Assembly: GCA_019359695.1 (NCBI GenBank)
Contig: JAHHGV010000013.1
Span: 1-64,000, forward strand
Direction: 5' to 3'
Source: Brasilonema angustatum HA4187-MV1
Lineage (GTDB): Bacteria; Cyanobacteriota; Cyanobacteriia; Cyanobacteriales; Nostocaceae
DNA: 64,000 bases
Shown here: piece by piece, positions 1-64,000 of the stretch
Layout of the letters: the number at the start of each line of letters is the position of its first letter
How positions within the stretch are numbered: the stretch's first letter is position 1
Program-made: the position numbers and the translations under genes
Notes under the pieces: generated by a model
Seen by the model: the letters and a program-made list of their open reading frames with translations, nothing else
What the model was told of the DNA's origin: nothing
The model's database searches: none

Positions 1-59
1 TAGGTGGGTAGCTGTCTGCGACAATAGCTCGATGCCAGGATTTGATTTCAACTCATTAC

Positions 60-93
60 AAAAGGCAGTTGCTAAATTTAGTAACTGCCTTTT
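60..93 (+). terminator. Rho-independent-type hairpin, end of an upstream gene
   Basis: Arms AAAAGGCAGTT (60-70) and AACTGCCTTTT (83-93) are perfect complements, and the loop CTAAATTTAG part pairs further. The right arm ends in a T-run, so it can act for a + strand transcript entering from the left of the window. It could also serve nadA on the other strand, because the left arm is A-rich. Confidence 0.6.
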
Positions 94-238
94 GTTCGTT
101 TTACTTTGACATCCAATATCCACAAAACTAAAGAACCCAGAAACTCACTGAGTAAACGCGCAGTTGAGCGGAAAAGTTTCCTTCAAACTGACACCAACCG
201 TCTCTACTAGCCCCTCAGTAGTTATTTTCATAAGAGTT

Positions 239-1213
239 TTATACACTCATCTCTAGCATTCGTTGAATTGGTCGCAATGCTGCCATGCGAATATTCTCTG
301 GCAAGGTGATTTCGGGAGAGCGATTTTTCATCGCACTGTAGAGTTTTTCTAAGGTATTTAACCGCATAAAAGGACACTCGTTACACGCGCAGTTATTCAA
401 TGGTGGTGCGGGTATAAAGTGCTTGTAAGGCGCTTGTTTTTGCATTTGGTGAATGATTCCAGGCTCTGTAGCAACGATAAATTCTTGGGAAGGGCTTTGT
501 TCACAATACTTGAGTAAAGCCGCTGTAGAGCCGATGAAATTTGCGTGGCGCAAGACACTAGTTTCACATTCTGGATGGGCGATCGCCTCTGCTTCTGGGT
601 GTGCGATTTTTAACTGTACAATTTTCTTTTCAGAAAAGGTTTCATGGACAACACAGCTCCCTTCCCAAAGCACTAAATCTCGCCCAGTTTTTTCCATAAC
701 ATACCGTCCTAAATTCCGGTCTGGGGCAAAAATAATTGGCTGATCCATAGGAATCTGCTGGACAATTTTGACGGCGTTGGAACTAGTGCAGATAATATCG
801 CTCATTGCCTTAATATCAGCAGAGCAGTTGATGTAAGAAACCACCAAATGGTTTGGGTGTGCTGCTTTAAAAGCTGCAAACGACTCTGTTGGACAACTAT
901 CGGCTAAAGAACAACCAGCATTTAAATCTGGTAAAAGAACCATCTTGTCGGGATTAAGAATCTTTGCAGTTTCTGCCATGAAATGGACACCAGCAAAGAC
1001 AATGACATCTGCATTTGTATCAGCTGCAGCTTTGGCAAGCTGTAACGAATCTCCAATAAAATCTGCAATATCTTGAATGTCGGGTTCTTGATAGTAGTGT
1101 GCCAGGATAACCGCATTGAGTTCTTGTTTAATAGTCTCAATTGCTGCAAATAAGTCTAGTGGTAGATCACCCTGTTCGGTTTTTTCTCGTTGAGCAAGTG
1201 CAGTCGTAAACAC
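239..1213 (-). CDS. nadA: Quinolinate synthase NadA
   Basis: NadA condenses iminoaspartate with dihydroxyacetone phosphate to quinolinate in de novo NAD synthesis, in the cytosol, using a [4Fe-4S] cluster. The 324-residue protein has the family's length and starts with ATG at 1213. The three cluster-ligand cysteines are recognisable: C101 in [11 protein letters not shown]187 in EGSCVVHE and C280 in NECPFM. The HYYQ motif (39-42) and VSYIN (125-129) are also typical. No nadB or nadC lies in the window, so it appears to be a lone transcription unit. The about 480 bp upstream hold only an inverted-repeat element. Confidence 0.97.
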
Positions 1214-1327
1214 AGTTAGACGTTACTGAATGTTACAAGTTTTTGTCTGGTGGATTTAATTATAGTAGTTTTTACCAAAAATGTTTGAGGGGTAATGCTC
1301 CTCTGTGAAATTGTGTGAAGAATAATT

Positions 1328-1669
1328 CAGAACGCACCAACTCAGCTTGGGCACTTGTTATGAGCAATTGGTGACCCGCGACTCAGCATGTTGACCACAT
1401 GCATCAAATATTTGCTGAAAGCTTGTACCTTCCTACATCGCACTGATTAGGGAGATCCAACAAAAAAAATATCCAACCTAAGCCCTCCCTTGCCCGCTAC
1501 GCGAACAACAACGAGACTACGACTAATTAACGAGTTTAGGCTGTTTCCAGCCCAGAGGGCTGGAAACAAGGTTGGATATTTTTTCGCATGTTTGTGCCTT
1601 ACGCACAGAACTCATGCAGCAATCGGTGATATCTAAACTTCTTTTATTTTTCTGAGTTGGTGCGTTCTG
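1328..1669. mobile_element. MITE-like inverted-repeat element, 342 bp
   Basis: The ends are perfect 18-bp inverted repeats, CAGAACGCACCAACTCAG at 1328-1345 and its complement at 1652-1669. Inside lie a second inverted pair (AAAAATATCCAACCT at 1465-1479 with its complement at 1569-1583) and a 12-bp palindrome with a 3-nt loop (1542-1568). No ORF is present. The nested structure and lack of coding capacity fit a non-autonomous element. I see no clear target-site duplication. Confidence 0.55.
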
Positions 1670-1696
1670 TCTTGGTCAAAATCCTCTAATTTTCCT

Positions 1697-2656
1697 ATGC
1701 TGGAAACAGATGGCAAGGAAAGTGGCATGACCAGTCAGAAAACAAACTCAAAAAATTTGAAAATTGCTGTAGTAGGAGATGTTCACGACCAATGGGAAGA
1801 AGAAGACGGTATTGCACTCAAGCATCTGGGTATTGACTTAGTACTGTTTGTTGGAGATTTTGGCAATGAGTCGGTGGAAGTGGTAAGAGCGATCGCATGC
1901 CTTGACATTCCCAAAGCAGCAGTCATGGGGAACCACGATGCCTGGTACACTGCCACAGAATGGGGACGCAAGAAGTGTCCTTACGACCGCACCAAGGAAG
2001 ACTGGGTACAGCAGCAACTAGATTTATTGGGTGAAAGCCAAATCGGTTACGGTAAGCTAGATTTTCCAGATCTAAATTTAACGGTTGTTGGAGGTCGTCC
2101 GTTTAGTTGGGGTGGATCAGAGTGGAAATATAGTGATTTCTACCAACAGTGGTATGGTGTGACTAGTTTTGAAGAGTCCACAACGCGAATCGTGTCAGCA
2201 GTTAAAAGTGCAGCTTACCAAACGATAATTTTTATAGGTCACAACGGTCCTACAGGGTTGGGCGATCGCCCAGAAGATCCCTGCGGCAAAGATTGGCACC
2301 CCATAGGGGGTGACTTTGGCGATCCAGATTTAGCTGAGGCGATATCTCAAACTATCACAACTGGTAAAATTATTCCCCTCGTCACATTTGGTCATATGCA
2401 CCACAGCCTGCGACATACAAAGAAAGAGCCGCGAAAGCGCATTTTTAGAAGTCCAGAGGGGATAGTTTACTTGAACGCCGCAAGTGTACCCAGGATTGTA
2501 GAACATGGCAGCCATAAACAGCGTAACTTTTCCATTGTGCTGCTGGAAGATGGTGTGGTCTCCCAAGTCTCCCTCGTCTGGGTTGGAAAGGATTTGAGCA
2601 TTATATCTGAGGAAATTCTTTATAAAAAACCTAGTCCAGTAGTGCAAACTGCATAG
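1697..2656 (+). CDS. Cyanobacterial/plastid-type metallophosphoesterase (TIGR04168-like)
   Basis: A calcineurin-like phosphoesterase of 319 residues. The dinuclear-metal motifs are all present: GDVH (27-30), VGDFGNE (52-58), MGNHD (77-81), a later FIGHNGPTG and FGHMHH. The long insert after GNHD and overall length resemble the cyanobacterial and chloroplast family usually named TIGR04168, whose substrate is not established. The ATG at 1697 is used, but an in-frame ATG ten codons later (MTSQKTN) is equally possible because the first ten residues are outside the conserved domain. It stands alone between an inverted-repeat element and a tRNA gene. It is likely cytosolic; no signal peptide is seen. 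Confidence 0.85.
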   Translation: MLETDGKESGMTSQKTNSKNLKIAVVGDVHDQWEEEDGIALKHLGIDLVLFVGDFGNESVEVVRAIACLDIPKAAVMGNHDAWYTATEWGRKKCPYDRTKEDWVQQQLDLLGESQIGYGKLDFPDLNLTVVGGRPFSWGGSEWKYSDFYQQWYGVTSFEESTTRIVSAVKSAAYQTIIFIGHNGPTGLGDRPEDPCGKDWHPIGGDFGDPDLAEAISQTITTGKIIPLVTFGHMHHSLRHTKKEPRKRIFRSPEGIVYLNAASVPRIVEHGSHKQRNFSIVLLEDGVVSQVSLVWVGKDLSIISEEILYKKPSPVVQTA

Positions 2657-2732
2657 AGAATGAGATATAATTCGTATCTGGTTGGCTTAGTTTTTGGCTG
2701 ACCGCTGACAGCTAAACGCTGACAGTTTTACT

Positions 2733-2817
2733 GGAGAGGTGGCAGAGTGGTCGATTGCGTCCGACTTGAAATCGGATGAACCGAAAGGTTCCGGGAGTTC
2801 GAATCTCCCCCTCTCCG
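2733..2817 (+). tRNA. trnS-UGA: tRNA-Ser(UGA)
   Basis: Acceptor arms GGAGAGG and CCTCTCC pair fully, with discriminator G at 2817. The anticodon stem TCCGA/TCGGA encloses loop CTTGAAA with anticodon TGA. A long variable arm (AACCGAAAGGTT) shows the class II serine form. The T-arm GGGAG TTCGAAT CTCCC is intact. CCA is not encoded, as is usual in cyanobacteria. Length 85 nt. Confidence 0.97.
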
Positions 2818-2898
2818 TTGAAAGATTTGTGATGACTTGATTGAGCGTAACAGCACAAATTAGGCATTTGATCACCTGTAATAATATTTAGGTGAGAT

Positions 2899-3117
2899 TT
2901 AAGTTGTTTCCCTTAAAACTTTATAGCTTCCTCCGCGTTCCTTAGCTCTTTGCACAGGCTTGTTAGTTGCCTCCTGAGCAATTTTTTCCCAATCTGCTTG
3001 CTCTAATACTGCATCCAGCACATCAGAGATATTACAACGTTGCTCATATGCAATTCGTCTGAGAATATCGTGATGTTCTGGCTGAATATATACGGGCTTT
3101 CTTTGTGTCTGTGCCAT
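2899..3117 (-). CDS. Small ribbon-helix-helix-like protein (orphan antitoxin or regulator)
   Basis: A 72-residue protein. Its N-terminal part has a short strand (RKPVYIQ, 6-12) followed by two helices (EHHDILRRIAYEQ and ISDVLDAVLEQADWEK), the layout of Arc/CopG/MetJ ribbon-helix-helix DNA-binding proteins. The C-terminus is basic and probably disordered. No toxin gene adjoins it. It is 113 bp from, and divergent to, the DNA methyltransferase gene, so it could be an orphan antitoxin or a repressor of the restriction-modification locus. The fold call is from pattern only. Confidence 0.6.
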   Translation of the reverse strand: MAQTQRKPVYIQPEHHDILRRIAYEQRCNISDVLDAVLEQADWEKIAQEATNKPVQRAKERGGSYKVLRETT

Positions 3118-3230
3118 TTGCCCTTTTAGGATAAATAGTTTTTCTCAGTATACCTTAGCTAAATAGCTGTATTGACAATTGGCTAATTAGCTAATCTAAT
3201 AATGAAGAGACGGCTTACCTCTGCCTAAGT

Positions 3231-4271
3231 ATGTATAAACAGCTAGATTTGTTTGAACTGCCCTACCTGGAACCAAAGGTTCTTGAACCTATTACAACCA
3301 CAAAAACCGTCATTGAGTTATTTGCTGGGGCTGGTGGTTTGGCACTTGGTTTAGAAAAGGCTGGACTGGTAGCCAAAGCACTAATTGAAATTGACAAAGA
3401 CGCAGCAGCAACACTTCAGCATAACCGTCCAAAATGGAATGTCATTCAGGCTGATGTGTCTAAAGTTTCTTATGCAGGAATGAGTGCAGACGTTGTAACT
3501 GGAGGTTTTCCTTGCCAACCTTTCAGCTTGGCAGGTAAAGGTTTAGGGTTTGAAGATACCCGTGGAACCTTATTTTATGAATTTGCTCGTTGTGTTAAAG
3601 AGGTACAGCCTAAACTATTTCTGGCTGAAAATGTCAGAGGTTTAATAAGTCATCAGAAAGGAAAAACACTGAAAACAGTTCTATCTGTTCTGGAATCTCT
3701 TGGTTATAACGTCCAGTATCGTTTACTAAATGCAGTTAACTATGATGTTCCTCAAAAGCGAGAAAGAGTCATCATTGTCGGAACTCGTCCAGATATTCGC
3801 TTTCAGTACCCTGGTCCTTGTTCTAAAATTCTGACTTTGAGAGATGCCTTGAAAGATGTTCCACCTTCTGAAGGAATGAAATACAGTCCTAAGAGATCTC
3901 AAGTTTTAGAGTTAGTTCCACCAGGCGGCTGCTGGCGAGATTTACCTGAAGATATTCAAAAAAGCTACATGATGAAAAGCTACTATCTCACAGGTGGACG
4001 TACTGGCATGGCACGTAGAATTTCTTGGGATGAGCCAAGTCTAACTCTGACTACCTCTCCTTCGCAAAAACAAACGGAACGCTGTCATCCGGAAGAAACT
4101 AGACCTTTTACAGTAAGGGAGTATGCCCGAATTCAAACTTTTCCCGATGATTGGGAATTTATCGGTGGTGTAGGCTCAAAATATAAACAGATTGGTAATG
4201 CAGTTCCTGTAAATTTTGCTTATCACTTAGGAAGAGCTATAGTTAACGTGCTAGAAAATGCATGCCATTGA
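3231..4271 (+). CDS. DNA (cytosine-5-)-methyltransferase of a type II R-M system
   Basis: The protein transfers methyl groups from SAM to C5 of cytosine and protects DNA from the partner nuclease. Conserved m5C motifs appear in order within 346 residues: motif I FAGAGGLALGLEKAG (31-45), motif IV GGFPCQPFSLAG with catalytic C95, motif VI ENVRGL (133-138), motif VIII QKRERV (175-180) and motif X IGNAVPV near the end. Motifs IX and the target region occupy 230-300. It converges with the Eco47II-type endonuclease gene, with nine bases between them, so the pair forms one restriction-modification unit. By homology of the nuclease, the target is likely GGWCC or GGNCC, which is an inference. The protein is cytosolic. 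Confidence 0.93.
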   Translation: MYKQLDLFELPYLEPKVLEPITTTKTVIELFAGAGGLALGLEKAGLVAKALIEIDKDAAATLQHNRPKWNVIQADVSKVSYAGMSADVVTGGFPCQPFSLAGKGLGFEDTRGTLFYEFARCVKEVQPKLFLAENVRGLISHQKGKTLKTVLSVLESLGYNVQYRLLNAVNYDVPQKRERVIIVGTRPDIRFQYPGPCSKILTLRDALKDVPPSEGMKYSPKRSQVLELVPPGGCWRDLPEDIQKSYMMKSYYLTGGRTGMARRISWDEPSLTLTTSPSQKQTERCHPEETRPFTVREYARIQTFPDDWEFIGGVGSKYKQIGNAVPVNFAYHLGRAIVNVLENACH

Positions 4272-4280
4272 TTTATTACG

Positions 4281-4982
4281 TCAGTAAGCCCTATCAAATA
4301 TGCTTCTATAGCTTGCTAGCTGTTGCTTACTGAGTCTATCAAGTTCGGAAACTTCACAGATCACGTCTGGTAATACATCAAAAAGCATACTTAATGCTCC
4401 TGGTACACCAGTTGCCAAATCGTAAAATGCTTGACCACTGATTTGTCTGATTTTTTCATTTAAAGGTCTTCTTGTGCCAGTAGTCCTATCTGAAGGAGTA
4501 AAAGGTTTATTGTATAGTTCTTTTCTACTAGGAATAATTTCCACATAGTATGCTGTAAAACCTTGATAATCTGGTTCGTTTAAGCGGCTTGATAAATAAT
4601 CGTATATTCCAAATTTATCGCTTCCTTTAACCGTGTTATGTTTATTTTTAATTTCCGCAAAAATTTGCTTTGTATCGTTACAGATATCGAATCCTTTAGG
4701 AAGTACTCGCCAGCCAGGAATACTACCTAAAATATTCTGATGAAAATAACCTATTTGATTTTGTACAGTTTTTTGAGTTTGTCTAGCTCTTTCCATTTTG
4801 AGCCAATCATCTAAGTTAAAACCTTGCACAGCACCATCAAAAATAGCTGAAAATGGATCGAGCACATTTTTATACATTGCTTCTTCAGCTTTTTGTTGAG
4901 TTTCAAGAATACAGTCAACAACTTTTTTGACGGCAGTTTTAAGGTCATCATCGGCTATATAAGAAAGATAACTCATGGTCAA
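4281..4982 (-). CDS. Eco47II/Sau96I-family type II restriction endonuclease
   Basis: A 233-residue protein recognised as the Eco47II family (enzymes cutting GGNCC or GGWCC). A PD-(D/E)XK-like centre can be read as GFDICND with D99 and FAEIKNKHN with E110 and K112. It is convergent with the m5C methyltransferase, the usual pairing for this family. The gene appears intact: no frameshift, and it starts with ATG preceded by a weak purine tract. A second ATG two codons in (MSYLSY) is a possible alternative start. Specificity cannot be read from the sequence; GGWCC sites in the window could be present but methylated. Confidence 0.88.
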   Translation of the reverse strand: MTMSYLSYIADDDLKTAVKKVVDCILETQQKAEEAMYKNVLDPFSAIFDGAVQGFNLDDWLKMERARQTQKTVQNQIGYFHQNILGSIPGWRVLPKGFDICNDTKQIFAEIKNKHNTVKGSDKFGIYDYLSSRLNEPDYQGFTAYYVEIIPSRKELYNKPFTPSDRTTGTRRPLNEKIRQISGQAFYDLATGVPGALSMLFDVLPDVICEVSELDRLSKQQLASYRSIFDRAY

Positions 4983-5113
4983 TAATTAAGTAGTTCTAAC
5001 AATTGTATATACTAACCAATCCTCAGTTATACCTCAGCACAATCAGGGTAATGGGTTCGACTAGTTCAAACTTTGTGTAGTAGAAATTTGCCATTGCGCT
5101 GTTGAGAGCGATC

Positions 5114-5151
5114 TGCCTCACGCTCATGCTGAGCGCTTTGCGCGTGAGGCA
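5114..5151. repeat. Palindromic repeat (10-bp arms)
   Basis: TGCCTCACGC (5114-5123) pairs with GCGTGAGGCA (5142-5151), and the loop contains a further AGCGCT palindrome. It lies in the 740-bp gap between the restriction gene and the NERD-helicase, which otherwise holds only a decayed antitoxin gene. Confidence 0.6.
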
Positions 5152-5237
5152 AGCTAAGCTATCGCCCTCCTTTTCCCCTCCAACCCACGCCAATTGCATC
5201 GTGCTATCATGTCCAATATCAACAAGGAGTTTGACAG

Positions 5238-5503
5238 ATGGCTATCCTTCATGACCTAGATTTACCTGATAAATTGTATTAAAAACTACAAGAAATAGCA
5301 ACAGCCGAAAACAGCTCAATCAACGCTCAAGTCATCACTCTATTACGAAATGCTTTGTCACCAGTTGAGATACAGCGCAGGGAAGAACAGAGGCGACGAG
5401 ATGTACCAAAAATTTTGGAACAAATACGTCGTCGTCGTGAGAGTCGTAGGACTGATGTCGAATGGCCCGATAGTACAGTCTAATCCGAGAAGACCCTGAC
5501 AGA
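5238..5503 (+). pseudogene. Decayed Arc/FitA-type antitoxin gene
   Basis: An ATG at 5238, after a good AAGGAG, opens a frame reading MAILHDLDLPDKLY and then hits TAA at 5280. Translation beyond the stop continues as KLQEIATAENSSINAQVITLLRNAL, the helix-turn-helix of a ribbon-helix-helix antitoxin, followed by a basic tail to TAA at 5481. Just before that stop the frame -1 reads LIREDPDR, the usual ending of such antitoxins. The gene therefore seems to carry both a nonsense change (CAA to TAA is the simplest) and a frameshift. The PIN-domain toxin that normally follows is missing. Confidence 0.7.
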
Positions 5504-5722
5504 TGTAACTTACCCTCACCTCATCTGCAACCTCACTGCTGAGCACTTTCTGAAAAAATATTACAAAAATTTAAGCTAACTCCGCATATCTGCTGAACTC
5601 AACCAACTACGTAGTTCCGTGTATTCGCACTAGTAAGTATCAGATTGCCAGTGCTAGCCTGACAGCATTACTCAAAATACTTTTCTTGTATAAGAATTTG
5701 AACTAGTACAGGCAGGGACTAA

Positions 5723-7909
5723 ATGATTGTTGGGCATGAGGAACAAAGTAGCAAATTTATCACGACGGAACCGTTAAAAGCTAGCAGTGAAGCAGGTGAG
5801 CAGAAAGTTTGGGATGCTGTTAAGAGTGCTTTTTCTGATAGAAACTGTATTGGCTACTGGCGTTATCCAATTTTCTCGAAGGTGGGAGAGATTCGTAAGG
5901 AACCTGACATTCTCATTGCTGATAGAGAATTTGGTTTAGTGGTTATTGAGGTGTTGCCAGTTGCGATTGAGCAAGTTGTTGCTATTAATGGTGATATTTG
6001 GCAGTTGCAAAACTATCACACCACAGAAGCTAACCCTTATCAACAAGCCGAACATCAACTGCGAGCATTAATTGCATATACAGACCGTGAACCTGCTATC
6101 TGGCGCAGGGTTACCGGACGAGCGATCGCTGCATTACCTCTGATTACCCAAGAACAATGGCAACAAAAAGGCTTTGACCAATTACCCAACTGTCCTCCTG
6201 TGATTTTCCAAGACCAGTTAGGTAAAGTTGGTTTTACCGAATGCATTCAACAAACTGATCATGTAGTTCCAGGGGAAAACCTGGAAGATAAAGACTGGGA
6301 ATTGCTACTGTCAGTTATGAGTGGGACACCCGTGTTTCGTAAACCTCCTCGTGCGACAGTTTCGACCACAGGCAAAACCCGCGCCAGTATTATGGACTGT
6401 TTGCGTCAAAGACTATACGAAATAGATTTACAGCAAGAACACATAGGAAAAGAAATTCCCCCAGGTCCTCAGCGGATTCGGGGTATTGCAGGTTCAGGCA
6501 AAACTGTGCTGCTATGCCAAAAAGCCGCTCATATGCACCTCAAGCATCCAGACTGGGATATTGCTTTGGTGTTTTTCACGCGATCGCTCTACGATTTGAT
6601 AATTGGATTGCTGGATCAGTGGATACGCCGTTTCAGTGGTGGTGAGTTGCAGTATGATCCCAAAACTAATCTCAAGCTGCGAGTGCTTCATGCGTGGGGA
6701 GCAAAAGAACATCCAGGTTTGTACAGTATCATCTGCGACTACCACGGCAAAAGACGCGGAACGGTTGTAGACACAAAACAAAGACAACCTAACCGGGGTT
6801 TAGCAGACTTATGTAAACGGCTACAAGAAGAGGTAAAAATTGAGCCGATTTTCGATGCCATCTTGATTGATGAAGGTCAAGATTTAGTAGCCGAAGATGA
6901 TTTGAAATATGAAGATAAACAAGCAATTTATTGGTTGGCTTATCAAGCTTTACAACCTGTCAGTCAGGAAAAACCAGAGGAACGCCGCTTAATTTGGGCT
7001 TACGATGAAGCACAAAGTCTCGATAGTATCGTAGTACCAAAAGCCAAAGAGGTATTTGGCGAAAATTTGAGCAATCTTTTGAGCAAGCAACCGCAATACT
7101 CTGGTGGTATTAAACGTTCTGAAGTGATGCGCCGCTGTTACCGCACTCCTGGACCAATTCTCACAGCTGCGCATGCAATTGGTATGGGTTTGCTACGTCC
7201 AGAGGGGATGCTTGCAGGTATCACTAATAAAGATGATTGGAACAAAATTGGTTACGAAGTTAAGGGAGACTTCCGGCGTATTGGTAAGCCGATAACTGTA
7301 CATCGACCGTCTCAATATTCACCCAACCCTATTGCTGAACTTTGGGGCAACCCTATATTAGAATTTCAAACTTACGGTTCTCGCCAACAAGAAATGACAG
7401 TTCTGGCGCAGAACATTATGCATAATATTGTTCATGATAGTCTTAATCCCAGCCGTGATATCTTAGTCGTCATTTTAGGTTCTACTTCCGAAGCAATAGA
7501 GTTAGAAACTGAAGTTGCGGGTTTCTTAATGGACCAAAAAATCGATGTCTATATCCCCACTGCTTTGACTTTAAATGATTTAGTTCCCCAATGGCCCAAC
7601 AACGACCCAGATAAATTCTGGCATGAAGGTGGGGTTACGGTGTCCCGCATCAATCGCGCTAAAGGACATGAAGCTGATATGGTCTATGTGGTTGGCTTTG
7701 ATAATGTCGCTCGCAATGAAAGTGATGTCAATTGCCGTAACCAATTGTTTGTCGCATTAACTAGGGCGCGGGGTTGGGCAAGTCTGAGTGGTGTCGGTCA
7801 TTATCCGATGTATGATGAAATGCGGCAAGTGATTGCTAGTGGTGATACTTTCACATTTACCTACAAGCGACCACCTAAACGGGATATTGGTGATGGGGAA
7901 GCAGTCTAA
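5723..7909 (+). CDS. NERD-domain superfamily 1 DNA helicase
   Basis: A 728-residue protein. The N-terminal part (about 25-120) matches a nuclease-related NERD domain, with PDILIADREFGLVVIEV, D62 and E76. The helicase part has Walker A GIAGSGKT (254-261), Walker B LIDEGQD (381-387) and a C-terminal VALTRARG motif VI near 695, as in UvrD/Rep proteins. In the NERD core the expected lysine of the E-x-K triplet is a leucine (E76-V-L78), so the nuclease may be dead. The gene lies beside an R-M system and a broken antitoxin, suggesting a role in DNA repair or defence. No partner gene is seen. The start has no strong ribosome-binding site. Confidence 0.85.
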   Translation: MIVGHEEQSSKFITTEPLKASSEAGEQKVWDAVKSAFSDRNCIGYWRYPIFSKVGEIRKEPDILIADREFGLVVIEVLPVAIEQVVAINGDIWQLQNYHTTEANPYQQAEHQLRALIAYTDREPAIWRRVTGRAIAALPLITQEQWQQKGFDQLPNCPPVIFQDQLGKVGFTECIQQTDHVVPGENLEDKDWELLLSVMSGTPVFRKPPRATVSTTGKTRASIMDCLRQRLYEIDLQQEHIGKEIPPGPQRIRGIAGSGKTVLLCQKAAHMHLKHPDWDIALVFFTRSLYDLIIGLLDQWIRRFSGGELQYDPKTNLKLRVLHAWGAKEHPGLYSIICDYHGKRRGTVVDTKQRQPNRGLADLCKRLQEEVKIEPIFDAILIDEGQDLVAEDDLKYEDKQAIYWLAYQALQPVSQEKPEERRLIWAYDEAQSLDSIVVPKAKEVFGENLSNLLSKQPQYSGGIKRSEVMRRCYRTPGPILTAAHAIGMGLLRPEGMLAGITNKDDWNKIGYEVKGDFRRIGKPITVHRPSQYSPNPIAELWGNPILEFQTYGSRQQEMTVLAQNIMHNIVHDSLNPSRDILVVILGSTSEAIELETEVAGFLMDQKIDVYIPTALTLNDLVPQWPNNDPDKFWHEGGVTVSRINRAKGHEADMVYVVGFDNVARNESDVNCRNQLFVALTRARGWASLSGVGHYPMYDEMRQVIASGDTFTFTYKRPPKRDIGDGEAV

Positions 7910-8094
7910 CAACGGATGTAGTAGAACTTTTTGCCAATGAATACTGGCAAGTTCTCTTAGAACCTGCGTTGTGCAATAGTGACTACGGAAAGGGGAAGTG
8001 GTGATACGCGTCTCTTGCGCGTGTCCCCTTGGGACTCAGGGTCAAGCCTCCGGCTTATCGCCTTCGACACTTACCCTTGGGCGATGGCCCGTAT

Positions 8095-8135
8095 CACGCC
8101 CGGAGGGTTTTCTTCCAGAAAACCCTCCGGGCGTG
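8095..8135. repeat. Long perfect hairpin, 18-bp arms
   Basis: The arms at 8095-8112 and 8118-8135 are perfect complements (core ACGCCCGGAGGGTTTTC) separated by the 5-nt loop TTCCA. It lies in the 320-bp non-coding gap 7910-8230. The gap also holds a CAAGC-CTCCGGCTTATCGCC segment (8043-8062) that recurs near 29.5 kb and, in part, at 33.7 kb. The GC-rich composition differs from the flanking genes, consistent with a dispersed cyanobacterial repeat. Confidence 0.75.
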
Positions 8136-8230
8136 CTGAAAGCGCAGCCGGATTGGGGCGTAGGGCAGCTTCGTTGCCATCGCCCCAAAGAGCGATCGCA
8201 CCCTTAGCAATCTTCTTGACTAACAAATAT

Positions 8231-9133
8231 CTATTCTGAAATCTTATTCCTTGCTCGTTCTGCACGCGCCTGGGCTGATACCATCACCTCATCCATATTT
8301 TCTAGCATCTCACCAGGGAAATTTTCCAGAACTCTAGTGGAAAGAGCAACCCGACCTTTGCCTTGATCTAAATCTATAATGACAGCTTTTATTGGTTGAC
8401 TAACTTGAAACACTTTTTCCAAATTGTCAATAAATTTCTGGCTCACTTGCTTAATATGAAGCAAAGCGCTTGTGCCATCTAAATCTACAAACACGCCAAA
8501 GGGTTTGATACCAGTTACTTTTCCGGACACTAGCTGACCAATTTCTAACATACTGAAGCTAGCAGATTGGGTTGCGATGCGCTGGGAAAGAATAAGCTTG
8601 TTGTTAGTACGGTTAACTTCTAAAAAGCCAGCAGTGAGAGATTGACCTTTGAGTGCTTCTAAATTATCTCGCTCAACCAAGTGCGATCGCGGAATAAATC
8701 CCCGTAAACCCAGCACATCAACAGTCACTCCACCCTTATTTAAATTCATTACCCGCACTTGTGTTGTTTGGGAATTCTCTTGCATTTGCGCAAGTCGTTC
8801 CCAAATCTGCTTGATTTCTAATTGCCGTCGCGAAAGGGTGACTTGACCTTCTGCATCTTGATCTCTGATGATTAAGAATTCTAAACTCTCATTTAGTGGC
8901 AGCACCTCCGATAAATTGGTTACTGCTCTCAAAGAAGCCTCATCGCGGGGAATAAACGCTGACGATTTGCCACCAATATCGACATATGCCCCATCTGAAT
9001 CAAGTTGGAATACTCTGCCATGCACCACTTGCCCCTTTTGAAACTGATAATCGTGTGTTTCGAGTGCTTTGGCAAAGTCGTCCATTGTAAATGACGAATC
9101 GGCTTTTTGAGAAAACTTGGCTTCGGAATCCAT
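8231..9133 (-). CDS. Short-form ribosomal protein S1 homologue (Rps1b-like)
   Basis: A 300-residue protein with three S1 RNA-binding domains: KGQVVHGRVFQLDSDGAYVDIG (about 33-103), VRVMNLNKGGVTVDVLG (about 123-190) and GQLVSGKVTGIKPFGVFVDL (about 200-270). Cyanobacteria carry a full-length S1 plus shorter paralogues of about this size; the N-terminal FAKALETHDYQFQKGQ and the length fit the shorter form. It probably helps recruit mRNAs to the 30S subunit or binds RNA elsewhere; which is not clear from sequence. It is a single gene on its strand, ending in the repeat-rich gap. Confidence 0.85.
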   Translation of the reverse strand: MDSEAKFSQKADSSFTMDDFAKALETHDYQFQKGQVVHGRVFQLDSDGAYVDIGGKSSAFIPRDEASLRAVTNLSEVLPLNESLEFLIIRDQDAEGQVTLSRRQLEIKQIWERLAQMQENSQTTQVRVMNLNKGGVTVDVLGLRGFIPRSHLVERDNLEALKGQSLTAGFLEVNRTNNKLILSQRIATQSASFSMLEIGQLVSGKVTGIKPFGVFVDLDGTSALLHIKQVSQKFIDNLEKVFQVSQPIKAVIIDLDQGKGRVALSTRVLENFPGEMLENMDEVMVSAQARAERARNKISE

Positions 9134-9304
9134 GACTCTTAAAGATAAATTGCTATTCTAGCTAACGCCACTGAAGTTTGATTCAACACCAAACAACACT
9201 ATTCGAGTGACTATGATTGCTTATAAAAACTGTCCTTAGTCATTTGTTATGACTCATGACTAGGGACTAGCTTAAGGCAAAGCGGACGTAAATCAATTGA
9301 ATAG

Positions 9305-10042
9305 TTATAGTTGTTTAAACAGTTGTTTTACCTGCTCCCAAGCATCGGCTGCGGCTATAGAATTATAACTGGGACGTTGGTCGCAGAAAAATCCGTGGTC
9401 AGCTCCATCGTAGCGAAACACACGATGAGGAATCTTGTATTTTTCTAACTCTGCCTCAATTTGGTCTACTTGTTCCTGTGGGATGCTAGCATCTTCTATG
9501 CCAAAAAAGGTGTAAAGCGTGCCTTTAATATCTGGGGTAAGCGTGATCGTGGGATTCCCACCTCCTGGTGTGCGAGTGGTGATACCAGCACCATAGAAGG
9601 AAGCGGTGGCTTTGATTTCTGGTAAAGTAGAAGCAAGATAAGCAACATGACCACCAAAACAGAAGCCGATGCAACCAAAGCCGTTTTGCTTTACATTCGG
9701 TAAAGTTTTCAGATAGTCAATGGCTTTTTGAATGTCGCTTAATAGTTCTGAAGCTTTTGTGTGCTGTACGTATTGTCTACCCACCTCTATATCTTCCTTG
9801 GTGTAGCCAGTTTCAAATCCTGGGGCAACTCTTTGGAAAAGTGCGGGTGCAATTGCCAGATAACCTTCCTTGGCAATACGTTCTGTTACGTCCCGAATGT
9901 GGGAGTTGACTCCAAAAATCTCTTGCAAAACTACAACTCCTGCGTAAGAACCTTGTTCAGAAGGCTGTGCCAGATATGCCTCTATTTGCAAATGATCTTG
10001 CGAAAGATTAACTGTTGTGGTATGTATTGCTCGCTCTGCCAT
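9305..10042 (-). CDS. Dienelactone hydrolase family protein
   Basis: An alpha/beta hydrolase of 245 residues. The nucleophile elbow is GFCFGG with cysteine C128, as in dienelactone hydrolases; D184 (GIEDASIP) and H216 (GADHGFF) complete the triad and E41 (LQEIFG) is in its usual place. The physiological substrate in cyanobacteria is not known; the name does not imply chloroaromatic degradation. No signal peptide is present. It is divergent from the GntR regulator across a 200-bp spacer, so the regulator could control it, but this is inference. Confidence 0.9.
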   Translation of the reverse strand: MAERAIHTTTVNLSQDHLQIEAYLAQPSEQGSYAGVVVLQEIFGVNSHIRDVTERIAKEGYLAIAPALFQRVAPGFETGYTKEDIEVGRQYVQHTKASELLSDIQKAIDYLKTLPNVKQNGFGCIGFCFGGHVAYLASTLPEIKATASFYGAGITTRTPGGGNPTITLTPDIKGTLYTFFGIEDASIPQEQVDQIEAELEKYKIPHRVFRYDGADHGFFCDQRPSYNSIAAADAWEQVKQLFKQL

Positions 10043-10242
10043 AATAGTTTTTACCAGTTCTCTGTGACTATATAGATATAGCTATGTTGATCGCTCAAAG
10101 CAATGTCCAATCAAATTATCAACTACAAGTAACAATCGCACCAGAATTTTTCAATAGAGAAATTCAATATATGAGTAAAATATTTGACGCTTAGCAGTCA
10201 CAGCTGGTCAATAAGAGCCATTATCACGCAGGAGATTCGGTA

Positions 10243-11229
10243 ATGATTCAGTTTCGTATTCAGCCAGACAGTGAAATCCCCGCATCAACCCAGCTGTTTA
10301 ATCAAATCCAATTTGCGATCGCCTCTGGACAATATCCACCCAGTTACAAACTGCCGAGTACGCGGGCGTTGGCAATGCAGACTGGGTTGCACCGCAACAC
10401 TATCAGCAAAGTTTATCGTCAATTGGAGGAGGAAGGATTTGTAGAAAGTCTTGCTGGCTCAGGAATCTACGTTCGCGCTCAAGGTCATGAGGGTGGTAGT
10501 AAGCTGCAATCGCCAATTCTCAAACAATATCCTCAAGCATACAAAGTTGTCCAGCAAGCAGTTGACGAACTGCTCTCCCAAGGTTGCTCGCTTAATCAAT
10601 CGCGTGAGATATTCTTAGCTGAAATTGATTGGCGCTTGCGTTGTAGTGCGAGGGTGCTAGTAACAGCTCCAACTCAAGACATCGGTGCTGGAGAATTGAT
10701 GGTGCATGAATTGGAAGAATCCCTCAAAATACCAGTACAGTTGGTAGCTATGGAAGAATTAGCTGCTGTGCTAAATCAAACTTCCTCAGCTACAGTGGTC
10801 ACACATCGGTATTTTATTGGGGAAGTGGAAGCGATCGCAGCGCCAAAAGCTGTGCGCGTCATTCCCCTTGACATACAAGACTATGCCAAAGAGTATAACC
10901 AATTTAAAAATCTACCAAAAGACAGCTGTCTTGCGATCGTCAGCCTCAGTCCTGGCTGGCTTCGAGCTGCTGAAGTTATCATCCACGGTTTACGAGGTGA
11001 TGAAATACTGGTTATCACTTCGCAACCAAAAGATGCCTACAAACTTCAGGCGATGGTGAAGCGGGCACAGGTAATTTTTTGCACCGACAAACCCAGTTTT
11101 GCTGCGGTGCAAGCAGCTATACAAGTCGTTCATGAAGACATTATTCGTCCACCCAAGCTGATGTGTGGTGACAATTTTATCGGTAGTAACTCGATTAACT
11201 TGCTCAAACGGGAGTTAGGGTTGGGGTAA
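10243..11229 (+). CDS. GntR-family transcriptional regulator with unusual C-terminal domain
   Basis: Residues 1-75 are a GntR winged helix: IPASTQLFNQIQFAIASGQYPP, then LPSTRALAMQTGLHRNTISKVYRQLEEEGFVES. The remaining roughly 250 residues are neither a PLP-dependent aminotransferase (MocR) nor an obvious FadR or UTRA effector domain. They look like an alpha/beta fold similar to a periplasmic-binding or Rossmann half, with repeated VLVTAPT and VIPLDIQ strands. The start ATG follows ACGCAGGAGATTCGGTA, a good ribosome-binding site. It is divergent from the dienelactone hydrolase gene, a likely but unproven target. Confidence 0.85.
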   Translation: MIQFRIQPDSEIPASTQLFNQIQFAIASGQYPPSYKLPSTRALAMQTGLHRNTISKVYRQLEEEGFVESLAGSGIYVRAQGHEGGSKLQSPILKQYPQAYKVVQQAVDELLSQGCSLNQSREIFLAEIDWRLRCSARVLVTAPTQDIGAGELMVHELEESLKIPVQLVAMEELAAVLNQTSSATVVTHRYFIGEVEAIAAPKAVRVIPLDIQDYAKEYNQFKNLPKDSCLAIVSLSPGWLRAAEVIIHGLRGDEILVITSQPKDAYKLQAMVKRAQVIFCTDKPSFAAVQAAIQVVHEDIIRPPKLMCGDNFIGSNSINLLKRELGLG

Positions 11230-11233
11230 TAAA

Positions 11234-11263
11234 TAACAGTTAACAGTTAACTGTTAACTGTTA
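11234..11263. terminator. Perfect 30-bp palindrome between convergent genes
   Basis: TAACAGTTAACAGTT (11234-11248) is followed directly by its exact complement (11249-11263). It sits in the 35 bp between the stop codons of the GntR regulator and the hydrolase on the opposite strand, so it may act in both directions. It is made of GTTAAC/TAACAG units and also resembles the tandem TAACAGT repeats common in these genomes. Confidence 0.55.
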
Positions 11264-11264
11264 A

Positions 11265-12164
11265 CTATTGCAAAAACTCTTGCACCCGTTTGAGGTAAGT
11301 AGCTGCATCTTCCAACATTGGAAAATGAGCCGTTTTTGGAATCATGACAAACTCAACTTTATCGTTGAGTGCAGCTGCCTGACGACCCATCTCGGCTGGA
11401 ATAATTTTGTCATACTCACCTGCCACGAGTAGAGTAGACACACTCAGTTGAGCAAACTCCTGTGGCATCAATTCAGCTGCGGCTTTACTCACAGATGTAA
11501 AAATTGTGCCTAAAGCTGCATCATAGTCTGCTTTAAGAAAATCTTCTAAGAAAGCCTGACGTTCTGCCGCTGGTATGGAACGATGCAGAAATCGTGCCAT
11601 AAACATCCGGTCAACAAACGGTATTTTACCCAGCCACTTTGGACGAAATTTGACCACGTAGCCACCGAACTTATGAAAAGTTGTAAATGCTTTTTCGTCG
11701 TACTCAAAAATACCACTGCAGGTCAAAATCGCTCTTTTCACTCGTTGTGGGTAACGGTTGAGAAACAAAGTAGCAATGGATGCGCCCATCGAATGAGCAG
11801 CAATATATACGCGTTGAATCTGCAACTTATCTAGCAAAGCTGCTAAGTCGTCAGCATATTCCTCTAACTCATAAGTTAACTCTTGAATTGCTGATTCTGC
11901 CTGCGGTGACTCCAACTCAATAGACTCAACGACAGATTCACTCGCTTTGGTTACGCTTGGTTGCCCATAGGAACGCCCAAATCCCCGCAAATCATAAAGT
12001 AAGCAATCAAATTGTTCTGATAAAGCATGAGCAGTACCCTGCCAATACCCACAAGAGCCAGCCCAGCCGTGGATAAAAACCATCACAGGTTTGTCCTCAC
12101 TATCTGATGGCTTCTTTATCCACTCGTAGTAATGCTCAGTACCACGAACATTTGTGTAGGACAT
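11265..12164 (-). CDS. Alpha/beta hydrolase
   Basis: A 299-residue alpha/beta hydrolase. The oxyanion motif is VFIHGWAGSCGYW (30-42), the nucleophile elbow AAHSMGAS near 139, and the acid and histidine lie in AGEYDKIIP and KTAHFPMLE near the end. A roughly 25-residue acidic insert (SVVESIELESPQAESAIQ) follows the YDLRGFGRS strand. The substrate cannot be inferred. It lies downstream of, and on the same strand as, tig-clpP-clpX, separated from clpX by 62 bp, so it may be cotranscribed. Confidence 0.88.
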   Translation of the reverse strand: MSYTNVRGTEHYYEWIKKPSDSEDKPVMVFIHGWAGSCGYWQGTAHALSEQFDCLLYDLRGFGRSYGQPSVTKASESVVESIELESPQAESAIQELTYELEEYADDLAALLDKLQIQRVYIAAHSMGASIATLFLNRYPQRVKRAILTCSGIFEYDEKAFTTFHKFGGYVVKFRPKWLGKIPFVDRMFMARFLHRSIPAAERQAFLEDFLKADYDAALGTIFTSVSKAAAELMPQEFAQLSVSTLLVAGEYDKIIPAEMGRQAAALNDKVEFVMIPKTAHFPMLEDAATYLKRVQEFLQ

Positions 12165-12226
12165 TTTTCAAAAGTCAAAAGTCAAGAGTTAACAGTATTT
12201 TACTCATGACTGATGACTGATGACAA

Positions 12227-13567
12227 TTAAGCTGATTCTGGCTTAGGTAGTGTGGATGGGTGCATCAGTAGTTCGGCAGTAGAACGCTTCTCTACCATTT
12301 CCGACGTGACTGTGCAACGAGTGAGATCTTTACGCGAAGGCAACTCGTACATCACATCCAGCATCAATTCTTCCACAATGCCCCGCAGCGCTCTCGCGCC
12401 GGTTTTGCGGCGGTATGCTTCTTGAGCAATAGCTCGCAGAGCGTCTGGTTTAAACTCTAACTGGACGTTATCCATCTTCAATAGCTTTTGGTACTGCTTG
12501 ACCAAGGCACTACGCGGTTGGGTCAAAATTGCCATCAGCGCCTCTTCATCCAGCGGTTCTACCACCGCCACCATTGGCACCCGTCCAATAAATTCCGGAA
12601 TCATCCCAAATTTCACGAGGTCATCCGGTTCTAAATAGCGGAGAGTGTCGGCTGTACGCTTGTCTTTGGACTGACCTTCTCCTGGTTGTACAAAACCCAT
12701 TGACTTTTTGCCAGTTCTCTGCTCTACAACTTTTTCTAAACCAACGAAAGCACCGCCGCAGACAAACAAGATATTACTCGTATCAATTTGTATACAGTCT
12801 TGATAGGGGTGCTTGCGTCCTCCTTGGGGTGGTACATTGGCAACTGTCCCCTCTAACATCTTCAGTAAAGCTTGCTGTACGCCTTCACCAGAGACATCTC
12901 GGGTAATTGAAGGGTTCTCGCTCTTGCGAGCAATCTTATCTATTTCGTCGATGTAGATAATTCCGCGCTGCGCTTCTTCGACATCCAAGTCTGCAACTTG
13001 CAATAATCGCAGCAAGATATTTTCTACATCTTCCCCCACATAGCCTGCCTCTGTTAGGGTTGTGGCATCAGCAACGGCAAAAGGCACATCAAGAATTTTT
13101 GCCAGAGTTTGCGCTAGTAAAGTTTTGCCACAGCCTGTGGGACCAATAAGCAGAATATTAGATTTTTGCAGTTCTACCGCATCATCCAAACCTTTGCCAC
13201 TGGCTTTAGACTGAACCAGTGACAGCCGCTTGTAATGGTTGTAAACTGCGACGGAAAGTACTTTTTTAGCTTCGTCTTGACCGATGACGTGTTCATCTAG
13301 ATACTTTTTAATCTCTCGTGGCTTAGGTATTTGATTAAATGAGAGATTAGAGGAGCGGGCACGGCGTTTTGGTGGTGGTTCTGACTTGGGTGCTGGCTGC
13401 GACGATGCAGCCGCATTTGTGTCGAGTAACTCCTCATCCAGAATTTCATTACACAAGTCAACGCATTCATCGCAGATGTAGACTCCCGGTCCGGCGATTA
13501 ATTTACGTACCTGCTCCTGAGACTTTCCGCAAAACGAACATTTTAAATGGGAGTCGTACTTAGACAT
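12227..13567 (-). CDS. clpX: ATP-dependent Clp protease ATP-binding subunit ClpX
   Basis: ClpX unfolds substrates and feeds them to ClpP. The 446-residue protein has the N-terminal zinc-binding domain with C10, C13, C32 and C35 (CSFC and ICDEC), Walker A GPTGCGKT, Walker [10 protein letters not shown], an IGF-equivalent pore region and the arginine-finger segment [10 protein letters not shown]. The length is normal. It follows clpP on the same strand with a 9-bp gap and is preceded by tig, the classical tig-clpP-clpX order, so the three are almost certainly one operon. The start ATG is preceded by AGAGGCTGGT on the coding strand. Confidence 0.98.
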
Positions 13568-13576
13568 ACCAGCCTC

Positions 13577-14311
13577 TTATTTCAGAATGGTGACGTTTTC
13601 CCCTGGTGAGGGAAGATTTTGCCTGGAGATGACTTGATCAATCAACCCGTAGTTTTTTGCCTCTTGGGCCGACATAAAGAAATCGCGCTCAGTATCGGCT
13701 TCAACTCTTTCTAACGGTTGACCAGTGTGCTGAGCGAGTAACTGGTTCAACTTAGACTTATGATAAAGAATTTCTCTGGCTTGTATCTCGATGTCAACGG
13801 CTTGCCCTTGTGCACCGCCTAGTGGTTGGTGAATCATAATCCGGGAATCAGGAAGAGACATCCGTTTACCAGCGGTTCCTGCGGTTAACAAGAACGCCCC
13901 CATGCTTGCGGCTAATCCAAAACATATGGTGACCACATCAGGACGAATCTGCTGAATGGTATCGTAGATTGCCATACCTGCTGTCACGGAGCCACCAGGA
14001 GAATTAATATACAGTTGAATGTCCTTTTCTGAATCTTCAGCATCTAGAAACAACAACTGGGCAATAATTGAGTTGGCAACGTTATCGTCTATTGGCGTTC
14101 CTAAAAAGATAATCCGTTCGCGTAGCAAGCGAGAGTAGATGTCAAAGGCACGTTCTCCCACACCCGATTGTTCTACCACCATCGGGACGATGTTGCTAGG
14201 ACTGTTTAGGGAGTAGAGTTTAAAGTCATTCAAACTGTTAGGTTGGTAGTTTCCCGACTGCGATACAAGCATAAAAGAACGTTTAACACTAAGTGTAACA
14301 ATAATTTCCAC
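13577..14311 (-). CDS. clpP: ATP-dependent Clp protease proteolytic subunit ClpP
   Basis: The serine peptidase of the ClpXP complex. The nucleophile is in [11 protein letters not shown], the histidine in MIHQPLGG and the aspartate in [12 protein letters not shown]. At 244 residues it is longer than the usual 200: the first 43 residues precede the conserved [20 protein letters not shown]. The ATG at 14182 within that motif could be the true start, or the extension may be a propeptide. It sits between tig and clpX in one operon. Cyanobacteria have several ClpP paralogues; this operon copy is the ClpX partner. Confidence 0.97.
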
Positions 14312-14542
14312 AGCAACTGCTGCCTTTTTGATCAGCCTGATTTTTGATGTGGCTATGTGTTAACCATTATGCCTCATATAAATTCTTATCGTGTAAAACA
14401 GTATCAAACCAAGACGGTGATGTGTACTGGTACTCAAATAAAGTTTCTTAAACTTCTACCTTAGGACAGGGAGATGGGGGAGAGTCAGGGAGTGAGGGAG
14501 GGAAACTTCTCACTATGTTTATCCTTATCCCCTTATCATCTA

Positions 14543-16003
14543 TTATCCCTCTGTTGACTCTGTGTCAACAGACGCAGTTTGAGTACTGGCTGGAAGAGAT
14601 TGTTCAACAGTTTCAGTTACTGCGACTGGTTCACCTAGCGTGACTTCTTCAGTCTCAGTTTCTACTGTACTCAAAGAACCTTCAGGTACCAACTCAATTG
14701 TTGAGCGTTCTAGAAGCCAATCGATGATTTTTTCGGTCAACAATTCGTTTTCTACAACCTCAAACATTCTTTTCTCATCAACATCTTTTTCAGAGTACTG
14801 CTGCATCAATTCTTTGACTCTGGCTTCGATTTGATCTGCTGACACTTCGATGGACTCGCGTTTAGCAATTTCCAGCAGCGCTAGAGAACGTTTAATACGC
14901 TCAACTGCTTCACCACGAGAACGCTCCCGCAATTGAGGAATCACATCTTGAGTAAATAACTTTCTAACATCAAGCCCCTGCTGAGAAAGCCGCATAGCTG
15001 TTTGCGTCAGCATCTCATTGACTTCTTGTTGAATCATCGTTTCAGGCAAGTCAACTTCTACGTGCTTGAGCAGTTCAGCTAACAAGGCTTCTTGCTGATG
15101 TGATTTTGTTTTCTGTTGGGCTTCTTTTTGAAAACGCTCTTCCAAAGAACTGCGAAATTCGTCCAAAGTATCATAATCACTGACTTCTTGCGCAAAGTCA
15201 TCATTCAATTCAGGCAGTTCTTTTTCCTTGAGTTCTTTGACGGTGACAGTGAAAAGAGCAGGTTTTCCTGCTAGATCTTCGTTAACATAAGGATCTGGAA
15301 ACTGAGCAGAGACTTCTCTGGTTTCTCCAGGATTCATTCCCACTATCCCTGTGACAAAGCCAGGAATGAATTTGTCTTCCTGCATCTCCAATTGGAAATC
15401 AGTTGCTTCGCCTCCCGGTATTGGCTGGGGTTCACCAGTTTCGTCTTCGCCTTCAGTAGCAGCTATAACCCCTTTGAAATCTACCACAGCTACATCACCT
15501 ATTTGCGCTGATCTCCCTTCCACAGGAATTAATGTTCCCATTTGTTGGCGTTCGTCTTCTAAGGCTTTGTCTACCTGCTGTGGATCGTACTTCACTTCCT
15601 CAGCTTTGAATTGCAAGCCCGTATATTCACCCAAATTTGGTTCTGGTTCCACATCTACAGATGCAGAAATTATCAGCGCTTTTCCTGGTTCATAATTACT
15701 AATCAATTCCTCAAATGAAGAGCGTAGCTGTGGTTGACCGAGCACCTGGATTTTTTCTTGTTCTAAGGCTTGCTCAATGCCATCTTGAATAACTTCTTCT
15801 AGCGCTGCTGCCTTGATTCGAGTTGTGCCAAGGCGCTGCAGGAGTATCTGCCGAGGTACCTTGCCTTTACGAAACCCAGGAATATTTGCAGTACTCGCTA
15901 AGTTCTTAACAACTTTTTCGTAAGTTTCCTTGGTCTTTTCTGGCGTAATCTCTATTTCCAGACCAATTTGACTGGCGGGAAGTTTTTCCTGGGTGACTTT
16001 CAT
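14543..16003 (-). CDS. tig: Trigger factor
   Basis: A ribosome-bound chaperone and peptidyl-prolyl isomerase meeting nascent chains at the exit tunnel. The ribosome-docking signature GFRKGKVPRQ lies at 43-52, the FKBP-type PPIase domain at about 160-250 (VAVVDFKGV), and the helical arms follow. The 486-residue length is typical, with an acidic, threonine-rich tail after 440 as in other cyanobacteria. It is the first gene of tig-clpP-clpX; the 231-bp gap to clpP may hold an internal promoter. The 740-bp upstream spacer is shared with the divergent asd gene. Confidence 0.97.
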   Translation of the reverse strand: MKVTQEKLPASQIGLEIEITPEKTKETYEKVVKNLASTANIPGFRKGKVPRQILLQRLGTTRIKAAALEEVIQDGIEQALEQEKIQVLGQPQLRSSFEELISNYEPGKALIISASVDVEPEPNLGEYTGLQFKAEEVKYDPQQVDKALEDERQQMGTLIPVEGRSAQIGDVAVVDFKGVIAATEGEDETGEPQPIPGGEATDFQLEMQEDKFIPGFVTGIVGMNPGETREVSAQFPDPYVNEDLAGKPALFTVTVKELKEKELPELNDDFAQEVSDYDTLDEFRSSLEERFQKEAQQKTKSHQQEALLAELLKHVEVDLPETMIQQEVNEMLTQTAMRLSQQGLDVRKLFTQDVIPQLRERSRGEAVERIKRSLALLEIAKRESIEVSADQIEARVKELMQQYSEKDVDEKRMFEVVENELLTEKIIDWLLERSTIELVPEGSLSTVETETEEVTLGEPVAVTETVEQSLPASTQTASVDTESTEG

Positions 16004-16743
16004 GCTTCGTCTCTATTATTTGTATTTCTTTTTACTTGTTGTCTACTGACGCCAAAATTTGCGTCTTTAAGTTAAAGTTTCCTGACTTGGATTAAAAGTG
16101 GCTACATGGCTTGATTATATCCAAGTGCGCCAGGGTCTCCTTATAACATTTTATCAGTTTACTTTTGTTGTCAAAAACCTTGACATTTGAGCGCAAACTA
16201 GTTTCCTGTTCTCAACTCCAAATTGTTTTTTCCCAAAGGGCTAACACCGTGATATCCTGGTTCTCAACTAGCAGTTTGCACGCCAAGGTTGTCGCATTGG
16301 GGCTGGCTGCTATATCGAACTGAGCCCTGCTTTTGCCTAGCTCCTGTGTTGTGAGAATAGGTTAGCTTATCGCAATGCTCTCTAAAGTCCATTGAATCAT
16401 AGTACACCAATCATCTTGACAACGCATCTATTCAAGGATAAAACCTGTTTTCAGTTATGCAAAAGTTTAGCTCATCCAAATATTAAAAGATGATCTACTC
16501 TATAATAGAAATCTTAATTTTCACAAAAAGTTTCGTCATAAAGTATTGTAAATCGCCATACGAATCAGGATGAGTAACAAAATAAATGTATTAGATTAAA
16601 ATAAATGTATTAGATTAAAAATGACAACTATTTTATCAACAAAGAAAACTATTAAAAGGTTTATTTAATGTCTGCTATTGCCATTTAAGCTTTGAATTTC
16701 TACAAGAAATTGCACAGAACATCTCGTAAAGGAGGAAGTCAAT
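16004..16743. other. 740-bp non-coding spacer between tig and asd, with a 19-bp tandem duplication
   Basis: No credible ORF is seen on either strand. The spacer must hold the divergent promoters of tig and asd. A perfect 19-bp tandem duplication (AATAAATGTATTAGATTAA at 16581-16599 and 16600-16618) lies about 125 bp before asd. The asd-proximal end has a strong ribosome-binding site, AAAGGAGG, at 16728-16735. Confidence 0.7.
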
Positions 16744-17784
16744 TTGTCTAAATCCTACAGGGTAGCTATTTTGGGAGCAACGGGTGCTGTTGGTCAAGAG
16801 TTGCTGGAATTATTGGAGAACCGTCATTTCCCGGTTTCTGATTTAAGGTTATTGGCTTCCGTTCGCAGTGCAGGACGAACACTGCCTTTTGAAGGGGAAA
16901 ATTTGCCAGTAGAACCAGTGAGTGAAAAAGCCTTTGAGAATGTGGATCTGGTGTTGGCGAGTGCAGGTGGTTCCATCTCAAAAATTTGGGCACCAAAAGC
17001 TGTCGCGGCGGGTGCTGTGGTGGTTGATAATTCCAGTGCGTTTCGCATGAATCCGGAAGTTCCTTTGGTGGTTCCGGAAGTCAATCCAGAAGCAGCAGCG
17101 AACCACAAAGGTATCATTGCTAATCCCAACTGTACAACGATTCTAATGACAGTGGCAGTGTGGCCCCTACATAAAGTATCACCAGTACAGCGCCTTGTGG
17201 CTGCAACTTACCAATCAGCCAGTGGTGCTGGTGCTAAGGCAATGGAAGAGGTGAAAATTCAAGCAAGTGCTATTTTAGAAGGCAAGCAACCTGTTGCTGA
17301 AGTTTTTCCCTATCCATTAGCATTTAATGTATTCCCGCACAACACCCCTTTGAACGACTTTGGGTATTGTGAGGAAGAAATGAAAATGGTTAACGAGACC
17401 CGCAAAATCTTTGGGACTCAGGAGATCAGAATCACTGCAACTTGTGTACGGGTTCCCGTACTACGTAGCCATTCGGAAGCGATTAACCTAGAATTTGAGG
17501 TACCATTTAGCCAAGATTTGGCGAGAGAAATTCTCACTCAGGCACCGGGTGTGAAATTGGTAGAAGATTGGAAGGCAAACCATTTCCCAATGCCAATTGA
17601 AGCCACAGGTCAAGATGAAGTTTTGGTAGGGAGAATTCGTCAGGATATTTCTCACCCGTGTGGCTTGGAACTGTGGCTGTGTGGGGATCAAGTCCGCAAA
17701 GGTGCAGCCTTGAATGCAATACAAATTGCTGAGTTATTAGTAGAAAAAAATCTGCTCAAAGGGGCAGTAGCGGTTAGTCATTAG
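16744..17784 (+). CDS. asd: Aspartate-semialdehyde dehydrogenase
   Basis: Makes aspartate semialdehyde from aspartyl phosphate with NADPH, the branch point to lysine, threonine and methionine. The 346-residue protein has the NADP loop GATGAVGQ (11-18), catalytic C130 in NPNCTT, the GAGAKAMEE segment and the histidine region VLRSHSEAI. The start is TTG at 16744, chosen because AAAGGAGGAAG lies just upstream and no ATG is available before the conserved N-terminus. It is followed on the same strand by dapA and an RNase J gene, the arrangement common in cyanobacteria, so lysine synthesis genes are clustered. Confidence 0.97.
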   Translation: MSKSYRVAILGATGAVGQELLELLENRHFPVSDLRLLASVRSAGRTLPFEGENLPVEPVSEKAFENVDLVLASAGGSISKIWAPKAVAAGAVVVDNSSAFRMNPEVPLVVPEVNPEAAANHKGIIANPNCTTILMTVAVWPLHKVSPVQRLVAATYQSASGAGAKAMEEVKIQASAILEGKQPVAEVFPYPLAFNVFPHNTPLNDFGYCEEEMKMVNETRKIFGTQEIRITATCVRVPVLRSHSEAINLEFEVPFSQDLAREILTQAPGVKLVEDWKANHFPMPIEATGQDEVLVGRIRQDISHPCGLELWLCGDQVRKGAALNAIQIAELLVEKNLLKGAVAVSH

Positions 17785-18022
17785 TGAGACAATCTGCTGC
17801 TTTGAGGGTATCCTACCAGTTCTGGCTCTGCCGTTGGGTTGTTAGTCATAAGTGATTTGGTTATGAGTGCCAGACAAAGGACAAATGACATAAAAAGAAT
17901 GTGTAAATTACGCTTGAAAGTAATAGTCAAATAAGTTATCACAATATAACACCACCAAGATCAACAAAAAGCAAAGAACAAAGAACTATCTATAAAGAAG
18001 AATATTTAGGAGTGAAAAGAGG

Positions 18023-18907
18023 GTGGTAGATTTTGGCAGAGTTCTAACCGCTATGATTACGCCGTTTAAGGAAGACGGCAATGTGAATTATGATGTAGCT
18101 GCAGCACTAGCAGCACATCTAGCTGACAATGGTACAGATACAATTGTGGTATGTGGAACTACGGGAGAATCTCCTACCCTGAGTTGGGAGGAAGAATACC
18201 AGTTGTTTTCTGTTGTATTGCAGGCGGTGGCGGGAAAAGCTTTTGTGATAGCAGGCTGTGGCTCTAATTCAACAAAAGAAGCAATTGCTGCTACCCAAAA
18301 GGCAGTTAAAATAGGAGTACATGGTGTACTGCAGGTTGTTCCTTACTACAACAAACCCCCCCAAGCAGGGCTTTATCAGCACTTTGCTGCGATCGCTCAG
18401 GCAACACCTGACTTACCGTTGCTGTTGTACAATGTCCCTGGTCGTACAGGTCAAAATCTCCAACCGGAAACTGTTGTTCGGTTAGCTGAGATTGACAATA
18501 TTGTTGGAATTAAAGAATCTACAGGCAATATAGATCAAGCAAGTGAAATTCGTCGCTTGACGCCAAAAGAATTCCAGATTTATTCTGGTGATGATTACAT
18601 GACTCTGCCTCTGTTGGCAATAGGGGCAAAAGGTGTTGTCAGTGTGGCTTCTCATCTGGTAGGAAACGAACTACAAAAGATGATTCAAGCCTTTGATTCG
18701 GGTAAAATTCAAGTAGCTAGGGAAATACATCTCCAACTCTTTCCTCTGTTTAAAGCTTTATTTGCAACGACAAGCCCCATCCCAGTCAAGAAAGCATTAA
18801 ATCTTTTAGGTTGGGAGGTTGGTTCAACTCGTCCCCCATTGTGCGAACCGGACTCACAAATAAGTGAAAAGTTAAAACTCGTTCTCAAAGAACTTGGTTT
18901 AATTTAA
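18023..18907 (+). CDS. dapA: 4-hydroxy-tetrahydrodipicolinate synthase
   Basis: Condenses pyruvate with aspartate semialdehyde, the first committed step to lysine and diaminopimelate. In 294 residues it shows CGTTGES (44-50), PYYNKPP (107-113), YNVPGRTG with Y136, and the Schiff-base lysine K164 in VGIKESTG. The start is GTG at 18023, ten bases after TTAGGAG. It lies 238 bp downstream of asd, whose product it consumes. The C-terminal quarter is normal, so the gene is intact. Confidence 0.97.
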
Positions 18908-19199
18908 TAGGAATATAATGAAGGCAGACGGGGTAATTTTCTGAAGATTTTTATAAAAAAAGTGCTTTATTTTACCAAAATATGGGTAAAACCCTGTGCT
19001 AAGACTGGATAAATATATTATGAATTTTGAGCTTTTAAAGCCGAATTAATGAAGCAACAATTGAACATCTGATAAAAAATCAGCTGTTTTCAGACTGATT
19101 TCATAACCTGTTTGTCTTGTCAGTTTTACAACAATTGATTGGCAAAGAACAATCTTTAAATTTCACATTTTTATCAACAAAGAACACTCTAAGGAGAAT

Positions 19200-20972
19200 A
19201 TGGCTAAAAACGAAACTTTAGCCGCCCTAAAAATCATTCCGTTGGGCGGTTTGCATGAAATTGGTAAAAATACCTGTGTTTTTGAGTATGAGGATGAAAT
19301 TATCCTGCTAGATGCAGGGTTGGCTTTTCCCACAGACGGAATGCATGGAGTTAATATAGTACTCCCAGACATGACTTATATACGGGAAAATCGCGACAAA
19401 ATTAAAGGTATGATTGTCACCCACGGTCATGAAGACCATATCGGTGGGATAGCCTTTCACCTAAAGCAATTTGAAATTCCTGCGATTTATGGTCCAAGAC
19501 TAGCACTGGCAATGCTAGAGGGGAAATTGGAAGAAGCGGGAGTGCGCGATCGCACTGAGTTAAAAACCGTCCTCCCCCGCGATGTGGTGAGAATTGGCAA
19601 ACATTTCTTTGTGGAATACATTCGCAATACCCACTCCATTGCTGATAGCTTTACTGTAGCAATTCATACACCAGTTGGAATACTTATCCATACAGGGGAT
19701 TTTAAAATTGACCATACGCCTGTAGATGGTGAGCATTTTGACTTGCAAAGACTAGCCGAACACGGGGAGAAAGGCGTACTGTGCTTGATGAGCGATTCAA
19801 CAAACTCAGAAGTACCAGGATTCACGCCTTCAGAACGTTCTGTGTATCCAAATCTGGACAGAGTCTTCAGTCAAGCCACTGGGCGATTATTTGTGACAAC
19901 CTTTGCCTCCAGCGTGCATCGCATTAACATGGTTTTGCAACTGGCGCAAAAGTATAAACGTGTCGTGGGCGTGGTAGGTCGTTCCATGCTGAATCTGATT
20001 GCCCATGCCCGTAATTTAGGATACATCAAGTGTGATGAGAATCTCCTTCAGCCGTTGCATGCTCTGCGCAATCAGCCAGATGCAAATGTGTTGATTTTGA
20101 CGACTGGTTCTCAAGGTGAGCCAATGTCCGCAATGACCCGGATAGCCAATCAAGAACATCCCCATATTAGAATTCGCCAAGGAGATACGGTCGTCTTCTC
20201 AGCCAACCCCATTCCTGGAAATACAATTGCTGTAGTCACCGTCATCGATAAGTTGATGATGCAGGGAGCAAATGTCATCTATGGTCGGGATAAAGGAATT
20301 CACGTCTCTGGTCATGGATGTCAGGAAGACCAAAAGCTGATGATAGCTTTGACTAGACCCAAGTTCTTCCTACCAGTTCACGGAGAACATCGGATGCTCG
20401 TCAAGCATTCCCAAACAGCTCAGAGTATGGGGATTCCTGCAGAAAACATGGTGATTATTCAGAATGGGAATATCGTTGAACTCACTGAGGAATCAATCCG
20501 TGTTGCTGGTAAAGTCGCATCTGGTCTGGAACTGGTAGATACTTCCGGTAGTGGTATGGTTAGTGCCAAAGTGCTCCAAGAACGGCAACGTATGGCAGAA
20601 GAAGGTATCGTCACAATTGCGATGGCGTTAGATTGGAATGGCAAGCTGATAGCGAAGCCAGAAATTCACCTGCGAGGTGTTGTCACGAGCATCGAGCGCC
20701 CCTTGCTGCAAAAGTGGGTACAACAGCGAATTGAAGAAATCCTCAGCGTTCGCTGGTCAGAATTTGCTCCCTCTTTTGATGGTGAAAATCAAGAGGTGGA
20801 CTGGGGTGGATTGCAAGGGCTTTTGGAGCGGGAATTAGCACGCTCACTACGAAAGGAACTGCATTGTCAACCGTCCGTAACTTTATTGATGCAAATTCCT
20901 GATGAACCACCAGTAAAAGTTTCTGACGGTAGAAGGCGGCGTACTCGTACTGCGGCTCAAGTTGCATCGTAG
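19200..20972 (+). CDS. rnj: Ribonuclease J
   Basis: A metallo-beta-lactamase and beta-CASP ribonuclease with endo- and 5'-exonuclease activity in mRNA turnover. Zinc ligands are in HGHEDHIGG (75-83), NTHSIADS and HTGDFKID; the beta-CASP motifs VTTFASSVHR, SANPIPGN and HVSGHGCQED follow. At 590 residues it includes the C-terminal domain, ending in a basic RRRRTRTAAQ tail. ATG at 19200 follows AAGGAGAAT. In other cyanobacteria it also sits after asd-dapA. The 292-bp spacer before it suggests its own promoter. Confidence 0.95.
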   Translation: MAKNETLAALKIIPLGGLHEIGKNTCVFEYEDEIILLDAGLAFPTDGMHGVNIVLPDMTYIRENRDKIKGMIVTHGHEDHIGGIAFHLKQFEIPAIYGPRLALAMLEGKLEEAGVRDRTELKTVLPRDVVRIGKHFFVEYIRNTHSIADSFTVAIHTPVGILIHTGDFKIDHTPVDGEHFDLQRLAEHGEKGVLCLMSDSTNSEVPGFTPSERSVYPNLDRVFSQATGRLFVTTFASSVHRINMVLQLAQKYKRVVGVVGRSMLNLIAHARNLGYIKCDENLLQPLHALRNQPDANVLILTTGSQGEPMSAMTRIANQEHPHIRIRQGDTVVFSANPIPGNTIAVVTVIDKLMMQGANVIYGRDKGIHVSGHGCQEDQKLMIALTRPKFFLPVHGEHRMLVKHSQTAQSMGIPAENMVIIQNGNIVELTEESIRVAGKVASGLELVDTSGSGMVSAKVLQERQRMAEEGIVTIAMALDWNGKLIAKPEIHLRGVVTSIERPLLQKWVQQRIEEILSVRWSEFAPSFDGENQEVDWGGLQGLLERELARSLRKELHCQPSVTLLMQIPDEPPVKVSDGRRRRTRTAAQVAS

Positions 20973-21966
20973 CTGACATCTTTATTCAAGCCCCTGGATT
21001 CATGAGCTAGTGCGTTGGGGAGGACAGTGCCGGGGTGAGGCAGCGCGGTCTTGGGGGTTTCCCCCATGAGCGACTGCCGAAAGGGTTTCCCGACAGTCGC
21101 GCACCTGTCCGTTGAGCTAGTACTTGATGAGGGTTTCCCTCACTTGGTATCTGGCGTCCGGGTTAAGCGACTTGTAGACGCCCGTTAGGCACAGCCGTGG
21201 CGTTAGCCATAGGGCGGCTTCCCGTAGGGTAGCACCTGGCGTCCGTGGGGTCTTCAATTTTGAATTTTGTTAGCGCAGCGGGACGCAGTCCATTTTGAAT
21301 TTTGAATTCCCCGAAGGGGATTATCCCGCTCATGCATGGGTGGAATGGTGCTGCTATCCACCCTAATTTTTACTATTCACGTGAAGTAGAGCTTAAAGAC
21401 GCCAGGTAAGTCAACCCTAATACGTCATAGATTGCAAGTTGTCCGAGGAGGATGACAAATTTATGATGCTGTTATCAACAGTTCTGTAGCTATCAGCAAA
21501 ATTACTCATATTCCAATGTCAGCTCACCACTTTTCCACTGAGAGTGAAAATATGGGTAAAATCGCGGAAAAATGGGTTTTAAAAAATTGAAATTCTTGAT
21601 TCTTAATTAATTTTCTTCCTTGTATTCTTTTTCTCTCCTACTTAGTCTCTCTTATCTATAAGTATTTTTTTGGGGAAGGTTGTAATATTTAAAAGTCACT
21701 ATCAGCGTCGAATTTACACAGTTTTGCTCTTAGCTAATGACTACCTGAATGCAAAACTGTAGTATTTCTACTTACGCAATCAAGAGTGATGTCAAATGTA
21801 TTTTATTTTGTGACAAAGTTTTAGTAAACGTTACACCTTTATCTACCCAAAGGTAGATGTCTTTACTAAAAATTTAATTACGTCAAGTGAAAAAGAAGAT
21901 ATCTCTACTGCACCTCTGATCAAAAGGAAATTGCGCTTAACTTGACGTAATATAGAACAGGCTCTG
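20973..21966. other. Repeat-rich non-coding region, about 1 kb
   Basis: The first 450 bp are GC-rich repeat debris: several CTGGCGTCC and GTGCGTTGG segments related to the ACGCCAGGTGC family seen at 39.2, 40.1 and 43.4 kb, plus the 47-bp TTTTGAATTTTG module. The last 500 bp are AT-rich and lie upstream of a small ORF. They contain a hairpin ATCTACC-CAAA-GGTAGAT (21841-21858) and an inverted pair ATTACGTCAAGT (21877-21888)/ACTTGACGTAAT (21940-21951), possible regulatory sites. Confidence 0.65.
21257..21303. repeat. 47-bp dispersed repeat, copy 1 (identical to 62848-62894)
   Basis: The 47 bases are identical to those at 62848-62894. The core TTAGCGCAGCGGGACGCAGT is flanked on both sides by TTTTGAATTTT. 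Related cores occur at 38719-38741 and 56091-56115. Confidence 0.85.
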
Positions 21967-22101
21967 ATGCCAGTAGCTACTCAGTCATCAGATCAGACAA
22001 ATCATCAGATTGTATCTCAGTCAGGACAAGGTTCTTCCGGAACAAGTCGTGGCAAAGTTGTAAATGTTCATCGGGTAGTTCAAGAGCCTCAGTCGAAATA
22101 G
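21967..22101 (+). CDS. Possible small protein upstream of the Mo-nitro_C gene
   Basis: A 44-residue frame from ATG at 21967 to TAG at 22101, rich in Ser and Gln at first and ending in GKVVNVHRVVQEPQSK. It ends 11 bp before the ATG of the Mo-nitro_C gene, whose ribosome-binding site GAGGAG overlaps this stop codon, suggesting translational coupling. I recognise no family. It may be a real leader or partner peptide, or a chance ORF. Confidence 0.4.
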   Translation: MPVATQSSDQTNHQIVSQSGQGSSGTSRGKVVNVHRVVQEPQSK

Positions 22102-22112
22102 AGGAGTGAACC

Positions 22113-22487
22113 ATGAAGGTATACCATAATACCACAAAAAAAATATTTTTGGCAAGCTGGGTGCCGCTAAATCAAGCACAACAAGACGCCCCAGCCGCCC
22201 AGATGCATCGTCCTTCGCCTAAGCCTGAGTTTGGTATTCTCCAATCCATACGGCGATGGTTAGACAATGTTCCAGTTCGCGATCGCCAACTAGCTCATCG
22301 CTTGTGCAAGTTCATTCCTTCCCAGTGTCCTTTTGAGCGCGATGTGAAATTATTTGGGAAAACCCTGTTTCATATTCCGCCAATGTGCAAGCTCAACCCT
22401 GTTTACGAAGAGTTGGTTGGCTTACGTTTTCGAGCGCTATGCTATCTAGCTGATGAATGCGGCGAAGATGTGACACAGTACTGCTAA
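22113..22487 (+). CDS. Mo-dependent nitrogenase C-terminal (Mo-nitro_C, PF06967-like) protein
   Basis: A 124-residue protein. Residues about 45-124 match the cyanobacterial family labelled 'Mo-dependent nitrogenase C-terminus': ILQSIRRWLDNVPVRDRQLAHRLCKFIP, CPFERDVKLFGKTLFHIPP, CKLNPVYEELVGLRFRALCYLADECGED. Despite the name, it is not a nitrogenase subunit and its function is unknown. Four conserved cysteines (CKFIP, CPFER, CKLNP, CYLAD) could bind a metal or form disulfides. The N-terminal 40 residues are variable. It has a good ribosome-binding site, GAGGAG. A small ORF lies directly upstream. Confidence 0.82.
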   Translation: MKVYHNTTKKIFLASWVPLNQAQQDAPAAQMHRPSPKPEFGILQSIRRWLDNVPVRDRQLAHRLCKFIPSQCPFERDVKLFGKTLFHIPPMCKLNPVYEELVGLRFRALCYLADECGEDVTQYC

Positions 22488-22694
22488 TAAATCAGTACCG
22501 TTTAGTTAAGGATTGTTTTCGGAGATTTCACACGTGTAGAGACATTGCACGCAACGTCTCTACTCATGACCAAAAACTAGTGCAAGGAGTCAGAACTCAC
22601 CAACTCACCAACTCACAAGAGAAAAATTCCTCCAGAATCAGGATTTTAAGCTATTCCTAACCGTCTAGTTATTTCTGTCATCCTGTACTAATAA

Positions 22695-24428
22695 CTATTT
22701 ACCGTTTTTTTGCCATTGTGCAATTGCATTCTGCGCTTGTTTGTATGTGGCTGTTTCCTCTGGAACTAAAGCAGCGGTTTCAATCGCAGCTTTGAATTCT
22801 TTTCGGTTTGCTCGTTGTTTGGCAAGACGCAAAATATTTTCACTCCATGAGTTGATAGATTTTTGAGCAACATCAAAACCTGGTTCATCTCGTGGAACTT
22901 TTTTAGCAACTTCTATAGCGCGATTGTAGGTAGAAGCCTGTCCATCCCGAATTAAGCCAACAGCAGCATCAATAAGGGTTGTATTGGTTACATACTGCTT
23001 TGCTTCTAGCCGCCACTGCTTAATAGATGTTTGTGCTTTTGAGTATACAGCTTGGTCTTTGGGGACTAACTGTGCAGCGGAAATAGCATTTGCATACAGT
23101 TTTTGTTTAGCACGAGCTTGTGCTAAATCTAAAATCATGCGGCTCCAAATCTTGATGTTTTCCTGAGCTTGTTCATACTTAGGATCATCATGAGGAATTT
23201 TACCAGCCGTATTAATTGCTTGTCTCAAATCACTCGCTTGAGTTTGACTCAGGGACATTTTCTGCAATTCCAACACTGCTTGGTTGGATTGTTTTGATTC
23301 GTCAGGAGTTGGAGTGACTTGTGGACTAGAAGTGACTTCGGGGATTAATTGGGTTTCTGGTTGGGTGAGTATGGTTGGTGATGGTGTCAGACTAGGTTGT
23401 GGTGATACATTAACAATCTTTCTGTTGTTAGCCACACTTGTGAAAGATGGTGGTAGTATATGCGCTAACCGCAATCCTGCGCGATCGCGCAACAAAACAA
23501 CCACAATTAAGCATAGAACAAGCATTGTAGCTATGCTCCACAGTAGAACCAGCGGCAAAAATTGGTTGTTCGACGACTTTTTGTGAGGATGAGGGGATGG
23601 ATCAGATGAGAAAGATGAGGGAGTATTTTTTCCTGCGACTTCTGCGACTTCCCTTGCTACTTCCTTGACTGTTGCTTCACGTTTATCCTCCAATTGTGGG
23701 GAGGCAGCAACTTGTGTCTGTCGCTTGGGTACAAAAACAATGACAGGATTTTGTGTGGGACGCCAGTAATGTTGACACAGTTCTGGCGTGCGAAAACTCA
23801 GGTATTTTTCTAAATGCGTTAAATTACTGCCATTACCGTAACGTAAAGCTTCTAACAGCGCGGCTGTAAAGAATCCATGCCCGAGTTCGCGACTTTCGTG
23901 GGAAAATTGCTCTGGTTGACAAGAAAGAATAGTAGAAATTTGTAGTTCTTTAGCTAGTTCTATTGTTTGTTTGCCAATGTGAGCATCTGTGTAAGTTCCG
24001 AAAGCACGGTTGATATCAAGCAATAATAATGCATCAAGGTTCGCAACTTGCAGACTCTGCATGAGCGATCGCACTTCTATACCCGTCTGTTCAACGCGAT
24101 TGGGATCGCCTTCGGCGGGCATTAAATAATCTTGTCCTTTATAGTTGACGCCATAACCGCTGAAGAAAAACCATAATCGGTCTTGCGGCTGCCAGGAAGT
24201 CGCAGCAAAATCTTCAAACAGTAGTAAAATATTTTCTTTAGTGGGATAAGTAGATCTATCTCCAAACGGTGGCGAAGTCTCTGTAATCAGCAGACAGTGT
24301 TGCGGCAAAAAACCACCATTCGTCACCAAAAAATCTTTGACTGCTTCAGCATCTGCTTGAGCGCAGTCTAAAGGTTGAAAGAACTGATATTGATTGATAC
24401 CAATTGCGATTGCCCAGTTTTTTGCCAT
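22695..24428 (-). CDS. Caspase-fold (orthocaspase-like) membrane protein lacking the catalytic His-Cys dyad
   Basis: Residues 1-235 form a peptidase C14 (p20-like) domain beginning KNWAIAIGINQY. Where active enzymes have SGHG, this one has FFSGYG (Y92); where they have DxCxS, it has LLDINRA (N140). Both catalytic residues are thus replaced (Tyr and Asn), as in the non-proteolytic variants known from cyanobacteria. A transmembrane helix follows at about 290-312 (FLPLVLLWSIATMLVLCLIV). The C-terminal 200 residues hold three related helical repeats with the pattern A-x-V-P-x-D/E, near VPKDQAVYSKAQ, VPRDEPGFDVAQ and VPEETATYKQAQ. It probably acts as a scaffold or signalling protein. It is a lone gene. 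Confidence 0.88.
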   Translation of the reverse strand: MAKNWAIAIGINQYQFFQPLDCAQADAEAVKDFLVTNGGFLPQHCLLITETSPPFGDRSTYPTKENILLLFEDFAATSWQPQDRLWFFFSGYGVNYKGQDYLMPAEGDPNRVEQTGIEVRSLMQSLQVANLDALLLLDINRAFGTYTDAHIGKQTIELAKELQISTILSCQPEQFSHESRELGHGFFTAALLEALRYGNGSNLTHLEKYLSFRTPELCQHYWRPTQNPVIVFVPKRQTQVAASPQLEDKREATVKEVAREVAEVAGKNTPSSFSSDPSPHPHKKSSNNQFLPLVLLWSIATMLVLCLIVVVLLRDRAGLRLAHILPPSFTSVANNRKIVNVSPQPSLTPSPTILTQPETQLIPEVTSSPQVTPTPDESKQSNQAVLELQKMSLSQTQASDLRQAINTAGKIPHDDPKYEQAQENIKIWSRMILDLAQARAKQKLYANAISAAQLVPKDQAVYSKAQTSIKQWRLEAKQYVTNTTLIDAAVGLIRDGQASTYNRAIEVAKKVPRDEPGFDVAQKSINSWSENILRLAKQRANRKEFKAAIETAALVPEETATYKQAQNAIAQWQKNGK

Positions 24429-24732
24429 CGCGATTTTTCTTACTCGTTGTTTAATTGCCTAGGAAAGTGATTGACTTTGTAAGGAACAAGGCTAACCTAT
24501 GTCTACTAACCTTGTCTAATAGTCTAAGTGATTCTGATTCAACCGTTATAGGATCTGCGGTCTCCTCAGAGTCTAAGACAAGCGTGGAACTTAAGGAGTT
24601 GCAATTTTTTGGTTGCTTCAAGGAGAAAGACCGACGCAAACCATAAGATAGCGATTTCTACTCAACAACTCACTACATTTGTTTGTATGCCTTAGAATAA
24701 AAAGGTTGTCTACATTTAGAGTACCCGTTACT

Positions 24733-24912
24733 ATGGCTGTTCCTAAGAAGAAAACATCGAAGTCCAAACGAGATAAACGTCGAGCTACATGGAGGCACAA
24801 AGCCACAGTTGAAGCTCAGAAAGCTCTTTCTCTAGGCAAGTCTATTTTGACTGGACGTTCTACTTTTGTCTATCCAAATGCTGAAGAAGAGGAAGAAGAA
24901 GAGGAATCATAA
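24733..24912 (+). CDS. rpmF: 50S ribosomal protein L32
   Basis: A 59-residue protein, [20 protein letters not shown], with the bacterial L32 start, and an acidic tail (EEEEEEES) as in other cyanobacteria. The true start is ATG at 24733; an upstream in-frame ATG (24679) would add 18 residues not found in L32. It is a single gene followed by a sulfite-oxidase-like gene 163 bp downstream. Zinc-binding cysteines are absent, i.e. the zinc-independent form. Confidence 0.96.
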
Positions 24913-25075
24913 GACGACTATTCGGTAATTGGTAACTGGTTGCTTGTGGGATGTTAGTTGTTAGTTATTATCTCACTAACCACTAACTGGTTACCGTTGC
25001 CCTTTACCTCTGACTGATTACTTAATATTCATATGAAAATTACAGTATTTTAACAAAAGTTATTTTTCTGCAACT

Positions 25076-25669
25076 ATGGTGAGAAAATTTTTTCACAAGC
25101 CTACAGAACAAGAAGGAGAACGCGTTCCTCCCGGTCAGCACTTGGCTAAGGGGTTTCCTGTATTAACCTACGGTGCGACTCCTCAAGTTAGCACAGACGA
25201 ATGGGAGTTTCAGGTATGGGGTTTGGCAAAACCTGTAACCTTTACTTGGCCGGATTTTCTGGCGCTTCCGCAGCACGAATTCACAGCGGATTTCCATTGT
25301 GTGACGCGCTGGTCAAAACTTGATGTCAAGTGGACTGGTATCAAGGTTACAGATTTTATGAAACTCATTGAGGTAGACACCAAAGCAGATTATGTTATGG
25401 AACACTGCTACGGTGGCTACACAACTAATATCTCAATGAAAGACTTTGTGCGAGAAGAAAACTTCTTTGCCTTTCAAGTCTTCGGAGAATCCTTACCAGC
25501 AGAACATGGCGGTCCAATGCGGCTTGTCGTTCCTCATCTCTACGCTTGGAAAAGTGCCAAGTGGATCAATGGTTTAGAGTTCTTGGAACGCGAAGAGTTG
25601 GGTTTTTGGGAACGCAATGGCTATCACCGTCGTGGTGAACCTTGGGCTGAGGAACGTTACAGCAATTAA
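25076..25669 (+). CDS. Sulfite oxidase-like molybdopterin oxidoreductase
   Basis: A 197-residue protein consisting of a single oxidoreductase molybdopterin-binding domain. The molybdenum-ligand cysteine is C75 in DFHCVTRWS, followed by WTGI (85-88), the HCYGGYTTNIS segment and a GGPMRLVVPHLYAWKSAKW motif. There is no Tat signal, so it is cytosolic, unlike YedY/MsrP; it resembles YuiH-type proteins. The physiological substrate is unknown. Start ATG at 25076 has no strong ribosome-binding site; upstream is AT-rich. Confidence 0.9.
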   Translation: MVRKFFHKPTEQEGERVPPGQHLAKGFPVLTYGATPQVSTDEWEFQVWGLAKPVTFTWPDFLALPQHEFTADFHCVTRWSKLDVKWTGIKVTDFMKLIEVDTKADYVMEHCYGGYTTNISMKDFVREENFFAFQVFGESLPAEHGGPMRLVVPHLYAWKSAKWINGLEFLEREELGFWERNGYHRRGEPWAEERYSN

Positions 25670-25706
25670 AAGGTTAGTGGGGCGTTACCCCATTGGTGTC
25701 CCCGCC

Positions 25707-26405
25707 CTACTGACTTAACTTATAAGTACCTATAACTTTTTTTGTTTTGGGATGACAAACAGCGTTGCATATGACAAGGCTAATTTCAGTCACCCGCATT
25801 TCTCCAATATAAATATTTTCCAGTTCTTTGACTTTATTTTGAAATAATGCGCTCGGCTCATCTGTAAATCTACATAAGGTCATGTTTCCAAAAAATACTG
25901 TATTAGAGATATATTTTTTATTATCTGGTACACCTATTTCTCTTAAGCCCAAATCTAAGGCTTGAACTAACTTTTTTAGCGTCTCATCACAATACCCTGT
26001 TAGAGAAACACTCGTTGGAAATAAAATTAAACCCTCCAAACTAAAAGTGAATGATTGAAATTTTGGAACTATTTGAGTAAATAATTCATGGACTTTCACC
26101 ACATCTTCGTTTTTAAAAAGCGGAGGATTGTGGACAGTTCGTATACTTTTAATAGTTATATGCAGGCATTCACTCGAATAATAGAAATGGTGAGAATCTA
26201 AGCTTTGTAACGGAGTAATAATTTCTTTTGATATTGTTTGGGTAATGTCTTTTGGCGGAAATGTTAATGATGCTAGACAAATAGCGTCATCGTTTTCATA
26301 ATCACTTCGCATTTCAAGAATGCTCAATTGACTTTGCCCTTGATAAATATTGTCTTTCACCTGTTGGATGATTTTCTTTTGCTGTGTGATGTAGTTGTCA
26401 CTCAT
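25707..26405 (-). CDS. 2H-phosphoesterase-like protein with one degenerate H-x-T motif
   Basis: A 232-residue protein I recognise only by pattern. It has the two-lobed layout of 2H phosphoesterases / 2'-5' RNA ligase-like proteins: a first H-x-T motif (H82-I-T84 in ECLHITIKS) preceded by a beta-strand, and about 90 residues later FFGNMTLCRF where the second motif should be H-x-T but reads N174-M-T176. The surrounding pattern (LEGLILFPTSVSL, then a helix DLGLREIG) matches the family. If right, the enzyme may be inactive or specialised. It lies next to an aldehyde dehydrogenase on the same strand, with 80 bp between. Confidence 0.55.
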   Translation of the reverse strand: MSDNYITQQKKIIQQVKDNIYQGQSQLSILEMRSDYENDDAICLASLTFPPKDITQTISKEIITPLQSLDSHHFYYSSECLHITIKSIRTVHNPPLFKNEDVVKVHELFTQIVPKFQSFTFSLEGLILFPTSVSLTGYCDETLKKLVQALDLGLREIGVPDNKKYISNTVFFGNMTLCRFTDEPSALFQNKVKELENIYIGEMRVTEISLVICNAVCHPKTKKVIGTYKLSQ

Positions 26406-26485
26406 TATGAAGTACTTGTTCTATTACAAAGAAACGCCCATAGCTGGACGTTAATAAGACAATTCCATCTTAATAACTAAAATTG

Positions 26486-27865
26486 CTAACCAATAACTCG
26501 CTTTAGTATAGATAGCTTATCTTTATAAGGAGCGTACAGTAATTTTAAATCAAGTAAAAAGGAATTGTGGAAGACACTTTTGTAATGGGAAAAAGTGTCA
26601 AAGCTGGATTTGCCGTGATACTTGCCAATTCCACTATCACCTACACCACCAAATGGTAAAGATGAAACACTATAATGCTTCATTGTATCGTTAAGACAAA
26701 CTCCACCAGAGGAAGTTTCCTTCAAGATTTTTTGTTGGAAATTTTTATTCTTAGAAAATAAGTACAAAGCCAAAGGTTTTGGTTTAGACTTAATTAAGTC
26801 AATTGCTTCGGTTATGTCTGTGTATTCAATCACAGGAAGAATTGGACCAAAAATTTCTTCCTGCATTACGGTGGCTGTTGAAGAAATATCCTCAAGGACT
26901 GTTGGGGCAATATAAAGTTCTGAAGGGTTGGTTTCTCCGCCAATGCGAATTTCGCCCTCTTTCAGGAAATTAGATAACCTGTCAAAATGTTTTTTATTGA
27001 TAATCCTTGCATAATCAGAACTCCTTGCAGGATTGTCTCCATAAAATTCCTGCAAGGTTTTCTGAATTTCATCTAAGAAATTTTCTTTGATTTTTTTGTC
27101 TACTAAAAGATAGTCTGGTGCGATACAACTTTGTCCAGCGTTGAGAAATTTTCCCCAAGTAATACGTCTGGCAGTGTGTTCGATGTTAATATCAAAATCT
27201 ACGATGCAAGGACTTTTACCGCCCAATTCTAGGGTGACAGGTGTCAGGTTTTTTGCAGCTGCTTCCATAATTATTTTACCTACAGCCGTACCACCAGTAA
27301 AAAAGATATGGTCAAACTTTTCTGCTAGTAACTGTTGACTTGTTTGCACACCTCCTTCGATAACTGTAATATAAGCTGGCTCGAAATATTGTTTGATCAT
27401 CTCACTGAGAAGATGAGAAGTGTTTGGTGCAAGTTCTGAAGGCTTGAGAATTGCACAGTTGCCTGCTGCAATTGCACCTACTAATGGTGAGATAATTAAA
27501 GAAAATGGATAGTTCCAAGGACCAATAATTAAAACCACTCCTAGCGGTTCTGGATAAATGCGTGCCGATGCAGGAAATAATTGTAGGGAAACAGGTGCTT
27601 TCTTAGGTTTCGTCCAAGTTTTAATATGCTTGATAGCATAGCTAATTTCTTGGATGACTCCAATTTCTGTGGCATAACTCTCAAATTCTGGTTTATTTAA
27701 GTCTGCTTTTAGTGCATTGATAATTGCGTCTTTGTGCTCAGTGACTGCTTGTTTTAAAATTTTCAGTTGCTCAAGTCGAAAATTAATGTCTTTTGTCTGA
27801 CCAGTATTGAAATAAGTGCGTTGTTTGTGGATAATATCGGCAATTGACAGTTCTTGAGAAATCAT
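26486..27865 (-). CDS. Aldehyde dehydrogenase (class 3-like)
   Basis: NAD(P)-dependent oxidation of aldehydes. The 459-residue protein has N117 in GPWNYPF, the nucleotide loop FTGGTAVGK (189-197), E213 in TLELGGKSP and catalytic C247 in NAGQSCIAPD. The short N-terminus and a hydrophobic C-terminal end (LLYAPYKDKLSILKRVIG) resemble ALDH3-type enzymes including the cyanobacterial fatty-aldehyde dehydrogenases, so a role in removing fatty aldehydes is plausible but not shown. Start ATG at 27865. It is followed on the same strand by the 2H-like gene. Confidence 0.92.
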   Translation of the reverse strand: MISQELSIADIIHKQRTYFNTGQTKDINFRLEQLKILKQAVTEHKDAIINALKADLNKPEFESYATEIGVIQEISYAIKHIKTWTKPKKAPVSLQLFPASARIYPEPLGVVLIIGPWNYPFSLIISPLVGAIAAGNCAILKPSELAPNTSHLLSEMIKQYFEPAYITVIEGGVQTSQQLLAEKFDHIFFTGGTAVGKIIMEAAAKNLTPVTLELGGKSPCIVDFDINIEHTARRITWGKFLNAGQSCIAPDYLLVDKKIKENFLDEIQKTLQEFYGDNPARSSDYARIINKKHFDRLSNFLKEGEIRIGGETNPSELYIAPTVLEDISSTATVMQEEIFGPILPVIEYTDITEAIDLIKSKPKPLALYLFSKNKNFQQKILKETSSGGVCLNDTMKHYSVSSLPFGGVGDSGIGKYHGKSSFDTFSHYKSVFHNSFLLDLKLLYAPYKDKLSILKRVIG

Positions 27866-28064
27866 TGTTCTTGTCCTCGTTAGCTAAGTTTAATCAATTC
27901 TTCAGTAGTGCTAAATTTTATGAAAATTCTGAGCGATGAGTACGGAAGTTCTTTTTGCTAATTTTCAAAATTGTACTTAATATTCAGTACTCAGGATTGT
28001 TTGAGTGAAAGTGTGTTGTTTGCCCATATCTGATTTATAACGAATTATAGATAAGCAATAATAA

Positions 28065-29162
28065 TTACTGTTTGATGGGCAAACGTACAATGAATACACT
28101 CCCTTTGCCGACTTCTGAATTCACGAGAATCGTGCCTTGATGTGCTTCGACAATTCGTCGCGAAAGGTACAGTCCTAAGCCACTACCAGAATGATTATGA
28201 CTTCCTTGGCGAAATCGTTCAAATAAAGTGAGTTGTTCTTTAGGAGAAATGCCTCGACCTGTATCTGTGATTTTAACTGTTATGCAATTATCTGAAGGAG
28301 TCGCTGGAGTGATGCTGATGGTTATTTCGCCGGTGTCAGTAAATTTGACAGCGTTACCTATCAAGTTGGTGAATAGTCTGTGGAGTTCTAAGCGATCGCC
28401 CATCACTGTACTACTCCCTGAGTCCTCACCTAAATCTAAATTGACTGCAAGCTGCTTTTGATCTGCTAGAGGACTCAATTCTTGTGAAACTTCTTCTAGT
28501 AACTGACTGAGATTAACTGGTTGAAACGCCAGAGTTTTGCGACCTGCTTCAAAGCGATAAACTTCCAGTAAGGTATTTACCATAGCTAGCAAATTGCTGT
28601 TACTGCGAGCCATGATCTCTATCACTTCCTGCATTTGCGGTGACAGTTCTCCCAAAGCACCCTCCGCAAACAGCAACAGCATTCGATCCGCTGCTACCAA
28701 GGGTGTGCGCAAGTCGTGGGTGAGGCGAGAGGCAAAATCTTGACGTTGACGGGCAATTTCATCGCGTTCATCTATACTGTGCTTGAGACGGAGAAGCGAT
28801 CGCACTCGTGCCAACAATTCATCCACAGTCACAGGCTTGCGGATAAAATCATCTGCACCCAAATCTAATCCATGAGCAACATTAGGTGAGTCATGTGCGG
28901 TAATCAGCAAAATTGGGATAAATGGCAAAGTCATATTTTGCCGAATACGCTTAGTAACTTCATAACCATCCATTCCCGGCATCATCAGATCCAGCAACAC
29001 TAAATCACAAGTCGATCTTTCAAGTTGTGCCAATGCTGAAGCACCATTCGCTGCCGTGCTAACCGTGTAGCCTTCTTCCTGCAAAATCGTTTTCACCAAA
29101 AATACATTATCAGCAGAATCATCTACAACCAAAATCTTGTCAGAGTTAGAAGATTTAGACAT
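28065..29162 (-). CDS. Response regulator-histidine kinase hybrid (REC-HisKA-HATPase)
   Basis: A 365-residue cytosolic protein. A receiver domain (10-125) has phospho-acceptor D58 in LLDLMMPG and K109 in IRKPV. A dimerisation and phospho-acceptor domain follows with H149 in RLTHDLRTPL, then an HATPase domain with N-box NLIGNAVKF, G1 DTGRGIS and G2 GSGLGLYLS. Having an N-terminal receiver and no membrane segment, it probably takes phosphate from another kinase or integrates signals. The partner and target genes are not in the window. Confidence 0.92.
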   Translation of the reverse strand: MSKSSNSDKILVVDDSADNVFLVKTILQEEGYTVSTAANGASALAQLERSTCDLVLLDLMMPGMDGYEVTKRIRQNMTLPFIPILLITAHDSPNVAHGLDLGADDFIRKPVTVDELLARVRSLLRLKHSIDERDEIARQRQDFASRLTHDLRTPLVAADRMLLLFAEGALGELSPQMQEVIEIMARSNSNLLAMVNTLLEVYRFEAGRKTLAFQPVNLSQLLEEVSQELSPLADQKQLAVNLDLGEDSGSSTVMGDRLELHRLFTNLIGNAVKFTDTGEITISITPATPSDNCITVKITDTGRGISPKEQLTLFERFRQGSHNHSGSGLGLYLSRRIVEAHQGTILVNSEVGKGSVFIVRLPIKQ

Positions 29163-29583
29163 ACAGCACTGAAGAAACGCTCATTCCACAAGAAAGAAAA
29201 TAGCTTTAGCCCTTGCTATTTTCCCCTTAACCAATACTACTCACTTATGTGGATATTATGTTGTTGTGGTTGCTTAGGTAAAGATTTTTGCGGTGTTTTG
29301 AGTAAAACCCAATGAAAGTAGAGTAAGAGAATCTGCTTTTTTAGCAAGTGGTTAAGGAGTTTAGCGATTGTTATGTCAGCCGTGAAGTCAGACAAAAAAT
29401 TGAGGATACGTTGCTGTTACCTATGGCGGAGATTGAAAAGCGGCAGAAGTGAGGCGATCTTTGAAGAAAGTGGGCGATACGCACAAGCTAAAGCCTCCGG
29501 CTTATCGCCTTCCCAAATAGCTTAAATATCGTGAAATAAGTTCCAATGCTACTGTGGTGATATCCTTTAGCCTTTAGCTAGCA
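29163..29583. other. 420-bp spacer with a gene-end remnant and a dispersed repeat
   Basis: No complete ORF. Bases 29352-29451 read, without a start codon, KEFSDCYVSREVRQKIEDTLLLPMAE and EIEKRQK before TGA, which looks like the C-terminal end of a lost gene; I cannot name it. The segment GCGATACGCACAAGCTAAAG with the following CCTCCGGCTTATCGCC (29468-29503) is a dispersed repeat also seen in variant form at 33688-33722 and in part at 8043-8062. Confidence 0.5.
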
Positions 29584-29781
29584 ATGAACACCATTACTAT
29601 CCAAATTTCCAACGACCGTTTGGTGAAGCTGCAAGAAACCGCCTCTCGTCTTGGCGTATCAATAGAAGAATTAGTGCTAATGGGTGTAGAACAATTGCTT
29701 AATCAGCCAGAAGCATCCTTTCAAGATGCTATGGACTATGTACTCAATAAAAATGCTGAACTGTACAAACGGCTAGCTTAA
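29584..29781 (+). CDS. Antitoxin of a Doc-type toxin-antitoxin pair
   Basis: A 65-residue protein with a strand (NTITIQISND) followed by two helices (RLVKLQETASRLGVS and IEELVLMGVEQLLNQ), a ribbon-helix-helix layout, and a C-terminal helix that probably wraps the toxin. Its TAA overlaps the toxin's ATG by one base (TAATG), so the two are translated together. It probably neutralises the Doc-like protein and autoregulates the operon. Confidence 0.82.
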   Translation: MNTITIQISNDRLVKLQETASRLGVSIEELVLMGVEQLLNQPEASFQDAMDYVLNKNAELYKRLA

Positions 29782-30185
29782 TGCGCTATTTCAGCATAAA
29801 AGAGGTTTTACAACTTTATCATCGCATAATCGAGCAGTCTGGTGGCTCGGCAGGTATTTCCAACATCGGCGGACTCGAATCCGCCTTGGCTCAACCACAG
29901 ATGACATTTGCCGGGGAAGAACTTTACCCAACTATAGTTGAAAAAGCTTCAGCACTTGGTTTTTCTTTGATTAAAAACCACTGTTTTGTAGACGGTAACA
30001 AACGCATCGGTCACGCTGCAATGGAAGTTTTCTTAGTGTTAAATGGCTTTGAGATTAATGCAGCAGTAGATGAGCAAGAGCAGGTAATTTTGCAAGTAGC
30101 ATCTGGTGAATTAGGTCGAGATGAATTTACTGAATGGCTTCGCAGTCATATCACACCTAAATCAGGTTTTGCTAATTCTGTATAG
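29781..30185 (+). CDS. doc: Type II toxin Doc (Fic family)
   Basis: A 134-residue protein of the death-on-curing family, which phosphorylates EF-Tu in the studied example (phage P1 Doc). The Fic motif reads HCFVDGNKRIGHAAM (about 71-85), with the catalytic H and the NKR typical of Doc rather than the NGR of AMP-transferring Fic proteins. It begins YFSIKEVLQLYHRIIEQSGG, usual for Doc. It is intact and directly coupled to the antitoxin gene. Confidence 0.92.
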   Translation: MRYFSIKEVLQLYHRIIEQSGGSAGISNIGGLESALAQPQMTFAGEELYPTIVEKASALGFSLIKNHCFVDGNKRIGHAAMEVFLVLNGFEINAAVDEQEQVILQVASGELGRDEFTEWLRSHITPKSGFANSV

Positions 30186-30217
30186 ATTTTTTCGCTTCCT
30201 TACACTGTAGTGTCTGG

Positions 30218-30247
30218 TTCAATCGCTTCTAAAATATCACATAACTT
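30218..30247 (-). pseudogene. Fragment of a HepT-like gene
   Basis: In one minus frame this reads KLCDILEAIE, nearly the same as KLRDILEAIE in the HepT-like pseudogene at 33.2 kb, and the DNA is largely identical over about 30 bp. Nothing else of the gene remains. It abuts the end of an Rpn-like fragment. Confidence 0.5.
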
Positions 30248-30368
30248 TTGCCAAGCGCTCAATACTTGTCACGTACCACATTCTATATGCCTCCTCGTCA
30301 CTTCTCAATTCTTGTTTAAAACTACGCACAAACTCCTCTGGCAATACCATTATCCAGTCAAGAAGCAT
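30237..30368 (-). pseudogene. C-terminal fragment of an Rpn-type nuclease / transposase-like gene
   Basis: A 43-residue frame reading LLDWIMVLPEEFVRSF then RMWYVTSIERLAK. This pattern (a DW-x-x-x-LPEE helix followed by Y-V-T-S-I-E-R) matches the C-terminal region of the Rpn family of PD-(D/E)XK 'transposases' common in cyanobacteria; the catalytic N-terminal part is missing. Its ATG overlaps the bgtB stop by one base (TAATG) but this is likely accidental. The frame ends at the junction with a HepT-like fragment. Confidence 0.5.
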
Positions 30369-31876
30369 TAATTTCTTTTTTTATTAACGGGATTAAGCGA
30401 TCGCTCCCAGCGACTAAATGCTTGGGAAGAAAGCAGCGTCAGGAATAAATAAACCAGGGCGACAGTGGCGTAAATCTCAAACGAGCGATAGTTTTCCGCT
30501 ACAATCAGCTGCCCCTTGCGGAACAACTCTTCAAACCCGATGACAGCGACTAAGCTGGTGTCTTTTAGCAGGCTAATGAACTGATTGCCCAGAGGTGGCA
30601 AGATCCGCCTTTGGGCTTGAGGAAAGATCACATAGCGCATCGTTTGCACTGAACTCAAGCCCAGTGATTGGGCGGCTTCTGCTTGCCCCGGCTCAATTGA
30701 TTGGATGCCTGCGCGGACAATTTCAGCAATGTAGGCAGCGCTATTGAGACTCAATGCGATCACTGCTGCCGCCAGACGATTTAAGTTGAAGGTGAAACCA
30801 AAATTCTGAGCTACAGCAGGCAACCCAAAGTAAATCATAAAAATCTGCACCAGCAACGGCGTCCCCCGGAAAAAATCTACATACGCCCTAGCAATCCAGC
30901 GCAAAGGAACAGATGCTTGTAGGCGAACAATCCCAATTAGTGAACCCCCGATCATACCCAGCAATACTGAGAGTGCTGTGAGTTCAAGTGTTACCAAAGC
31001 CCCACGCAGCACAACCGGTAGTGACTTCAAGATAATGCTTAGTGAGCTAAATAGCTGGGATACGCCTTTTTCGCTAGTCTGGTTTTCAATGGGTGATTTT
31101 TCTGGAAGTTGTGGCGGCTGAGTACCAAACCACTTTTGGTAAATTTTAGTATAACTGCCATTTTTCAGCACCGTTGCCAGACCTTGGTTAATCAGGTCTA
31201 GGTTGGGCGATCCTTTAGGTGTAGGAATGCCATAAAATTCTTCTGTAAGCAGACTGCCGACCACTTTGAGTCCCTTAAGGTTGCCGCTTTTTATACCATA
31301 TAAAATAACGACGCGATCATTAAGAACGGCATCGACACTGCCATTGAGTAATGCCTGAAGGGTTAAGGGTGAATCATTAAAAGTGCGAACTTCAGATCCA
31401 GGAAGACTTTTAGCCTTGAGTGCGCCAGTCGTCCCGATTTGCACGCCAATAATCTTGTTCTTAAGACTGTCTAAATTGGTAATGTTTTGATTGTCTGTGC
31501 GGGTGGCGATCGCTAAGCCCGATTTGAAGTAAGGGCGCGAGAAGGAAATTGTCTTGACTCGTTGGGCAGTAATTGCCATCGCCGCAACTGCCGCATCTAC
31601 AGTTTGCGTCTGCAACGCTGGAATCATACCATCAAAAGGTATATTTTTATATTTAACTTGAAATCCAGCAGATTGCGCGATCGCATTCATCAAGTCAATG
31701 TCAAAACCCTGCAACTCACCAGTTGCAGATTGAAACTCGAAAGGCGGAAACGTTGGTTCTGTAGCAACAGTAAGTGTTTTACCAGCAGTGGAACCGTTCG
31801 TGAAACTACAACCGCAAAGTAGAAATAGACAGCTTAAGCCAAGAACTAGCCAACGGATAACAGTCAACCTTTGCAT
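30368..31876 (-). CDS. bgtB: Amino-acid ABC transporter, fused binding protein and permease (BgtB-like)
   Basis: A 502-residue fusion. A lipoprotein signal (LGLSCLFLLCGC, lipid cysteine C23) leads a family 3 solute-binding domain (about 34-255: GKTLTVATEPTFPPFEF, GFDIDLMNAIAQ), followed by a His/Glu/Gln-type permease (about 285-495) with the EAA loop EAAQSLGLSSVQTMRYVIFPQA. The same fusion, BgtB, takes up basic amino acids and glutamine in cyanobacteria together with a separate ATPase (BgtA), not present here. Located in the cell membrane with the binding domain outside. The symbol is by similarity of architecture. Confidence 0.88.
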   Translation of the reverse strand: MQRLTVIRWLVLGLSCLFLLCGCSFTNGSTAGKTLTVATEPTFPPFEFQSATGELQGFDIDLMNAIAQSAGFQVKYKNIPFDGMIPALQTQTVDAAVAAMAITAQRVKTISFSRPYFKSGLAIATRTDNQNITNLDSLKNKIIGVQIGTTGALKAKSLPGSEVRTFNDSPLTLQALLNGSVDAVLNDRVVILYGIKSGNLKGLKVVGSLLTEEFYGIPTPKGSPNLDLINQGLATVLKNGSYTKIYQKWFGTQPPQLPEKSPIENQTSEKGVSQLFSSLSIILKSLPVVLRGALVTLELTALSVLLGMIGGSLIGIVRLQASVPLRWIARAYVDFFRGTPLLVQIFMIYFGLPAVAQNFGFTFNLNRLAAAVIALSLNSAAYIAEIVRAGIQSIEPGQAEAAQSLGLSSVQTMRYVIFPQAQRRILPPLGNQFISLLKDTSLVAVIGFEELFRKGQLIVAENYRSFEIYATVALVYLFLTLLSSQAFSRWERSLNPVNKKRN

Positions 31877-32032
31877 ATTTTTTAGACTTTTCTCATCTCT
31901 GGAGTTTCATTTAAAGGATTATTGCTCATTCCTTCAGGCGATAAATTTCCAGAGAACAAGTTGTATACAAAAAACCTGGTTAAGCAAAGCGAGTTTTTGA
32001 CTAGTTAACCATAATTTCTGCGAGCAATTTTC

Positions 32033-32776
32033 TTAACCTGTCACACATGCGGGAGAGCCTATAAATGTCCAACTTGCCCAATATGTTCCAACGAACTTAC
32101 TTGAATAGTCAGTAGAGGCATCCTGAACAAACCACTCAGGAATAACTTTTTGCTGTGCAATTTTTTTTTCCAAGCCGATCTGTAGGCACAGATTCTCGTA
32201 AACAATGTTTGCTTTTGCAGTTTCCAGCATTTTTTCTACTAACTTTTGTAGCCATTCCGCTCGAACAAACAGACTATGATTTGGATGGTTGCCATAATTA
32301 AGTCCTATAATTATGATCAGATATCCTTTGTCGCTTATTATCTTGTCCAGACAAAATTGAATGATTTCCTGCTCATTTTTGCGTTGTTGGCTTTCCTTAT
32401 CAACTGTGTGATATATCATTCCGCATAGTACCACTGCATCAAACTTTTTATTTTCTGTAGCAAGTTTCCGCAGAAATACCCATAAATCTTCGCACACAAA
32501 GGTTCGCTTGGGGTATAGGTTTGAACAGTATTGAATGGCATATTCACTGTGATCTACCCCAACGTAGTCGCATTGAGAAGGCAGATATTTGAGCAAAGCT
32601 CCATTCCCACACCCCAGATCCAACAAAGAGAACGACCTTTCTTTAAAAGCATCCTCTAGAAAATGAATTGGTAGTGTATAGCGAGTAGCATTTTCCGGCT
32701 GTTCCAAGTAGGAATAACTGTCTGATTGAAAACGTTCTTCTTCAGACATTTTACGCTGAGGGTTATTATCTTCCAT
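32033..32776 (-). CDS. SAM-dependent methyltransferase
   Basis: A 247-residue class I methyltransferase: motif I LLDLGCGNGALL (53-64), acidic motif VGVDHSEYA, and the post-I strand FDAVVLCGMIYH (about 115-126). The substrate is unknown. The N-terminal segment YSYLEQPENATRYTLPIHFL is not one I can place. It sits between the BgtB transporter and the remains of a HepT-MntA module on the same strand, with no obvious operon partner. Confidence 0.8.
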   Translation of the reverse strand: MEDNNPQRKMSEEERFQSDSYSYLEQPENATRYTLPIHFLEDAFKERSFSLLDLGCGNGALLKYLPSQCDYVGVDHSEYAIQYCSNLYPKRTFVCEDLWVFLRKLATENKKFDAVVLCGMIYHTVDKESQQRKNEQEIIQFCLDKIISDKGYLIIIIGLNYGNHPNHSLFVRAEWLQKLVEKMLETAKANIVYENLCLQIGLEKKIAQQKVIPEWFVQDASTDYSSKFVGTYWASWTFIGSPACVTG

Positions 32777-32889
32777 ATTGTCAGGATGTCAAATGAATGG
32801 TGTGAAGAGCGGAAACTTATAAACTATCTTCTTGGTAAGGTTCTAGTGGCGGGTAAATTTATCGCCTACTTGACTATTTTACAAGTAAT

Positions 32890-32928
32890 GCTACCCACAG
32901 TGCCAAAAATACGTACGTTGTATGCTCC
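32890..32928 (-). pseudogene. Fragment of an MntA-type nucleotidyltransferase gene
   Basis: In the minus strand this reads [13 protein letters not shown], matching [13 protein letters not shown] of the mntA-like gene at 33.5 kb, with about 30 bp of near-identical DNA. It directly follows the stop codon of the HepT-like pseudogene. It may be a leftover from a second copy or from recombination between repeats. Confidence 0.55.
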
Positions 32929-32929
32929 A

Positions 32930-33268
32930 TCAGGATAATACTTGTAAAATTGCTTCTATTTGCTGCTTCAGGTTTGGCAAATCTCGCTCAATAGCAGACC
33001 AAAAAACTACGTCTAAGTCAATTTCAAAGTAATTGTGAGTCAAAATATTTTGCATCCCGATCATTTGTGACCAAGGTACTTCGGGATGTTGTAATCTAAT
33101 GTCAGCAGATAAGGCGCGAGATGCTTCACCGATAATTTGCAGATGTTGAATAAACCAAGTTTGAATCAGTTCATTTTGTTCAAAGCTTTGCCTTCCTTAA
33201 ATTGCGTACTTATCTATACGTTCAATTGCTTCTAAAATATCACGTAACTTTTCACGATCGTCTCTCAT
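32930..33268 (-). pseudogene. hepT: HepT-type HEPN toxin (DUF86) with internal stop
   Basis: The frame starts [20 protein letters not shown] and stops at codon 24 (TAA), then continues in frame as GRQSFEQNELIQTWFIQHLQ, GEASRALSADI, and MQNILTHNYFEIDLDVVFW to TGA at 32930. This is a full-length HepT (112 codons) broken by one nonsense change. The RX4-6H ribonuclease motif also reads Q-N-I-L-T-H instead of R-N-x-L-x-H, so the toxin would be inactive even if read through. Its ATG overlaps the upstream mntA stop (ATGA). HepT is normally AMPylated by MntA. Confidence 0.82.
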
Positions 33269-33556
33269 AACGGAACAGCCTCTGTTAAAACCCGCTCCCG
33301 AATACGCTGTCGTAATCCTTTTTCAGTGACTACATCTACATCACGATCCAATAACTCTTGCAACTCCATTCCTCTATCCACCTAAGTCAAAAAGGCTTCG
33401 TCCCGGTTCCATTTCTACCAGAAAATCAACATCACTGTCTGCATCAGCCTCTCGGCGTGCTACAGAACCAAAAATACGTACGTTATATGCTCCATATTTA
33501 GCCGCACTGCGGAGGATTTCTTCTCGTTTTGCTTGCAAAAGCTCGTAAATATTCAT
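33265..33556 (-). pseudogene. mntA: MntA-type nucleotidyltransferase antitoxin with frameshift
   Basis: The first 60 codons read [20 protein letters not shown] then [20 protein letters not shown] and [19 protein letters not shown], the GSx10DxD minimal nucleotidyltransferase core, and stop at TAG (33374-33376). The reading resumes one base out of phase as [20 protein letters not shown] and [13 protein letters not shown], and ends in TGA overlapping the HepT start. A small indel near 33370-33380 thus breaks the antitoxin. Both halves of the MntA-HepT module are damaged. Confidence 0.8.
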
Positions 33557-33730
33557 GGTTTAACTCCCGTCTTACGAAATAGTTTAGCCAAATCAACAGC
33601 CATGTTTGACCATAAGAACGTCCTATCAAAGGAGTAATGCTTACGCACTTTCATCTCAAGCAGGAGTGATGGCTCATTTGCCTAGGGCGATCGCACAAGC
33701 TAAAGCAAGCGGGCTTATCGCCTCAAAAAC

Positions 33731-33772
33731 CAAGAGCCCCAACTTCTGGTGAGAAGTTGGGGCTCTTGTTTC
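33731..33772. terminator. Strong hairpin with 17-bp perfect stem and T-rich tail
   Basis: CAAGAGCCCCAACTTCT (33731-33747) and its complement (33752-33768) enclose the tetraloop GGTG; TTTCT follows. It has the form of an intrinsic terminator on the + strand, but no + strand gene ends here, so it could serve an unannotated transcript or be a repeat. An A-run precedes the left arm, so it could also work in the other direction. Confidence 0.6.
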
Positions 33773-33933
33773 TCACAAATGATTTCAGACTGCTATATAG
33801 TTGCTGAAGTCATTATTTTGAACTTACTAGCGATCTGTATTAACTTTTATTGGCATTTTGGCTACTTTTCTAAAGCATGAAAAGATAGATTAGGGCAATA
33901 AGCCGTCATGCACATCGTGGTTGAAACACCGTC

Positions 33934-34272
33934 CCCCAGGTCATAAACCTGGGGTTTTATTTTGTCTATTGTTACCTAATTCATTTGGCAATTTGGCAAC
34001 TAATGAGGTTGAAACAAGCTTATCTTATTAATTAATGCGGTCTTGCACAAAAGACTCAAAGTACACGACAAAACCCCTTTTCCCCCGGTTAACTACCGGG
34101 GTTCCTTACTAATTGTGGTCAAGGTTAATGTTTTAGTGAAAGTCAACTCCACATTTGGGTTAGTGGTAAAGGTCTATGTCAAAGTCAATGATGATGTTGT
34201 TGTCAAGGTCCGAGTTGTAGTAAACGAAAGGTCAGACTGATAATCCCACGCTTAGAAAGCGTAGGATTTTTT
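33934..34272 (+). repeat. Hairpin-bounded non-coding element, possibly an IS200/IS605-type relic
   Basis: Three hairpins lie in 340 bp: CCCCAGG/CCTGGGG (33934-33954) followed by a T-run, CCCCGGT/ACCGGGG (34083-34101), and ATCCCACGCT/AGCGTAGGAT with one mismatch (34243-34267) followed by TTTTTTC. Between the second and third is a run of GTCAARGT-type repeats (34123-34225). No transposase gene is present. Subterminal hairpins without terminal inverted repeats recall palindrome-bounded elements mobilised by TnpA of IS200/IS605; this is a guess. The rest of the 800-bp gap 33557-34365 has no gene. Confidence 0.4.
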
Positions 34273-34365
34273 CTTCACGAGTAAACCTATTTATTGATTT
34301 TCTCAATCATTATTTTCTTACTCACTTCATAATCATCTAAATCGGGCAATTAAATACGGCGAGTT

Positions 34366-35067
34366 TTACAGTCCCTTCACCAAGCGAATATCTTGTAAAA
34401 GCCATAATCCTAAACTTTTGTCTCGAAAAATACCACCTCCCTCACTACATTGCTCATTGATCAGCTGTAGTGGTGTCGGAAAAGAAAAAGGGGGTTTTTC
34501 TAAATTTAGTAAACGCCAGTCACCTGTGGTAATATCTTCGTTCTCCTCACAATTAGGAAAAGTAGTCGTCAGTAGGTAAGTAATCTGGCTCCTTTTCATG
34601 TTATTGAGAGCAGAGAAAATGTCTCTAAACGAAAGATGCACAAAGCAGTCTCGGCATAACAATAGATCTGCTGTTGGTAGAGGTTCACTTGTCAAATCCA
34701 GTGTCAGAAACTGATGATTATGGCTTCCGTACCGCTTCTGATTCTCTAGGATAAGTTCGGACACAATATCTGCACCGATGTAACCTGAAACAGGTAAGTC
34801 AATGAACTGCATCCAACTGAAGTCTCCGCACGGTAGATCGAGGAGTACGTCCACCTGTAATGTCTTAAGTAGTGCTGGAAGTTTAGCTTCTATCTGTTGT
34901 GTTTGGCTGCTACTCGCGCCCTCCCCTGAAACTGAATCGAGTCCACACCAATGATTAGTTTGGTAGATGTGGCGGAACGTGTTGCTGAGTGAAAAGGTCA
35001 CATCTAGCGATGCCTGTTTCTCGAAGTAGTAAGGATCAAAGGGGACGTTATCTCGCCGTTTGTTCAT
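34366..35067 (-). CDS. SAM-dependent methyltransferase-like protein
   Basis: A 233-residue protein. The class I methyltransferase fold is seen as VLLDLPCGDFSWMQ (73-86; motif I as DLPCGD), the acidic GADIVSE, and LLLCRDCFVHLSF for the catalytic-side strand. An N-terminal WCGLDSVSGEGASSSQTQ segment precedes it. Substrate unknown. Such small proteins are scattered in Nostocales genomes. It stands alone, downstream of a repeat (35092-35161). Confidence 0.75.
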   Translation of the reverse strand: MNKRRDNVPFDPYYFEKQASLDVTFSLSNTFRHIYQTNHWCGLDSVSGEGASSSQTQQIEAKLPALLKTLQVDVLLDLPCGDFSWMQFIDLPVSGYIGADIVSELILENQKRYGSHNHQFLTLDLTSEPLPTADLLLCRDCFVHLSFRDIFSALNNMKRSQITYLLTTTFPNCEENEDITTGDWRLLNLEKPPFSFPTPLQLINEQCSEGGGIFRDKSLGLWLLQDIRLVKGL

Positions 35068-35091
35068 GGGATGTATTTATACTGGTTTTCT

Positions 35092-35161
35092 GTAAGGTGG
35101 GCATTGCTCACTAATCTCTCAAATGTCCATTACATGGCTTTCTGAGCAATGCCCACCCTAC
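35092..35161. repeat. Inverted repeat, 19-bp arms
   Basis: GTAAGGTGGGCATTGCTCA (35092-35110) and TGAGCAATGCCCACCCTAC (35143-35161) are complementary with one mismatch, separated by 32 nt. It fills the spacer between two minus-strand genes. The GGTGGGCATTGC motif is a common dispersed cyanobacterial repeat; a loose relative lies at 37935-37980. Confidence 0.7.
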
Positions 35162-35201
35162 GATTTGTGGTCTATTCTTCATAAAATAAGAAAAGTGGTA
35201 G

Positions 35202-36614
35202 TTATTTCACAGAGCTCGTTGAACTAGCGTTATCCAAAGTTTGCACTGTCAGCACCTGTGGCGGGGTGGCGTCTGGCGGATAGAGGAAGTCAACTTCTAC
35301 AAGTCTTCTTTCGCCTGGTTTCATATTGAGTACTACTAATGGTTCTCCTTGTTGTCCTTGTTTTTGCACTAAATGCAAGTACTGGGTTTGCGGTAAACCC
35401 TGATCATCTTTGTAACGTACTCTGACAGAACCCCGGAATAATACTTGCGGTGCTGGTGGATTCAAAAAGCGCAATCCGGATTTTGTTAATTTGTCTTCTT
35501 TTATTGGTGTCTGCATTGACACAATAACTGTTTGCAGTTTTTGTGTATTGTTATACAATGGTAGCGTTAAACTGTATTGTAAAGCGTAGTTTCCATGAGC
35601 ACGATATGCTGTGTCAGGATAGCGCACCATCATCGGTGCACTTTGTATTTGACTCGTTCCTAAGGTACCGCGATCTAGGGCACCCAGAGGGTAGGAAAAG
35701 GCTTGTCCGGAAGTGGGTATGGTTAAATGCTGAGCTTTTGGATCATCTATGAGTAAGGCTTTCCATTCAGATCCTTGTGTGACTCCGGCAACGCGACCAT
35801 ATATTATTGGTTTGTTAGTCTCTTCGAGAGGGGTTGGTGTTTTATCGCGTGGTCCGGATAAATCACCATTATTGAGCAAATTTTGCCAGTCTTCTAAAGT
35901 AGGCACACGTTCACTCTCATCAGGATTTTTTGGTGCAAACATTGCTAGGCTGGCTGCATACACTGTGTCATTACTCCACAGTCGCATGAGTGTAGATCGA
36001 CCATTTAAAGGTGGTGTCAGTCCACTGACAGGAATGGGTGCATTCAACAACATCCGGCTTTCACCAGGTGGAATGATAATTTGAGGAGGAAAGGTATCTT
36101 GTCGTTGTCCTCGCAGAACATTATCCACCACGCGATCGCCTGGTCCAGCAAAAATTGTACCTAAAATATTCTCACTCCTAGATGGCAACTCTATAAATGG
36201 TGCATCTGGTTGGCTTAAATAACTCGCCGCCTGCAAGATATTCACTGTCACTGGTTGTTTTCCTGGGTTATGCAGGATTATCCCCAGATAAAGTGTCCGC
36301 GAGTCTTGTGGTGTGGGTGCTTGGGCAACATGGTGAGCGAAAACATCAAATCGTCCTTTAAAAGGAAAATTCAAGTGTGCGGTTGGGACTTTTTTGCCTG
36401 ACGCTGGAAAGGTGGAAAGCAAAATTCCTTCCTTGAGAACTTTTTCAGGACTATTGCTGTTAAACACTGGGATGCTATCCACAGTCCCAAGTAAAGGGCG
36501 TACTTGTTGCTGTTGGACAATTTCTTCAGGCGGCGGTGGTGCAGAAGGAGTAATTTGAGCGAGCGGAAAAATTAGTAAGAATGGAAACATCTGTGTACAT
36601 ATTTTTTTCTTCAA
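35202..36614 (-). CDS. DUF3370 domain protein, exported
   Basis: A 470-residue cyanobacterial protein. The N-terminal FPFLLIFPLAQITPSAP is a likely signal peptide. The body shows the DUF3370 pattern: VRPLLGTVDSIPVFNSN, GRFDVFAHHVAQ, LYLGIILHNPGKQPV and a C-terminal LKPGERRLVEVDFLYPP-like segment. Function is unknown; its beta-rich make-up and export suggest a cell-envelope role. It is followed upstream on the same strand by a C15-like peptidase gene (16 bp apart), so the two may form an operon. Confidence 0.85.
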   Translation of the reverse strand: MKKKICTQMFPFLLIFPLAQITPSAPPPPEEIVQQQQVRPLLGTVDSIPVFNSNSPEKVLKEGILLSTFPASGKKVPTAHLNFPFKGRFDVFAHHVAQAPTPQDSRTLYLGIILHNPGKQPVTVNILQAASYLSQPDAPFIELPSRSENILGTIFAGPGDRVVDNVLRGQRQDTFPPQIIIPPGESRMLLNAPIPVSGLTPPLNGRSTLMRLWSNDTVYAASLAMFAPKNPDESERVPTLEDWQNLLNNGDLSGPRDKTPTPLEETNKPIIYGRVAGVTQGSEWKALLIDDPKAQHLTIPTSGQAFSYPLGALDRGTLGTSQIQSAPMMVRYPDTAYRAHGNYALQYSLTLPLYNNTQKLQTVIVSMQTPIKEDKLTKSGLRFLNPPAPQVLFRGSVRVRYKDDQGLPQTQYLHLVQKQGQQGEPLVVLNMKPGERRLVEVDFLYPPDATPPQVLTVQTLDNASSTSSVK

Positions 36615-36630
36615 ACAGACGTAAGTAGAT

Positions 36631-37143
36631 TTACCAAAGTGCCAGCCTGTGAATAATCAATAAAAAATCATCAAGAATTAAAGGGAGATTTTCTTCAGTC
36701 AAAATAGGAACGTGGACAAAAATGCAAGGGGTTGTGAGTTCGCGTTGGCGTAGTTCATCTAAAACAGAATAGTAAAGTCCTTCGCAAACAAATTTACCGC
36801 AGTCGTGACTAATCTCAACTGCCCTTGCCCCCGCCACTAACTTTTCTAAATTAACTGTTGTCTGCAACACAATTTCCCCAGAACTAGCACCAACTTCCAC
36901 ACTTAATAATGTTCGTCTTCGCGCCATCCCACAGCAAATGATGCAGTCTGGTTGCAGTTGGTGGATTTTTTCTATAACCCGAAAACTGGCAAGCTGCACA
37001 TCCACTCTCAACTGTCGCAAGAAGGTTAAATCATAAGGTAACGAGTTAAGTCGGGAAACTTCTATCAACAAATCATCAGAAGAATTTGATTTTTGTTCAG
37101 GTAGCCAAGTGTCAAAAGATGTTAATAGAATGCTTTTCTTCAT
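36631..37143 (-). CDS. Pyroglutamyl-peptidase I (C15) family protein
   Basis: A 170-residue protein resembling Pcp. The start ILLTSFDTWLPEQKSNSSD matches the family's LVTGFEPF...N-S segment. Candidate triad: E in LLSVEVGA (about 82), C in GKFVCEGLYYSVL (about 119) and H in CIFVHVPIL (about 144). It is shorter than typical Pcp (about 200-215 residues) and the GxxGGR element is altered to GMARRR, so its specificity may differ. It is upstream of DUF3370 on the same strand, and divergent from hisH. Confidence 0.75.
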   Translation of the reverse strand: MKKSILLTSFDTWLPEQKSNSSDDLLIEVSRLNSLPYDLTFLRQLRVDVQLASFRVIEKIHQLQPDCIICCGMARRRTLLSVEVGASSGEIVLQTTVNLEKLVAGARAVEISHDCGKFVCEGLYYSVLDELRQRELTTPCIFVHVPILTEENLPLILDDFLLIIHRLALW

Positions 37144-37202
37144 AAGAAATATTATTTAAAATAGAGATACTCTCCATAATAAAGTTAACAGGGAGCGAGT
37201 AA

Positions 37203-37838
37203 ATGACGTTGATTGCAGTTGTAGATTACGACATGGGAAATTTGCACTCTGTCTGTAAAGGACTGGAAAAAGCTGGGGCAACTCCCAAGATTACTGATTC
37301 TCCAAAAGAATTAGAAAAGGCAGATGCGATCGTTTTGCCAGGAGTCGGTGCGTTCGATCCAGCAGTCCAACAGCTGCGATCGCGTGGTTTAGAAAAACCA
37401 ATAAAAGAAGCTATCGCATCCGGTAAACCCTTTTTAGGAATTTGTTTAGGACTGCAAATTCTTTTTGAATCAAGCGCAGAAGGGACTGAATCAGGACTCG
37501 GAATTATAAAAGGAAGAGTCAGGCGATTTCGTAGAGAACCAGGAATTGCTATTCCTCATATGGGTTGGAATCAACTCGAACTGACTCAACCAAAAAGTCA
37601 TTTGTGGGAGTATTTACCCTCTCTACCTTGGGTATATTTTGTTCATTCCTATTATGTTGAACCGCAAGATCCGCAAGTTTGTGCAGCAACTATCACTCAC
37701 GGACATCAAACGGTAACAGCTGCGATCGCCCGCGATAACTTAATGGCTGTTCAGTTTCACCCCGAAAAATCTTCCAATATTGGGCTGCAAATTCTGTCTA
37801 ATTTTGTCTCCCAAGTTTGGACACAAGTTGCTGCCTAA
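37203..37838 (+). CDS. hisH: Imidazole glycerol phosphate synthase subunit HisH
   Basis: The glutamine amidotransferase half of the HisHF enzyme in histidine synthesis. In 211 residues the triad is seen as C79 in LGICLGLQ, and H-x-E in FHPEKSS near 190. The oxyanion-forming VLPGVGAFDP is at 47-56. Start ATG at 37203 follows CAGGGAGCGAGTAA. hisF and other his genes are not adjacent, as usual in cyanobacteria, where they are scattered. Confidence 0.96.
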   Translation: MTLIAVVDYDMGNLHSVCKGLEKAGATPKITDSPKELEKADAIVLPGVGAFDPAVQQLRSRGLEKPIKEAIASGKPFLGICLGLQILFESSAEGTESGLGIIKGRVRRFRREPGIAIPHMGWNQLELTQPKSHLWEYLPSLPWVYFVHSYYVEPQDPQVCAATITHGHQTVTAAIARDNLMAVQFHPEKSSNIGLQILSNFVSQVWTQVAA

Positions 37839-38070
37839 ATACAATTGTGGTTGAGTTTATAGTCCATTGTTTCTTGTTCGTAGTCAAAAGGTTTGTTAAG
37901 AATTGATTGTTAAAATTTGTAACTTGAATACACGATGGGCATTGCCTACCGCGATAAGTGACTGGTGGGTAATGCTTACCCTATAAAAAAGGTTGCTAAC
38001 TAATGATGAATGATGAATGATATAGCAGTTGCCAGTTACCAAGTACCCGCAGTATCAGTTACCAGTTTTC

Positions 38071-38119
38071 ACTGTTCACTGTTCACTGTTCACTGTTCAC
38101 TGTTCACTGTTCACTGTTC
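38071..38119. repeat. Heptanucleotide tandem repeat, 7 x ACTGTTC
   Basis: Seven perfect consecutive copies of ACTGTTC, ending 17 bp before the rsmD start. This is a short tandemly repeated repetitive (STRR) sequence typical of heterocystous cyanobacteria. Its copy number may vary between strains. Confidence 0.92.
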
Positions 38120-38136
38120 CCTGCTATAAATAACTG

Positions 38137-38682
38137 ATGAGTTTAAGAATTTACGGAAACCGACCATTAAAAACTTTACCAGGAAAAGAAACCAGACCCA
38201 CCAGTGCGCGGGTACGCGAAGCCGTTTTTAATATTTGGCAGGGAACAATAGAAGGTTGTCGTTGGCTGGATGTGTGTGCTGGAAGTGGTTCAATGGGCGC
38301 GGAGGCTTTGTGTAGAGGAGCCAGCCGAGTTGTAGGAATTGATAAATCCCATCGTGCTTGTGCTACAATCCAACAGAATTGGCAAGACTTAGCGAGTGCT
38401 GAACAGAAATTTCAGGTAATGCGGGGAGATGTTGTACAGCTTTTGCCAAAATTATCAGGACAGCAATTTGACAGAATTTACTTCGATCCGCCGTATGCAA
38501 GTGAATTATACCAGCCAGTGATAGAGGCGATCGCTCAGTCTGGGCTTCTAGATGCTAATGGTGAAATAGCGATCGAACATAATCCTCAAGATTGGAATCC
38601 TTTAGTCATTCCGAATTGGGAAATTTGCCGTGAAAAAGTTTACGGAAACACGGCTTTGACCTTTTACAGGGTAGTGGATTGA
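38137..38682 (+). CDS. rsmD: 16S rRNA (guanine966-N2)-methyltransferase
   Basis: A 181-residue RsmD-like enzyme. N-terminal RIYGNRPLKTLPG is the RNA-contacting start, TRPTSARVREAVFNIW the family signature, DVCAGSGSMGAEAL motif I, and FDPPYAS (about 120) the NPPY-like catalytic motif. Start ATG at 38137 lies directly behind the ACTGTTC tandem repeat, with no clear ribosome-binding site. It methylates G966 in the small-subunit rRNA during assembly. Confidence 0.93.
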   Translation: MSLRIYGNRPLKTLPGKETRPTSARVREAVFNIWQGTIEGCRWLDVCAGSGSMGAEALCRGASRVVGIDKSHRACATIQQNWQDLASAEQKFQVMRGDVVQLLPKLSGQQFDRIYFDPPYASELYQPVIEAIAQSGLLDANGEIAIEHNPQDWNPLVIPNWEICREKVYGNTALTFYRVVD

Positions 38683-38718
38683 GGGGACAAGGAGATAAAT
38701 CAATTCAAAATTCAAAAT

Positions 38719-38741
38719 GTGCTGCGCACCGCTGCGCTAAC
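38719..38741. repeat. Dispersed GC-rich module flanked by TTTTGAATTTTG-type sequence
   Basis: The core CTGCGCACCGCTGCGCTAAC is flanked by AATTCAAAAT on the left and AAAATTCAAAAT on the right. It is a variant of the module at 21269-21292, 56091-56115 and 62859-62883, in reverse orientation to the first and last. It lies between rsmD and petG. Confidence 0.75.
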
Positions 38742-38818
38742 AAAATTCAAAATTTCTTATGATCTCCCCTACCTCCAACTGAAGGTGCTATATCCCTGTG
38801 TCCTCGGTTTGGATGACT

Positions 38819-38932
38819 TTATAAACCGAGTTGATTGCCACGTTTGTATTGCTCGTAAGCTTTGTAAAACAACCCAGCTAAGGTTACAAAGATTAGACCC
38901 AGTACAATGCCGTCAAGCAAGGGTTCAACCAC
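38819..38932 (-). CDS. petG: Cytochrome b6f complex subunit V (PetG)
   Basis: A 37-residue membrane peptide starting with GTG at 38932: [20 protein letters not shown] then [17 protein letters not shown]. It matches PetG throughout (EPLL.GIVLGLI.VTLAGLF). One transmembrane helix. It is needed for assembly of the b6f complex in the thylakoid membrane. A ribosome-binding site AAAGGAGAT is 5-10 bases upstream. Shortness and the GTG start make it easy to miss. It lies near the cytM gene, an electron-transfer neighbour on the other strand. Confidence 0.96.
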
Positions 38933-39038
38933 GTTAAATCTCCTTTGGTGCTACTGTTCAATATTTTCTTCCCATTATTGATTCTACCAAATTTGGCATA
39001 ATTGCTTCTTCCAAAGTAGGAGTTAGCAAACTAGGGGT

Positions 39039-39122
39039 GTAAGGGGGTAAGGGTGTAAGGGTGTAGGGGATCCCCAATAAGCCCAAATAAGCCCAAATAA
39101 GCCGATAGAAGCCCAAATAAGC
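39039..39122. repeat. Short tandem repeats (GTAAGG and AAATAAGCCC types)
   Basis: GTAAGGG and GTGTAAGGG units run from about 39039 to 39068, then AATAAGCCC-type 10-bp units (39075-39122) with a GATAGAA interruption. With CCCCTATACCCCTACA repeats at 39225-39258, they fill the 600 bp between petG and cytM. No coding feature is credible here. Confidence 0.75.
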
Positions 39123-39181
39123 CGAAGGGCTTGAGTCCTTCTGGGTTCGGCGGCGTGGCAACAAAGAAGATCCCCTCTTCC

Positions 39182-39229
39182 ACGCCAGGTGCCTCAAGTC
39201 GGGAAACCCGCCCACGGCACTGGCTCCCC
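39182..39229. repeat. ACGCCAGGTGC dispersed repeat, copy A
   Basis: ACGCCAGGTGCCTCAAG, then GGG-AAACCCG and GGCACTGGCTCCCC. Copies B (40073-40118) and C (43384-43431) share the frame ACGCCAGGTGC...CAA...GGG..AACCC...CACTGGCTCC. The ends are short inverted complements (GCCAGGTGC / GCACTGGC), so each copy can fold into an imperfect hairpin. Confidence 0.75.
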
Positions 39230-39532
39230 TATACCCCTACACCCCTATACCCCTACACCCGCGCGTTCCGGTCAGGCATACTGCACACGTCAACTTAAGC
39301 CAAAACCCTTTTCAAATATCGTTTCCAGGTAGAACTGGAAATGCCGTCAAAGCAGCTTTGTCACTACTCACCGAAGGCAGCAAATAACCGCTTCTTTTCT
39401 CATTCCTTCCCTCGTTCATCCCCCTGCTGAGTTAGCAAAAAAACATTTGTGCTTGCAGACACCATCAAGAACTTTTAAGCTATGTGTATGAAATGAAAAC
39501 TTTTTGTACACTTTGACTTCAAAAGTAAACAT

Positions 39533-39907
39533 TTGGATAACCAGATTACCAAAACTGAAACTTTGATTTGGCGAATCATATTAACGGCGCTGGCGATTCT
39601 GCTAGTAGTCCTTGTGAGCATTTTTGCTGTTCGGATTATGAAAACTGCCGATCCATATGTCAAAAGCGTTCTATCGCTCAAAGGGGACCTAGCACTCGGA
39701 CACGCCATCTTTCAAATCAACTGTGCCGGCTGTCATGGCTGGGAAGCAGATGGGCGCGTTGGTCCTAGTTTACAAGGAGTCTCAAAGCATAAATCCCCAT
39801 ATGGTCTCATTCATCAAGTCATTAGTGGTGAAACCCCACCCATGCCAAAATTTCAACCTAAGCCTCAAGAAATGGCAGATTTGTTGAGTTATTTAGAAAC
39901 GCTTTAA
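39533..39907 (+). CDS. cytM: Cytochrome c-type CytM
   Basis: A 124-residue membrane-anchored cytochrome. A hydrophobic N-terminal helix (LIWRIILTALAILLVVLVSI, 11-30) is followed by the haem motif CAGCH (64-68), GPSLQGVS and the axial methionine in TPPMPKF (M104), ending MADLLSYLETL as in other CytM. The start is TTG at 39533, since no ATG or GTG lies between it and the in-frame stop upstream; no ribosome-binding site is obvious. CytM is linked to respiration and stress in cyanobacteria; its electron partner is disputed. Confidence 0.93.
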   Translation: MDNQITKTETLIWRIILTALAILLVVLVSIFAVRIMKTADPYVKSVLSLKGDLALGHAIFQINCAGCHGWEADGRVGPSLQGVSKHKSPYGLIHQVISGETPPMPKFQPKPQEMADLLSYLETL

Positions 39908-40871
39908 CGTGAGAGCCAATTTCCGCCAGTTTTCAAGTATAATGCCTCAGGTGGCGGTTTTCAATGGAAGACACCACAGCTCCAGACAGAATTAAGTAGA
40001 TAGGTGGAAATAAACAGAGCTATGTTAAGAAATGTAAAAGCGCCTCAAACCCTTACTAATGAATGGCAGGTGACGCCAGGTGCTTCAAGCGGGGGAACCC
40101 GGCCAACGCACTGGCTCCTGTAGCCTGTGAAACCCGTCCACCCTTACGGGGAAGACCTCCGGTCTCGCTGCGCTTTAGACCTCTGGGCGTGCGCTTTGCG
40201 CATACGCCAGAGCCGGCACGAGGGAAACCCTCCCGCAGTGCTGGACTCACCGTACTGCCTCCTAATGACCAATGACTAATGACTGCCTTTACTAGTTAAC
40301 TTTATTTGTACCGACCTACTTATCTTTTAACTCAATTGCTTTATTCATCTGATTAATAGAAACTGGTTTCCTTTCTGGTTTATGGCTGAGAGTACCAGAC
40401 TGCAATATTTTGCTCTTTGCCCCTACGATATTCATAATTCCTGCATTTAAGTAGCCATCATGAACTGTGTACACCCTATGGCTAACGCCACGCCTTACGG
40501 CTATCGGGGAGAACCTATGCCCTGCGGGCACGCTGCGAAGAGCGGTTCCGCTAGCCCCTAAGGGGGCGCTGCGCAAATGTTAACGCTGCGCTAACACTCC
40601 TTATTTTCAAGTCAGGTAGCCGTAATTGATTCGTAGATAGCAGTAGTGGAACCCGGAAAGCTTCCTACTTTATAACCCACGCGGGCAGGATGCCCCGAAG
40701 TCGCTACAACGGGGGGAACCCTCCGAAGCTTTGATGCCTGCGGCAAGTCGCAAAGCGTCTACGGAGGAAACCTCCGCTCAAACAACTCTTGGCAACGCGC
40801 AACTCTTGGCACTACATTTTATATTTAATTCAAACCACCTACTTATCCTGTGCAGATTTAATAATTAACTG
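39908..40871. other. 960-bp repeat-filled spacer between cytM and mmsA
   Basis: No supported gene. It contains repeat copy B (40073-40118) and GC-rich segments with cyanobacterial repeat words such as GGTCTCGCTGCGC, CGGGGAGAACC, CCTGCGGGCACGCTGCG and GCTAACGCC (40130-40260, 40480-40600, 40690-40770). Its GC content is clearly above that of the flanking genes. ORFs predicted here are artefacts of these repeats. Confidence 0.7.
40073..40118. repeat. ACGCCAGGTGC dispersed repeat, copy B
   Basis: ACGCCAGGTGCTTCAAGCGG, then GGGAACCCGGCCAACGCACT and GGCTCC. See copies A (39182) and C (43384). Confidence 0.8.
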
Positions 40872-42350
40872 ATGGAAAAAGTGATGACATTACCCAACTA
40901 CATTAATGGTCAGTGGTGTACATCTAGTGCTATGGAATACTTGGATGTCCTCAACCCGGCTACAGCAGAGATACTGGCGAAAGTACCTCTATCACCTGCT
41001 TGTGAGGTAAACGAAGCGGTAGAAGCAGCAGCAGAAGCTTTCGTGAGTTGGCGACGCACTCCACCGACAGAACGAGTGCAGTATTTATTTAAACTTAAGA
41101 ATCTGCTAGAAGAGAACTTAGAGGATTTGGCTCGTACTATTACATTAGAATGCGGTAAAACGTTGGCAGAGTCCCAAGGTGAGATGCAGCGTGCTATTGA
41201 AAATGTAGAAGTTGCCTGTGGTATCCCTATGATGATGCAGGGTACAAACCTAGAAGACATTGCCAGAGGTATTGATGAAATGATGATTCGGCAACCTTTG
41301 GGAGTTGCTGCAGTCATAGCCCCATTTAATTTTCCGGGGATGATTCCCTTTTGGTTCATGCCTTATGCCCTAGCATGCGGTAACACCTACATTGTCAAGC
41401 CGTCGGAGAAGGTACCGCTAACAATGCAAAAAATCTTCCAGTTGTTAGAAAAGACTGGATTGCCCAAAGGTATCGTCAACTTGGTAAACGGTGCAAAAAA
41501 AGCTGTAGATGCAATTTTGGATCATCCTAAAATTCGAGCAATTAGCTTTGTTGGCTCTACACCTGTCGCTAAATATATATATAGTAGGGCGGCGGCAAAT
41601 GGCAAACGTGTCCAATGCCAAGGTGGTGCAAAAAATCCCCTGATTGTTTTACCAGATGCAGATTTAGAGATGACAACACGCATTGCTGCTGATAGTGCTT
41701 TTGGTTGTGCAGGACAACGTTGTCTTGCTGCTTCAATAGCAGTGACTGTGGGACAAATGCGTCACACGTTTACAGAAGCTATTAGTGAAACTGCTAAAAA
41801 GCGTGTGGTCGGTAATGGTTTAGAATCAGGCGTAGAAATGGGACCAGTGATTACAACCCAAAGTAAGACACGAATTGAGGATTTGATTCAAAAGGGGTCA
41901 GATGAAGGGGCGAGGGTGTTAGTGGATGGACGAGAACCGAATATATCTGGTTATGAAAATGGTAACTTTATACGTCCAACAATTCTGCAAAATGTTGACC
42001 CAGCAGGTGAAATTGCCCGGACGGAAATCTTTGGTCCAGTGCTAAGTTTGATACATTTAGAAACTATTGAGCAGGCGATCGCCCTGATCAACAGCGGTCA
42101 ATATGGCAACATGGCTTGTTTGTTCACTACCAGTGGTGCAGCTGCGCGGAAGTTCCGTTATGAAGCAGAAGCTGGTAATATTGGTATTAACATAGGAGTT
42201 GCCGCACCAATGGCGTTTTTCCCGTTCAGTGGTTGGAAAGAAAGCTTTTTTGGTGATTTACACGGTCAAAGCAATCATGCTGTAGAATTTTTTACCCAAA
42301 CCAAAGTCGTCGTGGAACGTTGGCCTAAGGATTGGTCGCGTCAATTTTGA
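40872..42350 (+). CDS. mmsA: CoA-acylating methylmalonate-semialdehyde dehydrogenase
   Basis: A 492-residue ALDH-fold enzyme of the MmsA type, which converts malonate or methylmalonate semialdehyde to acetyl- or propionyl-CoA. The catalytic cysteine is C284 in [11 protein letters not shown]; the NAD-site [14 protein letters not shown] (151-164) is family-typical, as is [15 protein letters not shown] near the C-terminus. The ALDH glutamate is absent, as expected for CoA-acylating members. The start may be ATG at 40872 or 40884. The stop is overlapped by the end of the convergent DUF2087 gene (10 bp). Confidence 0.92.
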
Positions 42351-42592
42351 AAATTGCGCCAGTAAGCGGAACCGTCCCGCTTTCTGTCAATTAACCCGCT
42401 TTCAAATAACTCTCGTCTCAACATCGCGGGGTCACCAAAGGTGTGGTGCACATTAAGCAGTGCATTCACCTCTTTTTCTGTATAAAAAATAGCAACCTCA
42501 AATTTTGACGCTAAATACTCCAACACCAACTTTTGAAACTTTCCTTTATTGCGCTTGGAGAACCACTCTTTCACACGTCCTGTGTTCATCAA
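42341..42592 (-). CDS. DUF2087-type small protein
   Basis: An 83-residue protein, [16 protein letters not shown]-like, then [20 protein letters not shown] and [21 protein letters not shown]. This is the winged-helix-like DUF2087 pattern (E-x-E-V-N-x-L-L...D-x-x-x-L-R-R-E-L-...-R...G-x-x-Y-W). It may bind nucleic acid. It converges with mmsA and shares ten bases at the 3' end. Start ATG at 42592 or one codon later. Confidence 0.85.
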
Positions 42593-42833
42593 GATAGCTT
42601 GTGTAATTCATAAATCATTTTGGTGCTGTGTCACAAAGAAAGAAACATTAAGACCAATCACGATTTCGTATCAATTTTTTGGAAAATCGACTCAACCCAC
42701 TGCTAAAGTGGGCACTTAAGTAAGGGTCATTTCGTCACCATCAGTTATACTAGACAAACTTTAATTAACAGTTTTTCTCAGTAGTATTTCTATGAAAAAG
42801 ATTACATTGTCACAGGTCGTGAAGGAGTGGAAC

Positions 42834-43223
42834 GTGAAAAAAGCGTTAATGACAAAAACACTGTTCGCATCACTCAGTTTGTTAACTTTATTTGCCCCAC
42901 AAAGTGCTCATGCTCAAATCATACCGCAACCTTGGGTATCAGTTGGTAGCAAAGATGGTGATGTTACCTATTCTGTAGGTGCAAGGGCTTTGAATTTGGG
43001 AGCAGAGTTAGGATTTGGTCCTGACGGTTCTACAGGTGTAGATATATTAAAATTTATCAATTTGCCAGTGGTTTCACCTTATGTAGGGCTGGGATACTAT
43101 TCAGCAGATAAAGGTGTTGCTTTTTCGGGCGGGGTTCAGGTAAGCGCTACCGATAAAGTTTTTGTTGGTGTTGGTTACAACTCTGTTCGAGGAATAAACG
43201 GACAACTCGGAGTCAGGTTTTAA
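42834..43223 (+). CDS. Exported small protein of unknown function
   Basis: The start chosen is GTG at 42834, because GAAGGAGTGGAAC lies directly before it; an ATG at 42792 (no ribosome-binding site) would add 14 residues. The product is 129 residues: a signal peptide KKALMTKTLFASLSLLTLFA ending AHA-Q, then a glycine-rich mature part with alternating strands (GYYSADKGVAFSGGVQV, VFVGVGYNSVRG) ending in phenylalanine. This suggests a small beta-barrel or adhesin-like envelope protein. No family is recognised. Confidence 0.7.
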   Translation: MKKALMTKTLFASLSLLTLFAPQSAHAQIIPQPWVSVGSKDGDVTYSVGARALNLGAELGFGPDGSTGVDILKFINLPVVSPYVGLGYYSADKGVAFSGGVQVSATDKVFVGVGYNSVRGINGQLGVRF

Positions 43224-43919
43224 TTTTTGTCTCTATACGTCTTTTTCCAAGGTATGTGAAATATAGTGTTCCACGTACCTTACCTCAACATTTTCCCAAT
43301 CAGCAAGATAGATGATTAATCTCCTTTTTTAAAGCAATACGGTTCAGTTAATGGTGTTTGATTTTGTTAAGATCCCCCAACCGACGCCAGGTGCTACAAC
43401 GGGGGGAACCCCCGCAACGCACTGGCTCCCCTTAAAAAGGGGGCTTAGTTCCCTCCTTTTTAAGGAGGGCTAGGGAGGATCAATTCTTAACTGAACCGTA
43501 TTGTTTTTTAAAGCTAATTGATGTTTTTTCTATTTTTTTCGTGATTTATCTCTCAAATGAACTACTAAGATGCAAAAAACACAATTTATGAGAGATGAAG
43601 CAAAAAGCATTATCTGACAACTCATTTAAAATTTTTCTATAATAGTTGAGTGAACAGAAAAGCCATTGATTAGGTTTTCATATCAATTGTTAGAATTATC
43701 AGCTATTTATAATTATTATCTGATTACTAAATTTTTTTATAACTTATTTTTTGATGATTTATGGCATATTATTTCTTTCGGAAGAAAGAATCAAACGCCA
43801 GTTAGTAGTAGGATATGCTATATCTATCTTTCGGTGTAGATAGCAAGAATTAACACAAAATATGGCGAGCATCAAACATTAAACAGTATTAACTGTATTG
43901 ACCTGGCAGATATCTTTTT
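43224..43919. other. 700-bp spacer with dispersed repeat and hairpins
   Basis: No gene is seen. After the exported protein, 43384-43431 is repeat copy C. Then CCCTCC-TTTTTAA-GGAGGG (43452-43470) forms a hairpin and TTAACTGAACCGTATTG repeats, inverted, the CAATACGGTTCAGTTAA at 43336-43352. That outer inverted pair (43336-43352 with 43488-43504) frames a 169-bp unit. The last 400 bp before the WD40 gene are AT-rich. Confidence 0.65.
43384..43431. repeat. ACGCCAGGTGC dispersed repeat, copy C, inside a larger inverted-repeat unit
   Basis: ACGCCAGGTGCTACAACGGG, then GGGAACCCCCGCAACGCACT and GGCTCCCC. It lies within the unit bounded by CAATACGGTTCAGTTAA (43336-43352) and its complement (43488-43504), so a repeat is nested in an element. 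Confidence 0.8.
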
Positions 43920-46349
43920 ATGGATCTAGGAGTAAGATTACTGTTTCAAATAGTATTAGAGTTGACACCTGTCATTGCAGCTTTAATACAAAAAAGAAAT
44001 GAAGAACGTCCGACACTCGCAAAATACTTAGCTTCCCAAGAAATTAAAGAATTTATTCAATCTGTTAGCAGTGCTAGTCAGAGTATCAGTCATTCGGGAA
44101 AACTGGAGCAAGAAAAAATTCAGCAACAGCAATTAGCATTTGATGTTCAAAAAACACAACTAAAGATAGCAACACAACAGCAAGAAACAGCGCTCAAATT
44201 ACCAGAAGTACAGAAATGTTTTGAAAATTGGCCTTTACGATTATTGCCTTCACAAATTTTAGAGTCTCACACTAAGAATCAACGCACTCCACTCAAAATT
44301 TTTCTTGCTCCTCCTAAAATAAAGTTTGATAAATTTGATAATCGAGGAGAAGATATTTTAGATATCGAGTTCATGTTAGCTGAAGGTTTACGAGAATTTA
44401 TTAATCAGCATTATTCTCTACACAATCCAGTTAGACCGATAGAGTTTTTAGCAGGGGCTTGGGATAGTAAGCGTTTTCATAGTGAATCAAGTATTAAGGC
44501 TCTGTTTGGAACATTGAAAACAGAGCCTGTTTTAATTTTAGAGTCAGAAGCTGATGGAGATTATCTAAATTTTCGTATTGGTTATTGGGGAATTGGACAA
44601 GAGAATTATTATTATAAAACGATTTCTCGTTTACCATACAAGGAAATTGTTGATGAGTCAGCAATAAGTCGTGCTAAGAAGTGGAAAACAATAAGAGATG
44701 AACTAATTGCACTGGGAGAAAGCTTAGAGGAAATTAATCATCTTGGCGGAGAAAATGTGAGCAACTTGGCAACTTTGGAAAAAGCAGAAAAATGGAAAGA
44801 AAAAGGAATTGATATTAGTCAATTGGGCTTACAATACCAAGTGAATCGCCAAGATATTGAAAAACTCTGCCAGGTTTTGATTACGTGTCATACCCTTGCT
44901 GCAAGTTGGGTAGCAGATGCATATCACTTAGTTCATAATGATGTTCCTCCACTACTACCTGAATTACTACCGAGTTTTCTGACAAACACTATTAATTCAA
45001 AATTGCTGCAAGCGATGTCTGACGACAACCCACTTTACATGTATGCTACAGGATATAAACAACTTTACCAAGCCTTGGAAGTAGAGCGACATCACTGGAT
45101 TCCTGATTTAGCATTGAAATTGGCGCAGACTTTATCGCATTTACTTGATGAGGTATGGGCAAAGGAACAGGTGGATTACTCAGTTAACACATGGTTGCAA
45201 CTACGCCAAGTTTCACAACACAGAGAAATCCATCCTTTACGAGCAATGCAATCAGCTATAAAGATAGAAGATGAAGAATATATTGAAAAGTTAAAAGAAT
45301 ATTTTACAGCCGTTGGTGATAGTCAAAGTGTCACCTATGCTGAGGAATTATTGAATGCTATTGCTCAAGAGAAAGACAAACGTCAACACGAATCTGTTTA
45401 TCTTAGTCACACCCTGATTGGACACTCTGATCAAGTCACATCTGTAGCCATCAGCCCAGATGGACAAATTTTAGTCAGTGGGTGTGCAGATAAAACCGTA
45501 AAAATTTGGAATCTTAGTACAGGAAAAGTTGTCCGCACTTTAACTGGAAAAATCGGAGAAGTTTCATCAGTGGCTATTAGTCCTGATGGAAATTTGCTAG
45601 TTGTTGGTAGCTGCGAACACCCTAGAAATAATGTTAAAGTATGGCATCTTGCAACTGGTAAATTATTGCATACTCTTTTAGGGCATCAAAAACCTATTAA
45701 CTGTGTAGTGATTAGTCCAGATGGACAAATTCTTGCCAGTGGTAGTAACAAAATTAAAATTTGGAACTTGCGTACAGGCGATCCTCCAGCTCTTAGCCGC
45801 CCTTTGGGCGAACGCATTTCCACTCTTTGGCATTCATCCCCAGTTTATGCTGCTGCGATTAGTCCAGATAGTGCAATCCTTGCCAGTGGTAGCAGTGATC
45901 ATAAGATTAGACTATGGAATCCAATCACAGGAGAACTATTAAGTACTCTGGGCGGGCATTCAGGTGAGGTGAAAGCAATAGCTATTTCTCCTGATGGTCA
46001 ATTCTTGCTCAGCGGTAGTACAGATAAAACTATCAAAATTTGGCATCTTTGCACTGGTAAAGTATTACATACACTGACTGGACATTTAGATGAAGTGACA
46101 TCAATAGCTGTTAGTCCTGATGGAAAAACTCTTTATAGCGGTAGTGCTGATAAAACCATCAAGATATGGCATTCGCAGACGGGAGAATTGCTGCAAACCC
46201 TTCCTTCTCCTGTCCCAGACGCTACGCGAACGGAACGCTACGCTAACATAGGACATTCACAGGTAGTAAATTCTGTTGCTATTAGTTCAGATGGTCGTTT
46301 TATTGCTAGTGGTAGTTCTGACAAAACAATTAAAATCTGGCTTAGGTGA
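43920..46349 (+). CDS. WD40-repeat protein with a novel N-terminal domain
   Basis: An 809-residue protein. The C-terminal 310 residues (from about 499) hold seven WD40 blades with SPDGQ and KIW-type motifs, enough for a closed propeller. The N-terminal part has a hydrophobic start (LLFQIVLELTPVIAAL), a helical coiled coil rich in Gln (about 60-95) and an alpha/beta region (KIFLAPPKIKFDKF, PIEFLAGAWDSKRF, FRIGYWGIGQENYYY) that I cannot assign. No NTPase loop is seen, so this is not a canonical STAND protein. Blade 7 carries an in-frame repeat insertion (46215-46247), and blade 3 an extra segment, DPPALSRPLGERI. It may be a scaffold or sensor. Confidence 0.8.
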   Translation: MDLGVRLLFQIVLELTPVIAALIQKRNEERPTLAKYLASQEIKEFIQSVSSASQSISHSGKLEQEKIQQQQLAFDVQKTQLKIATQQQETALKLPEVQKCFENWPLRLLPSQILESHTKNQRTPLKIFLAPPKIKFDKFDNRGEDILDIEFMLAEGLREFINQHYSLHNPVRPIEFLAGAWDSKRFHSESSIKALFGTLKTEPVLILESEADGDYLNFRIGYWGIGQENYYYKTISRLPYKEIVDESAISRAKKWKTIRDELIALGESLEEINHLGGENVSNLATLEKAEKWKEKGIDISQLGLQYQVNRQDIEKLCQVLITCHTLAASWVADAYHLVHNDVPPLLPELLPSFLTNTINSKLLQAMSDDNPLYMYATGYKQLYQALEVERHHWIPDLALKLAQTLSHLLDEVWAKEQVDYSVNTWLQLRQVSQHREIHPLRAMQSAIKIEDEEYIEKLKEYFTAVGDSQSVTYAEELLNAIAQEKDKRQHESVYLSHTLIGHSDQVTSVAISPDGQILVSGCADKTVKIWNLSTGKVVRTLTGKIGEVSSVAISPDGNLLVVGSCEHPRNNVKVWHLATGKLLHTLLGHQKPINCVVISPDGQILASGSNKIKIWNLRTGDPPALSRPLGERISTLWHSSPVYAAAISPDSAILASGSSDHKIRLWNPITGELLSTLGGHSGEVKAIAISPDGQFLLSGSTDKTIKIWHLCTGKVLHTLTGHLDEVTSIAVSPDGKTLYSGSADKTIKIWHSQTGELLQTLPSPVPDATRTERYANIGHSQVVNSVAISSDGRFIASGSSDKTIKIWLR
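46215..46247. repeat. Cyanobacterial repeat module inserted in frame in the WD40 gene
   Basis: AGACGCTACGCGAACGGAAC followed by GCTACGCTAACAT encodes PDATRTERYAN, a peptide unrelated to WD40 blades. It sits between TLPS and IGHSQ, where other blades read straight from L to GH. The inner segments GCTACGC / GCTACGC and GCGAACGGAACGC resemble the dispersed repeat modules elsewhere in the window. Confidence 0.75.
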
Positions 46350-46388
46350 ACCATAATTAGTTTCAAACAGGTAAGCAGTGAATCTAAA

Positions 46389-47198
46389 ATGAGTCAACAT
46401 TTACCAATTGCGATTAAAAGAGGTTTTGTCGATAAGTCGTGGGGACAGGTGCATTACCGAATGGCAGGGAGTGGTCCTGTGCTGGTGCTAACTCACAAAA
46501 CTTACTTTTCGTCTCGTAGTTTTATCAGGTTAATGCCGCTATTGGCTCCTCATTTCCAAGTCATTGTGCCGGATACTCCCGGTCAGGGCGAGTCTGACAA
46601 TCCACCCACTCAGTGGAGTATTTCGCAGTATGCTTCGGCTCTGTTTGAGGTATTGGAAGCGATGGAAGTTGACGAGTTTTACCTGGTGGGCAACAGCACT
46701 GGGGCGGCAATTGCTTGCGAAGCGGCGGTTATGTGTCCAGCCCGAATCAAAAAGCTGGTGCTTTTTGGTATGCCACGTTGGAAAGATGAAGCAGCACGTT
46801 TTGCTTTGCGTCAAATACCACTTTTTTACGGACCGCCAGAGGTGAAAGAGGACGGCAGTCACTACACCGTCAACTGGCAGCGTATTAAACCACTTTGGGA
46901 AGGTTATCCCTCTGAATGTTTTGAGATATATTTTCAAGAAGTCATGTCTCGCACTCAGCGTAGTTATGAGGGCATTGAAGCAGTTTTGAGGTATGAGGAA
47001 GCCACCCGCCTACCACTAATCTCAGTTCCAACCTTATTGATGTGGGCGGAAGGTGACACTATGTTCACACCTTTTATTGAGGATACGGCTCGGCTAGTTC
47101 CTCACGCTACTACTAAGGTTCTGCACGGCACACCTATAATGTACCTACGTAACCCCAAACTTTACGCCGCAACCTTGCTGGAGTACTTGCAATCTTGA
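46389..47198 (+). CDS. Alpha/beta hydrolase
   Basis: A 269-residue alpha/beta hydrolase. The nucleophile elbow is VGNSTGAAIA (about 98-107), the strand before it YLVGNS, and the histidine and acid lie in AEGDTMFTPF and VLHGTPIMYL; the last region lacks the usual GHxP histidine motif and reads LHGTPIMYLRN, so the histidine is probably the one in LHG. The oxyanion side lacks the HGxxG motif (LTHKTYFSS instead). The substrate is unknown. It lies 40 bp after the WD40 gene and may be cotranscribed. Confidence 0.8.
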   Translation: MSQHLPIAIKRGFVDKSWGQVHYRMAGSGPVLVLTHKTYFSSRSFIRLMPLLAPHFQVIVPDTPGQGESDNPPTQWSISQYASALFEVLEAMEVDEFYLVGNSTGAAIACEAAVMCPARIKKLVLFGMPRWKDEAARFALRQIPLFYGPPEVKEDGSHYTVNWQRIKPLWEGYPSECFEIYFQEVMSRTQRSYEGIEAVLRYEEATRLPLISVPTLLMWAEGDTMFTPFIEDTARLVPHATTKVLHGTPIMYLRNPKLYAATLLEYLQS

Positions 47199-47224
47199 AA
47201 CCTCGGTAGATGTAGGGACAAGCT

Positions 47225-49876
47225 TTAAGCTAACTCTTGACAAGCTAATGCCCTGACCTTATCTGCAGAATCTTGTTGCAATGCTGATGCTACAATCGCC
47301 TCTGCTTCCACCATTGTCAACTGGGCGATCGCCTGCTTAAATGCTGGGATACCTTGCGGATTCAAACTCACCTCATCCAATCCTAACCCTAGTAAAATCG
47401 GCGCTGCTAGAGGATTGGCTGCGAGTTCTCCACATAACCCCACCCAAATACCTGCTTTGTGTGCAGCTTGGACAGTTTGCTGAATCATCCGCAATACAGC
47501 TGGATGCATTGCATCAACCAAAGTTGCGACTTGCGGATGCGTGCGATCTGCCGCCATGACATACTGGCTAAGGTCATTCGTTCCGATACTAAAAAAGTCC
47601 ACTTCTGCGGCTAACTGTTCAGCAAGAACAACTGCCGAAGGTATCTCCACCATTATCCCCACTTCCATCTTTTCATCAAAAAGCACACCTGCTTGACGTA
47701 GTTCTGCTCGTACTTGGGCTAATATTGCCTTGGCTGCTTGTATTTCTTGCACAGTAGCAATCATCGGAAACATAATCTTAATTTGATGTCCGAGACTCGC
47801 TTTTAAAATTGCCCGCAACTGGGTTTTCAAAATATCAGGATGATCCAGACAAAAACGAATTCCGCGCCAACCCAAAAAAGGATTACTTTCTTGTGGGAAA
47901 TTCAGGTAAGGAATTGGCTTGTCCCCTCCCACATCAAGTGTACGAATAATCAACGGACGATGATCAAGAAGTTGGGCGATTCTTTGATAAACTGCTATTT
48001 GTTCTTCTTCTGTTGGCGGTGTTGTTCTTTCCAAATAAAGAAACTCAGTGCGGAATAGTCCCACGCCTTCTGCACCCAAGCTCAAACCTTCTTCAGTATC
48101 AGAGATACCCCCAATATTAGCGTATACTTTGATTTGCCTCGTCTTGTCACGAGTCACTGCTGGATTCGCCGCCGTTGTGATTGCTTGCTGATGAGCAAGT
48201 TGTTGTAGATTTCGCTTTGCTTCAAGTGCAGTTTGGATATCTGGTTCTGGTTCTATCCAAACTCTGCCAATCTCTCCATCCAGTGCTACTATAGTATTAT
48301 TTGCGACTTGCATAATTTCTGGTGGTAAGCCAACAATCGCAGGAATATTTAATCGGCGAGCTATTATGGAACTATGTGAAATCGCACTGCCAGATGTTGT
48401 ACAGATTCCCAGGATTTTAGTTGGATCTAACCTAGCAGTATCAGAAGGACTTATATCAGTTGCAATTAAAATAACTGGCTCAGATAGATTCAAATGAGTA
48501 AGTTTGTCCTCAGAATTTCTCAAATGGGATTCAAATCTACTTAGCAGTCGTAACACTCGCTGTCCCACGTCTACAATATCAGCAACTCGCTCTTGTAAAT
48601 AAGAGTCCTCAATTCTACGATAGTTATTTGCCAACTCATTGACGACTGCTTGCCAAGCTGCTTCCGCATTTAAGTGTTGTTCAAAAATACGTTGTTGAAC
48701 TGCCTCAAGTACCACAGGATCTTCTAGAAAAAGCAGATGAGCATCAAAAATGGCAGCTTCAGCGTCTCCAATTTGGATAGATGCTTGTGAGAATATAGCT
48801 TGAATTTCTTCGTGAGCCGCTTTCACGGCAACTTGTAAACGTTGCCACTCCCCTTCTATATTTTCTACGTGGTATTGCTGAATAGGAATCGGAGTGGGAT
48901 GATAGAGAAAAACGGGTGCGATCGCCACTCCATTAGAAGCAGGAATACCTTGGATAAAGTGATCAACAGACGAAACAATCTGGTTTGCTGGACTAGTAGT
49001 AAGAGGAGCTAAAGTGGCATCTTCTTCGCCAAAGTTATTTTCGACTAATGTTTGCAATGCTGCCAGCGCCTCATCCGCATCAGAACCAGTAGCAGTAATA
49101 AGCAATTCGTGTCCTTGACGCACACCCAAAATAGAGACTTGGTTGATACTGTCAGCGCGTACTGCTTCAGTACCCTTAGTAATATTCTGTACTTTGATTT
49201 GGGATTGAAAACTGGCTGCTGTTGTGACAAATTTCGCTGCAGGACGAGCGTGTAATCCCAAGGGATTACGGACTGTAAGACGTATTTTTTTTGTCATTAG
49301 TCCCTTAGTAACAAATGACGTAGATACGTCTGTGCTTTGCCCAAGGATATGGCTCACGTTTACACCCAATTGAGTGGCTTTAGCAACTAATGCTCCCCTT
49401 GCTTGGGCCATCACTTGTTGAATGTTGCAACCAGAAGCTGCAGCAACAGCAGCTGCAATTGCACCTTCAACAAGTGGTGCTTCACACAGATGGACTTTTT
49501 GGCGTTGTTCTTCCGAGAGAAACTCAAGTGCCATTTCTGCACTCATCAAAGCGCTGCCCAAATCCATTAAGACAAGGACACCTTGATCATTGTAAATTGA
49601 GGCGATCGCCTCATAAACTTGTATAGCATCTGTACCTAGAGGGTTTTTTGGGTCGTCAATTCCTGCTGCAACAGCCAGGGAGACTTTGCGCTGAACCATT
49701 TGCACTGCCAGTTCCCGAACTCCTTCTGCTAGCTGGCGACTGTGAGAAACTATGACAATTCCAACCGCTGCCACATCATCAATTCCTTGAGAAGCGTGTA
49801 CGTATCCACCTACTTTAAGCTGAGCGTGGCTTGGAGGCGTAGAATGCGTAACGAAGTGTAACGCACCTTCTTTCAT
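47225..49876 (-). CDS. dhaM: Fused PTS protein DhaM: EIIA(DHA)-HPr-enzyme I
   Basis: An 883-residue fusion. Residues 37-165 are a DhaM/mannose-type EIIA (VGIVIVSHSRQLAEG, phospho-H45); 198-285 an HPr (NPLGLHARPAAKF, H209; regulatory-like serine in ADSINQVSILG); 305-870 enzyme I with the phosphohistidine H501 in GSAISHSSIIARR, the PEP-binding RTEFLYLE and the late IGTNDLSQY and LCGELAANP segments. This is the multiphosphoryl donor for dihydroxyacetone kinase DhaK-DhaL, whose genes are not in the window. A free-standing sugar PTS is uncommon in cyanobacteria, so a role in dihydroxyacetone use is likely. Confidence 0.93.
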   Translation of the reverse strand: MKEGALHFVTHSTPPSHAQLKVGGYVHASQGIDDVAAVGIVIVSHSRQLAEGVRELAVQMVQRKVSLAVAAGIDDPKNPLGTDAIQVYEAIASIYNDQGVLVLMDLGSALMSAEMALEFLSEEQRQKVHLCEAPLVEGAIAAAVAAASGCNIQQVMAQARGALVAKATQLGVNVSHILGQSTDVSTSFVTKGLMTKKIRLTVRNPLGLHARPAAKFVTTAASFQSQIKVQNITKGTEAVRADSINQVSILGVRQGHELLITATGSDADEALAALQTLVENNFGEEDATLAPLTTSPANQIVSSVDHFIQGIPASNGVAIAPVFLYHPTPIPIQQYHVENIEGEWQRLQVAVKAAHEEIQAIFSQASIQIGDAEAAIFDAHLLFLEDPVVLEAVQQRIFEQHLNAEAAWQAVVNELANNYRRIEDSYLQERVADIVDVGQRVLRLLSRFESHLRNSEDKLTHLNLSEPVILIATDISPSDTARLDPTKILGICTTSGSAISHSSIIARRLNIPAIVGLPPEIMQVANNTIVALDGEIGRVWIEPEPDIQTALEAKRNLQQLAHQQAITTAANPAVTRDKTRQIKVYANIGGISDTEEGLSLGAEGVGLFRTEFLYLERTTPPTEEEQIAVYQRIAQLLDHRPLIIRTLDVGGDKPIPYLNFPQESNPFLGWRGIRFCLDHPDILKTQLRAILKASLGHQIKIMFPMIATVQEIQAAKAILAQVRAELRQAGVLFDEKMEVGIMVEIPSAVVLAEQLAAEVDFFSIGTNDLSQYVMAADRTHPQVATLVDAMHPAVLRMIQQTVQAAHKAGIWVGLCGELAANPLAAPILLGLGLDEVSLNPQGIPAFKQAIAQLTMVEAEAIVASALQQDSADKVRALACQELA

Positions 49877-49900
49877 CCCATAGCTATCACGAAATAGATT

Positions 49901-51334
49901 TTATGTACTTGGTTTTACCGGAGTTACTGAAGGTTGAGTAGTTGTTGTTGGTATCGGTTGTGTTGGTGTTGGCAATGACGGGGTTGCTGGTTGTGGTGCT
50001 GTGACTGCCGGTAGTGTTGGTGTTGGCAATGACGGGGTTGCTGGTTGTGGTGCTGTGACTGTCGGTAGTGTTGGTGTTGGCAATGACGGGGTTGCTGGTT
50101 GTGGTGCTGTAACTGTCGGTAGTGTTGGTGTTGGCAATGACGGGATTACCGGTTGTGGTGCTGTGACTGTTGGTAGTGTTGGTGTTGGCAATGACGGGAT
50201 TACCGGTTGTGGTGCTGTGACTGTTGGTAGTGTTGGTGTTGGCAATGACGGGATTACCGGTTGTGGTGCTGTGACTGTCGGTAGTGTTGGTGTTGGCAAT
50301 GACGGGGTTGCCGGATTGGGCAGTGTGACTGTCGGTTGTGTTGGTGTTGGCGATGAATTTACAGGTTGAGAAGGCGTAACTATTGTTGAAGTGCCAGTTG
50401 GTTGGTTAATTGGCGGCGTCACCGAATCCGTAGGTGTAGTAGACCTACTAGGCTTGGATGTGGAAGATGAAACAGCATTTGGCACAACTTCTCCTGCTTC
50501 CAGTAACGTGTTAACCGGGGAATGATCTCTAGTAACGTTGTTACTGGTGGGTAAATCGGGGTAAGTCGTTGGCTTTATAAAAGATGGGTTTTCAACAACA
50601 TCCTGACCAGTAAGGGGCGATTGTGCAGCAACAGCAGCAGCAGTTTCAGCTTGAACGCTGGCGATCGCCGCATCCTTACTTGGCATACCATTTTTTAAAG
50701 TCAGATTTAAATCCCGAACCAGGGTACTCGTTTGATAAAAAGTTCTGAGATCAAAATCGTATAAACCTTTCAATTCCCCTTTAACTAAAACTATCAGTTG
50801 TCCTGCTTTTAGCTCTTGTTTTCGAGAAGCGTCTTTATTAGAGACTTGAATACCACTGTTTGTCAGTGCACCAACAATCGTGGTTTCCGTTTGCGGGTCA
50901 TAACGTACAAATAATGCTGAACCGCGAATTGCTGCTGCTGCATTTGGCGTACTTATACGTGTTTGTCCCCTACCTGGTGGAATCAGCAGTACCACTGTCC
51001 CATCGTACAGGCTGAAGTTTCTTTTTTGTGGCAAGAATTGAAAAACTGCCTGTTCTCCGATCCTAGCCCAAGAACCGTCGTTAAAACGCAAGTCTGCCAA
51101 GGCAGATCGCCCTGTGGACAGCTTATCTCGCGGACTCATAGAATCCGATTTGCGTGCCTGACGCTTAGAATTTTTGTAAGGCATGAGTTGCACCAAATTG
51201 CGGAGGTCTTGAATGACCGCAGCAGTCAAAGGAGTTGTAGCATCTGCTTGTTTTGGTACAGGGAGGACAACAACTCCCCAGAAACTAATGATGATGAGTA
51301 GAAAAAACTTACGAAACATAGTTTGGAGCCTCAA
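49901..51334 (-). CDS. FecR-domain protein with proline-rich 18-residue tandem repeats
   Basis: A 477-residue exported protein: signal peptide FFLLIIISFWGVVVLPVP-KQADA, then a FecR domain (about 75-200: FNDGSWARIGEQAVFQFLP, GTVVLLIPPGRGQTRISTPN, AAIRGSALFVRYD), then a low-complexity Ser/Thr/Pro tail. The tail holds six 18-residue repeats of the form P-x-x-PSLPTPTLPTVTAPQ (residues about 341-448; DNA 49991-50314, 54-bp units) and part of a seventh. The divergent neighbour 400 bp away encodes an outer-membrane barrel, so the two may form a signal-sensing or surface pair. It is not a FecR anti-sigma factor; no sigma gene is near. Confidence 0.85.
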   Translation of the reverse strand: MRLQTMFRKFFLLIIISFWGVVVLPVPKQADATTPLTAAVIQDLRNLVQLMPYKNSKRQARKSDSMSPRDKLSTGRSALADLRFNDGSWARIGEQAVFQFLPQKRNFSLYDGTVVLLIPPGRGQTRISTPNAAAAIRGSALFVRYDPQTETTIVGALTNSGIQVSNKDASRKQELKAGQLIVLVKGELKGLYDFDLRTFYQTSTLVRDLNLTLKNGMPSKDAAIASVQAETAAAVAAQSPLTGQDVVENPSFIKPTTYPDLPTSNNVTRDHSPVNTLLEAGEVVPNAVSSSTSKPSRSTTPTDSVTPPINQPTGTSTIVTPSQPVNSSPTPTQPTVTLPNPATPSLPTPTLPTVTAPQPVIPSLPTPTLPTVTAPQPVIPSLPTPTLPTVTAPQPVIPSLPTPTLPTVTAPQPATPSLPTPTLPTVTAPQPATPSLPTPTLPAVTAPQPATPSLPTPTQPIPTTTTQPSVTPVKPST

Positions 51335-51733
51335 ATAATTTTACTGATACCAAACCAATTGAAGACAGGTTCTGATGTTCACAGTTTAAGCCTACTTGTT
51401 TGTTCTGGCATTACTTACGTAAAATTGCTTAACTTTTAATTGATATTTTTTTCATTTTATGCAGAATTATACTGTTAACTGGTCATTGGAGTTTCTTTCT
51501 TTGAAAAACTATGGTGTAAGCTTCATACAGACCTCGTAACCATATAAACAGCTAAACACTGGTTTAACTTGAATTAAGAAGTAGACATTACCTCTGTTTT
51601 CAAGTCCCGACCCTTCAAGGCGGAGTCAGTAAAAGTTTATTTGCGTTTTTGATATAAAAATGGGTACATTTACCAAATACTGTGGCTAAAGTCCCTTGAA
51701 ATTCTAATTTTTTATCATGGAACTTTTCGCACA

Positions 51734-53413
51734 GTGAGTAAGTCTACTGTTGCCAAAAATGAAAGATTAAATATGCAACCCAAGGGCTGGATAAATTTGT
51801 TCTTTTGGATTGTATTAGCTTATAGTAGTGCAATCTTGTTTTACATCAAGAAGGTAGATGCGGCGCACGCTGCCAATATAGACCTGTCAATGACTGAAGA
51901 TGATCTAATACAAAGAATAACATCTTTAGGGGTCGCATGGATACCCGCTCAATTGAGCCAAGAGTGTGGGCAAATATCTCGCAAAGAAGTAAAAAAAATA
52001 AATTTTGGTAAAAAAGTTGGGTGTGGGTTAAAACGTGAACAAAAGTGGACAACCCTTGCAAAAACGAACGGACTTATTGATACTGACAACATATTATTGA
52101 GAATACACCCCGTTCGTTTTTGCCACTTCACGAATAATCGTGACGCGAACACGACTAACCAAAAGGGTTGTCTACTTTTGTCTGGTTCAGATGAAATGGG
52201 ATGTCAGGATAAAGTTGGCATGTCTTCCAGCTCTTTTGACTTTACAAGCTTCCCTGTAGCAAATACTTATGATGGAGTCTCAAATTTCTATTCCCAGACA
52301 CCACCAGATCAGACACCCCCACCCCCACCAGCATCACCACCCACTCCAGCACCACCACCACCACCAGCACCACCACCCACTCCAGCACCACCACCCACTC
52401 CAGCACCACGTCCTGCATCCCCTACACCGGATAACCCTCCACAGTTAGAAGGTCAACCCGCTGATTTTCCCCAACTTTCTTCACCAGCTATAGACCAACG
52501 GTTGCAATTACCTGAAATGGATTACGCACAAAGATTGCAGAAGCTATTGCAATTGTTGGAGAAGAAAAAGCAAGCGCCTACCCAAGTTAGCGATTTAGGA
52601 ACGCTAAGGGTACGACCAACAAAACGATCACAACAGCAACAACCCCCAAAGCGTCCTCAGCCTCAGCCCAGCAGATCTATAGGCTATTTACAGGCTCATG
52701 TTGGCTATTTCCAAACAAATAATATTTTTTCGTCAAAAGTCAATCCCATAGAAGATGGCTTGATTTACTCTGGATTAACACTAGCTTCTATGCCTATACG
52801 CTTAGGAAACAAAACCTTTTTGAATGGATCAATTGATGGCAATTTAATGCGTTACATTGATCAATCAAAATACAATTACAACCAGGTGAGATTCAACGTT
52901 AGTATTTTCCAGCAGTTATCGCCCCAAATGTATGGGGAAATTGGGTGGAACAATCAAAAGTTGTTTTATGCAAGAAATGGTACTAATTTTGCTGCAGGCG
53001 ATCTCTTTTTGAATGAAGATTCTTTCCACCTGTCTTTAGGACGGCGAGACCCCCTCACATCGAAATTGATGTTAGATAGCTTTTACGAATTGCGTTTGAG
53101 CTTGACTGATCCTCCCAGTAAACAAGACAACCGCGATCGAATCATTCATACCGTGTGGGTTTCTTTGAACTACTACTTAGAACGATCTCTCCAAATTGGT
53201 CTTGATTACCAATTTGGTTTGTCAGATTTTACCCAACGCGATAGAGAGGACGTATACCATCGGTTATACGGTCACTTAACTTATGGAATATCCAACTACA
53301 CAAATCTAAGTTTACAAGGAGGTTTGACCCTAGGTGGTTCAAGTGATAGATATATAGATGTTGATGGCTGGTTTTTCAGTATTAATTACAATCTGGAATT
53401 AGGTCGTTTCTGA
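51734..53413 (+). CDS. Outer-membrane beta-barrel protein with Pro-rich linker and repeat insert
   Basis: A 559-residue protein starting GTG at 51734. The N-terminus has a hydrophobic segment (LFFWIVLAYSSAILFYI, 23-39) and AHA-AN, a possible signal cleavage. Residues about 102-150 come from an in-frame inverted-repeat insert (52039-52181). A PPPTPAPPP linker occupies about 192-235. The C-terminal 240 residues are beta-strands of a barrel (AHVGYFQTNNIFSS, YGEIGWNNQKLFYAR, YQFGLSDFTQ) ending LELGRF with a terminal Phe, the outer-membrane signature. It is divergent from the FecR protein. Confidence 0.78.
   Translation: MSKSTVAKNERLNMQPKGWINLFFWIVLAYSSAILFYIKKVDAAHAANIDLSMTEDDLIQRITSLGVAWIPAQLSQECGQISRKEVKKINFGKKVGCGLKREQKWTTLAKTNGLIDTDNILLRIHPVRFCHFTNNRDANTTNQKGCLLLSGSDEMGCQDKVGMSSSSFDFTSFPVANTYDGVSNFYSQTPPDQTPPPPPASPPTPAPPPPPAPPPTPAPPPTPAPRPASPTPDNPPQLEGQPADFPQLSSPAIDQRLQLPEMDYAQRLQKLLQLLEKKKQAPTQVSDLGTLRVRPTKRSQQQQPPKRPQPQPSRSIGYLQAHVGYFQTNNIFSSKVNPIEDGLIYSGLTLASMPIRLGNKTFLNGSIDGNLMRYIDQSKYNYNQVRFNVSIFQQLSPQMYGEIGWNNQKLFYARNGTNFAAGDLFLNEDSFHLSLGRRDPLTSKLMLDSFYELRLSLTDPPSKQDNRDRIIHTVWVSLNYYLERSLQIGLDYQFGLSDFTQRDREDVYHRLYGHLTYGISNYTNLSLQGGLTLGGSSDRYIDVDGWFFSINYNLELGRF
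52039..52181. repeat. Nested inverted-repeat insertion inside the barrel gene
   Basis: Outer arms ACAAAAGTGGACAACCCTT (52039-52057) and AAGGGTTGTCTACTTTTGT (52163-52181) differ by one base. Inner arms GCAAAAACGAACGG (52058-52071) and its exact complement (52110-52123) follow directly. The 143-bp unit contains no stop codon in the host frame. It looks like a small mobile repeat carried through in frame. Confidence 0.72.
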
Positions 53414-53553
53414 GTGTTGTCTTTTATCTTGACTTGTCAGAAGTAAGAAATATCTGTAGGACTCATTTTCGATTTTGCTCAGCTAGGTACATTTGATATT
53501 AAGCGTTCCCTGTTAAGAGTCTTCACGAGTAAATCATAAATCAAACCGGATTC

Positions 53554-54393
53554 CTAATAACTAATCCAATCACTCCAGCTGCCGGGATAAAGTTTACCTG
53601 TAGGAATTCCAGCCAGTTCTAGGGAGAGTAAATTTACACAAGCAGTAACCCCAGAACCGCAATAGACAAAAATTTCCTTTGCATTTTCCAATTCTAACCA
53701 GCGTTGACGTTGCTCTTGTTGCGGAAGTAAAAAACCTGCAGAGTCAGTTACTTCCTGCCAAAAATAGTTAACCGCACCAGAAATATGACCCGCAATTTTA
53801 TCAGTTGGTTCTCTAATACCGAGAAAACGATCTTGTTCTCGTGAATCAACTAACACCACCTCTTGTGAATCTTTGCGGTTTTTCACTCCCAAAAAATCCA
53901 CAACCATCTGTGGCTGTAGATTAGGGACAAAAGTCGCTATTCGAGGTTGAGGAATCACATCTGTAACAGGATATCCAGCTTTTTCCCAAGCAGAAAACCC
54001 TCCATTCAGTACTGCCACTCGCTCATGTCCAAAATAGCGCAACAGCCACCACAAACGAGATGCAAAGGCAAGGCGAGAGTCATCATAAGCGACTACAAAA
54101 GTTTTTTGAGAATTGATTCCTATAGCTGATAATTTTTGAGCTAATTCAATAGAGTTAGGTAAAGGATGTCTTCCTCCGTGTTCTCCCACTGGACTGGAAA
54201 GATCCTGATTCAAGTCGAGGTAATATGCTCCACGGATATGACTTTCTTGGTATTGCTGTGTTCCCAGTTGTGGCTGAGCCAGAGAAAAGCGACAATCCAC
54301 GATAACAACTTGGGAATCATCAAGATGTTGAAGTAGCCATTCACAAGAAACAACGCAAGGGTTATCGATCATAAATTCAGGTTTTTTGGTCAA
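53554..54393 (-). CDS. Sulfurtransferase (tandem rhodanese)
   Basis: A 279-residue protein of two rhodanese domains. The catalytic loop of the second is YCGSGVTACV (cysteine near 241); the inactive first one holds VDCRFSLAQPQLGTQQYQESHIRGA. The CGSGVTA loop resembles 3-mercaptopyruvate sulfurtransferases. It transfers sulfur from thiosulfate or mercaptopyruvate to cyanide or thiols in vitro; its in vivo role is not clear. It is divergent from the MnmD-like gene, which also acts in thiolated tRNA metabolism; a link is possible. Confidence 0.9.
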   Translation of the reverse strand: MTKKPEFMIDNPCVVSCEWLLQHLDDSQVVIVDCRFSLAQPQLGTQQYQESHIRGAYYLDLNQDLSSPVGEHGGRHPLPNSIELAQKLSAIGINSQKTFVVAYDDSRLAFASRLWWLLRYFGHERVAVLNGGFSAWEKAGYPVTDVIPQPRIATFVPNLQPQMVVDFLGVKNRKDSQEVVLVDSREQDRFLGIREPTDKIAGHISGAVNYFWQEVTDSAGFLLPQQEQRQRWLELENAKEIFVYCGSGVTACVNLLSLELAGIPTGKLYPGSWSDWISY

Positions 54394-54469
54394 TTGTCTA
54401 TTATTAATTGTTAGTTGTGCTGTTCTTTACGAACCACTGATTACTAACAACTAACCACTACTTATAACT

Positions 54470-55432
54470 ATGTCAGACTCAGACAATTTTACACCCAAAC
54501 TCACAGCAGATGGCTCGTTCACTTTTTTTTCTGATGAGTTTAGGGAGTCGTTTCACAGCCATTACGGGGCGCGTCAGGAGAGTTTTTTTAAGTTTGTGGG
54601 TCCAACTCAACTATCACTGAAAGCACACAAACCAACAGTGCGGTTGCTGGATGTTTGTTATGGTCTAGGATACAACAGTGCAGCTGCTATAGAAACGATT
54701 TGGACAGTCAATCCCAACTGTTATATAGAAGTCATTGCTTTAGAACTCAATAGCGCTGTACCACAAGCTGCGATCGCCCATCACTTATTCGATAACTGGG
54801 AATATAAATATACCCAAATTTTGACTCAGTTAGCCTTTGAGCATCAAGTACTGCAAAACCGTCTCAAAGCGACTTTACTCATTGGTGATGCCAGAAATTC
54901 AATCAAACTTGTTAACCAGTCGGGTTTTCAAGCTGATGCAATTTTTCTCGATCCGTTTTCACCACCTCATTGTCCTCAGTTATGGACTGTTGAATTTATC
55001 AAACAACTATCTGTTTGTTTAGACATAAATGGCTTACTCGCGACTTATTCCTGCGCTGCTGCTGTACGAACGGCACTTTTGGCAGCTGGACTACAAATAA
55101 GTTCTACGTCACCAGTGGGAAGAAAGACACCTGGTACAGTCGCCGGACATCAACAAGTAACTAGCCATCATGAACTACAAACAACCGTTGATATGAAAAT
55201 CTTTTCTTGCAACACCGTTCTATCCTCCTCATCCTTCTTTCTCCCACTTTCTCTAGCAGAACAAGAACATTTACTCACTCGTGCTGCTATTCCTTATCGC
55301 GATCCACAGATGTGCGATGCTGCTGATGTGATTTTGAGACGACGCCAACAAGAACAAGAAACTTCCTCTCTAGAGTCTACCTCTGGTTGGCGTAAAAGAT
55401 GGTTCTCAAAAAATCTACAAAATTACATGTAA
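54470..55432 (+). CDS. mnmD: tRNA (mnm5s2U34) methyltransferase MnmD-like protein
   Basis: A 320-residue methyltransferase of the DUF752 / Methyltransf_30 type. The N-terminal LTADGSFTFFSDEFRESFHS and HYGARQESFFKFVG match the family, motif I is LLDVCYGLGYNSAAA (about 58-72), and the catalytic strand is DAIFLDPFSPPHCPQLWTVEF (split as AIFLDPFSPPHCPQLW). This is the stand-alone form of the MnmC C-terminal-partner methyltransferase that makes mnm5U34 in tRNA. A long, variable C-terminal tail follows. Symbol by family only. Confidence 0.85.
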   Translation: MSDSDNFTPKLTADGSFTFFSDEFRESFHSHYGARQESFFKFVGPTQLSLKAHKPTVRLLDVCYGLGYNSAAAIETIWTVNPNCYIEVIALELNSAVPQAAIAHHLFDNWEYKYTQILTQLAFEHQVLQNRLKATLLIGDARNSIKLVNQSGFQADAIFLDPFSPPHCPQLWTVEFIKQLSVCLDINGLLATYSCAAAVRTALLAAGLQISSTSPVGRKTPGTVAGHQQVTSHHELQTTVDMKIFSCNTVLSSSSFFLPLSLAEQEHLLTRAAIPYRDPQMCDAADVILRRRQQEQETSSLESTSGWRKRWFSKNLQNYM

Positions 55433-56392
55433 TATTTGTAGTTTTATTGCTCTGATACCGTTTCACTTTAAGGTTGATACAAATGGGGGGCACCCGAGCA
55501 GGGCAGGGGGAAAGAATTAGAGACCAATCATTTGTATCAGGCTCGATCATGAAATGATATGACAATCTCATATAGCAGGGAGCAGGCGTGTGATTGTCGC
55601 GTGGTTTCCGTATTTTCTCATTCGTTGATATCCTAATCTACCTGGCAACTGCTATACAGTCAGTTTTTGTGATCCAAATCACTCGTATAAAAAGTAGAGT
55701 ATCACTGACACGCAGAGGTAATGATAGTTAGATAATTCACATCAATATAACAGCAATAACACGCAAAAAAATGTCTTAAAATCATAACTTTAAACTCAAT
55801 ACATCTTGTTTTGATAGAGATTGCATCCGTTAATCATTTTGTTTGAAGATTAGATGAAGAAAAATCAGTAAAAACCCGAATTTATATATTTTTCTAAATT
55901 GCTTATACTGAAAACATAGAAAATAAAAGAATGCAGTCAAAATCTCAATTATATAAGTCGAAAAAAATCTTCTACTATCGAATAAAAAATCAAAGTATAG
56001 ATTTGTATCAAATCTTGTCACAATCAGGATTATACCAAGATGAACCCAAAAAAATCTATAAATTTGAATGTTAACTGTAAGAATTCAGCACGGACTGCGT
56101 CCCGCTCCGCTAACAGGAGTCAAAAGTCAGATGTTAGAAGATATCCAGTCTATTGATAAATGAATTTTTCAAATGTTTTCTTGATTCTTTAAATCTTCTG
56201 ACTCCTGAATTCTTACTGTTAACTTTTTCTAAATAGGAGTCACATTATAGTAAAAAAAAACGAGATGATACAGGATAATAAAAAGAAAAAAATGAGAAAA
56301 AATAGCTTCTGATGCAAGAAAGCAGGAAAGAATTGCTTGGCTTGATTACCAGAATAATGATGTAAAAAAAGATATATAGAGCGCCTTAATTA
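55433..56392. other. 960-bp AT-rich spacer with inverted repeat and interrupted module
   Basis: No gene is seen on either strand; ORFs here are AT-rich chance frames. The middle part, 56070-56223, is an inverted repeat whose left arm is split by a dispersed module. The end carries the promoter region of the REC-HD-GYP gene. Confidence 0.65.
56070..56223. repeat. Inverted repeat with a dispersed module inserted in one arm
   Basis: Right arm, CTTCTGACTCCTGAATTCTT followed by ACTGTTAAC (56195-56223), matches the left arm GTTAACTGTAAGAATTCAG (56070-56088) and then GAGTCAAAAGTCAGATG (56117-56133). Between the two halves of the left arm sits CACGGACTGCGTCCCGCTCC plus GCTAACAG, the dispersed module. 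A CAG flanks the insert on both sides. Confidence 0.75.
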
Positions 56393-57433
56393 ATGAACAT
56401 TCTTGTTACTGATACTCATGATTTATTCGTCTCCCAGACGGTAAAAACTCAAAAATCAACAGTGAATACCTTTGATTCAGATGCGCCGAGAATTTTAGTA
56501 GTAGACGATCATCCTATGAATCGGATGACTGCTGCCGCCCTTTTGGGAATAGAAGGTTATGAAATTATAGAAGCAGAGAATGGTTATACGGCGATCAAAC
56601 TGGTAATGCAGAAACAACCAGACTTGATTCTGTTGGATGTGATGATGCCAGAAATGGATGGATTTCAGGTGTGCGAGTTGCTTAAGCAAAATGAACAGAC
56701 CAGACTCATTCCAATCATTTTCATTACTGCTTTGAATGACAGGCGATCGCGCATTCGAGGAATTGAAACTGGGGGAGATGATTTCATCACCAAACCCTTT
56801 GATCATGTAGAGTTAGTGGCGCGAGTAAAATCCCTAGTCAGACAAAAGCGTCTGAATGAAGACTTAGATCACGCTGAGCAAGCCCTGTTTTCTATCGCAA
56901 GGGCAGTTGAAAGTCGTGATCCTAATACTGGTGATCACTGCGAACGTCTGACGCATATGGGGAAAAGTTTTGGAGAGTATCTCAATCTCACACGCAACGA
57001 AATTCGGGATTTAATGTGGGGAGGATATCTTCATGACATCGGTAAAGTGGGCATTCCCGACGCAGTGCTGCTGAAAAAAGGCAAATTGACTGCCGAAGAG
57101 TGGGATATTATGAAGCAACACGTTTTAATTGGAGAAAAAATTTGCCTGCCACTACGCAGTATGCGGGGTGTGATTCCCATTATCCGCAGTCACCACGAAC
57201 GTTGGGATGGCTCAGGCTATCCTGATGGACTTGTAGCAGATGACATTCCAAATCTCGCGCAAGTATTTCAGGTAATAGATATTTTTGATGCCCTGACTAG
57301 TGAAAGACCATATAAAAGAGCTTTCACACCAGAAGAAGCCCTTGCTATGATGGCGGAAGAAACAGCAAAGGGATGGCGTAATCCAAAACTCATGCAGCAG
57401 TTTACAGAGTTTATTTGTTCTTTCAAAGATTAG
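56393..57433 (+). CDS. Response regulator with HD-GYP domain (putative c-di-GMP phosphodiesterase)
   Basis: A 346-residue cytosolic protein. A receiver domain (about 32-150) has LILLDVMMPEMDGF with the phospho-acceptor aspartate and TKPFD with the lysine. The HD-GYP domain (about 160-340) shows HCERLTHMG, the HD of YLHDIGKVGIPD, MKQHVLIGE, HHERWDGSGYPDGL (the GYP triad in GSGYPDG) and DIFDALTSERPYK. All metal-binding residues appear present, so it is likely an active c-di-GMP phosphodiesterase. No cognate kinase adjoins it. Confidence 0.9.
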   Translation: MNILVTDTHDLFVSQTVKTQKSTVNTFDSDAPRILVVDDHPMNRMTAAALLGIEGYEIIEAENGYTAIKLVMQKQPDLILLDVMMPEMDGFQVCELLKQNEQTRLIPIIFITALNDRRSRIRGIETGGDDFITKPFDHVELVARVKSLVRQKRLNEDLDHAEQALFSIARAVESRDPNTGDHCERLTHMGKSFGEYLNLTRNEIRDLMWGGYLHDIGKVGIPDAVLLKKGKLTAEEWDIMKQHVLIGEKICLPLRSMRGVIPIIRSHHERWDGSGYPDGLVADDIPNLAQVFQVIDIFDALTSERPYKRAFTPEEALAMMAEETAKGWRNPKLMQQFTEFICSFKD

Positions 57434-57650
57434 TCCGCTAACAGTTTGATAATATAGAAATAGTCTTTGATTTTTGAGGTGGCTCGTAGAGGCAGGCAAC
57501 AGGCAACACCGAAAGAAGGGAGCTAGAGGTGTACAGAATTTTTTAAAAATCAAATTGGATTCCTATATTTGTCTACGCTACAAGAAACTATAAACTGAGG
57601 CTACACTCTATTAGCAGATGCATTTAAAGCAATTCACTGATAGCTAAATT

Positions 57651-59024
57651 ATGGTAGTTGTAGCAATTCTGGCGGCGGGACGTGGAACACGCATGAAATC
57701 AAACCTGCCCAAAGTTTTACATTCTTTGAGTGGGCGATCGCTGATCCAACGAGTTATGGACAGTGTCAAACCGCTTTCGCCCACTCAGCAGATGGTGATT
57801 GTTGGGTATCAAGCTGTTGAAGTCAAAGCAGCTATCCAGTCAACACCAGATTTGGAGTTTGTTGAACAAACTGTGCAACTGGGAACAGGTCATGCCATCC
57901 AGCAATTACTCCCCCATCTGGAAGGCTACACAGGTGATTTGCTCGTGTTGTCTGGCGATGTCCCTTTGCTTCGCACACAAACTCTCAAAAATCTGTTGCA
58001 AACTCACCAAGAAAACCAAAACGCCGCCACCATCCTCACCGCATACTTAGATAATCCTAAAGGTTACGGACGCGTTTTTTGTAATAGTGAAAATATTGTG
58101 CAACAAATCGTTGAAGACCGAGATTGCACACCGAATCAAAAACAAAATAACCGTATTAATGCTGGTATTTACTGCTTCCATTGGCAGGATTTAGCAAAAG
58201 TTCTGCCTCATTTGCAGACGAATAATTCTCAAAAAGAATATTACCTGACGGATGCGATCGGCTTACTGGAACCAGTTATGGCAGTAGACTTGGAAGATGA
58301 TCAGGAAATTCTGGGCATTAATGACCGCTTGCAACTAGCAACGGCATACGAGATTTTGCAAAAGCGAGTCAAGGAAAAATGGATGAGCGCAGGTGTGACC
58401 CTCATTGACCCTGCCAGTATTACAATTGATGACAGTGTGGAAATAGAGCCAGATGTTATTATCGAACCCCAAACTCATCTGCGGGGAAATACAGTTATTC
58501 AGACAGGAAGTCGCATTGGGCCCGGAAGTTTAATTGAAAATAGCCAGATAGGCGAAAATGTCACGGTGCTGTATTCAGTGGTGATAAATAGCATTGTGCA
58601 AGCAGGAACCTGTGTAGGACCGTATACCCATTTTCGCGGTCAAGTACAAGTAGGTGCTGGTTGTCGGGTAGGAAATTTCGTGGAATTGAAAAATACCAAG
58701 TTGGGCGATCGCACGAACGTAGCCCACTTGTCGTATTTGGGTGACACCACCGCCGGTACCAAGGTAAATATTGGCGCAGGAACAATTACCGCCAATTATG
58801 ACGGTGTGAAAAAACATCCTACCAACATAGGCGATCGCACAAAAACTGGTGCCAACAGCGTTTTAGTTGCTCCTGTAACGCTAGGAAATGACGTCTACAT
58901 AGCTGCGGGTTCCACTGTTACAGAAGATGTCCCTGATGATTCTCTGGTAATTGCTCGTGCCCGTCAAGTTGTCAAACCAGGGTGGCGCAACAAGAGTACA
59001 GAGCCTCTTAAGAGTCCTGAGTGA
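57651..59024 (+). CDS. glmU: Bifunctional N-acetylglucosamine-1-phosphate uridyltransferase / glucosamine-1-phosphate acetyltransferase
   Basis: GlmU makes UDP-N-acetylglucosamine for peptidoglycan and LPS. The N-terminal pyrophosphorylase shows [18 protein letters not shown] (7-24) and SGDVPLL (about 102); the C-terminal left-handed beta-helix has hexapeptide repeats from about 250 and the acetyltransferase histidine in [12 protein letters not shown] and KKHPTNIGD. The length of 457 residues is normal. ATG at 57651 is preceded by no strong ribosome-binding site. It converges with the isoaspartyl peptidase gene. Confidence 0.97.
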
Positions 59025-59044
59025 AAATACTCAAAACTTGTCAC

Positions 59045-60013
59045 TTAGCCGTCAGAACTGAATATACAGCCAACTTCTGTGCCAACGGGCATTTCTAAGG
59101 TATCGCCGATTTTCTCGCCGTTGTGGTAAGCAGCAAGGAGAGCATCGCTAGTTTTACCCCAAGCGATCGCCCCATTAGCATCTAGGGCGATCGCTCCAAA
59201 GTTCCTTTTGTGTTCTTGTGCTTCTGCAAATGAGCGCTGCATTGCTTCTTTAAGAGACAGACCATCAGTGACACGTACCACAACTCGTGCTGCTAAACAC
59301 TCATCAATAATATCTTCTCCAATACCAGTACAACTAACAGCTGCATATTTGGTCGCATAATTTCCTGCTGGCATTGCAGAATCACTCACGCGTCCAATTC
59401 GCTCAAATCCCTTACCACCAGTAGAAGTGCCTACAGATATTTGTCCTTGAGTATCTAATGCAACAACACCAATCGTACCGCGTCGCGCATTGCTGGCTTC
59501 CACCAGTTCTGCGTCTGCTACGACCCCAGCCATCGTTCTTTGAAAATTGTCCTGACGCTCCCGTATCCACTCTTGCAAGCGTAACTCGGTTAAGCCATTG
59601 TAGCTGGGTATTTGCAACTCCCGTGCCAGTTCTGCTGCACCGTAATCAGAGAGTACGCGGTCAGGAGAGGTTTGTAAAGCGATCGCCAAGTCAATAGGAT
59701 TTTTGACTCGCGAGACATTAATCACCCCACTAAAGCTTTGGGATGTCCCATCCATCAAAGAAGCACTCATGCGGATTTGACCATCCGATTGCAGTACAGA
59801 ACCAGTACCAGCATTAAAACGGGGGTTGTCTTCCAACATTTGACAACCCCGCACAACCGCCTCATTTGCAGATGCTCCCGACTCTAGAAGAGAATAGACT
59901 TCTTCTATGATTTGGTAGAGAGAACGGCGTACCGTCTCAATTCCTCCTTTTGCCTTTAGAGAACTACCAGCGCCTCCATGAATAATTAACTTAGGTTGTA
60001 CCTTGATCTCCAT
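59045..60013 (-). CDS. iaaA: Isoaspartyl peptidase / L-asparaginase (plant type)
   Basis: A 322-residue N-terminal-nucleophile hydrolase. The precursor is cut before T180 in RRGTIGVVALD, generating alpha and beta chains; LIIHGGAGS (9-17), NAGTGSVLQSDG (67-78) and STGGKGFERIGRVSDS (with the substrate-binding GR-V-D-S) are all present. It removes isoaspartate from degraded proteins and, in cyanobacteria, the beta-Asp-Arg dipeptide from cyanophycin. No cyanophycin genes lie nearby. Start ATG at 60013. Confidence 0.95.
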   Translation of the reverse strand: MEIKVQPKLIIHGGAGSSLKAKGGIETVRRSLYQIIEEVYSLLESGASANEAVVRGCQMLEDNPRFNAGTGSVLQSDGQIRMSASLMDGTSQSFSGVINVSRVKNPIDLAIALQTSPDRVLSDYGAAELARELQIPSYNGLTELRLQEWIRERQDNFQRTMAGVVADAELVEASNARRGTIGVVALDTQGQISVGTSTGGKGFERIGRVSDSAMPAGNYATKYAAVSCTGIGEDIIDECLAARVVVRVTDGLSLKEAMQRSFAEAQEHKRNFGAIALDANGAIAWGKTSDALLAAYHNGEKIGDTLEMPVGTEVGCIFSSDG

Positions 60014-60043
60014 CTGTTTGTTTATTTACCCGTACCTTTACGG

Positions 60044-60211
60044 TCATTGATTTGCTTCATTTGTAGCTTGCGAACGGTGACGACGGCAACGTTCTGAGCA
60101 ATATTTCACCTCATCCCAGCAATCTGCCCATTTTTTGCGCCAAGTAAAAGGGCGCTGACATACCGGACAAATTTTTGTAGGCAGGTCAGATTTAGAACGA
60201 GCACGTCCCAT
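60044..60211 (-). CDS. DUF2256 small zinc-binding protein
   Basis: A 55-residue protein starting ATG at 60211: GRARSKSDLPTKICPVCQR, PFTWRKKWADCWDEVKYCSE and RCRRHRSQATNEANQ. It has the DUF2256 pattern with CPVC, C in ADCW, and YCSERC; these cysteines likely bind zinc. Function unknown. It lies 30 bp upstream of the isoaspartyl peptidase gene on the same strand and may be cotranscribed. Confidence 0.93.
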   Translation of the reverse strand: MGRARSKSDLPTKICPVCQRPFTWRKKWADCWDEVKYCSERCRRHRSQATNEANQ

Positions 60212-60346
60212 ATTATTAATCAGCAGCTTGGAGCTGGATTTCTGAGATTTGGAAACTAATTATAGCTACTTTCGTACAACACAAGAGTAAATTTTGTGAC
60301 TTAATTGTGGGGCATTGATTGTCATGCATCTTCAGAGAGAAATTGT

Positions 60347-60574
60347 GTGAACTACCCACACCAAACTGAGTACAGTTATGGTGTAGGCTTCTGGCACATC
60401 GAGAGTGTTTCCAGAACTTCCTTCAAGATGATGAGCATTGGTCAGGGATGTCTTCCTTATCCCCCGCCTTATATCCCAGCACCAAGCTTTCAGCTATGGT
60501 GTGGGGCTTACGACGAAGAAGCTAAGGAGTGTCGCAACAGTGAAGAGCTTTTTTCCACTTCTGATTATCCGTGA
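60347..60574 (+). CDS. Possible small hypothetical protein preceding pyrD
   Basis: An open frame of 75 codons from GTG at 60347 (an upstream TTG at 60305 gives 89). The translation [20 protein letters not shown] then [20 protein letters not shown] matches no family I know. It is rich in Tyr and Pro and has no hydrophobic segment. It overlaps the earliest possible pyrD GTG (60571) by four bases. It may be chance. Confidence 0.3.
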
Positions 60575-60639
60575 ACGTAGATTGCTACTATATAAGACGC
60601 CATAACAGTACCCAGACGCAGCGATTTAAATTTTGGATT

Positions 60640-61779
60640 GTGGATATTTATAAAAATGCACTTCGTCCCCTCTTGTTCACTTTGCTTAAAGCAGATCCAG
60701 AGTGGATGCACTCCTCAACGATTCGCAGTTTAAGCTGGTTGGGAAAAACTGACCACCAAGCACCTGCGAGTTGGATCAACCAACGTCTGGTACAGTCGTT
60801 TTGTTTATCAGATGCACGCCTAGAACAAAATCTCTTTGGGCTGCACTTTCCTAACCCTTTAGGTTTAGCAGCTGGATTTGATAAGGATGGCGTTGCAGTT
60901 CCTATGTGGTCAAGACTTGGTTTTGGCTTTGTAGAAGTGGGAACTGTTACCTTTCATCCACAGCCAGGAAATCCCCGTCCTCGCTTGTTTCGCTTACCCT
61001 TAGACAAAGCCGCCCTCAACCGTATGGGCTTTAACAATCAAGGTGCTGCAGCAATGGTGGAACGGTTAGCACAACGTAAGCAAGAGTTAAATCTATCTGT
61101 ACCTATAGGTATTAATTTAGGAAAATCTAAGATAACTCCTCTCGAAGAAGCCGCAAAGGATTATCTCGATAGTTTTCGCTTACTGAAGAATTTTGGAGAC
61201 TATTTTGTCGTCAATGTCTCTTCACCTAATACGCCAGGGTTGCGATCGCTTCAAGATGCCCCCATGCTTAGTTCTATCTTGGATGCTTTACAACAGGATA
61301 ATAATGCATATAAGCCTATTTTTGTCAAGATAGCTCCAGATTTGGAATGGGAGGCGATCGCCGATATTATTTCCTTAGCAAAAACTTATCAATTAGCTGG
61401 AATAATTGCCACCAACACCACTATCCGTAGAGATGGACTAAAAACACAGGTGATTGACCAAACTGGCAAATCACCTCAACAAGAAGCCGGTGGTATCAGC
61501 GGTGCCCCACTAAAACAACGTTCCACCGAAGTTATTCGTTTTATTTGGCAGCAAACAGCAGGTCAATTACCGATTATCGGTGTTGGTGGCATTTTTACAC
61601 CTGAAGATGCTTGGGAGAAAATCACTGCTGGTGCTTGCCTTATTCAGGTTTATACAGGCTGGATTTACGAAGGACCAGCCATGATACGCCACGTTCTCCA
61701 AGGGTTGCTATATAAGCTAGAACAAAGCGGATTAAATAGCATCTGCGAAGCTGTCGGTTTACAAGGAAAAATGGAATAA
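60640..61779 (+). CDS. pyrD: Dihydroorotate dehydrogenase (quinone), class 2
   Basis: Oxidises dihydroorotate to orotate in pyrimidine synthesis at the membrane, passing electrons to quinone. I take GTG at 60640 because the conserved class 2 start is (V/M)[20 protein letters not shown]; the frame is open from GTG at 60571, adding 23 residues of no known match. Motifs: [10 protein letters not shown] (FMN), [25 protein letters not shown], the catalytic serine in [17 protein letters not shown], and [11 protein letters not shown]. 379 residues. Confidence 0.93.
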
Positions 61780-61807
61780 ACAATAGAAAAGTAAAAAGAA
61801 GTCTCTT

Positions 61808-62539
61808 TTAACTTTTGCCTTCGTCAGCCGGGAAAAACTCTTTCGTTTTTCGGGAGTATTTCCAAGCAACTCCATCTGGATCCCTGCTGCGACTCCACTC
61901 TGGAAAATCGGGATCGTCCCGCCGCTTATAAACTGTGCTGGAATAAACATTGAGACGTTTGGCAAGTTCAGATTGAATCAAAGAACCAAACATCAATTGT
62001 TTTTCCAGCGGTTTTTTTGCTTCCTCTTGAGTTGGCTGAGGTAGCGGTTCGGTTTCTAGTTCTTGTAAAACTGGCTGGGGTGTTGGTGCTACTAGAAACG
62101 GTAGTGCTTGCTGGGCAACTGGTTGACTTTCAAGTTGTTTGGGTGGTTCGCTACTGTCAAGTATGCTGCCTAGAGTACTCGCGGTGATAAATTGATAGAC
62201 TTTGCTTCCGTCTTCGGAGTTAACCGCGCTGGCAGCAAATTCCGATGCTTTCGTATCTAGGTAGCGTTTTGCTCTTTCCCCAGGAAAATTGCCCTTGATT
62301 GCCAAATCCATTGGTGTAATCTTGCCTTGGTTTTCCCGAATCAGTTGATGGAAAATCGGGTTTACCTTCTGGCACCACTTTTGCCATGTGTAAAGTTGCC
62401 AGACATTGAAAGCCAACACAAGTAGGATTAGTGCCAGCCAAATTCGCCAAGTAGCAACGACGAAAATAATTAAAAACGAGATTGGCAAAAGTAGAACTAG
62501 AAAACCCTTGCCGTCACTTTCTATAGTTTTTTCACTCAT
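61808..62539 (-). CDS. Membrane-anchored protein with possible DNA-binding C-terminus
   Basis: Start chosen at ATG 62539 (MSEKTIESDG); an upstream in-frame ATG (62590) would add 17 residues. 243 residues: two adjacent membrane helices (FLVLLLPISFLIIFVVATW and IWLALILLVLAFNVWQLYTW, about 11-50), a linker rich in Pro and Gln, and a C-terminal part SLIQSELAKRLNVYSSTVYK followed by RRDDPDFPEWSRSRDPDGVA that looks like a helix-turn-helix with a wing. Function unknown. Confidence 0.6.
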   Translation of the reverse strand: MSEKTIESDGKGFLVLLLPISFLIIFVVATWRIWLALILLVLAFNVWQLYTWQKWCQKVNPIFHQLIRENQGKITPMDLAIKGNFPGERAKRYLDTKASEFAASAVNSEDGSKVYQFITASTLGSILDSSEPPKQLESQPVAQQALPFLVAPTPQPVLQELETEPLPQPTQEEAKKPLEKQLMFGSLIQSELAKRLNVYSSTVYKRRDDPDFPEWSRSRDPDGVAWKYSRKTKEFFPADEGKS

Positions 62540-62738
62540 GCCGATAACTGCCAAGTGACTGTGTGTGGAAATAATAATATATCTTGGCAAAAATTGGGAA
62601 CATTATTTGTGTTATTCGTCAGTTTGCCAAAAAAGATTTCGGCAAAACCGAATAGAAGCTATAAGTTTCTCCTCCCAAAGCCCCTTGTGTGATGTGTGGA
62701 GAGATATAAAGTTATGAGAAAATTTTTTACCCCAGCCC

Positions 62739-62767
62739 TTGACATTATATAATACATATACTACATT
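62739..62767 (+). promoter_or_regulatory. Candidate sigma-70-type promoter upstream of the tRNA-like RNA
   Basis: TTGACA (62739-62744) is a perfect -35 box, followed after 17 bp by TACATT (62762-62767), a four-of-six -10 box. The implied start near 62774 lies about 126 nt before the tRNA-like RNA, so a 5' leader would have to be removed, as in tRNA processing. TATAAT at 62748-62753 is an alternative -10 lacking a -35 box. Confidence 0.35.
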
Positions 62768-62847
62768 ATAAATAACAAGCACATGCTTATAAAAAATTCA
62801 ATTTTCAGGCGTGGAGAATGCGTTAAAAATTAAAAACGTTTCTTCTG

Positions 62848-62894
62848 ATTTTGAATTTTGTTAGCGCAGCGGGACGCAGTCCATTTTGAATTTT
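62848..62894. repeat. 47-bp dispersed repeat, copy 2 (identical to 21257-21303)
   Basis: The same 47 bases as at 21257-21303, ending five bases before the tRNA-like RNA gene. Since it separates the candidate promoter from the RNA, it would be part of the 5' leader. Confidence 0.85.
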
Positions 62895-62899
62895 ACTTG

Positions 62900-63021
62900 T
62901 GGCGGGTAGCTCAGTTGGTAGAGCGCCAATATCCTTATTCAACTCTTGCCTGAAAAGGACGAAGAATGAGGGTTATCGTTTGAAGCACGGGAGGTCGCAG
63001 GTTCAAATCCTGCCCCGCCAC
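62900..63021 (+). ncRNA. tRNA-like RNA with a Ro-binding arm: candidate cyanobacterial Y RNA
   Basis: Acceptor arms TGGCGGG (62900-62906) and CCCGCCA (63014-63020) pair fully. The D-arm is GCTC-AGTTGGTA-GAGC (62909-62924) with the GG of the elbow, and the T-arm GCAGG-TTCAAAT-CCTGC (62997-63013) is canonical. Between them, 72 nt replace the usual roughly 24-nt anticodon region. These form a 10-bp stem (62931-62940 with 62964-62973) carrying a hairpin CUUGCCU-GAAA-AGGACGAAG (62945-62964). There, CC pairs with GG, A62959 bulges, and CGA faces UUG. The same bulged helix (GUC-C-GAAG against CUUGAC) is the Ro-binding site of vertebrate Y RNAs. The Ro60 gene begins 37 bp downstream. No anticodon stem can be drawn, so it cannot serve as an ordinary tRNA. 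Intron or pseudogene alternatives are less likely. Confidence 0.75.
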
Positions 63022-63058
63022 CTTCCATTTTTGCCTGCAAAGGCTGGGAGAGAAAGCC

Positions 63059-64000
63059 GTGAATTACAAATTCTTTACTCAAAAAAAGACAGCAACGCCG
63101 CAGACTCAGCCTATCCCTGGACAAGAAGCCCAGATGATCCAAGGACGTTCTGGTGGTTGGATGTTCGATGCTGATGTTTGGAAGATGCTGCAGCGTTGTT
63201 TGCTGATTGGCACGGCAAAAAGCACTTATTATGCGGGCAAAAATGAATTGACAGAAGATTTTGTTGAGGTGATAAGACAGGCGATCGCCGAAGATCCTCA
63301 GCGAGTCGCACAAGAAATCCTTTCTGCCAGCGATGGACGCGCCATTAACAACAGTGCGCCTATTCTTGCGCTGGTTCTACTGTCGATGGGTGAGTCGCCA
63401 GAAGCCAAAAAAGCATTTGGTGAAATTTTCCCGCAAGTTGTCCGCACAGGCAGCCATTTTTACGAATGGCTGAACTACACTAAGTCTTTGCGGGGATTTG
63501 GTAAAGTTGTACGCGAAGCTGGAAAAAATTGGTTTTTACGGGAAGATGTTAAGGGTTTGGCTTACCAGTTGCTGAAGTACCAGCAACGTTATGACTTCTC
63601 CAACCGAGATGCTTTGCGGCTGTTCCATGTCAAACCACCTACAGAAGATCATCAACAACTGTTTGAGTGGGTAGTCAAAGGATGGGAAGTCTTGCCAACA
63701 GAAATCCCATCTGCGGCGTTAGCACAGATTTGGTGGTATGAGTGGCTCAAGCGCAATCCAGATCAGACTCACGAAGCTATTGTCCAAGGACGCCTAACCC
63801 ATGAAATGGCTGCACCTGTGGGCAAGATGGATAAATCTGCTTGGCAGTTGCTGTTTAACGAAATGCCAATTGGTGCATTGTTGCGTAACTTAGGTTCACT
63901 CACTGAAATCGGTGTTTTAACATCTGATGAACTTGTCAACTTGCAGCGAGTTGAAGCGGTTCTCAACAACAAAGAACATTTGCGTAAAAGTCGCATTCAT
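63059..64000 (+). CDS. rsr: Ro60 / TROVE-domain protein (Rsr), 3' end beyond window
   Basis: GTG at 63059, after GGGAGAGAAAGCC, opens a frame that runs to the window end (314 codons, no stop). The start NYKFFTQKKTATPQTQPIPG, then GRSGGWMFDADVWKMLQRCL, LIGTAKSTYYAGKNELTED and SDGRAINNSAPILALVLLSM, match the Ro60 family. The TROVE domain is a ring of HEAT-like helical repeats that binds misfolded RNA ends in its hole and Y RNA outside. The C-terminal vWA domain lies beyond the window. In other bacteria Rsr works with Y RNA and polynucleotide phosphorylase in RNA decay or rRNA maturation. The tRNA-like RNA just upstream on the same strand is the likely Y RNA. Confidence 0.93.
   Translation, partial: MNYKFFTQKKTATPQTQPIPGQEAQMIQGRSGGWMFDADVWKMLQRCLLIGTAKSTYYAGKNELTEDFVEVIRQAIAEDPQRVAQEILSASDGRAINNSAPILALVLLSMGESPEAKKAFGEIFPQVVRTGSHFYEWLNYTKSLRGFGKVVREAGKNWFLREDVKGLAYQLLKYQQRYDFSNRDALRLFHVKPPTEDHQQLFEWVVKGWEVLPTEIPSAALAQIWWYEWLKRNPDQTHEAIVQGRLTHEMAAPVGKMDKSAWQLLFNEMPIGALLRNLGSLTEIGVLTSDELVNLQRVEAVLNNKEHLRKSRIH

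Follow-up and report, generated by a model that had tools for sequence, protein, structure and literature searches.

The use of bacterial Y RNAs, which mimic tRNAs, is unclear. Chen is said to have reported Y RNAs in 2014 near Ro60 in over 250 species, which may include cyanobacterial ones; in the literature searched, whose coverage did not extend to the primary bacterial Y RNA papers, no description of cyanobacterial Y RNAs of the kind presented here was found. YrlA (RF02553), known from Salmonella, Mycobacterium, and others, is encoded beside the Ro60 gene, and its Rfam model starts and ends in the Ro60 stem, between whose strands come a T arm, a closed acceptor-like hairpin, and a D arm in that order. 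Passages of two papers state that the ends of YrlA form the Ro60 stem (PMC8394870) and that its superposition on tRNA involves a circular permutation (PMC11472068). The Ro60 site of Y RNAs is described, in parts of PMC4726728 and PMC4030889, as a stem in which one strand has a bulged C and the other a bulge of its own; the animal Y RNAs (RF00019) and the Y RNA of D. radiodurans, all partners of Ro60, have such a stem.

The window (the whole stretch of DNA that was analyzed, 64,000 nt) ends within a Ro60 (TROVE) gene that is preceded by a candidate Y RNA on a tRNA body. The features below draw on A1, an alignment of 59 distinct copies that belong to the commonest class and come from 37 loci, and on R1, a covariance model of relatives that has the window copy among its 59 rows.

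62739..62767, + strand: promoter-like TTGACA-17-TACATT, candidate start of a transcript with the RNA and the Ro60 gene (consensus scan, 10/12 matches)
62899..63021, + strand: tRNA-bodied candidate Y RNA, 123 nt including G-1 and C73 (R1 137.5 bits; Rfam tRNA 47.6 bits; upstream of TROVE in 42/45 loci)
62899..62906, + strand: acceptor stem, 5′ strand, 8 bp with G-1; pairs with 63014-63021
62909..62924, + strand: D arm (D stem 62909-62912/62921-62924)
62926..62927, + strand: anticodon stem positions 27-28 (C27-C28), 5′ of the module; pair with 62990-62991
62928..62976, + strand: putative Ro60-binding module, 49 nt (alignment A1, pair counts, RNAalifold, single-sequence fold)
62931-62940/62964-62973, + strand: basal helix of the module, which also has an asymmetric internal loop
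62945-62962, + strand: module tip, CUUGCCU (62945-62951), GAAA tetraloop (62952-62955), and AGGACGA (62956-62962)
62977..62991, + strand: remainder of the anticodon arm, with CGU at 29-31, the 7-nt loop UUGAAGC (GAA at the anticodon position), and ACGGG at 39-43
62997..63013, + strand: T arm (T stem 62997-63001/63009-63013)
63014..63021, + strand: acceptor stem, 3′ strand, with C73; CCA not encoded in the window copy
63022..63058, + strand: Ro60 mRNA leader; hairpin GCCU-GCAA-AGGC at 63033-63044 (102 distinct leaders; fold)
63046-63050, + strand: Shine-Dalgarno-like GGGAG, which can pair with CUUCC at 63022-63026
63059..64000, continuing to about 64660 in window numbering, + strand: Ro60 (Rsr, TROVE), GTG start, 533 aa (PF05731, profile)

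A tRNA body in true strand order

The Rfam tRNA model (RF00005) spans 62900-63021 at full length with 47.6 bits (cut-off 29, E 7e-9); the cloverleaf thus scores above the cut-off despite a long insert that the model leaves undescribed. This match bears out the acceptor stem, D arm, and T arm that an earlier note had recognized at the locus. Without G-1, the acceptor stem comprises 62900-62906/63014-63020, and G62899 can also pair with C63021 to give an 8-bp stem. The same note had placed 72 nt where the anticodon arm should be. The interval between the D and T arms is indeed 72 nt (62925-62996), but the anticodon arm is contained in it rather than replaced, being split by the 49-nt module, which is inserted within the anticodon stem between tRNA positions 28 and 29. 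The uninterrupted anticodon arm and stable anticodon of a tRNA are absent, with the arm split by the module and 20 anticodons among the 59 copies. ARAGORN made no call at 62899-63021 and only one in the window, a tRNA-Ser elsewhere. An ordinary tRNA was rejected on the ARAGORN, Rfam, and pairing evidence. R1 scored 137.5 bits at this site; the next site in the 8.5-Mb genome (46.9 bits) is an ordinary tRNA, and the window RNA is far beyond chance. As previously noted, the RNA ends 37 bp before the GTG of the same-strand gene (63022-63058, then GTG at 63059), which gives it the adjacency to a Ro60 gene expected of a Y RNA. The promoter scan upstream was weak, with 8 sites in this AT-rich region vs 1.3 in shuffles.

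The earlier note had proposed running Rfam models on the interval, and only the tRNA model matched: YrlA gave no match in 62500-63500 even at E values as high as 10, and the Y RNA, group I intron, and tmRNA models gave none in the window. The window RNA nevertheless shares with YrlA its place beside a Ro60 gene, tRNA T- and D-arm sequences (GGUUCGA and GUAGCUCA..GGUAGAGC), and a candidate Ro60 stem in which one strand bears CUUG and the other has GA immediately beyond the stem (Rfam consensus). In YrlA, the ends pair in the Ro60 stem and the T arm precedes the D arm, whereas the ends of the window RNA pair as a tRNA acceptor (100% in 59 sequences) and its order is D arm (62909-62924), module, anticodon arm, T arm (62997-63013). 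Also unlike YrlA, the candidate Ro60 stem is closed by a GNRA loop and an anticodon arm is present. The window RNA is a circularly permuted counterpart of YrlA, in true tRNA order, and strand order and model match place it outside RF02553. YrlA-like hits were found in the same phylum beside more canonical TROVE genes (L106, 47.6 bits; L107, 42.7; L102, 38.4; L104, 26.4), all below the family cut-off of 69, so both openings occur among relatives. The more canonical TROVE genes of L104, L105, and L107 lie within clusters of ordinary tRNA genes.

Other RNAs offer partial likenesses. In animal Y RNAs, the Ro60 site has the form CUUGAC/GGUCCGA; their ends lie in the Ro60 stem and they have no tRNA cloverleaf, whereas the two strands are swapped in order in the window RNA. 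Cyanobacterial tRNA genes that bear group I introns are likewise interrupted in the anticodon arm, but the 49-nt module lacks the intron core and the anticodon is not kept; with no Rfam match either, a group I intron was rejected. In tmRNA, another RNA takes the place of the anticodon arm and is joined to a tRNA-like end. The window RNA differs in having no reading frame or tag and in its partner gene, Ro60, and tmRNA, which had no Rfam match, was rejected as well.

PF05731 matched the window part of the neighboring gene with E 1.5e-12. A profile of 23 relatives aligned nearly full length with D. radiodurans Rsr (2nvo, 1.8e-87) and Xenopus Ro60 (1yvp, 2e-87), and because of these sequence profiles the gene is identified as encoding a full-length Ro60. 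The AlphaFold model of the TROVE protein has a mean pLDDT of 80.7 and a pTM of 0.82. H187 of Ro60 is essential for contact with Y RNA according to a passage of PMC4030889, and its equivalent here, H190 (aligned by profile alignment and counted by hand), is invariant in 23 sequences. By this comparison the Y-RNA-contacting surface is conserved on the protein, and binding of the RNA by Ro60 is predicted.

Covariation and association with TROVE genes

The structure tested on A1 comprised an 8-bp acceptor stem (with G-1:C73), the D arm, an anticodon stem split into 27-28 and 29-31, the module, and the T arm. Cells were paired at 98.3%, and sliding the partners gave at most 52%. Both-side changes were present in 15/37 pairs (7.8 in shuffles), and the covariation score of 0.232, against 0.128 in shuffles, was reached by 0/500 of them; a measure of further pair types did not exceed shuffles (32 vs 32.6). 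All 8 acceptor pairs are 100% paired in the 59 sequences, 5 of them with both-side changes. The D arm has 97.9% of its cells paired and both-side changes in 3/4 pairs, and the T arm is 100% paired in the 59 sequences. The strongest new pairs are 28:42 and 31:39. Pairs 27:43 and 28:42 are both formed in 59/59, the latter as CG in 35 and UA in 24, and 31:39 is paired in 59/59 as CG (28), AU (19), UA (11), or GC (1). Pair 29:41 fails in 12/59, where position 29 may come from before the module. The split anticodon stem covaries across the module.

Without a supplied structure, RNAalifold returned the acceptor, D arm, T arm, module, and pairs 30-31:39-40, and so the same arms as the tested structure except for the 27-28 pairs and single end pairs. 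When the whole window RNA was folded alone, the D arm was absent from the best structure and 11/200 shuffles folded equally well; the window module folded alone as expected (z -2.87, 0/200 shuffles as good). The insert is conserved across the 59-copy alignment, as the Y RNA reading in the earlier note would have it. The compensatory changes looked for there fall mostly in the tRNA body and split anticodon stem, with few inside the insert itself: the basal helix is nearly invariant, with both-side changes in 0/9 pairs, and the apical helix has them in 2/6. Covariation is thin inside the module because the module hardly varies (mean column conservation 0.92), and with so few both-side changes the module rests mainly on conservation.

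Pfam TROVE was present in 45/99 sampled family genomes. A locus script that required an acceptor stem, T arm, D arm, and the motif GGUUAUCG recovered 95 copies in 42/45 loci, all upstream of TROVE on the same strand and 37-1590 bp from the coding match; CCA is encoded in 50/95. Ten loci hold one copy, 13 two, 17 three, and 2 four, and the arrays may be longer since most loci were taken only to about 700 bp upstream of the gene. Two of the three copy-less loci have shortened TROVE genes: in G030, tblastn covers residues 252-533 only, and G028 has an 83-aa frame matching model positions 300-351. The third, G085, has an intact TROVE gene with the leader hairpin and no such RNA in the 2.4 kb available upstream. 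In one covariance model search over the 99 family genomes, tallied by eye, long R1 matches at E 1e-8 or better occurred in 42/45 TROVE-positive and 0/54 TROVE-negative genomes (Fisher 9e-25). The best TROVE-negative matches were ordinary tRNAs (5e-8) and, in G024, a single 126-nt copy (1.2e-7) with a 120-aa TROVE remnant downstream of it. Arrays with no TROVE on their contig stretch were found in G076 (L094) and G032 (L095). The L038 region G000:C60:28784-28954 has an Rfam tRNA match of 34.8 bits and no ARAGORN call, possibly an odd or decaying tRNA.

The upstream position recurs outside the family, where 11 genomes had TROVE: R1 matched all 9 of the loci fetched, 6 from other families of the order and 3 of the class, with the remaining two genomes not among the fetched loci. 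Six TROVE loci from the phylum's other classes showed no full-length module match, and neither did G211 (L104), the sole family genome with a more canonical TROVE. A strict pattern scan of 84,980 species returned 92 stretches; by title, 79 of the 80 listed were recognized as cyanobacterial. The exception is a Candidatus Gracilibacteria MAG (L184, JAAUUT010000009.1), with the module pattern and a TROVE gene, either a transfer or possibly a mis-binned contig. TROVE was present in 68/80 listed stretches, and their 137 pattern matches all lie on the TROVE strand (130 upstream, 6 downstream within 1.5 kb, and 1 farther). The 12 listed stretches without TROVE hold 19 matches, and many of these stretches end close to the match. 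The strict pattern recovers 67 copies in 33/45 loci and hence misses some; its 0 matches in viral contigs are accordingly no proof against viral carriage.

The module and the anticodon loop

The apical consensus of the module is CUUGCCU-GNRA-AGGCCGA. The CUUG...CGA elements of the Ro60 site in Y RNAs are present, with a GNRA tetraloop as the cap, and the same letters occur in the Rfam YrlA consensus with the two strands in the opposite order (GGCGA...CUUGUCGCC). Column 68 is C in 59/59, and 8/59, including the window copy, have an A beside it, so either C or A may be bulged. The module is not confined to one site of the tRNA. In 22 copies, identified by best 5-bp stem fit, with the stem wholly on one side and one assignment doubtful, it replaces the anticodon loop; in 23/45 loci, a downstream copy 50-182 bp past the TROVE match has it in the place of the D arm. 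These downstream copies (L051, L052, L066, L043, and 19 other loci) have the acceptor GGCGGGU/ACCCGCC, an anticodon-like hairpin, and a T arm. At L041:147, L057:11, L056:147, and L078:1604 (starts, TROVE strand), the module strands are reordered inside the tRNA body, a further permutation. The module thus moves among tRNA positions yet stays beside Ro60 genes, behaving as a binding module and not as an intron, and is predicted to be the Ro60-binding part.

Comparison establishes the anatomy, the conservation, the covariation, the link to Ro60 genes, the Ro60-site elements, and the conserved protein surface. On these sequence-based grounds, the RNA is probably a Y RNA of the neighboring Ro60, formed by a tRNA in normal strand order with a predicted Ro60-binding stem set into its anticodon stem. 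The Y RNA reading proposed earlier is thereby supported by Rfam, synteny, conservation, and compensatory changes, to which the retained anticodon arm, a permutation reverse to that of YrlA, tandem arrays on varied tRNA bodies, and a leader hairpin that copies the module tip are new additions.

Variation is greatest in the anticodon loop, whose mean column conservation is 0.54 vs 0.87-0.92 elsewhere. There are 20 anticodon kinds in the 59 copies and 16 when only the type A copy nearest TROVE in each of 37 loci is counted; across three species of the window's genus, 3/4 variable alignment columns fall in this loop. U33 is kept in 58/59 and a purine at 37 in 56/59. At positions 32, 37, and 38, the loops gave 94 agreements with ordinary tRNA loops of the same anticodon (67.2 shuffle mean, 0/2000). 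The 34 distinct loops gave 47 vs 35.5 (p 0.0045), and exact loop matches among them were not significant (p 0.084). The agreement implies that the loops derive from, or are kept like, true tRNA loops. The tRNA of this genome closest to the excised body matches it poorly (score 51.4 for 73 nt), which gives no sign of recent copying from a resident tRNA. The drift of the anticodon, together with an ordinary tRNA-Phe(GAA) in this genome, makes decoding by these RNAs unlikely. The U-turn loop may have been kept for a nuclease, for a modifying enzyme, or simply for folding.

A loop that varies most and yet keeps U33 and tRNA-like positions 37-38 could be an exchangeable bait, offered to anticodon nucleases to spare real tRNAs or to signal damage via Ro60. 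Arrays with up to four bodies per locus would suit such a decoy or sensor, and a passage of PMC7790460 proposes a competitive-inhibitor role for the tRNA-like part of YrlA. That source also found no YrlA fragments after nuclease activation. Drift under little constraint would look alike, and copies whose anticodon loop has given way to the module have none of this kind to offer; this function is unlikely.

Alternatively, the module could be an intron, excised by an unknown endonuclease plus RtcB or otherwise, with joining of the ends to give a working tRNA, here with anticodon GAA. ARAGORN called 58/59 copies as tRNA once the module was removed and 0/59 with it in place, and such splicing would account for the covariation across the module and for U33, the purine at 37, and loop positions that follow same-anticodon tRNAs. 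RtcB was found in 45/45 TROVE-positive and 42/54 other genomes (p 4e-4), but in this genome it lies on another contig, so RtcB linkage is not used as support. The rtcB matches in many family genomes (e.g., G067:C1, G041:C2, and G037:C160) are split into two stretches about 0.3-1 kb apart and look intein- or intron-like. An intron reading does not fit anticodons that drift at one place, with 16 kinds in 37 loci and most within-genus variation in the loop, or the AGG anticodon of 7/59 copies, which is absent from the detected tRNAs of this genome. A tRNA-Phe(GAA) is already present in this genome, the Rfam group I intron model found nothing, and excision cannot restore tRNAs from the 22 loop-replacing copies or from the D-arm-replacing copies of 23/45 loci. 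An intron is therefore very unlikely. An ordinary tRNA in decay, or a remnant beside TROVE that resembles a tRNA by chance, would agree with the missing ARAGORN call and missing CCA in the window copy, but has practically no chance of being correct, being refuted as an account of the RNA family by 59 distinct relatives with 98.3% paired cells and by the strict TROVE association.

The Ro60 leader and a candidate feedback loop

The leader between the RNA and the Ro60 gene contains a hairpin that copies the tip of the module, beside the ribosome-binding site. Among 102 distinct TROVE leaders, from loci in which the TROVE match begins no more than 45 residues from the start of the query, the pattern is UUUUGCC[C/U]-GNRA-[A/G]GGC[C/U]GGGAG or a close variant. 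A strict rule (UU, 4-bp stem, GNRA loop, and G at the second base after) held for 78/102 leaders and 1/2040 shuffled leaders, and a Shine-Dalgarno-like word directly follows the stem in 95/102. In the fold of the window leader, GGGAG pairs with the CUUCC immediately 3′ of the RNA end. Leader fold energy is not unusual for the composition in the window (z -0.96); the L066 leader gave z -2.06.

These features of the Y RNA and leader suggest a working scheme. Ro60 would bind the CUUG/CGA internal loop of the module, and the tRNA half would be matured at its ends by tRNA enzymes, RNase P and tRNase Z. That half may act as a handle bringing Ro60 to an effector such as PNPase, or as a cover of Ro60's RNA entry, as in YrlA; the link to PNPase is by analogy only. 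Release of the RNA 3′ end would leave a Ro60 mRNA starting at the leader hairpin. By binding this hairpin, spare Ro60 could switch off its own production until newly made Y RNA titrates it away. The leader thus suggests Ro60 autoregulation, titrated by Y RNA and possibly coupled to tRNase Z release.

A broader proposal, doubtful at present, is that complete tRNAs are displayed on Ro60 as bait or sensors for enzymes of the anticodon loop, that the leader hairpin couples Ro60 synthesis to free RNA, and that YrlA and these RNAs are two openings of one ancestral tRNA-Y fold. A Y RNA that follows tRNA order, has the ends of a tRNA, and in many copies encodes CCA would be expected to mature through tRNA enzymes. 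It also offers a simple view of the origin of YrlA, as one fold opened at either of two ends. A module set into varied tRNA bodies and positions would be a natural domain swap, with the Ro60 site and the handle set apart. The leader hairpin would provide a direct, testable feedback loop for Ro60, a medically relevant autoantigen, and many of the carriers are culturable Nostoc species.
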